Source: Bolinopsis microptera (lineage: Eukaryota > Ctenophora > Tentaculata > Lobata > Bolinopsidae). Taken from it: a stretch of 64,000 nt of DNA. Below the pieces are notes generated by a model, which saw only the letters and a list, made by a program, of their open reading frames with translations, made no database searches and was not told the origin of the DNA. The stretch's first letter is position 1. The number at the start of each line of letters is the position of its first letter. The DNA lies in contig NC_087077.1 in NCBI RefSeq assembly GCF_026151205.1, positions 16,094,983 through 16,158,982 of the forward strand, read 5' to 3'. Both the position numbers and the translations under genes were made by a program. Shown here in pieces: positions 1 to 64,000 of the stretch.

Positions 1-43
1 TGGGCAATTTATTAAATATTTATTTACGGCCAGCGCCCAGCAG

Positions 44-470
44 TAGAAGTCTCGGCAGCTTGATAAATCGCAAAATTAGCGACTATAATAACCGTCTTGA
101 CAGTCGAATAAATCGTAAATTTTAAAGAGCTCGTTTAACAATTCTGACACTGCGGATCGCAGGAAGTCTTGCAAGTTTTATACCCTAGATATATTGCTCA
201 TGCCTTACATTGAACCACTGCGTTCCTGAGAGCATATGTTTCAAAATATCTAAACGTTCGTCTAATAGGTTTAAACGATTCGCAAAATGGTTTGTCGGGA
301 GTCCTAAGACTCGCCCAATTATTAAGATCCACACATGGCACAAAGTACCCAATCAAGGAAGGGACAGCTTGACATGTTGCTTATGAGGGAAAATATTTCA
401 CAATATTATTAAACAGCCGTTTAATAGGTTTAAAAGGTTCATTAAGTAGTTTGTCGGTTGAAATTTTGTT
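44..470 (+). repeat. Left-arm copy of the two-arm inverted repeat family (partial)
   Basis: The sequence from the GTCTCGGCAGCTTGATAAAT start is shared with better copies near 2690, 9840, 14940 and 19030. The block around 262-300 (aataggtttaaac..gtttgtcggg) is repeated in weaker form at 424-460. No coding potential is seen. It is probably the decayed end of a non-autonomous DNA element that continues left of the window. Confidence 0.6.
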
Positions 471-1228
471 CAATAGATGTAACTCACAAAATTTGAAGCT
501 GGGGGGAGGTGGTAAAATTGCCAAAACATTGATTACGTAATATGTGAACCCCTTGCAAGGCTGTAAAGGGTGCTATATAGGGTGTATATATAGTATATAC
601 CGTATATATACGGTACTGTTAGGGTATCCTTTAAAAATGTGAATAGCTTAAATCCACCGGGACTCGGGAGGCATGAAAAACACAAAAATGCTGCACCAAA
701 ATTAACAGTATTCACAGTTTTTAACCTGGAATTTTTAAAAATTGGTTATTTCGAAATAATTTGTAAAGGATCGTACTCGTCTCGATGAGACTAAACTTTA
801 GAGACTAAAATAATAATATTTGATGACACAATAAATTCCTAAAATCTTGAACCCTAACTCCCCACATCCAGAAACACGCCATCTTGCCAGGCAGCCTGGG
901 AGGAAATTTTTTTGGGAGGAAAAAACGGGAGGAAAAGACGAAATTTTGAGAAGTTACTCCTAAATTTCGAAATATTTTTTTGGAATAAAGACAAATTAAT
1001 TGAGGAAATTTTCGAAGAAAATTTTTCGATTGTATAAAAATCAAAGAGGAACATCCTGTCAGTTTTGGAACACAGTGAAATATTCTGATTGAAGAATGCA
1101 GATTGCTGTTGTGAAGTTACCAAATTTATGTGAGTACTTGATTCTTTTCAATCCCAGTTTATTGCTGTCCTAAAAATTTCGTTAATGCCAAATGTCGTCT
1201 AAAACACCCTATTTCGCAAAAATTTTCC
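471..1228. other. AT-rich sequence without a recognisable gene
   Basis: It contains TATATAC runs near 580-620 and a purine-rich block near 895-945. Open frames here are short and of low complexity. I see no gene, RNA or bounded transposon. Confidence 0.5.
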
Positions 1229-1270
1229 GGGGGCTGCGCCCCCCTAGCCCCCGCCAAGGGGCGGAGCCCC
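1229..1270. repeat. Pair of GC-rich three-base-loop hairpins
   Basis: GGGGGC-TGC-GCCCCC (1229-1243) and GGGGC-GGA-GCCCC (1258-1270) are adjacent perfect hairpins with three-base loops in otherwise AT-rich DNA. Similar clusters occur at 3422-3480 and 47192-47243. Function unknown. Confidence 0.7.
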
Positions 1271-2504
1271 TGGACCCTGCTGGGGTAGTGAAAGCTTCCA
1301 TACCAAAAAATTTTTAGCAGAGAGTATCCTAAACTTCCTATCTATCACATCCTAATAAAGCGAATTTAGCAGCAGAGGTCGGTAGCCAGAGCTACAGAGA
1401 CAAAAAGGCCATCCTGTATTAATATTATGGCACTTACGAAAATGACCCAGTAGGAACTGCTGGTGAGCCACAAGCAGTTCCCCTACCGAGATCCCTGGTG
1501 ATCCGTTTTTGCTGTACTCTCGGTCATATTTCCAGGGCAGTCACATGACTAAATGTTTGTTGTCTGAAAGGTGTCAAAGCCCCTAGGATTAGAGATAAGA
1601 CCCAAAAATGGGAATTCGGAGCAAATTCGAAAATATGTATAATCTTGACTAAACGCTATATTTTTCTATCGTTGAGAAGAAGTATTTCGGTCTGACTGGT
1701 GTCCATACGTCAAGAAGTAGGGAATTTTATGCTTAAGACGAGGGTTCAACACCCATCAGCGTAGCTAAAACCAGTAAGAAGATATTTGAGCTCAAAACCA
1801 CCTGAGGGGTAAAATTTTACCGTGTGAAAGATCGAGGCTAGGTCAAACTATCGGCTTTAGCAGGTCTATAATGGTACCATGTAAAAATCAAAGTGCTTGG
1901 AGCCTTGCCTGGTGTTGTTCCTACAAGAAAATATCTCCAAAGGGTGGAAGGTGGTTGGGTTCTTTAGGATGGGGCTAGATCGTATTTTTCTGCGAAAACC
2001 ACATCTTTACTTGCAGCCCATAGGGTTAATTTCGTCCCAAAAGTGATCGACCAAAGTGAATCTCAACCTGGCAACACATGTACATGCCCAGAATATGGCT
2101 AGCAAGCATACATGGGCCCTAGGGCACAAAAAGAAGAGACTGCGCCACCACGATTTTAGGCTTAACTGTACAGACGGATTTTTGAGCTTGAAGAAAGAAG
2201 CCCTCCTGAACCAATCAAAATGGGCTCATGGGCGCTTGTCATTGACCATACTTGTTTAAAATTGCCCGCTTTACAACGCTGTTTCATTGGTTTGAACCAA
2301 AAATAGTTTTATCGACACTAAAAAGACCCTTGAAAAAGTCCCATTTTTTATTCATCACCCGTTATTTAAATTTTGAAGCCTAAAATCGAACAGAACAAGT
2401 CTGTGCTGACACTTAATTAGCGATATTATTCATTTTTTGTTGGTATTTTGGCGTCACAATCCACATATTATCAAGAAATGTCCAATACTGGAAAATATTT
2501 AGTT
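1271..2504. other. No supported gene
   Basis: Unique-looking, moderately AT-rich sequence. A 67-codon frame at 2056-2259 has no resemblance to any family I know and is not supported. No bounded repeat was found. Confidence 0.45.
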
Positions 2505-2529
2505 TAGGCTTACCTTTCATATAATATTT
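2505..2529 (-). repeat. Terminus shared with the foldback element at 15.8 kb
   Basis: The reverse complement matches 15822-15843 (TATATGAAAGGTAAGCCTAA). This suggests that a second, decayed member of that foldback family once ended here. Confidence 0.45.
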
Positions 2530-2654
2530 GTTAGACTCAAAAATATTTATATTTGCACAATCTAGATCCTTATTTCAGTTCTTTAAAAATATTCGGATAT
2601 TTTTTTGTCCGGTAATAAATGCATTTAAACTGGTATTCCTGCTCCCGTTACGAC

Positions 2655-3130
2655 ATTAACTCACACAGTGTCACATAAGGATTAAGGAGCTGTACAAGTC
2701 TTGGCAGCTTGATAAATAGCAGAGTTATAATGACTAGAATATCTAAATAAACCGGTTCTGTGGCAGTCGAATAAATCGAACATTTTAAAGATCTCATTAA
2801 ATAATTCTGACACTGTCAACTCAGGAAGTCTTGCTGCAGGTATTACAATCTATATATTGCTCATACATTACATCAAATCTCCGCTTATCATTATATAAGA
2901 CTGAGATCAAATAATCCAAAATATTTAAACGACCGCTTGATAAATTTAAACGGTTCTAGAGGTAGTTTGTCGGATTCTTGAAATATTTGCAGGAAGTTGC
3001 CATGGTTATGTTATTTAAAATAAGCGCAGCGAAATTACCAAAACCTTTTAAGCCGTAACTACAAAACTGACAGCTTATAAGTTTAACTCACGCTCCTTCG
3101 CTTATTTTTAGTCGTAGGGACTAGCCTTAT
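2655..3130 (+). repeat. Left-arm copy of the two-arm inverted repeat family
   Basis: It starts near GGAGCTGTACAAGTCTTGGC and includes GACTGAGATCAAATAATCC and GGTAGTTTGTCGGATTC, and ends with CGCTCCTTCG..TTTTTAGTCGT. It is collinear with 9830-10290, 14930-15370 and 19020-19400. No right arm follows. Confidence 0.75.
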
Positions 3131-3224
3131 TAAGGTCTTTACTTTTAGTACGGGCCTTATTTTATTCAAGCTAAAATACTCTCTCTAAACATAAGATAAA
3201 CTGAAGATAATTTCAAATGTATCG

Positions 3225-3395
3225 TTAATATCAATCAATATAATAATATCAATCAATATAATAATATCAATCAATATAATAATATCAATCAATATAATAA
3301 TATCAATCAATATAATAATATCAATCAATACAATAATATCAATCAATATAATAATATCAATCAATACAATAATATCAATCAATATAATAACATAA
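3225..3395 (+). repeat. 18-bp tandem repeat (about 9 copies)
   Basis: The unit AATATCAATCAATATAAT repeats about nine times with few changes. It creates a spurious isoleucine/aspartate frame on the minus strand. It sits at the left end of the inverted-repeat unit described at 3225-4375, and one related copy occurs at the right end (4351-4373). Confidence 0.9.
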
Positions 3396-3421
3396 ACCCG
3401 CCACGCAAAGGGTTTATATAA

Positions 3422-3527
3422 CAGATCATCCCGCGCTAGCGGGATGATCTGATAAACACATACGAGTGCGCGCAGCGCACGAGTTTTGTGTTAATATGTA
3501 ATCCCGAAGCGCCAGCTGAGGGATTAC
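3422..3527. repeat. Cluster of three perfect hairpins
   Basis: In order: a 13-bp stem (3422-3434 with 3439-3451, loop GCTA), a 6-bp stem GTGCGC-GCA-GCGCAC (3466-3480) and an 8-bp stem GTAATCCC/GGGATTAC (3498-3505 with 3520-3527). A weaker AAACCC/GGGTTT pair precedes them. They could extrude as single-strand structures. No terminator-like role can be claimed. Confidence 0.75.
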
Positions 3528-3602
3528 ATTTATTTAGCCCTGAGCGTGAAGTGTTTATGGATTATAATTATCTCCGGCGATTTCGACAAGGGATTTATAC
3601 TT

Positions 3603-3842
3603 TTAGACAGAATACATAGTCTTCATCTTCAAGTCAAATCCAACAGAAACAAGAAAGCACTCTAAAATGTAGTTGAGTCGTTGAACAGGAATTTGGTCAA
3701 AGTCATTGAAGTCACGAGCAAATCTGGATGACTGAAGCCAAGAATTAAATTTGTTTAGAGCCCAGTTGTTGACTCTAACTGTACTGTCCGGAACACGATT
3801 GGAAAGCAGTTCATCAATCTGAATGTCAAACCGATCTGTCAT
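3603..3842 (-). CDS. Fragment resembling the N-terminal core-binding domain of a Crypton-type tyrosine recombinase (DUF3504/ZMYM-like)
   Basis: The ORF opens with ATG at 3842 and gives 79 residues. Its order of residues, a short helix (DELLSNRVPDSTVRVNNWA), then LNKFNSWLQ, then a helix ending in LNYILECFLVSV, resembles the SAM-like domain preceding the catalytic domain in Crypton recombinases and in derived host proteins of the ZMYM, QRICH1 and KCTD1 group. The expected continuation (a basic turn followed by a Tyr-Pro-rich helix and the R..H..R..Y catalytic domain) is missing; the frame stops at 3603, so this is a broken gene or a single exon. The CpG-rich tract upstream could hold its promoter. 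The family call is by recalled pattern only. Confidence 0.35.
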   Translation of the reverse strand: MTDRFDIQIDELLSNRVPDSTVRVNNWALNKFNSWLQSSRFARDFNDFDQIPVQRLNYILECFLVSVGFDLKMKTMYSV

Positions 3843-4049
3843 AGTGGAGCAATAGCTTGAACGTTAGCAGGAACAAGAGCTGGAAGGAGAGCAAGCAAAA
3901 CAATACTATTTTTAGGGCACGGACAAGGGTAGCTGGCTAGTCGCCAACTTCTCACGCCACGCGTTGGAGAAATTCCAAGAATTAGCTGCTTTGGCAACGT
4001 TCCCAGGAATTAGCGTGTAAAAGAAGTGGACGGTTACGATGTTTCATAT

Positions 4050-4133
4050 CACGTGGTGCGCTTTCGTGTCACGTGGTATAGACCCGGCGTATGCTATTGG
4101 TGGCACGTGGTACGCACGTGACGCGCCCACGTG
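4050..4133. promoter_or_regulatory. Cluster of five CACGTG palindromes
   Basis: CACGTG occurs at 4050, 4070, 4104, 4115 and 4128, five times in 84 bp, inside a CpG-rich patch. CACGTG is the class E-box core bound by bHLH-ZIP factors such as MYC/MAX and USF. It lies about 210-290 bp upstream of the minus-strand ATG at 3842 and may be its promoter region. That role is inferred. Confidence 0.55.
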
Positions 4134-4406
4134 ATCGCGCGTCTAACTGTTCTACTATTATCGAGTTCTAATCAGCAGTATCATTGATTATTGTAAGTCG
4201 GAGAATTGAATGATAAACATCAGTTACGACTGAAAAGCGGGCCGGGTTTATACAAATTTCCGGGGCGGGATGATATCACCTTGAGATGTTTATCTAACAG
4301 CGGGCCGGGCTGAGTGATAATATGATCCCGCGTCGAAATCCCGGAGATATTTATAATAATATCAATTAATATCACACTTTCGAGCCAAATTTGGCAGGAA
4401 AGCAGA

Positions 4407-4467
4407 ATTGATATTGCATGCCCCGATGGGGAGCACTAGCTCTCACCCGGGGGCATGAAATATCAAT
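4407..4467. repeat. 61-bp imperfect palindrome
   Basis: ATTGATAT-t-GCATGCCCC pairs with GGGGGCATG-aa-ATATCAAT, with a small inner GAGC/GCTC stem. It looks like a tiny hairpin element; no target duplication was identified. Confidence 0.7.
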
Positions 4468-5633
4468 CAGTTGAGAGAGTCTGATATTCCCATAGGAACA
4501 AGGAGCCCACTCTCAACAACTGTTCTACTACTGTGAGGTACTGATTTAAATAAAGATTTAAATCAACAACCAGAAGTAGTCTATGACCGTAAATGCAATG
4601 ATCAGATAAATTTTCCAGATTTAGGAAAAATATATATTTATACCTTGTTTTAAAAACATTTCCTTGCGTTTGAGATGTGTTAAGCAAAATACAATTTTTT
4701 GTTGTAAAACTTTTTCAAGCTGTTGCTTTTTTACTGCACTTCATAGTTCAAAACCTAATTAGGCTTCGGATGATGAAACAAAGTAAAAACTCCCTGGTTT
4801 GTACGAGTTTCAAGCGACTTAAGGTTACTGAAAACGAGATCAAAGTTTACAAGCAGACTTGAAAGTTGCACAAAGTTTTGGTACTTGTCAGCGATACAAT
4901 CAATCAGGCTCATTAATTTCCTTAATCGCTTACTTGAAATTAAAAAGGAAGTGTCAGAACAAACTACAGTCACCCTCACAAAAAGTAGTAAACACAGAAA
5001 CGATATTTGATCTATTCGAAGGAAGAAAACACACAAAACAAGAATCTTCTGTGAGCCATATTCCATATAGTAATTGTGCAGAAATTATACTAGGATTTTC
5101 CAAACCGGCTTCCCCTAGAATGGCTTGCGAAATTCGTGGCTGATATATAAAGAGACTTATAAATTCTGAACAATAAAGAGTGAAAATTCTATCCCTGCAC
5201 CAGTTTTAACTGAAGTTTAGTTAGTGCAACAAAAACATTCTATAAAATATATTATGTATATAAAGATATCAAGGGACGAATGGCGTAACTTAATCAGCTA
5301 ATTCAGTTATAAATTGGTCTGGTCGCTGGGGCAAATTTAGGTCCGATGATTGATATGCTGCCATTCTTTAGACCAATTCAATATTGCTAACAGTACGGGA
5401 GAACTGCCTGGCAATGACCAGGGTGGTTATAAAGTTATAAAAGGCTGGTGAAGTGCGTTCTAAAATGGTATTACCAGGCCGATTATCGGGCTATTAAGTC
5501 AAGAGTTACTTTCATAAACAATACTAAAGAGTACGGATGTCTGCTCTTGATATTAAAACAATCTAGAGTTGTATTGAAGAGATACATTATATTACTGCTG
5601 TTCTGATAATTTCTAGTGAAGCATATAATGGCA
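4468..5633. other. No supported gene
   Basis: Open frames of about 100 codons exist on both strands at 4755-5143. Neither shows a known domain and they overlap each other. The rest is AT-rich unique sequence. Confidence 0.4.
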
Positions 5634-7140
5634 AGATGAATATAAGCAGACTGTACTCGATAAAATCCAATATTTTAATACTCGATAAAATTCAATAAAA
5701 GTCAATGATTACAAGTTCCAGTGATAAATCATTCTGAAATAACAGACAATCAAGACGGACGATAATATTGTTGATATATGTATTAGGGCGTGTAGTACGA
5801 GTACAACATGAACAGTTGAAAATTTGGACTTATAAATAGACAATCATGGCGCCACAGCCCAATTCAAATATAACAACCAGGAAATACTATCACCTTATCG
5901 CAGATTAGTATTACATGATAAGGACTAGGGTGTAATCAACACTAAAACAGATGTTCTATACATTATACATCTTCAGTTTTAATGACTCAAAATATATCTA
6001 ATAGAAATAAAGTATACGAATCACCTCACATCAATTGATTTGCAGGATGTAATTACGTATCAAACGCGCTCGCGGCGGAATATTCTAGACTCATAAGTAC
6101 AAGACCCATAGGCGGAAAACACATTAATATCGCATGCACTAGGTATCAGTACAAAGCAAATTCAGCGCGGCACACAGCATTCACTGTGTCATAAATGTGA
6201 AACGCGAGATTCTAATTTCACGTATTGTATCTTTAATAATATCTGAAATACTAACTTATCGAGAGCTATATATAGCTTGGACATTATAAACATAAATAAG
6301 TTCGACATGTCTAGTTTGCTTTGGTGAGATTTATAACTAAAGTTTGATCAAATTCTGCTTTCCCGGCCAAATTTGGCTCCAAATAATGGCAAATTATGGC
6401 AAGGAAGATGAATACTGACTAAGAACTATAAAGCACACTATACTCGATAAAATTCTAACTTGTCAACGATTGCAAGTTGCATTGATTAAATCATTTTGAA
6501 ATAACAGACAGTCAAGAATCAAAACGGACGATAACATTTTTGATGTGAATTAGGGCCTGTGGTGTATAATGTGGACTGATAGATTATAGATACTAATTAT
6601 AGCTCCACAACTCTATTTAAATACAAGAACTAGGAAATACTTTCACCTTATCGCAGATACACATTTATGATAAGGACTCTGATGTATTTAATCAACACTT
6701 GAACGGATGTTCTACACATAGTATATTTTCGGTAGTAATGATCAAGTATAAAATTACCTCACACCAATTAATATGCAGGATATAATTTGTGATTAATAAG
6801 ACGCGGTGATCGTGGCGGAATATTCTAGACGCCAATAAGTACAAGTCCCATGGTCGATAAATATAATAATATTCAATGCACTACGTATCACTTGTGAGTA
6901 TAAAGCAAATTGGGCGCGGCATACAGCATTCACTGTGTCATAAATGTGATGAGCACGTGAGATCTTAATTGTACGTATTGTATCTTCGATATCTGAAATA
7001 CTAACTCATTGAGAGCTATATATAGCTTGAATATTATAAACATAAATAAGTTCGACATGTCTAGTTTGCTTTGGTGACATTTATAACTAACGTTTGATCA
7101 AATTCTGCTTTCCCGGCCAAATTTGGCTCCAAAGAAAGTG
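5634..7140 (+). repeat. Diverged tandem duplication, about 750-bp units
   Basis: Unit 1 (about 5634-6390) and unit 2 (about 6398-7140) are collinear. Both hold ACTCGATAAAAT, GAAATAACAGACA, CACCTTATCGCAGAT, GGCGGAATATTCTAGAC, GCATTCACTGTGTCATAAAT and GAGAGCTATATATAGCTTG, and both end with the same TTCGACATGTCTAGTTTGC...GGCCAAATTTGGCTCCAAA block. They differ by many substitutions and small indels, so the duplication is old. No coding frame is conserved between the units. Confidence 0.85.
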
Positions 7141-7153
7141 TGATAAAACATTA

Positions 7154-7318
7154 ATCACATGCCTTCTCATGCGATATCAACATTTTCAAAACTCGGCAAG
7201 CCTCGTGATTGAAAATGTCGATATAACCCTCGGCAAGCCTCGGGAAATATCGAAACTTTCGCTAACTCGGCAAGCCTCGTGGGCGAAAGTTTTGATATCG
7301 CATGAGAAGGCATGTGAT
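7154..7318. repeat. Cloverleaf (four-way junction) palindromic repeat
   Basis: A perfect 27-bp outer stem (7154-7180 with 7292-7318) encloses three successive hairpins: 7181-7217 (stem CATTTTCAA), 7219-7252 (stem CGATAT) and 7253/4-7291 (stem AACTTTCGC). Each carries the same 14-nt loop CTCGGCAAGCCTCG (7192-7205, 7230-7243, 7266-7279). Almost no base is left unpaired at the junction. It has no coding content and is unrelated to tRNA in sequence. Confidence 0.9.
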
Positions 7319-8178
7319 AAATGTATAATATAATGCTTTTGGACACGAAGGGAAACACACAACGTAAGGCTTGAAATCTTCGTAAAACTACATCCTGTAA
7401 AAACATTTAACTTTAAGATAAGCACTCTATCAAGTAAAATTCATATATAATCATCATAATTTATTAAACCAAACTTAAAAATTGGCAGGCAAAATTTAAT
7501 CAGTCAAAATTCATAGCATCAATTAATATACTATGTCTATGAGTTCTGTAAATTGTTTATAGAAATGATCCTGATCCTATAGAAAAATATAATACTCTTC
7601 GCTATGTGTGGGGAGCTGGAGGTGATTAAAAGGACTCCATCCTGATAAAATGTTAGGGGCCGGGGTCTACCCTGATTTATTTTAATCAAAAAATTAATTT
7701 TTTTTTTCAAAAAGAAAAAAACTGGAGCAAAAATGAGTTGTAACCCCAAAAAAGCAATCGCTGGTGGAAATAGCGAGATTTGGGTTGTTAATTTTTATTC
7801 ATAACCCATAAGAAAAAAAAAGGTTTGGAAAATAATGATATTGGGATTGGTTTTATTGGAAATGTCAGTTTGAGATAACTTTATTCAAAAAACGACCTTT
7901 TTTTATTTTTTGGGCTTTTTAACACAACAAAAAACCTGTCTCCGGAGAGGGGGGGGGGGGGTTTCTAAATGATAATTACGCTAGTGTAATTTTGATACAA
8001 TTAGCTATGTGTAAAACTGATTAAGTGATGGCTGTTTAAAGTTTTTGCGGAGCAGAGTGATTACACTAAATGCTTTTGCACGTTGCCTGCAGATCGGAAA
8101 AAATAGAATAGATAAAAAATACGTCTAAAAAGATGGTTTTTATGATTCTAATGTATCGAGCAGATAATCCCCGTAACA
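7319..8178. other. No supported gene; homopolymer tracts
   Basis: Contains long A, T and G runs (a G run near 7950). Frames here are low complexity. The piece 7335-7405 (GACACGAAGGGAAACACACAA..CTACATC) recurs at 51295-51345 and weakly at 10858-10915, so it is part of a dispersed repeat. Confidence 0.5.
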
Positions 8179-8186
8179 GCAGCTAC

Positions 8187-8432
8187 CAGTGCTGAACACC
8201 GCCGCCGCCGTTTTCAAACGGCGTACACGGCATGAACCTGTTTATAGTTATACGCCGAATGCGCCGTTTCGTAATTTTAGCAAGAATTTTTTTGAAACTG
8301 TCAAAAATTGCTCTCCATTATTTAAGCGAAAAATTTAATCTGCGAAATCACGTGACCTCACGCCGATTACGCCGCCGACGATTTTAACAACGTCGCCGCC
8401 GTTTTGGAAAAAAACGGCGGCGTGCAGCACTG
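8187..8432. mobile_element. hAT-type MITE, 246 bp
   Basis: It begins CAGTGCTGAACACCGCCG and ends GTGCAGCACTG, as inverted termini. It is flanked by a perfect 8-bp target duplication GCAGCTAC (8179-8186 and 8433-8440). The 8-bp TSD and CAGTG-type ends are those of hAT-superfamily non-autonomous elements. It is rich in CGCCGCCG blocks repeated in both orientations near the ends. It has no transposase. Confidence 0.85.
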
Positions 8433-8452
8433 GCAGCTACATACTGTGCGAA

Positions 8453-8880
8453 GGGCAGCCATATGCTGACACGTGACAACAATTAACCAATAAAAGCAGT
8501 GGCCAATCAAATCACAGGACCACTCTCACTCAATATTACCCAGCCAAGTAGTAAACAAGCTACTATACAGCACGTGCTACATTGAACTAAATTCAGCCAC
8601 TAAGAACAAATCTATACGAGATCTGGACTTAATATCTAAACGATCGTTTACATTTTTTTCAATTTGCTACAAACAAGCGGAGATTTAATGTCAAGTATGG
8701 GCAATATACCATAGGTTATAATGCTTGCAGGACTTCCTTTTAGATTCATATTTTTAGAATTTTTAAATGACCTCTTTAAAATTTACAATTTATTTGACTT
8801 CCCAGACAGTTAATTCTGCGATGTATCAAGCTGCCTAGATCGAGACATCTACAGCTTCTGGTGAAATATAAATATTTAAA
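8453..8880 (+). repeat. Right-arm copy of the two-arm inverted repeat family
   Basis: It starts GGGCAGCCATATGCTGACAC, contains ACCAATAAAAGCAGTGGCC and the palindrome TAAACGATCGTTTA, and ends near AAGCTGCCTAGATCGAGAC..CTACAGCTTCTGG. Its distal half is the inverse of the left arm (CTTGGCAGCTTGATAAAT). Copies: 10310, 11879, 15405; remnant at 19808 and 20263. Confidence 0.8.
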
Positions 8881-9210
8881 CACTTCTCCGCAACATCAAA
8901 AACTTGTTAAACTCAACTACATTATACTAATAATCTGCATGGCTGCAAAGATTTTATTACATGTATACAGATAAACGAAAACATAATGTTCAAGTGTTAT
9001 TACTCGGTTAGATAGGCGAGGTATATTGCAAATATTATACATATATTTTTATATATATATAGTTGCATATAAATTGAAACGATCGGTTGAGTCAAACAAT
9101 TGTTTCAATCATGAAAGCATGATATCATCAGTGACAACTATATACCCTATATAGTTGCATATATATAATATAAGTCAATAAGTACATATATATATACATG
9201 ATATATACAT

Positions 9211-9444
9211 CGTTGTTAAATACGTCAAAAAATCGGCTTAAAATACGGCGTATTCAATGTTCGAGAGAAATACGTAAGAATATGTGAAGTTTCCAATCAA
9301 TAATCCCGAAAAAATTGAATTTAGACCCTGTTAAATTTTGTCCGGAATACGTCTAAAATTTTTCCGAAATACGCGAATTTTCGGCGACAAATACGTTTGC
9401 ATTATATGCATACGTTTGCTTGAAACGCTACGTATTTAACAGCA
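9211..9444. mobile_element. Small inverted-repeat insertion (about 234 bp)
   Basis: The ends TTGTTAAATACGT and ACGTATTTAACAGCA are inverted repeats. The interior has further TACG/CGTA motifs. The collinear second copy of this locus (14400-14432) lacks the segment, which supports an insertion into a TA-rich tract. The exact target duplication is not resolved. Confidence 0.55.
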
Positions 9445-9830
9445 TTACACATATATACACGGCATTATATGAAAGGGAGAGGAGCCTAACAAGTAACGTG
9501 CCCATAGGTTTGGGCGTCGAGTCTACTTTAAATTGTAGAGATACATGGTACTGCGGCAGAATTTATTTACGGTCATAAAAAGTTCTGCCATCACAGTTCT
9601 GTCGCAGTACTGTCGCAATACTGCCGCTTATACTATATAACATATTATAGTTTAGAATAACTAAACATAAGTCAATTTATTATTTATAAAAACTATTGAC
9701 TCATGTATAGTTATTTTTGTCACATTTCTGATTTCAATAATATTTCATTTGTTACAGCGGTAATAAGTAGAGCGCCCCTGTGCCTCTCTGATATCTTGAC
9801 ATTAAGTTTCACATAAACATCAGGCTTATT
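9444..9830 (+). repeat. Duplicated spacer with short minisatellite and hairpin
   Basis: It matches 14432-14930 (CACGGCATTATATGAAAGGG onward). It holds about four GTTCTGTC/GTACTGTCGCA repeats near 9580-9625 and an inverted repeat AATAACTAAACATAAGTCAA / TTGACTCATGTATAGTTATT at 9655-9710. Confidence 0.8.
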
Positions 9831-10745
9831 CATATCAAGGATCTGTACAAGTCTTGGTAGCTTGGCAAATGTCAGATTTTCATTTATTATACTGACTAGA
9901 ATTTTGACACTTTTACCTCAGGAAGTCTTGCAAATATTATAATATATATATTGCTCGTACCTAACATAAAATCTCCGCTTACCATTATGTAAGACTGAGA
10001 TCAAATAATCCAAAATATTTAAACGGCTGCTTAGATAATCTAAACGGTTCTAGAGGTAGTTTGTCGGATTCTTGAAATATTTGGATGAAGTTGCCATGGT
10101 TTGATGGTAACTGAAATGTGTCATTCAAATTATAAATAGGGAAAATTATAAGTCTGATCTTTTTCGCACGATCCAGTTAGAACCTTTTAAACCATAACTA
10201 AATAACTACCAGTTTTAAATAATCTCGTTTTAAGATTAAATACTGCTCCTTCGTTCATTTTTAGTCGTTGTATGGACAAGACAAGTAAAGTTAAATGTTA
10301 TAAGTATGGACCAGCCATATGCTGACACGTGACAACAATTAACCAATAAAAGCAGTGGCCAATCAAATCACAGGACCACTCCCACTCAATATTACCCAGC
10401 CAAGTTGTTAACAAGATTGTATACAGCACGTGCAACATTGAACTAAATTCAGCCACTAAGAACAAATCTATACGAGATTTGGACTTAATATCTAAACGAT
10501 CGTTTAAAATTTTTCATTTGCTAAAAGAATAACTATAAATGGGTGGAGATTTAATGTCAAGTATGGGCAATATATACCATAGGTTGTAATACTTGCAAGA
10601 CTTCCATTTATCATAATTTTAGAATTTTTAAATGACCTCTTTAAAATTTACGATTTATTCGACTACCAAGACAGTTATTAATTCTGCGATTTATCAAGCT
10701 GCCGGGATCGAGACTTCTACAGCTTCTGGTGAAATTTAAATAGTT
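9830..10745 (+). mobile_element. Complete left arm plus right arm copy of the inverted-arm family
   Basis: Left arm 9830-10290 and right arm 10310-10745 lie in opposite orientation with little between them, giving a foldback-like unit of about 0.9 kb. The outer parts are the most complementary (AGTCTTGGTAGCTTGGC against AAGCTGCCGGGATCGAGACT). No transposase ORF. The same pair is found at 14930-15800. Confidence 0.65.
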
Positions 10746-11878
10746 AAAGACTTCTCCGCAACATCAAAAACTTAAACGTAATGAGTGGCTGCAAAAATTG
10801 TATTACATAGTTACAATTTACATGTATACAGATAAACAAAAACATTTATTTGGTCGGACACACAGTAAGTAAACACACAAGGTTCCGGTTGAAATCTTCG
10901 TTGAAAAACTACATCATGAGACCTGAATTTACGTAAGTCAGAAAACTTTTATGAACTAAAACTGACCAATGTCTGAAAACTCGCCAGTCAAGGAATCAAA
11001 ATTCAAAATTCATATGGGGAAAATCATGTACAAAGAATCAAAACTCAATATTAAAATTCAGTGACAACACATCTAGACCATGAAAATGAAACTATATAAA
11101 AAATGAAATCATCTAACAACTGCTATCCTATTTAAGCCCCAAATCTTAGTCTTAAATTTATCAATCAGTCTGGCCTCTACTCTATCTAAATCCAGTGGCT
11201 TCACTTTTTTAACAATTCCTAATTAAAAAAAAACAAAAACATGGTGTTTGAGTGTTATTACTCTAATAGATAGGTGAGATATATTGAGGATAAAATCAAT
11301 TTTGGTAGCGCTTGGCAATTTAGTTGGCAGAAAAGAAAGAAAATGTGTCACCCTGAAACGCTGGTCTGTGTTATAAGTTTTAATATATAGTTTTAAAGGG
11401 GGGAAATGCTTGCCAAAGATTTCACGAGAATAATAGTAGGATTGGAAAGAAGTTGAAAGTTGGTAATTTCAGGAAATTGTGATTTCAATAAAACATCAAC
11501 AATAAGTCAATACATAGACCTAACAAAACTTTGGTTAGGTTCATACTTTTCGAGAAAGATTACTCTCCTCTTTTTTTAAAACATCATCAATGGCAGTTTC
11601 CGATTATTGTTTTTGCCTTTTCAAAAATGATCTCAGATCATTTTTTTTCCCCGGTTACAGATCATTATGATCTGTGACCAAAAAAATGGATTTTAAACAT
11701 TTCTTTTTGTTTTCTAAAAATGGTAGCTCGAGATTAAACTACATGGTTTTGGTTTTTTGTGTTGTTTTTATTATTTTTATTGTTTTTCCCCCAAAAAAAC
11801 AATCGGTTGACTAAAGTTGTGAGATTGGGACTTTATTTTTAATTTTCCTCCCGTTTTTGTTGCAACTTGAAGTTAAGG
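10746..11878. other. Repeat-derived spacer without genes
   Basis: 10750-11540 shows no gene. 11620-11878 matches 19590-19807 (AAAAATGGTAGCT, CAATCGGTTGACTAAAGTTGTGAGAT, CCGTTTTTGTTGCAACTTG) and leads directly into a right arm in both places, so it is probably interior sequence of the same element family. Confidence 0.6.
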
Positions 11879-12310
11879 GCAGCCATATGCTGACACATGA
11901 AAACAATTAACCAATAAAAGCAGTGGCCAATCAAATCACAGGACCACTCTCACTCAATATTACCCAGCCAAGTAGTAAACAAGCTACTATACAGCACGTG
12001 CAACATTGAACTAAATTCAGTCACTAAGAACAAATCTATACGAGATTTGGACATAATATCTAAACGATCGTTTACATTTTTTTCAATTTGCTACAAACAA
12101 GCGGAGATTTAATGTCAAGTATGGGCAATATACCATAGGTTATAATACAGGCAAGACTTCCTTTTATCATATTTTTAGAATTTTTAAATGACCTCTTTAA
12201 AATTTACAATTTAATTGACTACCCAGACAGTCATTAATTCTGCGATTTATCAAGCGGCCTAGATCAAGACATCTACAGCTTCTGGTGCAATAAAAATATT
12301 TAAAGACTTC
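11879..12310 (+). repeat. Right-arm copy of the two-arm inverted repeat family
   Basis: Nearly identical to 8453-8880, including the downstream CATGAAAGCATGATATCATCAGTGACAA-type spacer (split here: GAAAGCATGATATCATCAGT), which shows that 8.45-9.2 kb and 11.88-12.51 kb are duplicated segments. Confidence 0.85.
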
Positions 12311-12510
12311 TCCGCAACATCAAAAACTTGCTAATCTCAACTACGTAATACTAATAATCTGCATGGCTGCAAAGATTTTATTACATGTATATAGATAAAC
12401 GAAATCATAATGTTTGAGTATTATACAAATAAAAACGACCGGTTGAGTCAAACACTTGTTTCAATCATGAAAGCATGATATCATCAGTGACAACTATATA
12501 GTTGCATATA

Positions 12511-14390
12511 TGGACACGTTCATTTGAGTTTGAGGATATTGGTAAACAAAAATGATAGCGTTTTCGACGATAGTGGCTTAATTTTGACATCTATTAACCT
12601 AGCCCGTTCAGAAGTTCTGAACATTAGCCACGTAACACATACTCCCATATGCACTGCTCAGAAAGAAAATCTATTGTTGTTAGGCACCCATAATGGTTCA
12701 AATGTCACATTTTGTGTGACTTAGTTAACTGCAGTTGTCTAATTATCATTTCTTGGTCTGAAATATAGTAGATTAGGTCAATCTAACAATCATGATACAA
12801 CATTGGTTAAAGGGATCGAACGGTTACAAGGCAATATTTGGGTAACTTTGTCACACTCAGAATACAATACCTCTATTCTACTGTGAGGTGTCCTCAAAAA
12901 CCTTTTAACTCATTATTTGATGGTTGATCTACCAATCGTAGCCCTAAAATATGTTGTTTCGAATAGTTAGCTAATACAGGCACTTGTTTATTGGGAAATG
13001 AGGTTAATTCTGTCACAATATATGGAATTTTAAATTTTGGGCGAATTATTTATATCTGATTTTGGTTTGAAAGGCTGGAAAACTTTACATGATGACAATG
13101 TAGTTGATGCAAGTTAAGATCAGTTGATGTTTACATTGTCACAAAAAATGATACGAAATCGTAAATAGGTTAAAAACAATGATTATAGAATAAAATAGTC
13201 TCTTATAATAACTGATGTGACAAAGTAAACATGTCTTGCCCCTATTTTGAAGATCTATATATTCTATGACTCTATTAGAATTCAACATTCTTTCAGAAAA
13301 AAATCGGTAGAATATTGTCCAGAACATCAGAGCTCAAGTTTAACAATTTTAGGTTAATTTGTCAAAGACGCTGAAATGTGACAAAATTAACTTTCCCTGC
13401 CCCAACAGTATCAAGATAGTGTGTTAAAATTGGCATAGGATGCTTTATTGCCTATATTAATCGATCCAAACTACGAAAAAGATCTGTTAATCTGATGACG
13501 ATTACCTAACTCTTATAATAACTGATGTGACAAAGTAAACATGTCTTGCCCCTATTTTGAAGAGCTATACCTCTATTAGAATACTATGTAACTTTATCAT
13601 CAATGAACTAGTTATTTTGCCAGCAAGGAGCTAACAGAGTTATAATAATTTGTTTGTGACGAAATTACCCTATTTTTGACCATGTTGCGGTAGTTTAATT
13701 GTGACACTGTTAACATATTACCACCCGATAATGATTTATGTGACTGGTGCGTGGTACTAGCAGTGTTGTTTGATCCATAGTACATAATATAAGGGGTTTA
13801 AGCTGGTATATCAATATTTGTTTAATTTCACACATGTTCAGATATCATCAAGATTATGTGACAAAGTAAACTTGTTTGTGCCTTCTGTGTTTTAATTCCT
13901 TACGACTATATGATATAATAACAATTCCTAGCACTTCCGGGCCATCAAATAAACCTACACTACTCAGCATTGCTTATCAGGGTGCCCTAAACATTCTTCA
14001 CATGTTTTCTTAAATGTGTGACAGAGTAAACCTGAGTGCACCATCTAACGAAAAAAGTCGTCAAATATGTAGGTAATGGTCATATGTACCCATCCAATCA
14101 ACTGGACAATCAAAAATTTGGTCAAAAACGGCTGCAAGGGGTCCATATTTACTCCGTCACATGTTTATAGTGTGACAATGTAACCATTTCCGTGCCTGCC
14201 GTATTTAAACGATATCTTATCACTTGATTAAGATATCGTTAAGTGACAAAGTTAGCATAGAGGATGGGACGATTATCCTAACCATCAAGGGTTTGTGTAA
14301 TTTCATAGTGTGACAAAGTCAACTACACTGTGCCTTTTAATAGGGTCACTTATATTTACCAATATCCTCAAACTCAAATGAACGTGTCCA
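12511..14390. mobile_element. 1,880-bp non-autonomous DNA transposon, TA target site
   Basis: Perfect 36-bp terminal inverted repeats (12511-12546 and 14355-14390) start TGGACACGTTCATTTGAG. They are flanked by TA (12509-12510, 14391-14392). The uninterrupted site is preserved in the duplicated segment near 9160 (TTGCATATATATAATATAAG), which gives a 2-bp TA duplication. The interior carries at least 15 copies of a degenerate TGTGACAAAGTAAAC motif and no transposase; the longest frames are about 60 codons. A TA target is shared by Tc1/mariner, PIF/Harbinger-related ISL2EU and others, so the superfamily is not assigned. Confidence 0.9.
13201..13254 (+). repeat. Internal direct repeat of the TA transposon
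   Basis: About 52 bp from CTTATAATAACTGATGTGAC through CCCCTATTTTGAAGA recurs almost exactly at 13511-13564. Both contain the TGTGACAAAGTAAAC motif. Confidence 0.85.
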
Positions 14391-14562
14391 TATATAATAT
14401 AAGTCAATAAGTACATAATATATATATATAATATACACGGCATTATATGAAAGGGAGAGGAGCCTAACAAGTAACGTGCCCATAGGTTTGGGGGTCGAGC
14501 CTACTTTAAATTGTAGAGATACATGGTACTGCGGCAGAATTTATTTACGGTCATAAAAAGTT

Positions 14563-14730
14563 CTGTCATCGCTGTCCTGTCATCGCAGTTCTGTCATCGC
14601 AGTTCTGTCATTGCAGTTCTGTCATCGTAGTTCTGTCACACTCACAGTTCTGTCATCGCAGTACTGTCAGTGTCGCAGTTCTGTCGCAGTTCTGTCGCAG
14701 TACTGTCGCAGTACTGTCGCAATACTGCCG
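14563..14730 (+). repeat. GTTCTGTCATCGCA minisatellite
   Basis: About six 14-bp GTTCTGTCATCGCA units followed by about six 11-bp GTTCTGTCGCA or GTACTGTCGCA units. The homologous stretch at 9580-9625 has only about four units, so this array expanded or the other shrank after duplication. Confidence 0.85.
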
Positions 14731-14761
14731 CTTATATTATATATAACATATTATAGTTTAA

Positions 14762-14820
14762 AATAACTAAACATAAGTCAATAGTATTTATAGATACTAT
14801 TGACTCATGTTTAGTTATTT
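14762..14820. repeat. Inverted repeat hairpin
   Basis: AATAACTAAACATAAGTCAA.. pairs with ..TTGACTCATGTTTAGTTATT over about 27 bp with one mismatch and a very short loop. A looser copy lies at 9655-9710. Confidence 0.75.
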
Positions 14821-14929
14821 TTGTCACATTTCAATAATATTTCATTTGTTACAGCGGTAGTAAGTAGAGCGCCCCTGTGCCTCTCTGATATCTTGACATT
14901 AAGTTTCACATAAACATCAGGCTTATTCA

Positions 14930-15800
14930 TATCAAGGAGCTGTACAAGTCTTGGTAGCTTGGCAAATGTCAGATTTTCATTTATTATACTGACTAAAATT
15001 TTAACACTTTTACCTCAGAAAGTCTTGCAAATATTATAATATATATATTGCTCGTACCTAACATAAAATCTCCGCTTACCATTATGTAAGACTGAGATCA
15101 AATAATCCAAAATATTTAAACGGCCGCTTAAATAACATAAACGGTTCTAGAGGTAGTTGTCGGATTCTTGAAATATTTGGAGGAAGTTGCCATGGTTTGA
15201 TGGTAACTGAAATGTGTCATTCAAATTATAAATAGGGGAAATTATAAGTCTGATATTTTTTCGCACGATCCAGTTAGAACCTTTTAAACCATTACTAAAT
15301 AACTACCAGTTTTAAATAATCTCTTTATAAGATTAAATACTGCTCCTTCGTTTATTTTTAGTCGTTGTATGGACAAGACAAGTAAAGTTAAATGTTATAA
15401 GTATGGGCAGCCATATATATGCTGACACGTGACAACGATTAACCAATAAAAGCAGTGGCCAATCAAATCACAGGACCACTCTCACTCAATATTACCCAGC
15501 CAAGTAGTTAACAAGCTAGTATACAGCACGTGCTACATTGAACTAAATTCAGCCACTAAGAACAAATATATACGAGATTTGGACATAGTTTCTAAACGAT
15601 CGTTTAAAATTTTTTATTTTCTAAAAGAATAGCTGTAAATGGGTGGAGATTTAATGTCAAGTATGGGCAATATACCATAGCTATAGGTTATAATACTTGC
15701 AAGACTTCCTTTTATCATAACTTTAGAATTTTTAAATGACCTCTTTAAAATTTATCAAGCCGCTGGGATCGAGACTTCTACAGCTTCTGGTGAAATTTAA
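14930..15800 (+). mobile_element. Second complete left-plus-right arm unit
   Basis: Collinear with 9830-10745: left arm 14930-15370, right arm 15405-15800. The right arm is slightly shortened near 15750 (the GTTAATTCTGCGATT part is missing). No ORF. Confidence 0.65.
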
Positions 15801-15832
15801 ATAGTTTTGAATGAAACCAATTTTATATGAAA

Positions 15833-16535
15833 GGTAAGCCTAAAAGATACATTCTCTTCGATATATAGCTTATAATATTTATAGAAATGTTGAAACTAAG
15901 GCCAAAAGACAACTAAAAATGAAGAAAACAGCCCATATCTCAGTTCGCGATTTTCGCAAAAGTGACTTTACCAAAAAGCCCAAGGCTTTTTCATTTTTCA
16001 AAATTTTCCCATGAATTTTTAGAATAGCTTTGGAATCGTTTTAAGACCTTATCATTTGGCCCATATTTTTAAGTTAGGCCTTTTTTTAATTTGGTGGCCA
16101 GAAAATAAAATGATGTGCAAAAAAATATTTTTTGGCCACCAAAAATTAACCCTTGCGCGCTGCACGCGTCTTGTTGTCTTGTTGTCATGGTAACGGACAG
16201 AATTAAGGACGTTAGGACAGACGACATATTTAAACCCACCTACCTCGTTCTGCAAAATCCCTCTTTTTCTGCAAAAACGACCATTCGTACCTTTCACTAT
16301 TGCCTTTTTACAAAAGCGTGTAAATGGAAAAAATCCGGGCCGAACGTGACGATTCCAAAGCTATTCTTTAAATTTCATGGGAAAATTTTGAAAAATGAAA
16401 AAGCCACTGTTGCGAAAATCGCGAACTGAGATATGGGCAGTTTTATTCATTTTTAGTGGTCTTTTGGCCTTAGTTTCCACATTTCTATAAGTATTATTTA
16501 GTATTAAGCTATATATCTCATAGTATAGACTTACC
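15833..16535. mobile_element. Foldback element with arms of about 180-210 bp
   Basis: The left arm (15833-16046) starts GGTAAGCC and contains AGATATATAGCTT-like sequence, AAACTAAGGCCAAAAGAC and CCATATCTCAGTTCGCGATT. The right arm (16352-16535) is its inverse and ends CTTACC. The interior about 16050-16350 has a separate inverted ATTTTTGGTGGCCA tract. The 70-104-codon frames across it are on both strands of the palindrome and unlikely to be genes. Confidence 0.75.
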
Positions 16536-16539
16536 CGAT

Positions 16540-16905
16540 CCGGGGAAGCCATAGAAAATGTGGATGATTTCATCTACTTAGGCTCCTGGATTGAGAGTAC
16601 AGATAGGGAGATAAGGGTTAGAAAGGGAACAACTTGGGGTGCCCTACATAGACTGGGATATCTGGAAATCAAAACTCTCAAAGAGCCTCAAGATTAGATT
16701 GTTCATAGCGGCTTCTGAATCAGTACTGCTCTACGGATCAGAAACATGGACACTGACAAAGGCTCAAGAGAATAGGTTGGACGGGACATACACAGAGATG
16801 TTGCGTATGGTGCTGGGTATCTCATGGAAGGACAAGGTCAGCAATATAACTTTGTATGGAAGCCATTTCGGAGCTATTAAACCCTCCCCCACGAATGCGG
16901 ACCTG
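16540..16905 (+). pseudogene. LINE C-terminal fragment (post-RT region)
   Basis: Translates to GEAIENVDDFIYLGSW, then LYGSETWTLTK, then SNITLYGS with interruptions. This region normally follows the FADD-containing fingers/palm in RTE-like LINE polymerases; compare YLGSR and LYGSETWTMTK in the LINE at 37-40 kb. A frame change lies near 16665. It ends where the next LINE piece starts with different sequence. Confidence 0.75.
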
Positions 16906-16959
16906 TCTGACCTGGACAGGTGGTTGAAGTGGTTCCCTGCTTTCCTTATTTTGGTGATG

Positions 16960-18330
16960 GTGATGGTCCCCCCACTAGACTTGAGATTTTAAACTGTCTT
17001 AAAAAATTGAAGAACCACAAAAGTGCTGGGATTGACGAAATCTCTAATGAGCAGTTAAAGTATGGGGCAAGTGGTCTTGTGGATAGGATGGAGAAATTGT
17101 TTTCTAAAGTTTGAAATTAAAAAGCAGTGCCTGTCGACTGGTTGAAAGGCATCGTGATAATTGAACCAAAGAAGGGTGATACCTCAAATCATCATATTAC
17201 ATCATCATATTACAACGCATAAGTGACGGTTTAGAATGTTTGCTACGAGACAATCAGTGTGGGTTTAGAAAGAACAGATCATGCATTGATCAGATTTATT
17301 CACTCCGCATTATTATACATAACTGCCTTGAATATAATCTCCCCCTGTATGTAAATTTTGTGGACTTCAAGGCAGCTTTTGATTCTATCGACAGGAATTA
17401 GATTTGGAAAGCTTTCAGTCATTATGGCTTGCCATGTAAATACATTCGAATTATACAGGCATTCTTTAATGGAACTGTTAGTGCTGTTAGACACAATGAT
17501 GAATTGTCAGAATGGTTTGAAGTAAGTTCAGGCAGTGGCCAAGGAGACATTCAGGGTCCCCCTCTTTTTAATGTATGCCTCAATGTGGCCGCTGAGAGAA
17601 CAGAAAGCAACAAAGTGGTGTCCCACGGAGCGGTTCTTCAAAGATCTATCAGTCCGCTTGTTGATGATATCACTGTGTTAGATACAGACTATGTAGATGA
17701 CATGGCTGTACTGGATAACAGCGAGGAAGGTCTTCAAGAAACAACTGACCTTTTGTGTATGTATGGTGCCCAGGGAGGTCTCAGAATCAATGGTAAAAAG
17801 ACTGAGGCTATGGTCATTGGTGAAGCAACCTCTCAACGGCCATACACGAAAGAAGCCACAGTGAACATCATGATGCTGCAGCGTTTAAAGGAAACACTGA
17901 CATAGACCTAGAAGGAGCGAGTGAGATGGCTAGTGACCGCAAACTTTGAAGGGAGATGATACGTCACAAACGGGAGTTCAATTGGTGCAGGCCACTCGAA
18001 TGATTGAGGAGACCTAATCAAGTACAAGTAAGTATGGAAGCCTACCAAGGCTGTCAAACAAGTTACGAATCAGGAGATTAAAAATGGCGGGACACTGCAT
18101 CCGACATCCTGAGCTACTTGCCAGTTATTTAGTCTTATGGGAACCTTCAACCTACGCACGGTAGAGCACAGCAAGGCCGACCAAGACAAAGCTACTTGTC
18201 TATGTTACTGAAGGCAGTTGGGACAAACTCTAAAGAGGAACTGCGAACCCTGATGCGGGACAGGGATATATGGAAGGGGTTATCTGGCGTAGATCGGACT
18301 TAGCTCCGACATAGTAGTAGTAGTAGTAGT
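16960..18330 (+). pseudogene. Decayed RTE-like LINE reverse transcriptase with (TAG)n tail
   Basis: In order: HKSAGIDEISNEQLKYGASG (RT motif 1 region), WLKG..IEPKKGD, GFRKNRSCIDQ, VNFVDFKAAFDSIDR, GSGQGDIQGPPLFN and YVDDMAVLDN (catalytic DD, near 17690). Stops and frameshifts interrupt it (for example a TAG at 17399-17401). Between about 17840 and 18030 the expected YLGS..LYGSETW segment is missing and is replaced by the C-terminal end of another LINE (ASDRKL..REMIRHKREF) with a CAAGTACAAGTAAGT tail. It then resumes with YGSLPRLSNKL..MAGHCIRHPEL and ends in AGTAGTAGTAGTAGT at 18312-18333. Confidence 0.8.
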
Positions 18331-18538
18331 AGTTTTATATAAAGTTGGTTTAATTTAAAAATAGTGACATTTGACCAATTTAAGGACCATAATCTATCAA
18401 ATTTGGTGCGTATGCCCATAATATATCATGGGCATATAGTTTTTGGATCATAACTCTGGGTTTTGGGCATGTGAAGGTGATGTGGGCCCTCAAAATTTTG
18501 ATTACGGGACCTAGTTTGTTGGTCAACTGGTATGTCAG

Positions 18539-18933
18539 GGGGGGGGTCCAAGGGGAACTTTGGGGAACTTTGGGAAAGTCCCCCAAGATTTCTGAAGTTC
18601 CCCAAAAAAAAGTTCCCCAAAACTCCCCAAAGTTCCCCAAAATTCCCCAAAATTATTCAAAATTATTCAAAATTATTCAAAATTATTCAAAATTATTCAA
18701 ATAATAATAATATTTTTTTTGGCATGATAATTTTTTTGGGGAACTTTGGGGAACTTTGGGGAATTTTGGGGAACTTTCTGAAGTTCCCCAAAAAAAAGTT
18801 CCCCAAAATTCCCCAAAATTATTTGTTTCATTGATAATTTTTTGGGGAACTTTGGGAAAGTCCCCCAGGTTTCCTGAAGTTCCCCAAAAAAAAGTTCCCC
18901 AAAACTCCCCAAAGTTCCCCTTGGACCCCCCCC
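18539..18933. mobile_element. 395-bp element built from GGGGAACTTT blocks, 8-bp TSD
   Basis: Perfect terminal inverted repeat of about 28 bp: eight G, then TCCAAGGGGAACTTTGGGGA, mirrored by eight C at the right. Target duplication TATGTCAG at 18531-18538 and 18934-18941. The interior is composed of GGGGAACTTT / AAAGTTCCCC in both orientations plus a short (AAAATTATTC)n run. The 8-bp TSD suggests mobilisation by a hAT-like transposase. Frames read through it are repeat artefacts. Confidence 0.85.
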
Positions 18934-19004
18934 TATGTCAGCATCAAGTTTCACAAAAAAATTCAGGCTGGACCCCCCCCCCCCCCCCCCCCTTAAGCTT
19001 CACA

Positions 19005-19400
19005 TAAACATCAGGCTAATTCATATCAAGGAGCTGTACAAGTCTTGGCAGCTTGGCGAATGGCAGAGTTATACTGACTAGAATAACCGGCTGTCATTAA
19101 ATAATTCTGACACTGTCAACTCAGGAAGTCTTGCTGCAAGTATTACAATCTATATATTGCTCATACCTTACATCAAATTTCTGGCTATCATTATATAAGA
19201 CTGAGAGCAAATAATCCAAAATTTTTAAACGACCACTTAGATAAATTTAAACGGTTCTAGAGGTAGTTGTCGGATCCTTGAAATATTTGCAGAAAGTTGC
19301 CATGGTTATTGAGATGTGTCATTTAAATTATAAATAGGGGAAATTATAAGTCTGATCTTTTTTGCACGATCCAGTTAGAACCTTTTAAACCATAACTCAA
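19005..19400 (+). repeat. Left-arm copy of the two-arm inverted repeat family
   Basis: Starts CTTCACATAAACATCAGGCT and GGAGCTGTACAAGTCTTGGC; continues with GACTGAGAGCAAATAATCC and GATCCAGTTAGAACC. A long C run (18974-18992) and a second decayed copy of the same start (18947-18968) lie just upstream. Confidence 0.8.
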
Positions 19401-19589
19401 TTTTTAAGATGTTGGAATTATAGGAAGGTTAATAAGGTAACAAATATGGGAAGCAATGAAATTAGGCTAGACTGTTCTATTCACTATCAAATAAACATTT
19501 CCATAGATGCTTAGTGACCTCAAATTCAAAAAGACTAGCAGACACAATCTGTCTTACCTGTAAAGGGAGTCCATTCATACCTTTTCAAA

Positions 19590-19831
19590 AATTATCCGTA
19601 ACCGGAAAAAAACAAACAAAATCGTGAAATATGGATTTTAATATTTCTTTTTGTTTGCCAAAAATGGTAGCTTGAGATTTAACTACATTTTTTGGTTTTT
19701 TGTTTGTTTTTATTGTTTTTCCCCAAAAAAAAACAATCGGTTGACTAAAGTTGTGAGATTTGGACTTTATTGTTAATTTCCCCCGTTTTTGTTGCAACTT
19801 GTAAGTTATGGGCAGCCATATATGCTGACAC
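19590..19831 (+). repeat. Element interior leading into an interrupted right arm
   Basis: Matches 11620-11900. The right arm begins GGGCAGCCATATATGCTGACAC and is cut at 19831 by a retroposed insert, then resumes at 20263. Confidence 0.7.
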
Positions 19832-20262
19832 CTAGAGTAACGAGAGACCTAACAACACCAACCATGATGCTGGGACGGCACTTCACCGTCACAACTCCTG
19901 GAGCCGATAACACTGAATATTATAGAAATTCACTTCAAAACACCATTGACAACATTACCAGTGAAACGATCACATATGCTGTCTCGTCTCCTTTTACTTT
20001 TCCAGACCCAACTGGCATTTAAGCGTATCATTTTGACTCATATCACTTCTTACACCTTTACACCATCCTCCACCATTCACTCTGATTTCACCGGCAACCT
20101 TCCCCAGGGTTGCCACGCCCCAGAGGTAGGCAGAGCATCTCAATGCTATCCTCTTGATACATGTTTCGTATCCCAATATCAGAGAAAAGTGGCATGCAAC
20201 GTATGTCAACTATCCTCTCGTGGGCTATTTTGGCCCAGCCTCCCTTTAAAAAAATTTAAAAA
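19832..20262 (+). mobile_element. 431-bp retroposed insert with 12-bp target duplication and A-rich end
   Basis: The insert interrupts a right arm. ATATGCTGACAC is present on both sides (19820-19831 and 20263-20274), and the uninterrupted arm elsewhere has the site once. The 3' end is A-rich (CCCTTTAAAAAAATTTAAAA). A long target duplication plus A-rich end indicates LINE-type retroposition, so this could be a processed transcript copy or a short non-autonomous retroposon. It holds a 63-codon frame (about 19834-20022) of unknown origin. The source transcript was not recognised. Confidence 0.7.
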
Positions 20263-20330
20263 ATATGCTGACACGTGAACACGATTAACCAATAAAAGTA
20301 GTGCTCTTAAATGAGGATAAATATTGATCT
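20263..20330 (+). repeat. Remainder of the interrupted right arm
   Basis: ATGCTGACACGTGAACACGA..ACCAATAAAAGTAGTG continues the arm cut at 19831 and then loses similarity. Confidence 0.65.
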
Positions 20331-21198
20331 TGGTAGCCACAGTTTAACTTGGTCAATGGAACATATCACTTTATTGCAAAGCGCGCGTTACTGCAGGTTG
20401 GTGGGTCAGAGTCTTGCTTTAAGAAACAATCTTACTAGTGCAGCGATTTCAATTATTAGGAGTTCCTGCGGATTTGAGTTGTTGTATTTTCCATTGAGAA
20501 TAACGATTACGTTTAGCATACACCTGAGACCACTCTTTAGAACCGATAGTAATTATGTTGACCTTTAAAAAGCCGGTTCTTGGATTAAATCTGAGTACCA
20601 AATATTGAGATTTAGAGTAATTCTAGTGTTAGTTGTCAATAACTACACCATTGTAATTCTTATGAAAAATACATAAAACAGTTTTAATATAGTTAAAATT
20701 TATGGTGATTGGAACCCATTCATATCAGTAACACCTTACACATGCAATTCAAGCTAAAAACTAGGATAAAAGGGGAGAAAATAAGAATTGTGGAAGTGAA
20801 CGGTCTTATTATAACATTTACTGATGTTAAACACTTATACTGATATAACATGTAACTAGGCAACCCACACCAGTATGTACTAAACTAGCTTGATAAGCTT
20901 GACGTGAAATAAGAATTACAAATTATCCGGTTTATTAATATCAGAACGTGTCTAACTAGCTTCCTCGTAGTTGAATAGTCATCTTAATCATAATGCTTAA
21001 GTTGAGGGTTGAGGGTTGAGAGCAAGCTCAATTATTCTCTCGTTGGGTATATAACTTGTAAAATGTTAAACTTGATCCAGTATAAAAATATAACCATGTA
21101 GCTCCATCACTCCATGATTATAAAAGTATACCCTGTAGCTCCATGATTATAAAAGTATAACCCTTTAGCTTCATGATTCTAACCCGAGAACCCTTCAG
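20331..21198. other. Probable intron or intergenic sequence of the downstream gene
   Basis: No exon recognised. Two short repeats of GTAGCTCCATGATTATAAAAGTATA lie at 21100-21175 in parts of 20 bases or fewer. Upstream exons of the gene at 21.2-22.3 kb must lie further left or have been missed. Confidence 0.4.
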
Positions 21199-22293
21199 TG
21201 CAGAGAGCTGGAGCTGATGCACCACGACAAGTTAACAGAGACAGCGCTGCTCATCATGGAGAAAGTGGTGAAGAACGAGCTGGAAGAAGAGCTACCAGAA
21301 GATCTCAGATTGGTAAGTTTATTTTCCTGAGCCGGCCCATCAGGCCGGGTGGTTGTTGGGATTCTCGGAGGTGAACTCGGAGGTCTATATTTAGTGAACG
21401 TGATTACAGCCCTAATCACCTGCTAGAAACCGGATTATGGACGTGAACTTGAGAAACTGTGTGGCGGTGGTATTACCTCTTTGGAGGAACACTAATTAGC
21501 TCTGTCTAATCCCACTATACTGAATATTGTATTATTGTGCCCTTGGTCTTACAGATTTAAAAAACAGCGTGCTCAATAACATAACACCTAAAACCCCTCA
21601 GCTGTTTGTTGACAAAGATACGATTACAAACGCTGTTAATACGTCCCATGACTTACACAACCAGAGAATTGACAACAAGGTTAGTTTACTTTTAGAACTT
21701 GGTAGTGAATTTTATAGCTTTTTAGATTGTTTTACTCGAGATAGATTGTTATAAATATTTGTTGTGAGTGCTAAAAGGATAACTATAATCAATAGCTCAA
21801 GAACTCTTGCTCAATCCCCCTTTAAAATGTAAAGAAATAGATAAACAGTAACTGGGTGATGCAAGATATAAGTGTTCACTTGTGGCTTACATGATCCCCG
21901 TAGTCTGCAGCTGATTTACGCAGATCAATGTCAGGTCTCTAAAACTCTAAAACGACCTTGCGTCAATCTGTTGCAAGGGATGATTACTCTGCTAAAATGA
22001 CAAATTTCATTTTATGATTTAATGGAAATATATCTTATATAATATTCTATCTACTTGCCTGCTAACGTTTGATAAACCAGCGACAACGTTAACTAAAATT
22101 GTGATCACAATCTAATGCCCCGCCCCTTCAGGAGGATGATATAGTGACCCGGGTAGGGAACAGCAAAGAGAGCTACAACGCCCGAATTAGCGAGGGAGAG
22201 GTGCAGAGGAACCGACACAGAGTAGCAGAGATAAATCACTTCTTGGAGAACATTCGAGACGAACTGGAACAGTATGAGAACCTAGACAGATAG
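21199..22293 (+). CDS. C-terminal exons of a coiled-coil protein (partial host gene)
   Basis: Three candidate exons: 21199-21312 (acceptor CCCTTCAG, donor GTAAGT), 21555-21679 (acceptor GGTCTTACAG, donor GTTAGT) and 22132-22293 (acceptor CCCCTTCAG, stop TAG). The first reads LMHHDKLTETALLIMEKVV..ELEEELPEDLRL, the second TPQLFVDKDTITNAVNTSHD, the third charged and helical, ending FLENIRDELEQYENLDR. Exons 2 and 3 join in phase. Exon 1 in its best frame ends in phase 0 while exon 2 needs one leading base, so a small exon may be missing or exon 1 is mis-set. The acidic/basic heptad-rich tail resembles cytoskeletal or axonemal coiled-coil proteins. I considered DRC7/CCDC135 but cannot establish it. 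Confidence 0.6.
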
Positions 22294-22686
22294 GCTGGGA
22301 GGTACTGAGGGGACTGTTTCAGGGTCTCTCAGGAGATCAGATTTGAGGGTGAGATTTGAGAGAAAGTTTTGAACGGCACCTCGTTAGGGTTCAGAGGGAG
22401 GGAAGATTGGAAGTAAAGTTCCCTTAGTGTTAGAGGTGCAGAACAATGAACCAGATTAAGACTTTAGAAATATAAGTGAAAAGATTCCTGCGTCGATAAA
22501 ACCGAAGACGTTTCATTTCTTGTGTTACAGTTTTACCACTTTTTACTGTTCGCAGTTGCGAAACTGTGAGAATTTTCATAAAATGTTATAGTCACTGTTA
22601 ATGATGTACATGTTTTATGAGTATTTACAATTCTCTTGGACACAGCATTATGTCTGGAATTTAATGAACGAATTTTTATTGAACTG

Positions 22687-22692
22687 AATAAA
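22687..22692 (+). terminator. AATAAA polyadenylation signal
   Basis: A canonical AATAAA about 390 bp after the stop codon at 22293, with no better signal in between. The intervening sequence is a plausible 3'UTR. Confidence 0.45.
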
Positions 22693-22693
22693 A

Positions 22694-23302
22694 CAGCAGA
22701 ATAACTAATAACTATATACCCATATTCATGAAGTGTGGATATATTCCTTCGTTAAATCTACGTGATGGAGGTTAAAGACATTTCACTTTAGAGTTATAAA
22801 TGTAGCCCTGCACTTTGACAGTTTGTATGATATATTGGCCCTTTTTAGGACGAATCAAATTATGAGCGGTTCACCTGGGGACCTCAGGCTTTTGTGTTCA
22901 TATACACGATTGGAGATATGGCGGAATGACCAAATTCCAGTCTTCGATCTGTTTGGCTGACAAAGTTATTGTTAACTTCCTGGAAGTTTTAATTTGGCCC
23001 AAAATCCAACATTTTGAAATAACTTGAAAGGACCAAGTTTCCCAATGTTCCACCTGGTGGGAAAACGTTTTTAACAATAAGATTTACGAACAGTTTGCAA
23101 AAAACTGAACAACTCTTTTAGTTCCTGAGATGGCCTAGCCAGTTAGGTTTTCTGGGATCAAGCGATTATTTGAATTTGTAACTTATCTCATTTATCAGCG
23201 TCCAAAATTCCTCTTCACGTAGAATAAAACTGGCAAGGGCCCCCTAGGATGAATCCCAGCATCCAAATTTTTAGTCTAGTAATTAAATTATTAATTGATT
23301 GA
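22694..23302. other. Intergenic, nothing recognised
   Basis: No exon, RNA or bounded repeat was seen. Confidence 0.45.
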
Positions 23303-23390
23303 TTGGGGACTGGTCCGTAGTACCAGCCAATGTTTACTCAAAAGTAATATATAATTGAAATAAGTTAAATATTCATCCCCGAGGGGCACG
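23303..23390. repeat. Short interspersed repeat, copy 1
   Basis: TTGGGGACTGG...CCAGCCAATGTTT..CTCAAAA...TTCATCCCCGAGGGGCAC matches 27211-27298. GGGGACTGG/CCAG and GGGGA/TCCCC give local stem potential. Origin unknown. Confidence 0.65.
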
Positions 23391-23656
23391 CAGATTATAA
23401 TTGTGATGTTATCTATTAAAACTATTCGATTAAAATTTTATTGGTCGAGTCGACTGGCCCTGATCTGCAAACATATTTGATATTGGTAACTTTATGATGC
23501 TGCCTCACCGCAATTAGGTGTGTTATCAGTGTAGATATGCGCTATGTGGCAGTGAAATAAGGAATGTGCTGTTAGAATGGCAGGTGGTTTGAAATGTTGT
23601 CCTGATTCAGATTGTTTAATTTGAGCTGTATGAGTTTGGTTTTGAGTGATTATTGA

Positions 23657-23992
23657 CTATGTTCTTTGTGATTTACGTAATCCAGGTAGGTTGTGGAGTA
23701 AAAATGGTGGCCATTCGTCGTTGCAGCCAGCACTTTGCAAGTCTAGTAGTACTTTTTTTGACGAATTCTTATATATGTTGATAGAAAATATACTGGATGG
23801 GCATGTAATGCGAGTGTTATGCTCTGAAATAGCGAGCATTGGACCTTTATAAAAGATGCTAGATCTCAGGTCAGTCTGTGAGTAAATTGATAACCAGTCT
23901 AAGTTTTGTTCGTGTGTCGTTCCTTGTTTGGGTGTGTTAGGAGGGAAAAGTTCTGAAATCGATTTAGGTAAAAATTGCTTGACTAGGTACAA
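23657..23992 (-). pseudogene. CR1-like LINE C-terminal fragment
   Basis: The minus-strand frame contains HEQNLDWLSIYSQTDLRSSI, FYKGPMLAISEHNTRITCPS and SIFSINIYKNSSKKVLLDLQ. This matches the habit of the end of CR1/jockey-group polymerases (a Tyr/Arg-rich stretch, then F.GP.LWN.LP.....S...FK...K..LL). Key residues (LWN, LP) are lost, so it is decayed. No upstream RT domain is seen. Confidence 0.45.
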
Positions 23993-24149
23993 TTATTATT
24001 GACTCTTAGATATCTCTTAGCTCAAAGACTATTCAATTATTATATAATTATTAATAACGATTTGAGGAGCTCTCTTTATAAGATAGGGTTCTGAATGGGC
24101 AACTTTTCTCTTTGATCCGCCCTTCAATGACGTCACATTTCCCAAACAA

Positions 24150-24200
24150 CTATCTCTACCTCTCTCTCTATCTCTCTCTGATCTCTCTGATCTCTCTTAA
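24150..24200 (+). repeat. CT-rich microsatellite
   Basis: TCTCTCTCTATCTCTCTCTG followed by two TGATCTCTC repeats. Confidence 0.85.
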
Positions 24201-24278
24201 TATGACAATTGGGATTAGCCCGACCCAGTCACATTAAACTGTTTTCTAACTACTGTACTGTCACGTCATAGCTAAAAT

Positions 24279-24545
24279 TTATAAACAACAACAACAATTA
24301 AATGGCGAACTTAGCAAACTAGGATCGAGGGGCCGATCTCCTTTTCGTTTGCGGTGCGGCCACGGTCCTTTCGGTACAGATTTCCCTGCAACATAGTCGG
24401 GACGCAATCCCTGGCACATGCACTCGCCTCGTGTTATTTTCGCAGCTCTAATGAAAGCCACTACCATTCACACCATGGTTTGGTGAGTGACGGCTGCCAT
24501 CAATTTTGAAATTTTGGCCCAACTGGGATTCGAACTCGCAACGTC
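24279..24545 (-). mobile_element. tRNA-derived SINE
   Basis: On the minus strand, TTGCGAGTTCGAATCCCAG is a polymerase III box B/T-psi-C region of a tRNA-related head. It is followed by a unique body (about 24310-24500) and ends with a (TTG)n tail, seen on the plus strand as AACAACAACAACAATT at 24283-24298. The box A part of the head is missing or decayed, so the copy is probably 5'-truncated. The body family was not recognised. Confidence 0.65.
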
Positions 24546-25077
24546 AGGGCCAGTAGACAAGCAGATTTATTTAAAAAAACTTATAAAGGAAAATACAAAT
24601 GTTAAGCAAAACAGGCATCGAAATGAATATAGAAGTATAAACTTTAAAACTCTATTACCTACTATTACTAAAATATGTCAGGCTAGAACATAAAATGGCC
24701 TGTATAGACTAAAATATTTGTTAAAAGGAAATATTTTTACACATACTTTGAGATCAGGTTTCACAACAATAAAACCAGCCAATAAGCACTGATTTAAAAT
24801 TTTTGGTCATTCCGTTTTTGCGCTTAGTAAAAATAAAAATGCCCTTTTAATGGGAATATTCCTGAAAAAGAGCAATTTCACTTGTCGCAAAAACATAATG
24901 ATCAAAAATGTTTAATCAGAATCATCACAATTAAATGCGACTTATAAACAACTTTTCGACGCGATCCGGATATTACACCAACCAAATAAGCCTTACATTA
25001 CTTATAACCTCTACTCTTCAAAACCGAAACAACGAACCAGCAGATACGTATGAACCAAGTCTATATACTTAATAGTC
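24546..25077. other. 3' flank of the BTB paralogue
   Basis: AT-rich. The last about 60 bp (CAACGAACCAGCAGATACGT..AATAGTCTTAGACACTAACC) match the 3' flank of the second BTB copy at 27310-27390. Confidence 0.55.
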
Positions 25078-26319
25078 TTAGACACTAACCCAGATAACTG
25101 AGAAACTTATACTGTCTTGCAGTGGTAAGTCTATGACATTGGACATGTATTTGAAACCTGCAAGGCCCTTTACAAGTGCAGTGCCACTGCCATGACAATA
25201 CGGGAATAGTTTGAGAGTTTTGTAAGCGCTGTCTGGATCGCAGTAGAGAGGCAGTCTAGTTGAATTAGTGATCCTGTTTTCTGCTTGTCCGTAAACGTTT
25301 TTACAAGCGTAGACGTACATATGGTAGTTCCCAAAAGATTTATCACAGCTAACTTTTGGGGTTCTATCCTGGTACAGAGTAACACTAACAGTGAATTGAT
25401 GATGTACAGATAATTTCAACGAAATTTCTTCGCCGAAGGTGGCTGCGGTCAATACTACTTTGAAACTTTGTCGATCTTTCGTGATCTTATTCTTACTGAT
25501 TGCGTTATATTGGTTTGGTGGAATTTGCAGCATATCCATAGCATTATATATGTATGCTTGAACATTCATGTTATCCGGCGGGTGTCCTGACAAATGATGG
25601 ATAGCCTTCAAGAGAATTGTTTGAACAATATCCGAGTCAGACGATGATTTATTGCTTGCAAGCCAAGACAGGAGACACTCTATGACACAAAACTGGTCTG
25701 ATTTATCTGTAAATGCCGTAGAAAGCACACACATTCCCTCTACATCAAGGATCTTCCAGCACGAGTAAAGACTGCCACATTCTTTCATGAATCTTAATGA
25801 CTGTAGCACGGTTATTTTTTCATTAATTTTCATCTTATATCTGTTTAAATGCTTGTATTCCTTCAATGTTATATTGTCAAAATCTTCCATTTTCTCAAAA
25901 AGTTCTTCAAATTTAGTCCGAGAACATAGGGACATTACAATTGAAATTTCGGGTTTTTCAAAAGAATCCAATAAAAGTTTGTAGTTGGACTGGTCTAGGA
26001 GCATATTGACCCACGGAATATAATCAGGGATAAGATCTTGGTGAAGCAGTAGAGTGAGTAGTTCCTTCTTGTCTACAACTCCTGAGATAACATCGTCTAT
26101 GGCACTGTCAAGGTTCTTATACCTTTCATCAGTGCTATCTGGTACGATTATTTTGGGTAGGTGTTGTGCGAAGAACAACCTACACGGTTTGTAAATCTCT
26201 TCTTTTGAGCACGTCCACTTGCCTTCAATGGCCTTGACGGCCCCTAGATCTTCTCCCATGGGCAGGGGTCCAGTTAAGCAGGTACTTAGGAAGCCTAGTG
26301 TCTGGCATTCTGGTGACAT
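25078..26319 (-). CDS. 5'-truncated BTB-family paralogue fused to LINE sequence (copy A)
   Basis: The open frame runs from ATG 26319 to the stop at 25078, about 413 residues. From [20 protein letters not shown] onward it is closely similar to copy B (27376-28941): a helical middle ([50 protein letters not shown]) and a C-terminal beta-rich part ([17 protein letters not shown]..). The N-terminal BTB domain of copy B is absent. The first 25 or so residues come from antiparallel-frame LINE sequence and have no homology to copy B. The body has no stop, so it could still be expressed, or it is a recent fragment. Function unknown; BTB paralogues usually act as protein-interaction adaptors, but this copy lacks that domain. 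Confidence 0.65.
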
Positions 26320-26385
26320 GGCCAAACCAACGCAGGCGGTTTGCTCCTATGTACGTCTCTACTGGATTTATCTTTGCACGCTCCA
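26228..26385 (-). pseudogene. LINE polymerase C-terminal fragment at the 5' border of copy A
   Basis: Minus-strand frame: [52 protein letters not shown]. This is the well-known end of RTE/jockey-like LINE proteins ([18 protein letters not shown]...G.R.RGRP). It joins the BTB paralogue near 26240-26252 at a GGCC-TCAAGGCC-like overlap. Confidence 0.8.
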
Positions 26386-26440
26386 GCACTTCAGTGAAAA
26401 CTTCAGTGAAAACAGTTTTCACTTGAAAACAAACAAACAA

Positions 26441-27195
26441 ACAAATTATACTTTTGCACCTTCCCTCTTGCGGTACAAAAATGCGGTACAAAATTGGGAA
26501 ACATTTTAACGTTTAATGTTTAAGTGACGAACTTATACTGCATAAAGCTAATAGTTGATAGAGTTTATTTCATAATATCGTGATTGAACAAATACTTTAG
26601 ACTGTCAGTGTCATGCCAGTTAAATAATTTTGAATCAGAGTAAACATTTCAGAGTTCAGCAGAAAATGTTTAACTCGCCGCGATTTTCGAAATTTTGCTA
26701 AATTGTGACTTTTGTACTTTATGGCTCAGTTTCAAAGGTACAGTCATTTTTAAAGGTACGTACCGTACGTGTTACTGGGCGGCGCTCAGCCTGTCATTCC
26801 GCCGAATCTTTATTTATGAACATAATAGCCTGGGGTCCCCAGGTAACGTACGTGCTTCTCTTCTTAGGAACTACAACGTAAATTTACACCCAACCCTTGA
26901 GTTCGACCATTTACCGTTACGAGATTCGGGACGGTATTATAAACATCAATAACAAAAAAAAAAACAAGAGTAGATAGATAATACAAATGACTACCTTTGA
27001 AATATATTTGTTAAGAAGGAAACAACAAAAATCGTAGAGACTCAAACACAATTAAGAGTAGGAACACAATATAACTATACTGGTTCCAACTTCCACATCA
27101 TTCCGTGCAAATGTGTGTAATTCGATCAGCAGCTCAATGTTGTATCACATCAGCCTCTTGTAAGTTTATACATACCAGTAACGTAAATAAGAGCC
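26441..27195 (+). repeat. Segmental duplication next to the BTB genes, copy 1
   Basis: CTTTTGCACCTTCCCTCTTG through CAGTAACGTAAATAAGAGCC matches 30205-30853 almost collinearly, including TTTAAGTGACGAACTTATAC and ATATCGTGATTGAACAAAT. Copy 1 carries about 60 bp more near 26750-26840. The copies lead into different BTB-related sequence at their right ends. Confidence 0.85.
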
Positions 27196-27210
27196 CTTCA
27201 TTGTGTTGTG

Positions 27211-27298
27211 TTGGGGACTGGCTCGTGGACCAGCCAATGTTTTCTCAAAAAAGATATGTAATACCAATGGTAATAATAAATTCATCCCCGTGGGGCAC
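27211..27298. repeat. Short interspersed repeat, copy 2
   Basis: Matches 23303-23390. Confidence 0.65.
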
Positions 27299-27375
27299 AT
27301 TCAAAACCAAAACAAAGAACCAACAGATACATAGATACGTATTAACCAAGTTTATATAGTACTATAATAATAGTC

Positions 27376-28941
27376 TTAGACACTAACCCAGATAACTGAG
27401 AAAGTTATATTGTCCTGGTCTTTATGATATTGAGCGTTAAGTACAAGACATGAATAGTATTCTTCAGCCACAGGGAAAAGTTTGAGTGTTTTGTAAGCGC
27501 TGTCTGGATCACAGTAAAGAGGCAGTCTAGTAGTTTTAGTGGTCATATGGTTCTGGCCATTTACACAAGAGTGTACTGTTCGTTTTTCAATTTTCCAAGC
27601 GTAGACGTAAAGATGGTAGTTACGGTTTCCGAAGGATTGATCACAGCTAACTTTTGGTGTTCTATCCTGGTACAGAGTAACATTAACATTGAACCGAGCC
27701 CCTGACGCTTGATCTTGTACCAATAATTTTAATGAAATATCTTCACCGAAGGTGGTTTTGGTCAAGCTCGTTACATTGACAATTGATCGATCTTTCGTGA
27801 TCTTATTAATTGCTTTATACTGTTTTGGTAGAATTTGCAGCATATTCATAGCATTCCCTACATAGACCGTGCAGTATGCTTGAACGTTTATGTTCTCCGG
27901 CGGGTGTCCTGACCAATGATGGATAGCCTTTGAGAGAATTTCTTGGACAATATCCAAGTCAGACGATGATTTATTGCTTGCAAGCCAAGACAGGAGACAC
28001 TCTATGACACAAAACTGGTCTGATTTATCTGTAAATGCCGTAGAAAGCACAAACATTCCTACTGCATCAAGGATCTTCCAGCACGAGTAAAGACTTCCAC
28101 TTTCTTTCATGAATCTTAATGACTGTAGCACGGTTATTTTTTCATTAATTTTCATCTTATATCTGTTTAAATGCTTGTAATCCTTCAATGTTATATGGTC
28201 AAAATCTTCCATTTTCTCAAAAAGGTCTTCAAATTGAGTGCGAGGACATAGGGACATTGCATTTGAAATTTCGGGTTTTTCAAACGAATCCAATAAAAGT
28301 TTGTAGTTGAACTGGTCTAGGAGCATATTGACCCACGGAATTTATTCAGGGATAAGATCTTGGTGAAGCAGTAGAGTGAGTAGTTCCTTCTTGTCTACAA
28401 CTCCTGAGATAACATCGTCTATGGCACTGTCAAGGTTCTTATACCTTTCATCAGTGCTATCTGGTACGATTATTTTGGGTAGGTGTTGTCCGAAGAACAA
28501 CCTACACGGTTTGTAAATCTCTTCTTTTGAGCACGTCCACTTGCCTTTAATGGCCTTGATGGCAACCATAGAACCATTGATCAACAAGCCTGCATTGTCC
28601 AAATTCCATCTATTTTCGGACATCCAATCCAAGACCTGCTTTCGAGCTCCAGGAATATCAAATGCTACCATGAACTTGAGAATATCTTGGAAGTTTTCCT
28701 CAGTCAGACTGATTGAACCACCATAAAGAATGGTCAAACATTCTCTGACGTGTTTGTTGTCTGTAAGGAATAATTCATTGTCCTCTTTTATATACTCTCT
28801 GAGCACAGAACTATGTTGGGCTAATAACACTGCACTACATTTAATGATTTCAGATTCCGTTACAATCTGAACTGAATCATTAAATTCATCCTTTTCAAGG
28901 AAGTAGGTGAAATCATTGTTGAACTCGAGCTTCACTGTCAT
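27376..28941 (-). pseudogene. BTB-domain gene with one in-frame stop (copy B)
   Basis: Reading from ATG 28941, residues about 10-105 form a BTB/POZ domain (DSVQIVTESEIIKCSAVLLA, HSSVLREYI, FLTDNKHVRECLTILYGGSI, FMVAFDIPGARKQVLDWM). A TAA at 28344-28342 stops the frame after 199 residues. The same frame continues at once ([16 protein letters not shown]...) to 27376, giving 520 sense codons in total. Copy A has TAT (Tyr) at the stop position, so a single substitution broke an otherwise open gene. The rest is helical followed by a beta-rich C-terminus ([19 protein letters not shown]). BTB domains mediate dimerisation and Cullin-3 or chromatin contacts; the partner is unknown here. A truncated BTB-only protein or readthrough remains possible. 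Confidence 0.75.
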
Positions 28942-29051
28942 CTCTGCAGCGGTTTGAGATTTTTCTGCCTTCAATCTAATAAAGGACGGGATTATCTGTT
29001 AGTGTTACCTTTAAAGATTTAATATTTACCTGATTGTGATATAATTTTGAT

Positions 29052-29075
29052 GTTGCCACTATTTATAGTGGCAAC
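29052..29075. repeat. 10-bp stem hairpin
   Basis: GTTGCCACTA-TTTA-TAGTGGCAAC, about 110 bp upstream of the BTB copy B start. Confidence 0.8.
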
Positions 29076-29082
29076 GCTATGA

Positions 29083-29172
29083 CCATCATCACATCTACCA
29101 TCACATCTACCATGTGACCACCATCACATCTGTCATCACATCTACCATGTGACCACCATCACATCTACCATA
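29083..29172 (+). repeat. CATCACATCTACCATGTGAC tandem repeat
   Basis: Repeats of ACCATCACATCTACCATGTG with period variants of about 13 and 25-38 bp lie in the upstream region of BTB copy B. Confidence 0.8.
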
Positions 29173-29251
29173 TTCACTATAACTCCACAATTAACAAATA
29201 ATTTATAATTATCATTTATGATATCATACACGTTAAGACTATTTTTTAATC

Positions 29252-29298
29252 ATCTACCTAGTACCTACTCTTAACTTAAGAGTAGGTACTAGGTAGAT
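29252..29298. repeat. 47-bp near-perfect palindrome
   Basis: Two 23-bp arms (ATCTACCTAGTACCTACTCT..) around a single central base at 29275. Confidence 0.85.
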
Positions 29299-29801
29299 AA
29301 CAAAAACTACCATCCTTATAAAAATAAGATTAAGAAGAAAATCTGGAAAAACATGTACTACAACCCAGGAATCAACTGCGAGGCTACCATGCTGCATCGC
29401 TCGACACTTGGTTTGGTATCGATATTATACATTATCATTTCCGACCTTAAAGCTGACAATAGGAACTAAGGATTAGACTCGCGTTCCGCAGGCATTGGAT
29501 CCCTGTGGTTACCCCGGTAAAGTTTGTAATTACGGAAAATAAACTTTTAGTTTTTTCCACATTTGGTGAAACGTTTAGTCGCGTTTATAAAGCTTACGAT
29601 CCTTGCACTTGCGAGCAAATTGATATATACACTATAATATCTCATGATCTGTAACGCACAGTGACGCAGGATATTAGAAAGTAATTAGAAGGGTGAAAAC
29701 TGCATTATACAACTTTGGGGCAGACGTTTGTCAAATGAATCTCGCTGGATTCGTGAAATTAGAACAAGGGTTGTCGTGTCCAGTGTGTCAGTAAAAGTGT
29801 A

Positions 29802-29950
29802 TCTATACTAATAATCCCAATGAATCTGTGAGTGTGTGGGTATAATGTCCTAACGGTTTGATAAAAAAAACGGAAAGAGTTATGGGACTGGTTTTTTTTC
29901 GGTATAGTTTCGACAAAACTCTGACGAAGCCAATAAGCAAATTTAAAAAA
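29802..29950 (+). mobile_element. Helitron-like 5' terminus
   Basis: TCTATACTAATAATCCCAAT preceded by A, followed by a TGTGAGTGTGTGGG tract and CTAACGG, has the form of many Helitron 5' ends (insertion between A and T, start TC). I did not find the 3' hairpin and CTRR end, or a Rep/helicase ORF. Confidence 0.4.
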
Positions 29951-30204
29951 ATCGGCCCGCGGTGGTAAGCTGTGAGTGGTTTAATTAATGGTTTTGTACC
30001 CCAAATGTGATACTAAAGTGTCTCACTTTTGTTCCCCCCTCTCTCACACTCTCTCTCTAACTCTCTCTCTCCCTATTTGTACATAATTAGGTAATTTGGC
30101 AGTGGAGCCTATTAAGTATTACTATTGGATACGTATTACGTGATAGGCGCTCAGAATTACATATTTTACTCTAATGCAGCCAGTTTTAACTGAGCGAGTT
30201 TATA
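29951..30204. other. CT microsatellite and spacer
   Basis: CTCTCTCTAACTCTCTCTCT at 30040-30075; no gene. Confidence 0.6.
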
Positions 30205-30853
30205 CTTTTGCACCTTTCCTCTTGCGGTACAAAAATTCGGTACAAAATTGGAAGACATTTTAACGTTTAATGTTTAAGTGACGAACTTATACTGCATAAA
30301 GCTAATAGTTGATAGAGCTTATTTCATAATATCGTGATTGAACAAATGCTTTAGACTGTCAGTGTCATGCCAGTTAAATTATTTTGAATCAGAGTAAACA
30401 TTTCAGAACAGCAAACAATGTTTAACTCGCTGCGACTTTAAAAATTTTGCTAAATTGTAATTTTTCTACTTTATGGCTCAGTTTCAAAGGTACGTACCGT
30501 ACCTACGTGCTTCTCTTCTTAGGACTTACAACTTAAATTTACACCCAACCCTTGAGTTCGACCATTTCTCGTTACGAGATTCGGGACGGTATTATAAACA
30601 ACAATAACAACAACTAAAACAAACAAGAGTAGATATATAATACAAATGACTACCCTTGAAATATATTTGTGAAGAAGGAAACAACAAAAATCGTAGAAAC
30701 TCAAACACAATTAAGAGTAGGAACACAATATAATCTATACTGGTTCAACATCATTCCGTGCAAATGTGTGTAATTCGATAAGCAGCTCTGCAATGTTGTA
30801 TCACATCAGCCTCTTGTAAGTTTATACATACCAGTAACGTAAGTAAGAGCCCT
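30205..30853 (+). repeat. Segmental duplication next to the BTB genes, copy 2
   Basis: Collinear with 26441-27195 and lacking a stretch near 30500 present in copy 1. It runs directly into the BTB-derived fragment at 30858. Confidence 0.85.
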
Positions 30854-30857
30854 TCAT

Positions 30858-31005
30858 TAAGATTCATGAAAGAATGTGGCAGATCATTGATGCAGATGGA
30901 ATGTGTGTGCTTTCTACGGCATTAACACTTTAACAGATAAATCATAAATCAGACCAGTTTTGTGTCATATAGTACTTTCTTGGCTTGTCGCCAACAAATC
31001 ATCCT
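30858..31005 (+). pseudogene. Small BTB-family gene fragment, third copy
   Basis: AAGATTCATGAAAGAATGTG, then GATGGAATGTGTGTGCTTTC, then AAATCAGACCAGTTTTGTGT and CTTTCTTGGCTTGTCGCCAA correspond to the plus sense of the [28 protein letters not shown] and LSWLASN part of copies A and B. It has a frameshift and stop codons and is only about 150 bp. Confidence 0.8.
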
Positions 31006-31249
31006 ATGAGTATGACTTCGGATATTGTTCATAAAATTTTCTCAAATGATATCCCTCACTGGAGAAGAAAAATGTTAAAGAATGTTACACTACGTGAGGC
31101 ATGTATATGCTTAAACTCTCACAAAGCCAATACAGTTCTATCGTTATCAGAAGAATCACGAAGGACCAATCCTCTCTTGATGTTAGCACAAGGCCAGGAA
31201 AGTCACCTTTATTGACGAAGAAATGTTACTGTCTGGTATAGTGGTTTCG

Positions 31250-32650
31250 AGACACATACTTTCCCCATTTCCATTGGAGAGGCTACCATAACACCCTTAC
31301 AGAAGCCCAAAAAAACCCATTGGTCCTCTGAAGAATTTACGTCCACTCACCTTGTCCAATGCAGCAGAAAAATTCTGTCTATGGCTACTCTTAAAAGGAT
31401 AGAAGAAAAAGTAAACGCCTTCACTGGTCCATAGCAGTGTGCATATAAACGCGCTCGTTCTTGTGCTGATATTGTTTGGTGTCAGTGAGTTCTACTGTCG
31501 GTTTTCCAAAGGAAAAAATGGGAGTATCATCGCATGGGCATAGATATGTCTAGTGCATTTTACACGATCAAACGCACTACGATTCTTGAACTCCTGAAAC
31601 TGTATGGCTGTACTGAGGATGAGCTGAGGATTGCCCGGTTGTTGTTGTCTAACACAAAGCTACGGGTGAAGGTAAATGGAGTTCTTTCAGCTGAGTTTCT
31701 AAGTCTCCTTGTAGCTTTCCAAGGTGACTGTCTATCCGGCTGTCTGTTCACCCTCGTCTTGACTGGTGCTTTGAATGAACTTAGATGGACTATAACAATC
31801 AGTTTAGATAGGCCAACTCCCCCCATTACTATTGCTGGCCTTCCACTTGATACTGAATATGCTGATGATGTCGACTTCAATGATGAAGAGGAAGACAACT
31901 TAAGAGCTTTTTTGCCCCATGCAACAGCTATACTAGAGAAATGGAACCTCTTTGTCAATGAAGACAAAACGGACTTCACTCATGTTTATTTAGCTAGTAG
32001 GTACGAGTGAAGTCGACAGTGATGGAAAATTATTGTCGGGGAATGAAGCATGGATGAAAAGTATCACTCTAGGGTCCGTCTTGTGTAGCAAAGCTGATAT
32101 TCAGCGTCGCATAAACCTGGGATATGCTGCTTTCAACAATTACAAGAAGGCCTGGAGTGATAAACTGCCTCTAAACAAACGTCTAATGTACAACTCATCC
32201 TGTTGGGCCGTCCCAAAAATATTCCTTGAAAAACTAAATGCTGTTCACCGCAGACATTTATCATCTTCGCACTATTTTGAATATAAAGTACCCAGGAGTC
32301 ATCTCCAACAAAAACTTGTATAAACGCTGCAATGCTGAACCATTGCCAGAAAAAGTGGCCCGTAGTCGGTGGAGAATGTTAGAACATGTTTTGCGGGGTC
32401 CTGTTGTCGTTGACGGACCAACGTTTTCTTCCCTCATTTAAAATTAGCACATGTACATAGAAATCCACACAAACTGGCACAGATTATTCGTTTTAAAGCT
32501 ATCTTGCTATCTGGAAAGTTTCAAGAAAATCGTATAGTTGGATCCGACATAAACTATTGTCCGAAAAACCTAACTTTGGAGTTGGACAGGTGTCGCTGTC
32601 GGACAGAAGTCGCCCAATCATACATACTTAAGTCTCAGAGGCCTTAACGG
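31250..32650 (+). pseudogene. Decayed non-LTR reverse transcriptase of a second clade
   Basis: Recognisable blocks: LKNLRPLTLSNAAEK, FTGP.QCAYKRARSCADIV, MGIDMSSAFYTIKR (normally AFDTIKR; the catalytic Asp is changed to Tyr), AFQGDCLSGCLFTLVLTGAL and DTEYADDVDF (catalytic YADD near 31857). Then LFVNEDKTDFTHV and C-terminal blocks NLGYAAFNNYKKAW, NSSCWAVPKIFLEKLNAVHR and LPEKVARSRWRMLEHVLR. Frame changes lie near 31490, 32010 and 32285, and a deletion near 32195 removes residues before YNSSCW. It differs from the RTE-like LINEs at 16-18 and 37-40 kb. The clade was not assigned. Confidence 0.75.
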
Positions 32651-33487
32651 CCAACACACCAAACCTGTTCACCGTAGTGGAAGAAGTAAAAAACATTTCA
32701 CGCCCTTATTTGAAAAATTAAACCTCCGTCTTTAACGATTGAATATTAATATTATGCAGAATCAAGATCACTTTACTTTTGACTTTTGACCCAAGCTTAC
32801 TACGATCACGCTACTGTGACTGATACACCCCCGAGCGTAAGTCGGATTTGTCGAAATCAATTTAAGTCCCTCCACGTGAATCTAGACAAGTTAATACACA
32901 ACATTTTCTGGATTCCCTTTTATCTGATTGTCTAGTCTGAGAACAACGTAGCGGGAGGTCCGTTCGATGTTGGTTCACTTTGAGTAGAGTTTTCAGAGTA
33001 TTTTTTACTGTAAGCGACGCAAAACTGTGTGCTTTCTAATAGTAGCAACTAGCAATATTAGACAGTTAGAAGATAATCAATAAATTAAATAATTTAGAAA
33101 TTAATATGACGGATGTGCAATGTGCATGTGAAATTAAAAATGTATACGAAACAAAATGTTGTGTGCTAAATTTAAGGTTCGATAGTCAAAGGTGGTGCCA
33201 TTAATGAATGCTGTCAGGCAGGACTCTCAGCTCACGTATAATGAGATCTTGATAGAATATTTGTGGATCACGTGTGCATACCGGACCCGGACCACAATTT
33301 AGGGTGCTTCTGGTCGGTGGAAACCCCAGCGTACTGGTAAAAGTAAAGTTATAAGTCCTGCTAGAAAAGTAGAAAGTAGCTAGCCTATATTCAATTTTCA
33401 ATCGTTTTAAAAATCAATTGCTTCTGTAAACTTAGCTCATGGCCTGTGGCTGTATTACATTTTAATCATGCAAATTAAATCACAGAT
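32651..33487. other. No supported gene
   Basis: Unique, AT-rich; nothing recognised. Confidence 0.45.
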
Positions 33488-34084
33488 CTGCCGTTTTCTG
33501 ACAAAAGTGCTTAAGTAACATTTTGGAAATTTCGGGTTTTTTGGTCTAACTTTTGTTTTTGGGTCAAGAACTATCCCTGAGGACCATTGGATACATTCGC
33601 CGACCCCCCGAAACCCCCTTTTTGGAATCCCCTAAAATGCAAAAAATGGTAATTTTTCTGAGAAAAGTGCTTAAGTAACATTTTGGAAAACGGGTGCCGT
33701 TTATTTCAAAAATGGTTCCATTTCGGGAACTGAAAATGGTGGCATTGTTTTCTACGTCCAAAACTGGCCTAGTGACAGCAATTTGGTGATCGTGGGTCTT
33801 TTGGCCTGGGAGAAAACAATTTATGTCACTTAAGCACTTTTGTGAAAACGGGCTCGTTTTCTCACAAAAGTGCTTAAGTGCCATTATACGTTTCATTAAA
33901 TGTTGATTCTGCCAACTGAAACTATATAATCGGTACTAACAAATCTAAATTTTCACGACGGATCGATTGGTGATGGTCATAAACTTCAGAAACGCCAGCT
34001 TCGCCGTCAAAATTGCCGATTTGTCAATGCAGAAAGTTTCAAAATATATATATTGACCCAAAAAATATATTTATTATAGTTATA

Positions 34085-34135
34085 CTAACCCTAACAGTAA
34101 CCCTAACCCTAACCCTAACCCTGACCCTAACCCTG
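34085..34135 (+). repeat. Interstitial CCCTAA telomere-type tract
   Basis: About seven CTAACC units, two of them with a G change, followed by G-rich GGGTCAATTG repeats (34160-34235). It is the complement of the animal TTAGGG telomere repeat and lies inside the 3.3 kb transposon. Confidence 0.85.
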
Positions 34136-34249
34136 AATTGACCCCAGTGTAATTACATGGGGGGGGGTCAATTGTCGGGGTCAATTGCATCGGGGGCCGG
34201 GGGTCATTTGTCGGGGGGGGGGGGGGTCAATTGTCGCGGTACCATACTA

Positions 34250-35016
34250 CAGGGTGGGCCAAAAGTCAGTACCCATACGTTGGCCTTTATAGCTCAGTCA
34301 CTGAGTGCTCAATTTTAATACTTCTTTCTGGTATGACTTAGTACCACCACTGGTTCGAGGAATTTGTCAACTCGAAAAATATTCACGTTCATTTTTTTCA
34401 AATGGAGGTTCATTTTCACATTTATTTTATAGTTTGGATAGCCGGATGAAGCTAAATGTTATTGAATTGTGTTTGGCCATTCGAATTACGTTTGTCCTGA
34501 AAGAATTAGAACTGTAGCTTCTCAGATGACCGAGATATGAAGCATAACGAGTTTATTCATTACGTGTGATCAGGTGATTGGTTTACCTAATCACGTGATA
34601 AGGTGACCCCGTTAACTACCCCGTTAAACATTATGGGAATTGTTAAGGGTGCCCAATTAAGGTGTCGTGTCACGGTGTCACATAATCACCCAGTCAATTT
34701 TGTTAACGAGATACAGAAAATGCTTGATAAATTCGTTATTTCTTATCCGTTTTGCCTCATGTTTTCAGCTCATATGCAACATTTGATAATCTACCGTCTC
34801 TGAAAAAATTAGGCGTTCAGCATGTTCAGAGATAACAATACAGGTGTTTTAACATTGAATGGGTGTGGTCTAAAATATTCGAATTTTCAAATTTTGACGA
34901 CGGAATCCTCGAACCAGTAAGTACAGTATACCATCTGCAAAGCAACAGCTCTCAAATATAAAACACGGCGGAGCTATTAAGGCCAACGTATGGGTACTGA
35001 CTTTTGGCCCACCCTG
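34250..35016. mobile_element. 767-bp mariner-like non-autonomous element
   Basis: 46-bp terminal inverted repeats with one mismatch start CAGGGTGGGCCAAAAGTCAG. TA is duplicated at 34248-34249 and 35017-35018. TA target and CAGGGTGG.CAAAAGT ends are characteristic of mariner-related elements. No transposase of meaningful length (longest frame about 70 codons). It is nested inside the 33488-36764 transposon. Confidence 0.9.
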
Positions 35017-35200
35017 TATATACCGTTCTATACCTCTAATTTGGAGATTCGGTACCAATCAGTGCAGTGGTTGTCAGCTTTTTATTAACTCCGGCCAATT
35101 TCTTGACTGTGCTAATCAACTCGGTTTTATTGACTTTTAGTTTTGGTGCCAAATAGGCAAAATTCCAAATAACTTAAGAACTTAAAAGAAAGATAAAAGA

Positions 35201-35550
35201 AAACCTGCCGATTTATAACTTTAACACTGCCATAATAGCATAATCTATTTGGCATGGATTGATAATTTTATAAAAAATCTTGCCAAGTTAATGGAAAACC
35301 TGCCGATTTAACTTTATAACTGCCGTAATCTATCCGGCAAGGATTGATAATTTTATAACAAATTCTGCCAAGTTAATGGAAAACCTGCCGATTTAACTTT
35401 ATCACTGCCGTAATCTATCCGGCGAGGATTGATAATTTTATAACAGATCCTGCCAAGTTAATAGAAAACCTGCCAAATAACAAATACCTGCGCTGTTGAT
35501 GCAGGATCACTAGTTAATGAGGCAGGTTTTGCAATAAAAATTAAGAGAAA
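35201..35550 (+). repeat. 85-bp tandem repeat, about 3.5 units
   Basis: AAACCTGCCGATTTAACTTT starts at 35201, 35296, 35381 and 35466. Each unit contains CTGCCGTAATCTATCCGGCA and GATTGATAATTTTATAACA. Inverted short copies (GGCAGGTTTT) follow at 35520 and 35640. Confidence 0.9.
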
Positions 35551-35689
35551 ACCTGCGGATTTAGTGTAATATACTGCTGATCTGCACTGAGTAAATTAGA
35601 TTACTAGGCAGGAGTGGTAATTTGGCAGTCTTCGCTATTAACTGGGCAGGTTTTAGGTTAAATTCGCAGTGGCAATGGCTGGAAGGGGC

Positions 35690-35816
35690 CTTTTTTACAA
35701 CCAATGTTTTATCACGACAGTTTAAGGCTAATTTTTTGTTTTACTTTCGATGACCAATGGTTTGAACGGGTAATTTTCATCAGAACATGGAGCTTTTTCT
35801 GATGTGGCTGTACTTA
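35690..35816 (+). repeat. Internal direct repeat of the 3.3 kb transposon
   Basis: ACAACCAATGTTTTATCACG, TTACTTTCGATGACCAATGG and TTTTCATCAGAACATG recur at 36400-36525. This second copy shows the uninterrupted form of the LINE insertion site at 35816. Confidence 0.85.
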
Positions 35817-36344
35817 CTGGCTGTACTGTCACCAATTGCCTACAAGACAAATTCCTAAATTCATTCAAGTCTACAGTCAACAAGCATGTGCTTACTGCAC
35901 AAGCACATAAACCGGATGACAAGGACTGGGACAACTCAAATTTCGTACTTTTAGAAATTTAAATAATTTGGTACAACATACGTTGATCATAATAACGAGC
36001 AACAAAACTTTAACCTCATAACAAAATATGACTATTTTCGAGCATATTTTACAATGCTATCGACACCACGCAATTTCACTGTCATTTACAACTTTTAAAA
36101 GATAAAAATATCACCGCGCATTCTTCAGACCCTGTGTCGCTGTTCTAAATTTATGTCAAGAGATAAGAGTTATTTAAAATTCTTAATAGTACTAATACTA
36201 TTTAAATTTGCTAATAGCATAATCATATTTTATACATTATTAATACTTTATACATTGTGTGCATATATTTATATTTGATTGTAATTAAAGATTTTAAGGC
36301 GTTAGTGCCGAGTAATGCCTTCGGGTAGTGCTCCTCAATCAATC
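35817..36344 (+). mobile_element. CR1-like LINE 3' end, 5'-truncated, TSD ACTTA
   Basis: Insert flanked by ACTTA (35812-35816, 36345-36349). It begins in coding sequence reading FLNSFKSTVNKHVLTAQAHK, then PDDKDWDNSNFVLLEI and a stop, followed by a 3'UTR ending CTCAATCAATC. This is the usual end of a CR1/L2-type polymerase with a short repeated tail. The paralogous segment near 36520 preserves the empty site GCTGTACTTAAGCAC-like. Confidence 0.8.
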
Positions 36345-36768
36345 ACTTAAGCACTTTTCTCAGAAAACGAAATTTCAAATTTTCTATTTCAGCGTGTCCC
36401 CTATTTACAACCAATGTTTAATCACAACAGTTTTAGGCTAATTTTTCGTTTTACTTTCGATGACCAATGGTTTTAACGGGTCATTTTCATCAGAACATGT
36501 AGTATTTGCCGATGTGACTGTACTTAAGCACTTTTCTAAGAAATTCAAACTATAATTTGTGATTTTGAGGCACTTTCCGAGAAGTTAGGATGATGAAACC
36601 TTGTCATAAGTCTCAAAAGTCGACAAAGTACCTTAGAAACATAGTGGGTGCAGTTTAAATTCGACAATAGCTAGCCCAGAGCAATTACAGAATTGAAATC
36701 TTTAAAGTCAATTTGCACAAAATGAACCTTGTGTTACTTAAGCACTTTTGTCAGAAAACGGCAGAGAT

Positions 36769-37176
36769 GTACCATATAGAGCATAATTACAAATATCGTA
36801 AAGTTAAACCAATCCAATTTTCAAGTTTTCACACATTTTTTTACCGGCCGTTTTTGACCAATAAACACGAATTTGAATAGCAACGCTTCGTGCAGGGGAA
36901 ATTTTAAACTTTCTCGATGAGTAGTCATGAAGGGCCCGACAAATTAAATTTACAGTTCAGAAATCTTTTGGCCCCAAAGGTTTTGCTCTATTACGGGTAA
37001 ACCTAGGATGCTGCAGATTCAACTCTGTACATTCAGACCGTCTGTGCGTGGTGAAGAGCCACATCCTGCTCGAGGTGGGGCTGCATGCAACTTCAGTGAT
37101 GGAGTTGTAACTGAACACAGCGGATCTAGGGGTGCACCCCCGAAAAAAAGCCGGGCATCCTCAGAACGAGCTCGTG
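36769..37176 (+). other. Spacer and probable 5' region of the following LINE
   Basis: No gene. GC content rises from about 37000, where LINE 5'UTR sequence probably starts; the exact 5' end is not visible. Confidence 0.4.
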
Positions 37177-40100
37177 ATGATGGTGATTTGGGTTAATGAA
37201 GATGTAACAGATTCCGGAACTATGGGAGCACCATCTGTCATCTTTCCGTTTTATTTACTGTATGTGGGAACATCTACTGATGAAGTAGCTATCAAGAGAG
37301 CCATTCCAGTGGCGCAGGTGGCTCACGTGTCACATAGCCAACAGAAAAGAAACATGATGAATAGTTCTTACAGCACTAGGGTATCAGCCCCTACTTTTGT
37401 TTCTGGACGTGAAGGTGGTAATGATTTCACCAACTTAAATCCGAATGGAAGGTTGGTGAATGATGAGCCTAATCAACCTGAAACACCCAACATAAACGAA
37501 AACAACAAAAAAAGTTTATTTTCATGTACCGACATTACCTGGGTAGGCACTCTTAACACTAGAACGATAAGAACTGCTCAGAGGAAACTGGAGATGGTAC
37601 ATCTTTTCGAGAAGAGTGGAGCAGAGATTGTAGGTATCCAAGAGCACAGGATAGTCCATGAAGAGCCTGTCAAAGTAGAGAGAGTTGGCAAGAGCAGCTA
37701 TCTAATTACTTCATCAGCTACTAGGAATCGGGCCCAGGCAGCAGTGGGCGGAGTGGGATTCATCCTAACTAGCAAGGCATTTGACGCAACTACGGAGATA
37801 ACACCAGTAACGGAGAGAATCCTTAAGATATCTCTAAATGGTAATCCTAAACCAACCTTCGTCTGTGTCTACGGACCTACGGAGGCAGATAGTGTAGAAG
37901 CAGCAGAGAAGTTTCATACCGATCTAAGGTGTGCAGTCTCACAGATCCCTGCTCACAACTTCTTGGAGGTGATTGGGGATTTTAACGCTCATCTATCAAA
38001 GAGGGACGAGAATGACTTTGGTTGGTATTTCCATGAGAGAACCAACAGAAATGGGGAGCTGCTTCGGGATACTGCCCTGGAAAGTAATCTGGAGATTACA
38101 AACACCAGGTTCAGAAAGAAGCGGGGTAAGATGTGGACTCACCTATCGGATGGAACCCTGAATAAGTCTCAGTTAGACTTTATTCTAGTGAGGAAGAAGT
38201 GGAGGAACAGTGTCAAAAATACTGAAGTCTACAGCTTCTTTAGTACACTGGGTACTGATCATAGACTTGTTTTGTCTAAGATCAAGCTATCTCTTCGACG
38301 AGCAAAAAAGCAACCCAAGAAAACCTGGTATAATTGGGGAGCACTTAAATCGGATGAAGACCTACAGAAGAGATATGCAGTAGAAGTCAAGAATCGGTAC
38401 TCTGCTTTATGCGAGCAAACCGATGAAAGTGAGGTTACGGAACTGTATGGGCATTTTGTTGATGCGATTGCTGATACCAACAAAGCCATACTGCCTAAGA
38501 GAGAAAAGAAGAGACGTGACGATTTCGCGGGTGATCAGCGAGTTCAAAGCGTGCGTACAGCCTTGCAGCAAGCAGAGACTGTCTATCACCGGGATCCTAG
38601 TGAAGACAGTCGACTGTCTGTTAAGCTATTAAAAACTGAACTGGATCAGGTGTACCAGGACATCTTTGAAGAAGATCTAGTTGCCAAGGTTAGAAGGGTC
38701 GAAATGGCTGCAGACAGATGCAAAAACAAAGAAAGTTGGAATGTCATAAATGAGATAACTGGCAGGAAGGCCAAGGGGGCAACTCAAATAAGGGGCAACG
38801 GAGCCGAAGAAAGGAAGAAAAATTGGCTTGGGCATTTCACGAATCTGTTAGGGAGTATACCGGATGTGGAAAACGAGCATCCTAGGATCGAGACTCAATT
38901 TGAAGGACTCAACATCAGTACAGAACCTTTTACTGTGGATGAGCTTAAAGCTGCTAAACACAGGATAAAAGAAGGTAAAGCACCAGGTGATGACGGCATA
39001 CCACCTGAAGTCCTCAAAAGATACGACCTGGATGAAATCGTGCTGTCCTTCTGCAACAAAGCCCTGACAGATGGTATTGCGCCAGATCAGTGGAGGATAA
39101 GTAACATCATCCCGGTTCCCAAAAAGGGAGACTTGACCAACCCTGGAAACTGGAGGGGGATATCTTTGACTTCTCTCGTAGCTAAGACTCTCAATAGAAT
39201 GGTGCTTAATAGGATCCAGCCGGCTATAGAGGGGGTACTTAGGGACACTCAGAATGGTTTTCGGGAAGGACGGTCCACTACTTGTCACATCTTGGCACTC
39301 AGAAGGATTCTAGAGGGGGCTAGACAGAGAAATTTACCGGTAGCTATGGTGTTTGTTGATTTTAAGAAGGCCTTTGATTCACTTCACCGGGGAATTTTGA
39401 TGCAAATACTAAAGGCCTATGGAATACCGGACAGTATTGTAGATATCATTAATCTTCTCTATGTCAACACGAAGGGCAAAGTTATAACACCAGATGGGGA
39501 TAGCTATTTGATATCCTGGCAGGAGTTCTTCAAGGGGATACATTAGCACCATACTTGTTCATTATAGCCCTTGACTATTGCATGAGACAAGCCTTAAGCA
39601 AGCATCCTGAAATAGGATTTACCATTAAGCCTTATCGGAGTAGGAGAGTCAAGGCGGAGAAGATAACAGACACTGGTTTTGCAGATGACATTGCTCTGAT
39701 AGCAGATACTGTAAAGGAGGCAGAGATGCTGATGCTAGAGGTAGAAAGAGTTGCTGCTACAGTGGGACTTAAAATGAATGAAGGGAAAACCAAATTCATT
39801 ACTCAGAACATCGAGAACCCTGATACCATCAAGTCCCTGGGTAACAACACAATAGAGCACGTGGAAGACTTTACCTATCTTGGTTCTAGAATCAGAGACA
39901 GTGAGAGTGATATCAGGGTTAGGAAAGGAAGAGCATGGGGAGCATGCCACACTCTCAAAAAACTTTGGAAATCTAACCTTAGAAAGTCTATCAAGACCAG
40001 AGTGTTCACAGCACTAGTCGAGTCGGTGCTTCTATACGGTTCTGAGACTTGGACTATGACGAAAAGGCTGGAGAAGATGGTTGATGGTTGCTATACACGA

Positions 40101-40436
40101 ATGTTAAGAATGGCCCTTAACATCAATCAATATCGAGACCATGTCAGCAACCACAGTCTGTACGGTGATCTTCCTAAAGTCAGCTCCAAGATAACCCAAC
40201 GAAGGCTCAGACTTGCAGGTCATGCTCACCGACATCCGGAGCTGACACTGAACAAACTGATCCTCTGGAAGCCGAGTCATGGGCATACTAACAGGGGGCG
40301 ACCTTACCTAACACTACTAGATAACCTAAAAGCAGATACTGGGCTGAAATCAGTAGATGAGATAGCTAGACTGATGGAGGACAGAAAGCTGTGGAGAACT
40401 GTTGTCAATGGATCTCGGGAATACTACCCGCCTTAA
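37177..40436 (+). pseudogene. Nearly full-length APE-RT LINE (RTE-like) broken by a single missing base
   Basis: Two adjacent frames together encode about 1,080 residues. The first (ATG 37177 to 39546) holds an AP-type endonuclease: WVGTLNTRTI, GIQEHRI, VCVYGPTEADS, IGDFNAHLS, SQLDFILV, GTDHRLVLSK. It continues with RT blocks APGDDGIPPEVLK, PVPKKGDLTNPGNWRGISL, GFREGRSTTCH and FVDFKKAFDSLHR. Near 39510, TATTTGATATC lacks one base relative to a frame reading FDILAGVLQGDTLAPYLF, so the polymerase palm is split. The second frame (to 40436) contains TGFADDIALIADT with the catalytic DD, FTYLGSRI, LYGSETWTMTK and the LRLAGHAHRHPEL tail. The element is not autonomous as read, but is otherwise well preserved. 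Confidence 0.9.
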
Positions 40437-40455
40437 GTCAAGTAAGTCAAATCTG
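40434..40455 (+). repeat. Short repeated LINE tail
   Basis: TTAAGTCAAGTAAGTCAAAT follows the stop codon. Such AAGTCA/AAGT micro-repeats form the 3' ends of RTE-type LINEs; compare AGTACAAGTAAGT at 18015-18029. Confidence 0.5.
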
Positions 40456-41645
40456 TGTTGTTAGTTTTTATTTATAACGGATTGTAAATATATCAACACA
40501 CCGAAATAAAATTAAAAGTGGCGTGTTTGTTTCACAAAAAGCACACTCCGGCCCAAATACTCAAATATTACATTTCTGGACAGGGAAACAAATTCTGTGC
40601 CAACTCATGGCATTTATTACATTTTCTAAAACACAAATATCCAAAATAAATTTAAGTAGGCTTTGCACTGAAAATAAAAATGACCAATAACTGGGCGGAT
40701 CCCTTTCTATCTAAAAGTTTTTTGTGATTTTGTGTTTGTCATCATCCACACGATATCAAGTTATCGTTAATCTAGTTAAAAGAGTGCACGCGTTTCACTG
40801 CTTAACTTACTTGCTTTAGGAGTGAGGTGTCATTCTTAACTTAAACTAGTTTGAATCAAAAGCGAGTAGCATTATGATCTTTTATAGTCCTTCCTCCCGT
40901 TTCAAACGTTATACATTATATATATCCAGTTGGGCCTAGCTTGAATTCGATCCTCCACTAGCGTCGCCCTCAATATCAACCCCTTTGATAATGTATTATC
41001 TTCTTATTATCTTACTGACTAAAATTAGCACGGACGCGGTTATGAATTCTGCAAAAACAACCAAATAGCGCCCACAATATTAACAGTGAAAAATCCAACT
41101 GTGTGAAAAAGGTCTCGAATATTGACCACAATCTACGTGGTGATATAAAATGAGTGTATTAAATCAGAACTTTTTATTTGTTCTCTTTCGAAGCAAATAG
41201 CTATTAATATAAATGTGTCATCTGTCATGTAACCCACTTTTCCAAGATCGGATCTTGAAAGACGGAGCCATTTATGGTCTCACTTCTCAACTGTCACAAA
41301 CTATAAGTTGACAGTTGAAAGAGATACTGAGACAGGGGATCACCATACCAGTGGGAACGTACTTGACTATTAATTAATTGTGTTCTCTGACATATACTTA
41401 ATGTAGCTAAAGGATATAAATAAGCAGGGTTAAAGAGCCGCATTGATTACATGGTGAGATTCTTACAGAAGAGCCCCCGATTGGTGTAATCTACTTAAAT
41501 CAACGAATTTGTGGACGCTGATTCCGAATCACCATACGTATAATTTCCAACATATGGTCAGGGTAAAATTGTTTTCTTCTTTCGCGCAATCTGCTCGAGC
41601 CATCTACAATCTATAAAACTTGTCACAATAGTCAATCGTATAAAG
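40456..41645. other. No supported gene
   Basis: AT-rich. A 10-bp hairpin TCAACTGTCA/TGACAGTTGA lies at 41287-41318. Nothing else recognised. Confidence 0.45.
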
Positions 41646-41821
41646 GGATATTATCATTATTAACCAACAACCATCATCTGGTCTCATCAAATACCAATAT
41701 CAGTATCGTTATACAATTACAAGCTTAAGTACGATCTAGATCGTTCAAGCTTGCATAACGGTACTGATTTTGGTATTTGATGAGACCAGATGATGGTTAT
41801 TGGTTAATAATACTAATATCC
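41646..41821. mobile_element. 176-bp full-length palindrome
   Basis: 67-bp arms (GGATATTATCATTATTAACC.. and its inverse, a few mismatches) flank an inner palindrome AAGCTTAAGTACGATC / GATCGTTCAAGCTT. It has the form of a hairpin MITE. The target duplication is not resolved. Confidence 0.75.
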
Positions 41822-41837
41822 AAACCCAGCTGGGTTT
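41822..41837. repeat. Perfect 16-bp palindrome
   Basis: AAACCCAGCTGGGTTT directly abuts the larger palindrome. Confidence 0.85.
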
Positions 41838-42431
41838 GATATCGAATTTATGAACAGTATAATATTTATAATTATAAAACCATATTTAAAATTAAAAGAA
41901 CAGCAAATCCCTTTGAGCCCATAAGATTCAAGAATGCAAATTTTATTTCAGCTGAAGTAATTATACATATGATAACATGAATATTATCTAAATAATACCT
42001 AAATTACCTAAATATTGGAGAAATTGTGAGATAAGAGCCATCATGCACAATGTAATTGTAAATTGGACAGAGCTGTAAGTGTAGCATCACCATGACCAAG
42101 GTATTGGTAACCAATGTGGATCACAACTTCAATTTTATTAAACAAAAATTTCAGTTAAACAAAAATTTCAATTTTATGCCAGACAAAACTAAATTACAAA
42201 AAAATCCTGAAATGAAGCCTAATGTGACGGAACACAGTCACATGTTGAAATGAACAACCATAATCACTGGCAAAATCCAGTAGTCGAGCTATAGTTAAAT
42301 AAAACTTGACTTCTCGGCCCAAAACTTTCCTTCTTGTTCACGAGAGAAAACAGTCTACCCAAAAACAGAATCGCAGCTAACGTTTTCGAATATATCACTG
42401 AATAGGAGTCCTGTATTTTTATGGTCGTTGA
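41838..42431. other. No supported gene
   Basis: A duplicated AACAAAAATTTCA motif at 42140-42170; otherwise unique AT-rich DNA. Confidence 0.45.
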
Positions 42432-42535
42432 AGAAAGTTACTTAGATTTTAGAAAAATTACTTAGATTTTGAAAAAATTACTTAGATTTTTAAAAAATTA
42501 CGTACGTTTTGAAGAAAATTACGTGCGTTTGAAAA
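42432..42535 (+). repeat. About 22-bp AT-rich tandem repeat
   Basis: Five diverging units of AAATTACTTAGATTTTGAAA; the last two carry TTACGTACGTTTT and TTACGTGCGTTT. Confidence 0.85.
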
Positions 42536-43310
42536 AATGTATTAATATCTAAAAAAATAGTATGGACTTCTACTTTCTTGGATATTAACCGTATACAGTT
42601 TAAATCCTTTGTTAAAGAATATTAGCCTCTGATAGGGTAGGATGGAAAAAATTGTTTTAGTTCATGTATCTGTATTCTTTTTATTTAGGCTACCTATCAG
42701 ATATTTAAGATGTTCATTTATTTTCTTTTTTGTTTTGAATAACGTTATATGATACATTTTTGTTGCTAGAAGCTTGTACTGCTCTGCAGTTACTTCAACT
42801 CTTAAACTATATTCGATTTTACTTTTGATGCAGCTATCGAATATTATTATTAAAATGTTTTAAAAAAAGAACTTTTGCTAATACTAGCTAAATCGACTGC
42901 AAATAAAATCTTCGCGGGATTCGACGTAAGCATCGTATTAAAATTAATAAGGTAAGTTAAAGCATTTATAAGCAGACTGGAAAATTGCAATAATATAATA
43001 GCTGCAAGAATAAAAAGATTTGTGCAGTGACCTGAACGAGTGGACCTGAAAGTGAAAGCAAATATGCCCGATACGATAAATACTCAGCTGGGGCCTAAGA
43101 AGCGTTCGGGAATCATATTAATAACTGATAACGCCATCAGCTAGGATGATGACAAAGTCCGAGAAATATAAAAGCATGATACTATTTTAGCCAGACCGCC
43201 GGGTTAGCTCCAACTATAAAACTAGTAAGCAGACTTTGCTAATTGTAGGGGAGTAGGATTCTCGCGTCATCCAACGTCAACCAAGCCAGGTTAAAAATTT
43301 TGCTTATAGT
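42536..43310. other. No supported gene
   Basis: AT-rich, nothing recognised. Confidence 0.45.
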
Positions 43311-43473
43311 AACTGCAATCAATCACCAGCGCTACCCTGCAACGCATCAAAATTTAATAAATTCTTAAAATTTTAAAGACCCGGTAAAATCGGTTGCCTA
43401 GTTACTCAAATCAATCGCTGGCGCGACCCTGTAACGCATCAAAGTTCATAAACTCTTAAAAATTAAAGACCTG
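43311..43473 (+). repeat. Two-copy direct repeat
   Basis: AATCAATCACCAGCGCTACC..CGCATCAAAATTTAATAAAT (43315-43386) is repeated at 43407-43473 with about 15 differences. Confidence 0.8.
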
Positions 43474-44215
43474 GTTGATCCCGTGTCGAACGACAATTAC
43501 AAGCTCGCTTGACGTTTTGCTATGCCACCCATGCTGAATTACAGTAACCATAGCAACGCGAATCAGCGTTATATCTCCAACCTGCCAGCTCAATGATTAT
43601 AACCATGTTGACGCGTGGCGGCGCGGGACATGATTCTAGTACTTATAGAGGCTCGGAACTGAAAGTCATTATTATTATTTATTCCCTCTTGAAACTTTGT
43701 TGTTCACGAGTGGTCAAGAGTTCCACTGTGTGGCAACTGGCAGTGGCAGCTAGCTCTTTAAACTTTATCTAATTAAATTAGGTTTAATATTTTTAGTGTT
43801 TGCGTGTTCCAGTGCCAAGTTTAAATAAATTTCTCCATGTTAAACAGATATAGTTCCAATACCGTTTAAAAAGCGGGGAAATGAAATTATTTCATTTTAA
43901 TCAAAATATCTGTCCATATTACAGATACCATTTCATAGGCATTAGACATTAGAGCACAAAATTCAGCAAGTTTTGAAATGTGTTTTAAAATTAGCTTAAA
44001 TTATATTTCACTATTTTTGTTACAAATAATTTCTTTACCGTATTTAAAAACCAATTTTCAAAATTTTTTGAAATGCTTTGATCTATGTTAGAAAAATTAC
44101 GAAAAATGTCTTTTAGGGTAATTTAAAAAATTAATCAGGAAAAAATGCAAATGGATGTTGATTTTATGATTCAATTTTATCTAAACTAGTTTAATAAATA
44201 TTTTGGTTTTCAAAA
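43474..44215. other. No supported gene
   Basis: Includes a slightly GC-richer patch at 43560-43640; no exon recognised. Confidence 0.4.
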
Positions 44216-44262
44216 AATATTAGTCTGGTAATATTAGTCTGGTAATATTAGTCTGGTAATGC
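44216..44262 (+). repeat. 15-bp tandem repeat, three units
   Basis: AATATTAGTCTGGT repeated three times; it overlaps the end of the minus-strand frame below. Confidence 0.9.
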
Positions 44263-44554
44263 TCTTAGACTATCAGTATCGATTAAAGTTCTAATTCCGT
44301 TCGTTTCGTTAACTTGCTTTAAAATCAATAACTCTGAATTAGGATCACAACTCTTCAAGTTGAGGAACCTTGCTATCTCCAGTTCGACCCCATCTGTGTA
44401 AACTAAACAAGAGTTCTGCTGTTTCAAATTGGATAATTTGAAATCCGAGCCACATGCTGCCCAACGAATATTTGAAACTATACACAACATTTTACACGAT
44501 TCTACGGGTGAGCAATTTTCTGTGGTGGAAAATATTTGCAATTTGTGCTGAACA
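44248..44554 (-). CDS. Candidate terminal exon of an unknown gene
   Basis: An open minus-strand frame could start after an acceptor-like GTGTTCAG near 44555 and run to a stop at 44248. It reads CKMLCIVSNIRWAACGSDFK, LSNLKQQNSCLVYTDGVELE and LLILKQVNETNGIRTLIDTD. The frame has normal-looking composition but no upstream ATG; its first in-frame ATG is 17 codons in. It may be the last exon of a host or transposon-derived gene. No family recognised. Confidence 0.35.
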
Positions 44555-44599
44555 CAATTTTCTGTGGTGATGAGATTTCTATGAGGTCCAAGGAAATCT

Positions 44600-45080
44600 T
44601 GAGACCATAGTCCTAGTGATGACTAGTGACTAGTGACTAGTAATGACTAGTAACTATTTTAGTGACTAGATGTAGTCCACCTTACATGTGATTCTGCGTT
44701 ACATGTGATTCTGCGGGCATGATTCTATGTGTGGACATTTCCATGTGCTGACACATTTCTATCTGTGGCGAACAACATCTGTGTCGAATATTATTTTGAT
44801 TTTCATCAAATGATTTTTGTGTTGAGCAATTTTATGTTGAGCAATTTTCTTTGGCAAATTATTTTCTGTGTCGAGCAATTTTTTTGACGAACCGTTTTGG
44901 TTTTCATCTTGAGCTAAATATTTGTATGCTGTTCAATGTGCTCAAATCAACAGTTTCTTCGGAATCAAGGATTCCCTGAGGTGAACATTTCAGATACTTA
45001 AATGGTGAGTCATTTTCTGAACAGAGTCATTTTCTGAGCAGAAACATTTTCTGAACAGAAGCATTTTATGTTAGGATAGG
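44600..45080 (+). repeat. Cluster of short tandem repeats
   Basis: GTGACTAGTGACTAGT at 44620-44650, ACATGTGATTCTGCG twice at 44686-44717, and three to four 18-19-bp units of GTCATTTTCTGAACAGA at 45005-45068. Confidence 0.8.
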
Positions 45081-45263
45081 TTAACATATTACGTCGACGA
45101 AGGCGGTATGAAATGGCCTGACGTACTATGTGAACGTACCCTAATGATTAATTTTTCTAATTTGCAATTATTGTGTGATTATACAATTTTTTGACTAAAC
45201 ATTTTAATAATAGTAATACAGAAAAAATAAATGTAATACTAATTTTATTGATTTCACCTTTAG

Positions 45264-45340
45264 TCGCTGATTATACGATAAAGATACCCGCACGCAAATC
45301 GCCTGCAGCACATTTTTGAACAGACAACTCTCTTTTCAAG
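45264..45340 (+). other. Candidate 5'UTR exon of the 45.5 kb gene
   Basis: Bounded by an acceptor-like GATTTCACCTTTAG and a donor AAG|GTAAAT. The following 185-bp interval ends in CTTTCTTTCAG just before AAATCGCAATG. If real, the coding exon is preceded by a small noncoding exon. Confidence 0.45.
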
Positions 45341-45448
45341 GTAAATATTATTGAATATATTAATATATTATGCAATCATTATTATTTCTATAAGTGCATA
45401 TTGTTCAAATTTTAAAGAATTATTTAAAATCAAATCAAAAAAATCCTT

Positions 45449-45508
45449 GCTTCGTGGTAGGTAACAGATTTCGATATTTAAAATACTATAAAACTTCGTG
45501 GTAGGTAA
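45449..45508 (+). promoter_or_regulatory. Two copies of a CTTCGTGGTAGGTAAC motif
   Basis: The 16-bp motif occurs at 45450 and 45493, inside the putative intron just upstream of the acceptor. Variants occur at 49943, 52516, 53390 and 54225. It may be a regulatory or structural motif of this 9-kb region. Role unknown. Confidence 0.5.
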
Positions 45509-45533
45509 CGAAAACTTTCTTTCAGAAATCGCA

Positions 45534-46892
45534 ATGTTCAGGCCCAACAGCTTCATGGACAATTTACCCCCAAATACCGGAGACGGAAAGGAGAACTTCA
45601 ACCTTGAGGAGTTCGTAGGGAGCCTCCCCGTTAAGTCTGCACCCTTCGAGAAGCGCTTCGTGAGTGATGCCATCTTGGAAGGACTTATCTCAGGAGACTG
45701 CATCATGTCTACTACGAGGAACATGTACCCTCCACTGGCCCTGACAGAACCCTCCTTCATACCCTACCCTCCTCTACCTTACACTCCACTACCACTACCA
45801 GTCATACCATGCTGTATCCCCTGCTGCAACCCAGTAGATAGCTGGCACTCAGGTCTCTACAGCGGGCTCTACCCCACCACTTGCAACCCCCTTCTACCAA
45901 TCCTTCAACACAAAGAAGTTGCTGCCCCCTTCATTAGACCCCCTAAACGTCCCCTGGAGAGCAAGATTACGTGGAGTGCTGCTTACAATATGGACTACAA
46001 CTACAACCCCCCGGCAATGACCATGGCTGGATCCAGACCGTACAGTCAACCCCGCACCTTCGGGTACCCCCGAGCTACTAACTTCAGCACCGTCGCCCCG
46101 GACATCTTACCACGGGTGATCCCTGACTGTGACATAGCTCCACCTAGATTATCTGGATTACCTCCGCCCAAAACAAGAGCTGGAGAATACCTGATACAGA
46201 AACCAAGACCGGCTCACGCTATGGCTACAATCCCACTGACAGCAGCTGCTATGGCAACCATTCCTCTGACGGCAGCTGCTATGGCAACCATTCCTCTGAC
46301 GGCAGCTGCTATGGCAACCATACCTCTGACGGCAGCTCATCACGCCATGGCGGCTAATCCCCATACAACTTTGGCGGCACACCCTCTGGCGGCACATCAA
46401 ATGGCGGCACATCCAGTCCTTCCCAGTCCTATCCTGCCCCCTCCCACTCTGCCCAGCACTGTGGACATAAAGAAGAAACCAGTGACATATCGCTTCGTCT
46501 ACCCCAAAAAAGAAAAGAAGTACATCCGAGTAAAGAGTAAGAAACTCCACAAGTGTCGCAAGGCCCCGACTAGAGCGCAGAAACTTGTCCTCTCCCTAAC
46601 TAAACCCCTGCTGGACTGCTACAGAAAAGGACTAGACACAATCTCAAGAAAGATCCCCATTGACACTGACTCCAACTCTAAATCAAGTTGTAGTAATGGC
46701 CCAAGTTCCCCCAAAGAAGTTCCCCTGGACCCTGGATATGACTTACTAGCTGTAGCTATGCTTACCAAGTGCCTACATTTCGAGCAATCGAATGTGAACC
46801 CCCTGCACCCCTTAAAACGTTACGTTGTCGAAAACAATGCTTCCGGGAAACGCTCCCGCGAAAGTGAGCCCCACACGGCTTCCATGTTTTGA
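45534..46892 (+). CDS. Proline/alanine-rich basic protein, single coding exon
   Basis: ATG at 45534 lies 8 bp after a strong acceptor (CTTTCTTTCAG), which decides the start. The product has 452 residues. An acidic N-terminus (MFRPNSFMDNLPPN) is followed by a Pro/Tyr-rich segment (PPLPYTPLPLPVIPCC), four tandem copies of the 10-residue unit AMATIPLTAA encoded by a 30-bp repeat (about 46218-46337), degenerate MAAHP repeats, a Lys/Arg-rich block (YRFVYPKKEKKYIRVKSKKL) and a C-terminal GYDLLAVAMLTKCLHFE. Base composition is far richer in GC than its surroundings, consistent with a genuine coding gene. The basic block suggests nuclear location or nucleic acid binding. No known domain; function unknown. 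ATTAAA at 46970 may be its polyadenylation signal. Confidence 0.75.
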   Translation: MFRPNSFMDNLPPNTGDGKENFNLEEFVGSLPVKSAPFEKRFVSDAILEGLISGDCIMSTTRNMYPPLALTEPSFIPYPPLPYTPLPLPVIPCCIPCCNPVDSWHSGLYSGLYPTTCNPLLPILQHKEVAAPFIRPPKRPLESKITWSAAYNMDYNYNPPAMTMAGSRPYSQPRTFGYPRATNFSTVAPDILPRVIPDCDIAPPRLSGLPPPKTRAGEYLIQKPRPAHAMATIPLTAAAMATIPLTAAAMATIPLTAAAMATIPLTAAHHAMAANPHTTLAAHPLAAHQMAAHPVLPSPILPPPTLPSTVDIKKKPVTYRFVYPKKEKKYIRVKSKKLHKCRKAPTRAQKLVLSLTKPLLDCYRKGLDTISRKIPIDTDSNSKSSCSNGPSSPKEVPLDPGYDLLAVAMLTKCLHFEQSNVNPLHPLKRYVVENNASGKRSRESEPHTASMF

Positions 46893-47191
46893 TTGTTTGA
46901 TGTTTCTTTTTTGTTACGGTGTTAAATTTAACAATACTCTGTGAGTGGTTTGCTTCACAGCCAGTGTTATTAAAAGATTTGTGCAAAAGATTTGTGCAAA
47001 ATTTCGGTAAATGCAAAAACGAAGTATTATGAAATATTATGATACAAAATTTCATTTTACGTAATTCTGCAAATATCACAGTGCTGGCAAGCACGAGCGG
47101 TGTCTTTATTGGGGGTATACTATGTACCCCCTTTACTATTGTACCCCCTTTACTATTATACCCCCTTTGGTACACGTTGGAAGCCTCTTTC
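46893..47191 (+). other. Probable 3'UTR and downstream spacer
   Basis: Contains ATTAAA and a TATTATGAAATATTATGATA block (47026-47072) that recurs as a direct repeat at 49173-49218, enclosing about 2.1 kb. Also contains repeated CCCCCTTTACTATT. Confidence 0.5.
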
Positions 47192-47243
47192 GTGCACGCG
47201 AAGCGTGCACTCCGGCCGGAGGCGGCGGCCGAAGGCCGCCGCC
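47192..47243. repeat. GC-rich hairpin cluster with GAA loops
   Basis: GTGCACGC-GAA-GCGTGCAC (47192-47210), the palindrome CTCCGGCCGGAG (47210-47221) and GGCGGCGGCC-GAA-GGCCGCCGCC (47221-47243, 10-bp stem). The first contains GCGAAGC, known from biophysics as an unusually stable DNA mini-hairpin. Confidence 0.85.
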
Positions 47244-48654
47244 CCCGGCAGGAGTTTTCCAGGCATTAAGACTAATCGGAAGTCGTTCAGCAGATTTATT
47301 TTTAGTTCAAAACATTCTAATTTGATGTCAAAGATGACAGGAATAAAAAATAGTTATGTTGAGATTTTTAAGAAATTTGCATAAAATACTCGCCAGCACT
47401 GTTATACGAAATTCGGTAAAAAACCCAAAATCGCCATATTCAGGTGCCTTAAAAACCATGTTAAAATTGAGTTAGAGATCTGAAATTTTTCAGGGCGTCT
47501 AGACGTTGACCAAAGCGACTGCAAAAAAAGTTTCAGGTTTCAGGAGCATCGGGAAATGGGTTTTCTAGAACCCCTGTTTTACGATAGATTGTCGTGATAC
47601 ATATATACATACATAATATATATATATATATTCAGGGATAGACGCTTTGCCAGTCAATTGTAACCTGTATTTAAGTGTCCATAGATTCAAAAGTATAAAA
47701 GATACAGCCATTTCCGACCACAGGTCTTGCAAATAATTGTTTACACTTTAGTTTACATTGTATAAAAAAATTATTTGACGTCATAAACACCCCTTGATGA
47801 CGTCATCAAGTTAACCGTTTTTAAAACTTGATTTTTGACAAAGTAATAATTTTCAAAATTAATTTTACACCATTAAGGAGTAATTTTATTCAAAATCTGA
47901 GGAAATTTTCATCTTAGATAATTGTTCAAGCATTCTGAAAATCTACCGGAAAGTTTTTCTAGCTTGCTCCTTCATAAAGATATTCGTCATTGAAATTTGT
48001 GCTTTTTTGAAGAATTATTTTATAAAAACGTCAATTTTGCGATTTAGTATTCTCTGGTGTTGGGCCATGCCTTGAGTTGTGGAGCTCAGTTCTGCTTCTT
48101 ATAGGTATAAATTGTGCATTAGGCTAGTTTTAAAGTTGAAAATCGAAAAGTTGCACACGTGGGGACACGCCCAAATTGAAAGAAAATTGCTAAAATCACT
48201 GAAAATTGCTGTTTTCGTCATTTTCTGTCAACTTTAGAGTGCCGTTGTGATTACAGTTCTTCTTGAAATACTTTGAAACTTTGCATGCTTATCAAACTAT
48301 ATATAAAACAATTGCATGCAAAAATTTACGGCGATTCAATATTGGATGCGCACGCAACGTCCGCTCAAAGTTTGCACGTGCGAAAGGTGAGAATTTTGCT
48401 CATTCGTGATTTCCAACAAACTCTGCTTTGCCACGACAGTTTAATATCATTATATATGAATTTAATGCCAACTTGAATGAGTATTAAGTGGCATATTCAG
48501 TCAGTGATCGACCAATATGCTTCCCTAAACACAAGGAAATGTTTTTAAAGGAAAAATTTCGAAATCGTTGAAACTTCCTCCTTATTAATGAAGATATCAG
48601 TTTATATTTCGACTTTATAAAGTACCCTGACATTATAATCAAAAAGAGATGATA
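47244..48654. other. No supported gene
   Basis: AT-rich with a TA run near 47600-47632; nothing recognised. Confidence 0.45.
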
Positions 48655-49168
48655 TTTTACCAAAACCCATAATCATGGGTAGAGTGGACCGCTGCCAGTG
48701 TCTCTCTTTCCCAAACAAAAGGAAATGATATTAATTTGATTGACCGTTCTCAAATGCAAAATGATACCGAGAATGAAATCGGTCGCTCGCTTTTTCCATT
48801 CATTTACAATTGTAATAGATTAAGAAGAACTGCCCAAAGGCAGCTGTACTCGGCAATAAAGATTCAATAAACTTCAGCTTATTCAATAAGTTATAACTAC
48901 CACCCTTGTCCCTTACCCCGAAATACTAGGTATCGACCCGAACGCAGCCCAAAGAGATTTTTACAGCATCTGATTGATGTAATCAATCGAAACTTATTTA
49001 TACAATTCGTAAGCCGTGAATGAATGGGAAAAGCGAGCGACCGATTTCATTCTCGGTATCATTTTGCATTTGAGAACGGTCAATCAAATTAATATCATTT
49101 CCTTTTGTTTGGGAAAGAGAGACACTGGCAGCGGTCCACTCTACCCATGATTATGGGTTTTGGTAAAA
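48655..49168. mobile_element. Foldback element, about 149-bp arms
   Basis: The left arm 48655-48803 (TTTACCAAAACCCATAATCA..) and right arm 49021-49168 are inverted copies with only a few differences; the spacer is about 217 bp. The arms begin with an inner palindrome CCCATAATCATGGG. No ORF. The high arm identity suggests recent activity or gene conversion. Confidence 0.85.
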
Positions 49169-49218
49169 TTTGATATTATGAAATATTATGATAAAAGATT
49201 TCATTTTATGTAATTCTG

Positions 49219-50039
49219 ATGAATATTCCGAATAAGGGTAAGTTAATCTGTCAATTATTAAACTAGGCCCACTGATCTGTCACTCCATCAGACCAGACAA
49301 TTTGAAATCGGGTCTTTACAACTTATGACAATGATTACAGATGCTGACTAATACATGGTTAATCAAACTGAACCTCATTAGTCGGATTTATGTAGAATAA
49401 ATTTTAGAATTGTAGAATAAATATTGCAAGCGATTGTCCGTGGGGAAGAACGTTGTTATGTCGAATTTGACAGCCCATTCTACTCAGCAGTGCTCGGTAG
49501 GATAATCTACAAACACTCACCCTGTGGGGGAGCGTTTGTACGGTATAACATTCCGCCAGATAGTATTGATCTCCGGTTTATCCAGGATCCTATCGGGCTA
49601 CTGCTGGGTTTACTGTGTTGTGAAAGGAGTCTTCCTGCATTAGCTTGTCAATGTTTGTGTTGAGTTTGTGTGTAGCTTTGCCGGTTGGTATTTGCTTTGT
49701 TGTATTTGCTTATTTGCTGTTATATGAAGAATAATTTGGGTGTTTTATTTTGATGGGAGGGACTGGGTTTTGAAGGTACAAAGTAATGTATACATAAATT
49801 GTAGAGTACTGAAGATGTATCTTTCTCAGAAAGCATGGGAAGTCTTTATGAAACTCATAAAATTGATAAAAAAATGTTAGAATTTGAGAATGGCTAATTT
49901 ATTGTCAACTAAACAGAATCCTTCATTGTCAATTTCATACAGCTTCGTGGTAGGCAATATGAACTGTTTCAGATCATAATCTCAAGTCTCACCCTCATAT
50001 GGTGATTCCAAAAGGAAAGATAGTTCCTTCTCTCACATT
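49219..50039. other. No confirmed gene
   Basis: An 80-codon frame at 49424-49663 opens with TTG and has no recognised domain. A CTTCGTGGTAGGCAAT motif lies at 49943. Confidence 0.4.
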
Positions 50040-50480
50040 TATTACTGAGGTTATGAACTGACATTTCCCTGTGACTTCATCAAATTGATTTGATTAAAAA
50101 GTCATGGGACGAAGACCTTTGTTAGGATATCAAATTTATCAAACAGGTCAACTCCAAGAATTGTTCTAACCTTATATGGTTAAATAGTGAAGATCTGTCT
50201 CTTTATATCTTGAATTTGTTGACAGATCTGTCAAAGGATGTTCAACCTACCGAAATTTGCAATTTAAACAATAATGATGTAGTAACTGTATTGTTGTTTA
50301 AGTATGTCCCTCCGAAAATGACGCTGAGGAAACGAGGAAAGAAGTGAGCTCTCTTCTACGTCAAAACACTAATAATATAGTAACAATATTGTTGTTAAGG
50401 TATGCCGCTAAGAAAATGGCGGTAACGCTGAGGGAACACAACACCTGATTCTTTGAGGGAATTAGCTCTCTTCCACGTTT
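50040..50480 (+). repeat. Diverged segmental repeat, copy 1
   Basis: Shares GACATTTCCCTGTGACTT-, TATATGGTTAAATAGTGAA-, GTTCAACCTA and AGTAACAATATTGTTGTTAA-like blocks with 51380-51730. An inner near-repeat of about 110 bp occurs at 50262-50375 and 50376-50480. Confidence 0.6.
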
Positions 50481-51379
50481 ATATATATATTTAAGTCTGA
50501 CCTACCTAAGCTAAAAAGCCGTGGCAAAGCCAGTACTAAAGACTAGCCGAATACTGATATGAAATATAACAATGTGGGATACAATAGGATACAGTAAAGA
50601 GAATAAATAGTTAGGAGGGATAAACAAGGACCCCTCCACGGACCGAAGAGAAAGCAGTTCTTGTCCTCTGTGGAATGTGGATGGATTTAATCTTGTGGAA
50701 GTCATAGCCTGGCTGCCTGGGTGAAGGGTGATGCTAGATTACGGGCATCTATTGAAAATATCAAGAAGGATCAAGACTCAAGAGGGAGTCTCGAGAGATC
50801 TTAAAAGCCGGTATTAGATGATCTCTTATCCAAAACAAGTCAAACGCTGCATGGAAGCGGGCCTATCAGTATATAAGTATACAGCACCGTGACTAAAAGG
50901 AGTGCGGTACGTTGAACATGAGGGAGGAGGGTTTCATAAAGAGTTGTTGCAGTCCAGTAGGTGCTCCACGCAATACAACCGTGAGCAATGCCTGGAATGA
51001 TAATCTGCTTGTAGATGCAATGAGTGGTTTCAACGTCCCCATTTATTGCAGCAGGCTGAGTGAATCGCTTTGCTTGTACATGCTGCTTCGATGTGAGGTT
51101 TCCAGAGAAGTTTAGAGTCTATGATGATTCCAAAATATTTAACTTAGGTAATTTGATGAAAGAGTTTTTAATATGGGGGAGGGGTCTATCTAAGGACAAT
51201 TCGCAGTTTGTTGGTAAAGATGATGGTCTGAATTTTGAGTATGCTGAGTCACGTTTATAAGCTTATAGATATCATGATCATATTTTGCATGAAGACACGA
51301 AGGGAAACACACAATATGAGGCTTGAATTCATCGTAAAACTACATCATGAGAATCTGTGATCATAACCTGTTACGTTTA
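50481..51379. other. No supported gene
   Basis: 51290-51345 (GACACGAAGGGAAACACACAA-like, split as GACACGAAGGGAAACACACA) matches 7335-7390. Otherwise unique. Confidence 0.4.
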
Positions 51380-51730
51380 TTTCGTGATCATGATCCGGCA
51401 TGTCCCTGTAATTTATCGAATTGATTTATAAAATTGATTTAAAATCTCGTGGGGTAACTACGTGGACGGCTTTGATGTGTGGAGAGCACGTAGCTTCTTC
51501 AACGTGATTTCGTGGGCCAGGTTGTGGATGTAGCGGTCTGCTGACCTTGGTTGGGCTATACAATACAACCTTGTATGGTGGAATAGTGAAAATCAGTCTC
51601 TTGGTATGTTGAATTTCCAGCTGATCAAACAGTGTTCAACCTATATCAAGACTTGTAATTAAAAACTAATAAAGTAGCAACAATATTGTTGTTAATGTGG
51701 TATTATTCTGAAGAAACACCGACACACGAT
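51380..51730 (+). repeat. Diverged segmental repeat, copy 2
   Basis: Counterpart of 50040-50480, including TGTCCCTGTAATTTATCGAA, GTGGAATAGTGAAAATCAGT and GTAGCAACAATATTGTTGTT. Confidence 0.6.
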
Positions 51731-52064
51731 CCCCGGAAAAGTCTTTCAGCCTGTAAAATTAAATAGGCCAGAAACCGGCCACTTTAGTAGTAAAGATATG
51801 CCATTTCCATTCCATAAAACGATGAAAATCAACATAATCTTACCTTTAACGACAATTCCGTTCTGAAGGGTCTTATCTATACCATGAACATAATCAATTC
51901 TCTTATTACACACTCTGTATAGTTTATTATAATATTACACTTTTATGATGTTACAGTCATGATGTACAAGAAGGCAAGTCTAATTCTGGTTTATTCGCTG
52001 CTATACAACAAATATTAAAATTATGAGGTCATTATTTTATATATTTAAAGACCCTTTAATTTAA

Positions 52065-52481
52065 ATGCTCGCTTGCACGTCACAGTCTACAAATATTTTT
52101 ATTGTGTTGCTGTTTGCTGTGAGCTACAGCACACCCACTGCAATAAATGACATAAAATCGGAGTTCGTGAGTGGTATAGTTGAAATTTTTGGTCGATTGC
52201 CTCCCAGCTCGATTGACTCCCAGCAACAATTTCTAATAATAGTTGACAACGCTCTCCTAGCTTATAAGATTGTAGAAATTCCAAATAAGTTAGATTTTTT
52301 AATTGATGGGAAATGTTTTTGTACTTCTGATGTAATCCGCGCTTTAAGCTTTACATTGAGCTTTAACCAATCTGCAAATAATTCAAGACATATCGAACAT
52401 AATTGTCACGGACAAGCCACTATAAGTATAACCTATGTGGTCATATACTGTCGACGCAACTTCTGCCATCTAAATATTTGA
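52065..52481 (+). CDS. Small predicted secreted cysteine-containing protein
   Basis: ATG at 52065, 138 residues. The N-terminus has a hydrophobic core (NIFIVLLFAV) followed by small polar residues (SYSTPTA), typical of a cleaved signal peptide. The remainder carries five cysteines (GKCFC, HNC, YCRRNFC) that could form disulphides. A decayed homologue of the middle and end lies at 53800-54210, and a shorter one near 53270-53400, so this is one survivor of a local duplicated unit. No family recognised. The frame is short and single-exon, so it might still be fortuitous. Confidence 0.4.
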   Translation: MLACTSQSTNIFIVLLFAVSYSTPTAINDIKSEFVSGIVEIFGRLPPSSIDSQQQFLIIVDNALLAYKIVEIPNKLDFLIDGKCFCTSDVIRALSFTLSFNQSANNSRHIEHNCHGQATISITYVVIYCRRNFCHLNI

Positions 52482-53799
52482 ATATTCGGTGCAGCTGATG
52501 TTAAACTTCCTATGACTTCGTGGTCGACAATAAACTGACAGATCGCTGGTATTTTGTAAAATTGATTCGGTTCGTCTTATACTGGCATGCTGAAGTGATC
52601 AAAATATTTATCAGAGCAAGCTCTGTCAGAATAATAAATCGGTCAATGCTGCTAATAATAATACAAACTACTACGCTTTTGTTAAGGTGCAGTTAAAGGT
52701 GGTCCCTGCACATCGCAGAAAATAATCAAAGCAATTTTATCATTCAACATAAACGATGCATTAGTACTGCATGATGCATCCTTATATGGAGAAGAAATAT
52801 CCTAAATCTCCCAATTGCACCAATTCAAAAATATATGTATAATCGGACTTTATTTGAAAGGACATTGCGTGAACGCTTGAGGCCTTTAGCGTCCATATTC
52901 ATGTCTGTTTAAATAAAGTCTGCCTGTTTAGGAGTCCGTTCATATTTGTTCCCAAAAGTATTCCAATACGAACTTATCATTCAGAATATGTCTATTTTTC
53001 AATTTTGGTGAATTTCTATCGTACTAAATGATATCATTGGATCAATAGAAACAAGTTTTTTGCTAAATCGAATTCTGTCATTTCTTTCTTCGGCTTCCGA
53101 AGAAATTATTTTACAAAATTGCCAACAAAAAAACGTTTCACAGTTATCAAGGGTTTTTAAATGCGTTCGATAAGATAACCGAACCTAGTGGGGTCATAAA
53201 GAACTCAACAAAACTATTCGAATAATAATTAGTGGTTTAAATTTCAAATGAAAAACAAACCTTCAAGATTAAACTGTAGATGATTCAAAAAGTTGACATT
53301 ACAATAAAAATAAATCATGCGCACATTTTCTATCAACACAACTTTTGTGATCAGAACGTAGCTTGACATTTCGTACAATTCTTCGCGGTAGGTAGTTCAC
53401 TTTCTGTTTCTGTGCTTATAAACTAGTACCTTGGTAAAGCTGTCAGATCATACGTCAAACAGGGGACTGTCTTATTGTAAATTAATTGTTTGAGATTACG
53501 GAATGCATTTTTATGAACCAAAGCACTTATGTCTTCTCTCTTGGGCAATCTCAATTTAGGTTCTACTGATATCCTGAAAAAGTAGGCTACAGTTCATGTC
53601 TGAGCGGCTCTGCTCAAAAAACTTTCTCTCCTCATCGGAGCAGAAAGTTAAAAACAAAACACGGGTCTCATAAAATTAAAAATGCTAAATAATGTTAAAG
53701 AGATAATTCATTATATCAGATTAACTGTCGCAAAAATGGTAATAGTATACATACAACATAATTTGACAAAGATTAATGACATTTTTATTAATTCCCAGC
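52482..53799. other. Spacer with repeated flanking blocks
   Basis: CTTCGTGGTCG (52516) and CTTCGCGGTAGG (53390) variants of the region's motif are present. 52720-52830 (CATTCAACATAAACGATGCA, TTAGTACTGCATGATGC) matches 54385-54430. No gene. Confidence 0.5.
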
Positions 53800-54240
53800 A
53801 ATAATTTCTAAAAATAGTGTACCCTGCTTTCTATTCCTTATTAGATTGTCAAAAATTCCAAATAATCGAGAAAAATATAATAACTGAATCTATTTTGGGG
53901 TTACGTATAGTAGTAATTCTTTTAGAACTACAGAATTTAGTTCTTGAGTTAGATCTAAGATCTATTATGATCTAACTTTGATAACAGTCAGACTCTCGCA
54001 TTGGAAGATTTTAAGCCAACCATATCTTAATAAGAAATAATTAGTATATCTCTGAAGTTAGATTTCGATGGAAAATGTTGACTTTACATTTTGAAGATTC
54101 TATGCTTTAAGCTTTAGTTATCAAACTACTGAAGATTCAAAAAGTCATTCAGTATGCGCTCATTTATTGACGACAGAACATCTGCCATGTGAAATTAGCA
54201 CAATTGATATTCAATTTCTCATAAGTTCGTGGTCGGTATA
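53800..54240 (+). pseudogene. Decayed copy of the 52-kb secreted-protein unit
   Basis: TTCCCAGCAATAATTTCTAA, AAAAATTCCAAATAA, TGGAAAATG..CTATGCTTTAAGCTTTA and CGACAGAACATCTGCCAT match 52215-52470 in order. Stops and indels interrupt the frame, and an insertion of about 150 bp lies near 53880-54040. It ends at the motif variant GTTCGTGGTCGG. Confidence 0.6.
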
Positions 54241-54452
54241 CCATACTTGACACACGTTGCATTTCTCTTTTCGCCGGAAAAGGGAAACGCAACGTTTATC
54301 AAGTACTCTTCTGACAGATTACAAAAATGACACCATCTCCCTTTAACCAAGTAATGACTTCAATTCCATGTATGAAACTAATTTTATCCATCAACCTAAA
54401 CAGTGTATTAGCACTGCATCATGTGGAAATCGAAGCAAAGTCCTAAATTTCC

Positions 54453-54748
54453 TAACTAGAATAGAAGTTGTCTTCAAGACCCATTTTATATGGTAAAGAT
54501 ATCTAACTATGCAAGTTTAAGAATAGAAGTTGTCTTCAAGCCTCCATCTTATACGGTAAAGTTATCGAACTATGTAAGTTTATGACTAGAAGTTGTCTTC
54601 AACAGTTCAAGCTCCATCATATACGGTAAAGATATCAAACTATGGAAGTTTAAGAATAGAAGTTGTCTTCAAGCCCCATCTTATATGGTAAAGATGTCAA
54701 ACTATGTAAGTTTAAGAATAGAAGTTGTCTTCAAACCACCATCTTATA
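54453..54748 (+). repeat. 63-bp satellite, left part (5 units)
   Basis: The unit reads AGAATAGAAGTTGTCTTCAA, then GCCACCATCTTATATGGTAA, then AGATATCAAACTATG-AAGTTTA. Five diverged units end at CATCTTATA, where an insertion begins. It continues at 56061. Confidence 0.9.
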
Positions 54749-56060
54749 GTAAACAGTAGTTCGCAGTAAACCAATTTGTATTTGCACTGTTTTTTAGCTC
54801 GCTTATCAGTGATCGTTATCAGTGAAAGTGTTACTCGCCACGTCGACTTTCAACAGCGCCGACTGTGTAGCATGGATTTTTCAGTGGACCGGCTCAACGC
54901 GATGGACCATGAGATGACATCAGAATTTCAGAAAATATTCAAGGTTGCCAATGTTTCATGTAGATCTGACTTTACTGAGACCGCTTTAATGAAACTTAAC
55001 AAAAATCCACTCGTCAAAATCATCGGCAGCTTAATGAAATTGGCGGAGAAGAATATTGAACTTTGTAAAAGTGCTGCTGGGAAAATTGATGTCATGAAAT
55101 CGGAGAAAATAGCGGATCAGAAACTAATTATTGAAACTCAACAAGGACAGATGAATTCAGTTCAGGAGACAGTTAAATCAGAAATGAAAAGTTGGACGGA
55201 TGTTGTCAAGAAAAACACTGCTCAGCGTCCTAGCGGGAAACCTTTAACAGAAAACTCTATCAAACAAGCCGTAAGGACTGTAAATGAAGAGAAGAAACGA
55301 TCGAAGTACTTGATGATCTACGGTTGCCATGAAAGTGATAAAGAAGCCGATTTTGAGCTCAACAAAGTTGTCAAGGACATACTTTACGGAACTGACGCTT
55401 TCCCCGTGCTCCGCACTGGTGAGGTCTACAGAATCGGAAGGAAGGAACCGGGTAAGAATAGGCCTATCAAGGTCGAATTTGGTTGTGCCAGTGAGGTAGA
55501 CTTGATTTTGATGCGTGCACGAAACCTCAGAGACAGTGACGTTTTCAAACATGTTTATTTGGGACCGGACAGAACCAAAGAGGAACAGCTTGCGCATAGT
55601 AAACTTGTTAAGGAGATGAAACAGATGATCCAGAAAGACTCAAATAAACATTATTTCATACGCGACAGAAAGATCTGCACGGCTGATAAAACCTTATCAT
55701 CTCAAACGTCCCAAAGCTCCTGATAAGAGTTAATGTATGATGTATGTTGAGTGTTATTTGGTGCTGACTGGAGTTGCCGTGTGTAGATTTACCACTTTTT
55801 ACAATTAATAAATGAACCGCGTTGAAAGCTTATTTAGTGTGTTTTTTTCAGTGCTGAGACTGGTAAATGTTAAAGTAACAGAACCTGAACTGCAACTCAT
55901 ATTTTTATGCTATTTTCTAGTTACGTCGACACACAAGGCTAAATAGTTTTCGGAGGCCTGCTAGAATTTTATTCTCTATGTTTCTCTATAATTTTATATT
56001 GTATGTTTTTTATATTTCGGTACAGACCAGCGCCCATTGGGCGTATTCAATCAATCAATC
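54749..56060 (+). mobile_element. 1,312-bp LINE-type element carrying ORF1 only
   Basis: It splits the 63-bp satellite: the left side ends CATCTTATA and the right side resumes ATATGGTAAAG, implying a 3-bp ATA duplication. It consists of a 123-bp leader, an intact ORF1 (54872-55723), about 300 bp of 3' sequence and an ATTCAATCAATCAATC tail like the CR1/L2-type tails elsewhere in the window. No reverse transcriptase is present, so it must have moved in trans or arose by internal deletion; it is comparable in layout to mammalian HAL1 elements. Confidence 0.75.
54872..55723 (+). CDS. LINE ORF1 protein (coiled coil plus RRM-like nucleic acid-binding domain)
   Basis: ATG at 54872, chosen because the upstream extension to 54776 lacks an ATG; 283 residues, no interruption. 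Residues about 20-110 are heptad-rich and charged (coiled coil). Then KRSKYLMIYGCHESDKEADF begins a domain with VYRIGRKEPGKNRPIKVEFG, LILMRARNLRDS, YLGPDRTKEEQ and HYFIRDRKICT. This is the plan of ORF1 proteins of CR1/L2/L1-type LINEs (RNA-binding RRM-like domain with the RIG..RPI.V.F and LGPDRT signatures). Its role would be binding the element RNA as a trimer-like particle. No zinc knuckle is seen. Confidence 0.8.
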   Translation: MDFSVDRLNAMDHEMTSEFQKIFKVANVSCRSDFTETALMKLNKNPLVKIIGSLMKLAEKNIELCKSAAGKIDVMKSEKIADQKLIIETQQGQMNSVQETVKSEMKSWTDVVKKNTAQRPSGKPLTENSIKQAVRTVNEEKKRSKYLMIYGCHESDKEADFELNKVVKDILYGTDAFPVLRTGEVYRIGRKEPGKNRPIKVEFGCASEVDLILMRARNLRDSDVFKHVYLGPDRTKEEQLAHSKLVKEMKQMIQKDSNKHYFIRDRKICTADKTLSSQTSQSS

Positions 56061-56740
56061 ATATGGTAAAGATATCAAACTATGGAAGTTTAAGAATAGA
56101 AGTTGTCTTCAAGCCCTATCTTATATGGTAAAGATATCAAACTATGGAAGTTTAAGAATAGAAGTTGTCTTCAAGCCTCCATCTTATACGGTAAAGTTAT
56201 CGAACTATTAAAGTTTAAGAATAGAAGTTGTCTTCAAGCTCCCATCTTATATGGTGAAGATATCAAATTATGTAAGTTTAAGACTAGAAGTTGTCTTCAA
56301 GCTCCATCATATACGGTAAAGATATCAAACTATGGAAGTTTAAGAATAGAAGTTGTCTTCAAGCCCTATCTTATATGGTAAAGATATCAAACTATGTAAG
56401 TTTAAGAATAGAAGTTGTCTTCAAGCCACCATCTTATATGGTAAAGATATCAAACTATGGAAGTTTAAGAATAGAAGTTGTCTTCAAGCCACCATCTTAT
56501 ATGGTAAAGTTATCAAACTATGGAAGTTTAAGAATAGAAGTTGTCTTCAAGCCACCATCTTATATGGTAAAGATATCAAACTATGGAAGTTTAAGAATAG
56601 AAGTTGTCTTCAAGCCACCATCTTATATGGTAAAGATATCAAACTATGTAAGTTTAAGAATAGAAGTTGTCTTCAAGCCACCATCTTATATGGTAAAGTT
56701 ATCAAACTATGTAAGTTAAAGAATAGAAGTTGTCTGGTCC
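56061..56740 (+). repeat. 63-bp satellite, right part (11 units)
   Basis: Eleven units, the central five nearly identical. Period 62-63 bp; because 63 is a multiple of three, two plus-strand frames stay open for up to 140 codons (21-residue repeats such as LRIEVVFKPPSYMVKISNYG). These frames are repeat artefacts. Confidence 0.95.
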
Positions 56741-56832
56741 TGGAGAATTGCCAGTCTGTCAAAGACTGAAACAAATTTCTTGACTGTGCCTCTCTCAAAT
56801 TATCATTATCGCACATATATGAGTGATTTTTT

Positions 56833-57000
56833 ATTTTAAAACGATGGCGGGTTTGAGCCAAGTTCATGTCATTTCATTTTTGATTTTAAAACGATGGCGG
56901 GTTTGAGCCACGAAATTTCAATTTAATATTAAAATGGAAAATGATTTGACATCGGTTTTTTTCTTGAATCGATTTTAAAACGATGGCGGGCCTGAGCCAC
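56833..57000 (+). promoter_or_regulatory. Three copies of TTTTAAAACGATGGCGGG
   Basis: GATTTTAAAACGATGGCGGG followed by TTGAGCCA or CTGAGCCA occurs at about 56832, 56881 and 56970; an ACGATGGCGGG without the flank is at 57869. The ATGGCGG core resembles the YY1 consensus (AAGATGGCGGC). It may be a regulatory cluster or just a short repeat. Confidence 0.45.
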
Positions 57001-57512
57001 CATAGATATGTTCTGAGGCTACGGTTTACATCTTCTACTATAACAACAACTTCTTTAGCTATAACCATTTAGGTATTGCTAATAATGACTAAGTGTCTTA
57101 GTGGTGACAGAGAGCCACCATAATATGAATACTCTTATAACAAATAAAGTTTGCTAGGTATGATAATTACCAAGTGGCTAAAAATAAGGACATAAATCGG
57201 ATATCGAAGCCGGATCATATCCGACTATTACCACTGATACCTGCATTCCTTGTTGTGATTCATGTTTCTCTCCTTTTTTATTGAAATCTTTCAAATCAGT
57301 CAATTACATACAAGTTTACACAATGAATTAGTTAAATATAATATTGTCATCTAAGCATGGATTGTCAAAGTTGAAATTGTCTCGGACAAAATGTATGTAA
57401 CCAAAGGACCTGAGGGTCACCAAAACACAGATATTGAGTGCAAATGCAGCTCCTGCACAAGCATGGACCCTTATAAGCTTCTACTCTGACAATCTTTGTA
57501 GAGCAACTAATT
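57001..57512. other. No supported gene
   Basis: AT-rich, nothing recognised. Confidence 0.45.
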
Positions 57513-57600
57513 AGCAGTTTAAGCAACGAGGTTCCCTTATAAAAACTAGTATTTAGCAGTTTAAGCAACGAGGTTCCCTTATAAAAACTAGTAATTAGCA
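57513..57600 (+). repeat. Two-copy 49-bp tandem repeat
   Basis: TAGCAGTTTAAGCAACGAGG then TTCCCTTATAAAAACTAGTA, twice with one difference. Related to the AAGCTACGAGGTCCCCTAAT hairpins at 59754 and 61327. Confidence 0.9.
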
Positions 57601-57741
57601 GTTTCTCCAAGATTACTGTCTAAGTTTACTTAGATTGTGAAGTTGACGTCACGATGTAATACTTATATCATTTAAAGTAAAGACTCTCAAATTGTTTTGT
57701 TGTCTCACACACGTCAATGGTAACAATTATTTCAATATCTC

Positions 57742-57780
57742 AGTAAAGGACGTCAAAGTATGACTATGACGTCCTTTACT
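57742..57780. repeat. 13-bp stem hairpin
   Basis: AGTAAAGGACGTC (57742-57754) pairs perfectly with GACGTCCTTTACT (57768-57780); loop 13 nt. Confidence 0.9.
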
Positions 57781-58367
57781 CATAACTTTTACACGGATAT
57801 TTTTTGAAGCTCATTCATTATAAGATTTTTGGGAATGGTGTTATCTAGTCTACCTCAAGATGAGCTGTACGATGGCGGGATCAAGCATTCGACTATCTAG
57901 TTAGTAGCTTTATTTAAGAAAAAAGTGATCAGAACACGGTCTAGTTAAACTATTACTAAGAAAAAAATGTCATGGTGAGCAATTTTCGTAAAAATATCGA
58001 TTTTTTCAGAAAATTTGCAGCTAATTGCAAATTATTTTCATTTTGTTAAGAACCAAATGACATGAAAATTATTTGTGGCTGTCCCGAAGTATTTTCTAGC
58101 CTTAAAACTTTAAAAGCCCCCTTTGAGTTTGAGTACCTAACACACATGTTTCTTTGTTATCAATTTTGCATACATGTGTATAATGTACGTGTATACCATT
58201 GTTTCTACATGTCCATTTAAAATAATTGCAGATCAGAGGAGGCTTGCGGAATTGAAGGACAAAAGTCTTACACAAACATATAATGTGCTTAAAATGTACA
58301 CTCAAAATGCACAGACAATGATAACAATGACAAATTCCTAAGATGCGCAACAGTCATCAATTTTTAA
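57781..58367. other. No supported gene
   Basis: AT-rich, nothing recognised. Confidence 0.4.
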
Positions 58368-59345
58368 AAGAATAGACTCCCTAGACCGTGCGTGTAATAT
58401 ATCAATTGTCTTTGATAGTGTTTTCGATGTTGTAATTTTATACATACCATTTGTAGATCAATTGAGTGGTAAATAAATAGTGTTTTTAGTTTTACCTATC
58501 TATTCAATCAGGTTTTAACGGTTCCTACTTCATTTCTGATGGTTAGTTGTGCTATATTCTTACTCACTGGTTCTGAACTTAGTTAATTATATCATTTTAA
58601 AAATTTCAATCTTGCAATACACATGGGTATAGCAATGACCCCCAAAAAGTCCTCTAAATTGTGGCACAGATCGGTCGGGTTCAGGTATTTGGGCACAGAA
58701 TCCTCCCCATTCTAAGAAACGACATGTTGCACTGACATATGTTCATTATATGCAAGCCTCTTGATTTATAACAAGACTACAAGAGCTTCCACAGTTTATT
58801 TTTTAATTGATTAAAACTCTTACCTCTCATAAACGCCAAGTTTTAATATTTCCCCATCATGACATCAAAGCAGCGTCAACTTAAAGTCGTCAAGTTGTTT
58901 GACGTGATCTGTATACCAAACTGTCACTCGAAGTAGCCACGTCAAATTTCAATCTAAACCCTGATATGATGCTTGGTTAATAATAGGCATACTGCACTAT
59001 TAAATACATTTTATTTCCCGTGCCCAAACTGACACTTGCATGCGTCATGAGTCAGGCGAATCACTTTCCAACTGACAGTTCAAGAGATCGTTCATACAGT
59101 ATTACGTAAAACACAGCTTAGGAAGGACTGGAAGGACTGGAATCCTTAATCACGGTTATCGTCTTCATATAATATTTGTCTAAGAGGAAAATTGTAAGAT
59201 CGTGGAAGTAGAACACTCTCAAATATATTTACATCATCTCCGATTATCAATAATCTACAAGTATTTGCGGAGTGATCAAATAAATATACGAAACGTGTGA
59301 CATTGACAAAATTATGTTATCAATTTCAAACACAAGGAAATATTT

Positions 59346-59618
59346 TCAAAACATTGTTTTTATGATTTTCCCGTATTCTCTAATTAGGCCGAAGTCACAC
59401 TGAAAATTGTTGTTGAATGTTGCATCCACCATTTTTTCAGGTAAATAAGATAAAACATCTATAGTAGGGCCTGTCGTGATATTGTGGATCAAATTAGTTT
59501 CACCGAGATCCAGGCAGTACTCATCATTATTGCAGCCTCTAAGTATCGTCATCACCATGTGAATATTACAGTGATTCAATAACATTTTGTTAAAGACCTG
59601 CTTTACACACCTGTTCAT
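59346..59618 (-). CDS. Unknown 90-residue ORF, copy 1
   Basis: ATG at 59618, stop at 59346. Sequence blocks: MNRCVKQVFNKMLLNHCNIH, MVMTILRGCNNDEYCLDLGE, TNLIHNITTGPTIDVLSYLP and IREYGKIIKTMF. It has four cysteines in the first 35 residues, mixed alpha/beta character and no signal peptide. The reading frame is perfectly conserved in the second unit. It may be the last exon of a larger gene, but no upstream exon was identified. No family recognised. Confidence 0.4.
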   Translation of the reverse strand: MNRCVKQVFNKMLLNHCNIHMVMTILRGCNNDEYCLDLGETNLIHNITTGPTIDVLSYLPEKMVDATFNNNFQCDFGLIREYGKIIKTMF

Positions 59619-59753
59619 AACTTCACGGTCAAATTTAATTATTAGTATTAATTATTATCTCCCAGCTATAATAATGAGTGTTGAGTCTAAAGATCATCAT
59701 CAGCTGGTGACCATGTAAAAGTTAAATTAACAGTACACAGTTACACCCAGCAG

Positions 59754-59800
59754 TTAAGCTACGAGGTCCCCTAATAAGAACTATAGTTCTCGTAGCTTAA
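59754..59800. repeat. 12-bp stem hairpin, copy 1
   Basis: TTAAGCTACGAG (59754-59765) pairs with CTCGTAGCTTAA (59789-59800). The loop end includes a second palindrome AGAACTATAGTTCT that overlaps the right arm by two bases. Confidence 0.9.
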
Positions 59801-60918
59801 AATTAATTATAGATAATAGAAAAAGCTCCGTGCAGTAGTTGTGTGTGGTCCGGACAAAGGGGTTGTTTTTAGTGCTATAGCTTGTGTTGTTGCGTGTGTT
59901 GCTGTGTGTAACTATAGTGATATAAGTGTAAAGAATAGACTCCCTAGACCGTGCGTGTAATATATCAATTGTCTTTGATAGTGTTTTCGATGTTGTAATT
60001 TTATACATACCATTTGTTATTTGTAGATCAATTGGGTGGTAAATAAATAGTGTTTTTAGTTTTACCTATCTATTCAATCAGGTTTTAACGGTTCCTACTT
60101 CATTTCTGATGGTTAGTTGTGCTATATTCTTACTCACTGGTTCTGAACTTAGTTAATTATATCATTTTAAAAATTTCAATCTTGCAATACACATGGGTAT
60201 AGCAATGACCCCCAAAAAGTCCTCTAAATTGTGGCACAGATCGGTCGGGTTCAGGTATTTGGGCACAGAATCCTCCCCATTCTAAGAAACGACATGTTGC
60301 ACTGACATATGTTCATTATATGCAAGCCTCTTGATTTATAACAAGACTACAAGATCTTCCACAGTTTATTTTTTAATTGATTAAAACTCTTACCTCTCAT
60401 AAACGCCAAGTTTTATTATTTCCCCATCATGACATCGAAGCAGCGTCAACTTAAAGTCGTCAAGTTGTTTGACGTGCAATCTGTATACCAAACTGTCACT
60501 CGAAGTAGCCAACGTCAAATTTTAATCTTAACCCTGATATTATGCTTGGTTAATAATAGGTATGCTGCACTATTAAATACATTTTATTTCCCGTGCCCAA
60601 ACTGACACTTGCATGCGTCATGAGTCAGGCGAATCACTTTCCAACTGACAGTTCAAGAGATCGTTCATACAGTATTACGTAAAACACAGCTTAGGAAGGA
60701 CTGGAAGGACTGGAATCCTTAATCACGGTTATCGTCTTCATATAATATTTGTCTAAGAGGAAAATTGTAAGATCGTGGAAGTAGAACACTCTCAAATATA
60801 TTTACATCATCTCCGATTATCAATAATCTACAAGTATTTGCGGAGTGATCAAATAAATATACGAAACGTGTGACATTGACAAAATTATGTTATCAATTTC
60901 AAACACAAGGAAATATTT

Positions 60919-61191
60919 TCAAAACATTGTTTTTATGATTTTCCCGTATTCTCTAATTAGGCCGAAGTCACACTGAAAATTGTTGTTGAATGTTGCATCC
61001 ACCATTTTTTCAGGTAAATAAGATAAAACATCTATAGTAGGGCCTGTCGTGATATTGTGGATCAAATTAGTTTCACCGAGATCCAGGCAGTACTCATCAT
61101 TATTGCAGCCTCTAAGTATCGTCATCACCATGTGAATATTACAGTGATTCAATAACATTTTGTTAAAGACCTGCTTTACACACCTGTTCAT
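60919..61191 (-). CDS. Unknown 90-residue ORF, copy 2
   Basis: Translates identically to copy 1 at 59346-59618. Identity of both copies reflects the young duplication and does not by itself show selection. Confidence 0.4.
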   Translation of the reverse strand: MNRCVKQVFNKMLLNHCNIHMVMTILRGCNNDEYCLDLGETNLIHNITTGPTIDVLSYLPEKMVDATFNNNFQCDFGLIREYGKIIKTMF

Positions 61192-61326
61192 AACTTCACG
61201 GTCAAATTTAATTATTAGTATTAATTATTATCTCCCAGCTATAATAATGAGTGTTGAGTCTAAAGATCATCATCAGCTGGTGACCATGTAAAAGTTAAAT
61301 TAACAGTACACAGTTACACCCAGCAG

Positions 61327-61373
61327 TTAAGCTACGAGGTCCCCTAATAAGAACTATAGTTCTCGTAGCTTAA
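61327..61373. repeat. 12-bp stem hairpin, copy 2
   Basis: Same as 59754-59800, in unit 2 of the duplication. Confidence 0.9.
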
Positions 61374-61505
61374 AATTAATTATAGATAATAGAAAAAGCT
61401 CCGTGCAGTAGTTGTGTGTGGTCCGGACAAAGGGGTTGTTTTTAGTGCTATAGCTTGTGTTGTTGCGTGTGTTGCTGTGTGTAACTATAGTGATATAAGT
61501 GTAAT

Positions 61506-62354
61506 TATAGTGATCTGCACGTGTGCAGTGGGGCGGCTAAATTACCAGCTAGTGCTGTTTGGTTGCGTGAACAACATTGTTTTTTGAAATGTAGTAGAGT
61601 GCAATATTACTAGTGGAAGTGCTGGAACTACGAGACACAACGAATTTTTAAGATGTACTTGTAGTGCTCGCTAGTCATTTATGGTAGGTAATATTTGATT
61701 TTCTTCAAACTTGATCAGTTTAATTCCCCAACATATTCGTTTAACTATCTCATTTCATTGTTAAACTTGTTAAACACTTTACATTAAGGGGACATATACA
61801 AAAAGCTTTTATGTCCTGAACATGCTGTTAACTTCATATTAAGAAAGTATACATCAAAACAATAAGATTTGATACATTAAAAAATATTTTTGAGGACCCG
61901 TCTGTCACTGTTAGTGTTATACCGATATTTCAATCGTTTTTAACGTTTTTTGACTGATTTTTTGACTGAACATTACTTAAAATCCGTACAAGAAGCCATT
62001 GAAAGGATTATATATTTGAACGATAAATGACGATGTTACAGACCAAACAAGGTCGAAAAAAGAAAAATTGAAATGTTTGCCTACTTCTTAAGTTGTACAT
62101 TTCACCAATCACCCGGGTCAGCAGATATCGCTTCGAAAAATCTTTGTGAGTGTAGCTGATGATCATATCAAACTTTTTGGAGTAGGATTTCACTCAGATT
62201 TGAGGTTTAAGCTATGAAATGTGGCCTCAAACGACTTAGTAAAATTCATCGTAAAAAAGGGGCAAAAAAGGCAGATTATAGGCTTAAAATGCCTATAACT
62301 CAAAAAGTATCAGCTTTTTTGAAATAATTTTTACAGAATCGTAATCAGCTTGGT
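61506..62354. other. No supported gene
   Basis: AT-rich, nothing recognised. Confidence 0.45.
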
Positions 62355-62672
62355 AAGACGAATCTTTTAGTGACAAATTTATAATACTTGAAGACCCTTG
62401 TGTTCGAGCTAGAAAATTATTTAAGACTACCTTACAAGACATATTTATGTGGATCATAATCAGCGGGGATCGAAATTATGGGGGAACGAAAATATGGGGA
62501 TTTTTTTCAGAAATACAGTAATGCAGTACGAAATTTCAGAAATTCAGTACGAAAATATGGGGATTTTTTCCCATTTTTTCCAAAAATCCTCAAATTTCGT
62601 ACCATATAAATATGTCTCGTGAGGTATTTGTCTTCTAAAAGCACTAATTTAGTACTAAAAGATTCGTCTTTG
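62355..62672. mobile_element. Imperfect inverted-repeat element
   Basis: AAGACGAATCTTTTAGT (62357) is inverted at the right end (ACTAAAAGATTCGTCTT), and AGACATATTTATGTGG is inverted as CCATATAAATATGTCT. The centre has repeats of GAAAATATGGGGATTTTTT and CAGTACGAAA. Probably a decayed hairpin MITE. Confidence 0.6.
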
Positions 62673-63273
62673 TTGGCCTTATGTTAACATAACTTTGACA
62701 GCAATTTAGTTTCAAGTTCAACCATGAATATCATAATTATTTAATGAGTTAACATATTTCAAATATCCGATTAATTTAAAATAATTTGAATATTTTCCAA
62801 TAACCTTTTATTGCTGCGTTTTGCGATATTATTCTAAGTTGATACAAAATATATGATCATCGTTCCACAAAAATGTACACCGCTTGGAAATTTGCTCATG
62901 GAATGAGGCAACTATGTGAATATTAAAGGTGAGTAGAAGTTAACACACAGCCTCTATTGTAATTAGTTGTCTCTATCTATTGTCTGTCTTGTTAAATATT
63001 GTTTTATACCCTGATGAGCTGTCTTGTGCGTGTTTTATTGACTCGTTATCTTTTTGATTGATTATTGAGAGCGTGCAAAAAAAGTTCAGCATTTTTTCTG
63101 TCATGTGATCCAGTTGACTTTCAATGACCACATGATTCCATAACTGACGACCATTTAGTTTCCTTATCTCGTAGAGTAACTAGTGTACACTGTTACTCAT
63201 CGGTAGAGTACCAAGAGGTTTGTGATTGTTTTGAAAAGTTGCTAAACTCATATATTGACATGGTCAGGGACTA
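62673..63273. other. No supported gene
   Basis: AT-rich, nothing recognised. Confidence 0.4.
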
Positions 63274-64000
63274 GGGTTGCCAACCGATATTATCGGCCGA
63301 TAATTATCGGCGATAATTTCCCAAAAATCGTTATCGATTATCGCGATAATTTTCGAGAATTATCGCGATAATCAACAAATGTTTATTTAAAGGGTAAAAT
63401 GGCCAAAATTCAACATATTTTTCGAATCTATTTCTCTGTTTGTTAAGTTAAAACTCAGTGCTAGCATAATTTTCAGTGTGATGGTCTGCTGACGTGCTGT
63501 GTAGTGTGTACTGTGTAGTGTGTATGAATTTGTGGAAGTGAACATTGAAATGTTGCGTTATCGCATCTAGTAGGTAACTTGGAGGTTGTATGGTCAGACG
63601 TAGTTATTGTTGTTTGTTGAATTGCACGAAAAGGAACTCAGACTGCAACGAAACTACAAAACCCGTTGGAGCTCGCTGTGCAGTATGTTGGAGAGATATG
63701 ACCGGATAACTTATGCAGTGCACAGAATTTTAGATGACTTGGAGCTAGGCAATCTAAAACTGGATGTAGAAGAGACTGAGTTAGCTAAAGACATTACCAA
63801 GACTCTCGCACCGTTCAAGATTGTAACTGAGTCTTTGTGTAAAAGAGACAGCAAGCTCGCTCAAGCAGAAGTGATTATTTAGTTTATTGACAGCAAGTAA
63901 AGCTAGAAGATATCTGAAATATAAGACTCGCCACTTTCTCGAACCCTTCTCGATAAGCTACGTACACGATATGCCAAGAGAAAGAACCTTCACTTCGTAT
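63274..64000 (+). mobile_element. hAT element remnant, running off the window
   Basis: CTAGGGTTGCCAACCGATAT at 63274 has the form of a hAT 5' end and is followed by ATTATCG/CGATAAT palindromic subterminal repeats to 63375. About 240 bp later a hAT transposase fragment begins. Most of the transposase (BED finger, first catalytic part) is missing, so this is an internally deleted copy. The right end is outside the window. Confidence 0.6.
63610..63882 (+). pseudogene. hAT transposase C-terminal-half fragment
   Basis: Reads RLQRNYKTRWSSLCSMLERY, DRITYAVHRIL, ELAKDITKTLAPFKIVTESL and KRDSKLAQAEVII. TRW.S...ML.R and L.PF...TE.L......A are the signature of the hAT RNase H-like domain region of ZBED/hobo-type transposases. 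There is no ATG at the start and a TAG ends the frame at 63880; the continuation to 64000 is out of frame. Confidence 0.75.

Follow-up and report, generated by a model that had tools for sequence, protein, structure and literature searches.

Results

A cloverleaf in the window

The window, 64 kb of Bolinopsis microptera DNA at C6:16094983-16158982, contains two adjoining elements of different families, each ending in a sequence that can fold into three hairpins on a common outer stem (Table 1). In the cloverleaf of the family 1 element, all pairs of the outer stem (27/27) are Watson-Crick with no wobble, exactly at the coordinates given in the initial annotation of this DNA, and the stem extends for five more pairs past one mismatch. 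The three hairpins carry at their tips an identical 14-mer, CTCGGCAAGCCTCG, starting at 7192, 7229 and 7266, that is, with a period of 37. This 14-mer had been described as a loop; it probably pairs internally (GGC/GCC). The annotation allowed for one or two unpaired bases at the junction: T7218 and A7253 are unpaired when the structure is drawn by hand, and none in the minimum-energy fold. Even with two mismatches allowed, CTCGGCAAGCCTCG is absent from the rest of the window (expected 0.05 matches).

Table 1. Positions of the two elements and their parts in the window
Feature	Position	Strand	Basis or remark
Family 1 element, non-autonomous Crypton-type (tyrosine recombinase) transposon, ~2.96 kb	4370-7327	+	5' terminus match at C6:16099352; 3' end defined by 65 distinct flanks
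5' asymmetric terminal inverted repeat (ATIR), partly self-complementary	4370-4412	+	86% inverted match to 7097-7145
Internal tandem unit 1, ~0.7 kb	5678-6383	+	77% to unit 2 within the window copy; about equal to the step in copy lengths
Internal tandem unit 2	6380-7133	+	similarity to unit 1
3' ATIR, directly upstream of cloverleaf	7097-7145	+	inverted match to 5' ATIR
Three-hairpin cloverleaf	7154-7318	+	outer stem 7154-7180 / 7292-7318
Hairpin arm 1	7181-7217	+	tip motif 7192-7205
Hairpin arm 2	7219-7252	+	tip motif 7229-7242
Hairpin arm 3	7254-7291	+	tip motif 7266-7279
Left 6-bp core TAATAT (recombination core / terminal direct repeat)	4367-4372	+	read in sequence
Right 6-bp core TAATAT (host-derived copy)	7326-7331	+	read in sequence
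Family 3 element, second Crypton-derived non-autonomous element, 974 bp	3383-4356	-	matched in full or for the most part by 31 other places
Family 3 three-hairpin cloverleaf, outer 30 pairs, arms 13/16/13	3383-3566	-	fold and detector
N-terminal coding remnant of a tyrosine recombinase (YR), 79 codons, in family 3 copy	3603-3842	-	matches start of 267-aa ORF of L264

Two measures bear on the remark in the initial annotation that random DNA does not do this. The DNA fold energy is -52.9 kcal/mol, compared with -18.5 ± 2.68 kcal/mol for shuffled sequences (z -12.8), and none of the 200 shuffles was as good; the RNA folding of the same sequence is also very stable. A detector that looks for an outer stem closing on three single hairpins, run on both strands of the window, ranked 7154-7318 (+) first and 3383-3566 (-) second. 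Only these two places in the window combine 24 or more outer pairs with no more than two unpaired junction bases; at a third, 5184-5338 (-), the outer stem reaches 27 pairs but 10 bases are left unpaired. No fold of this strictness occurred in five block-shuffled windows, whose top folds had 15, 25 (8 unpaired), 23 (6 unpaired), 18 and 23 (1 unpaired) outer pairs. The detector alone is unspecific: across nine YR stretches it passed a chance fold (L242, 9660-9837; z -0.36).

Other features of the window are a ~600-bp MITE-like foldback that includes 98-nt arms with 93% complementarity (15872-16497), and two adjacent long open frames (37132-40436) that by eye resemble the endonuclease/reverse transcriptase of a non-LTR retrotransposon. 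The most stable of the scanned 180-nt RNA folds (41641-41820, -98.9 kcal/mol) is one long hairpin that bears no relation to the cloverleafs.

Copies and ends of the family 1 element

The genome search proposed in the initial annotation returned 219 exact matches to CTCGGCAAGCCTCG in 264.65 Mb and none to the reversed sequence that served as a control; among the places listed, most are triplets of period 37. Exact matches in viral contigs (at least 120 stretches, with one match each in the 80 listed) were not used as evidence. The 191-bp cloverleaf region is found in 40 places at 99-100% identity, 38 of them at 100%, with the window copy counted (40 scored of 93 candidates).

We compared 75 family 1 loci, consisting of the window and 74 other stretches. 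The canonical end ...GTGATAAATGTATA is present in 69 of the 75, with the flank diverging right after it (65 distinct flanks, 4 duplicates), and is missing in 6. The 5' terminus, TATCACACTTTCGAGCCAAATTTGGC, has 76 genome matches at up to two mismatches, and lies upstream on the same strand of 62 of the 70 listed cloverleafs in a search to 30 kb. The distance between terminus and cloverleaf in these 62 ranges from 1.5 to 20.7 kb, with a median of 2839 bp; two termini each serve two cloverleafs, and the longest distances may not represent single elements. Copy lengths step by ∼0.7 kb, the size of the internal tandem unit. The bodies of the copies are ∼81-98% identical to the window copy over long stretches, and the end is nearly invariant. 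The first ∼43 bp recur in inverted form before the cloverleaf (86% over 49 columns), and the order of parts is 5' ATIR, body, 3' ATIR, cloverleaf, core.

At two loci (L157 and L162) family 1 copies stand in end-to-end tandem. The junction reads TGTGATAA-ATGTATA-TTATCACA: inverted arms with a 7-bp spacer between them. Inverted arms around a spacer are the usual form of a tyrosine-recombinase core (compare the cited parts of PMC3212892 and PMC5871717). At two further loci (L163 and L165) the cloverleaf is inverted between unchanged flanks, so that 2 of the 74 matches to its right half (at up to two mismatches) are flipped. These are possible products of recombination at the cloverleaf, and could reflect inversion by a recombinase or repair of a cruciform. 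Both inverted cloverleafs are also truncated or joined to element sequence.

Cloverleaf ends of three further families

Family 2 comprises L239 and L240, where a YR gene lies upstream of a cloverleaf with CTCGGC-NNN-GCCTCG loops; its YR is 40% identical to that of family 1 over 193 aa. Most of 20 further stretches have the loops CTCGGC-TGC-GCCTCG, CTCGGC-TTC-GCCTCG and CTCGGC-TGC-GCCTCG with a period of 37/38, the loops in L239 and L240 being altered and several of the 20 stretches being truncated or rearranged. The triple spacing of 37/38 bp is what counts here, since the number of matches to CTCGGCNNNGCCTCG is uninformative (201, with 194 for the reversed control). Only the last ∼250 bp are common to the family 2 copies, and a search for their 5' end did not find one. 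The minimum-energy fold of the family 2 end is a rod, compared with which the cloverleaf is worse by 2.6 kcal/mol as DNA and 10.7 kcal/mol as RNA; the detector found no family 2 cloverleaf in L239, nor the one drawn in L240. One family 2 copy contains a ∼700-bp internal inverted repeat in its body (L243, 223-921; 78%).

YR matches fall inside three of the 31 places that match the family 3 element. Two of these (L263 and L265) consist of a 5' part, a YR in pieces and a 3' cloverleaf; in L264 the 3' part was not found in the 2.8 kb read. The 5' end of family 3 has no clear hairpin. Family 4 comprises L270 and L271. In L270 a YR frame of 355 aa (PF12012, 7.4e-16) lies between ATIRs and cloverleaf, with 46% identity to the family 3 YR over 254 aa and 23% to that of family 2 over 227 aa. 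The copies of the family 4 end are at least 98% identical (40 scored of 236 first-look candidates). There are no symmetric terminal inverted repeats; asymmetric ones occur in families 1, 3 and 4, and in all three an inverted repeat stands in the same position, just before the cloverleaf.

Conservation of the fold

One end from each of the four families was folded, with z values from -10.3 to -13.9 and 0/200 shuffles as good in each case. The arm stems differ across the families (the best ungapped identity between 5' halves averages 44-60%), and 112 of 113 arm pairs are Watson-Crick, with no wobble, in arms chosen by eye, a choice that favours pairing. The compensatory pairing claimed in the initial annotation is thus seen between arms and between families. 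It is not apparent within family 1, where the 14 ungapped rows among 19 distinct ones have 99.5% paired cells and a single compensated pair, equalled by 66 of 500 shuffles. The comparison of family 1 copies favours neither side; the end pattern matches 65 copies (of 75 loci), and 46 of these are identical. Wobble pairs number 3 of 283 over the four family ends, a low count that is weak evidence, as DNA energy rules disfavour wobbles.

By our reading, 10 of 12 arms have a tip of the form C-TC-stem-loop-stem'-TC-G, one of the ten (family 4, arm 1) with an extra base before the second TC. The inner tip stems are GGC/GCC, AGC/GCT, GTGCGC/GCGCAC and GTGC/GCAC, and in families 3 and 4 the third arm is a plain hairpin. 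Searched strictly for this tip, the window gave seven matches, five of them inside the two cloverleafs. The presence of a similar folded tail with different letters in four families suggests that transposition depends on the fold itself.

Core sequences and integration

The window copy is bordered by TAATAT on both sides. Of 42 family 1 left flanks, 41 have A at -9, all 42 have T at -3 and 40 have A at -2; among 65 right flanks, the positions +1 to +4 have A in 55, T in 63, A in 62 and T in 55. In family 1 the left core is mostly TATTAT, and the right one mostly TAATAT or a near variant. In three family 1 insertions into tandem-repeat DNA (L223/L139, L226/L136 and L218/L185) the host TAATAT is visible.

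One case in family 4 provides a comparison of an empty and a filled site. The element in L271 is nested in another family 4 element, and L270 is its empty site. The empty site reads GGGTTAA-TTATAA-TATTTT, and the filled one TTATAA-ACCCC... and ...GTGTG-TTATAA: the core occurs once when empty and twice when filled. Three family 4 copies all have TTATAA on the left, with TTATAA, TTGTAA and TTATAT on the right. A duplication by staggered cuts would leave identical copies of the core. A left core brought by the element and a right core from the host fit site-specific recombination at an imperfectly matching core. TTATAA in family 4 and TAATAT at the window copy are also of the size of the short terminal direct repeats (4-6 bp) that Cryptons use as recombination substrates.

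Tyrosine recombinase genes

A YR gene is absent from the window copy of family 1. One copy, L217, combines the 5' terminus of family 1 and the 3' cloverleaf with a YR gene between them that is spread over two overlapping frames; the gene matches PF12012 (6.8e-8) and weakly, below the cut-off, Phage_integrase (3e-4). A sister copy, L236, is 97-99% identical to it across most of 4.6 kb, and meets the 5' terminus of another copy before any cloverleaf. A different small deletion breaks the YR gene in each of the two, and no intact family 1 gene was seen among them. Two long family 1 copies (L216 and L218) have reverse-transcriptase genes in place of the YR, which we read as nested insertions.

PF12012 (DUF3504), which we take to be the Crypton-type YR domain, has 14 profile matches in the genome, and Helitron Rep has 41. 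We compared both with 174 listed ends (76 family 1 5' ends, 67 cloverleaf centres and 31 family 3 places, with no family 2 or family 4 ends), which with 5 kb on either side make up 0.45% of the genome. Five of the 14 PF12012 matches lie within 5 kb of these family 1 and 3 ends (P 4e-9), as against 1 of the 41 Helitron Rep matches (P 0.17), which is the level of chance. Three Helitron Rep matches of equal score on C11 (3834408, 3846209 and 3856595), each in an open frame of 1759 aa and 10-12 kb apart, are perhaps a tandem Helitron array.

A cloverleaf is present at six of the 14 PF12012 loci (C12:5804940, C3:3820186, C3:3821937, C1:13993529, C4:8198644 and C5:12919330), and two loci are partial (L264 and L236). 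In L217, L239, L240, L263, L265 and L270 the cloverleaf is found on the coding strand, downstream of the YR. No comparable cloverleaf was found in the stretch read at six loci (L235, L266, L267, L268, L269 and L272), some of which may be host genes. The YR of L235 (C1:15149686) was rejected as an element of the cloverleaf type, and sits instead among zinc-finger repeats. Positions 2987-4984 of that stretch (C1:15146700-15156600) hold an open frame of 665 codons with a Crypton-type YR domain, between duplicated pieces of a zinc-finger gene. By eye, the part where L217 has its presumed catalytic tyrosine is missing from it, and it is possibly a domesticated recombinase.

The 22 best Foldseek matches of a structural model of the family 4 YR are all tyrosine recombinases; the model is of low confidence (mean pLDDT 52), the E values range from 6e-5 to 0.1 and the TM-scores are low, and we used only the identity of the matches. 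A profile of five YR pieces matches the integrase 3nkh (E 6e-4).

Discussion

The element ends, the AT-rich core on both sides, the end-to-end tandems, the YR between the same ends and the occurrence of a cloverleaf in four YR families lead us to the view that the window cloverleaf is probably the attachment structure at the 3' terminus of a transposon of the Crypton class, moved by a YR; membership of the Crypton class is well supported. The case is weakened by the lack of an intact YR among the family 1 genes seen, by the six PF12012 loci read without a cloverleaf, by the rod of family 2 and the 5' end not found for that family, by the uninformative covariation within family 1, and by the description of animal Cryptons, in the cited parts of PMC3212892, as elements without any terminal repeats. 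The initial annotation had offered a cruciform-transposing element or a recombinase target among its suggestions. Its recombinase part agrees with our results, as the cloverleaf is the end of a tyrosine-recombinase element and related copies hold YR genes between the same ends; the use of a cruciform we only infer. Within the literature searched, a cloverleaf at the terminus appears to be a feature of Cryptons that has not been described before: judged by titles and the opening lines of abstracts, we found no report of hairpin or cruciform Crypton ends.

The same ends could be read as those of a non-autonomous Helitron2/Helentron, whose ATIR and 3' hairpin would be rolling-circle start and stop signals and whose YR genes would have been captured. 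All Helitron2 hallmarks named in the cited parts of PMC3627910 (a 5' ATIR, a 3' ATIR directly before the 3' hairpin and a 5' hairpin) are found in family 1, the ATIR with an immediately downstream 3' hairpin also in families 3 and 4; joined ends and tandems are possible for Helitrons according to the part of PMC5148889 cited here, and RepHel genes do occur in the genome. However, it is the YR and not the RepHel matches that gather near the listed family 1 and 3 ends. Moreover, YR occurs in all four cloverleaf-ended families, and it is improbable that one class of enzyme was captured again and again. The core seen once in the empty and twice in the filled site is un-Helitron-like, in the one family 4 case, and the family 3 5' end is without a clear hairpin. 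We dropped this reading, which we consider very unlikely, on the grounds that RepHel lies at chance distance and YR matches lie between the ends. A branched palindrome at a terminus, inverted between the same flanks in L163 and L165, also recalls the rolling-hairpin termini of parvoviruses. Hairpin transfer would, however, give about half of the copies in flipped orientation; the observed 2/74 speaks against rolling-hairpin replication as the usual mode, the cloverleaf is at one end only, and a parvovirus-like terminus is extremely improbable.

Two other explanations accept the element and differ in what the cloverleaf does. It might work at the RNA level, either within the 3' UTR of YR transcripts or as a small RNA, kept for stability, nuclear retention or a ribonucleoprotein, which would suit its stable RNA folding and its place downstream of the YR on the coding strand in six loci. 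Yet most copies must be without a YR (14 PF12012 matches compared with 236 candidates for the family 4 end alone), the 113 arm pairs read by eye contain no wobble, the family 2 end as RNA prefers the rod, the Rfam covariance models gave no matches, and the cloverleaf is the last part of the element at its 3' end, beside the core. The source of a structured RNA that the initial annotation had considered found no support, and we regard a role as RNA as quite unlikely. Alternatively, the palindromes might be three double-stranded sites for a dimeric protein, with the fold as a by-product of their symmetry. Each arm does form an inverted repeat about its centre, inverted arms are targets of YR proteins (PMC3212892, in the parts cited), and the rod of family 2 fits a site with no particular fold. 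This account is unlikely, as it leaves unexplained the long outer stem around all three arms in four families, and the hairpin-type tip, in which the inner stem varies yet stays paired and the TC/TC mismatch is constant. The position beside the core, the presence in copies without YR and, weakly, the few wobble pairs favour a fold formed as DNA, which is how we infer the cloverleaf to be read.

For the question of how Cryptons recognise their ends and multiply, the terminal cloverleaf offers a concrete candidate site. In the mechanism that we propose, the window copy would depend on a YR made elsewhere, which would join the ends into a predicted circle with the core at its junction; the end-to-end tandem junctions point to such a circle only indirectly. 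The cloverleaf strand would fold as single-stranded DNA or as an extruded cruciform, and its TC/TC-interrupted tips, as putative docking places for the recombinase or a partner protein, would position one defined strand for exchange with a matching core in the genome. Such a folded attachment site, single-stranded or cruciform, would work like the attC of integrons, for which the cited parts of PMC8946536 provide the precedent of a YR acting on a folded strand. By this analogy, it is conceivable, though we hold it only tentatively, that a lineage of eukaryotic transposons recombines through a folded single-stranded site recognised by its shape, with TC/TC mismatch tips, as integrons do. If true, exchange of one strand and replication of the second would explain how elements with YR only gain copies without reverse transcriptase or Rep. 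Four YR families have kept the shape without the sequence despite YR identities down to 23%, and the shape is a means to find such elements by structure.

We know of no terminal cloverleaf in Tn1549, a bacterial conjugative transposon and in this respect different from the elements described here. The Tn1549-type integrase nevertheless offers a parallel for the junction: the cited parts of PMC5871717 describe a circle junction of AT-rich inverted arms around a 5-7 bp crossover, and an AT-rich target consensus. The likeness to Helitron2/Helentron elements lies in the 5' ATIR, the 3' ATIR directly before the 3' hairpin and the joined-end tandems; in the portions of PMC3627910 and PMC5148889 cited, however, those elements encode a Rep-helicase, have ATIRs of 8-15 bp ∼20-30 bp from the 3' end, and carry a simple hairpin and no 6-bp core. 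With Cryptons, including animal CryptonA, the elements share the YR gene, non-autonomous derivatives that outnumber the coding ones, and the short core direct repeats of fungal and oomycete Cryptons (PMC3212892, as far as cited), and differ in having an asymmetric inverted repeat and a three-hairpin 3' cloverleaf in B. microptera. The integron attC site, as presented in the cited parts of PMC8946536, is likewise a YR site kept in its fold and not its sequence, with imperfections that interrupt the hairpin; it folds from single strands or cruciforms and is used strand-specifically. The bacterial site is a single folded palindrome, whereas the possible eukaryotic counterpart in B. microptera has three hairpins on an outer stem beside the core.
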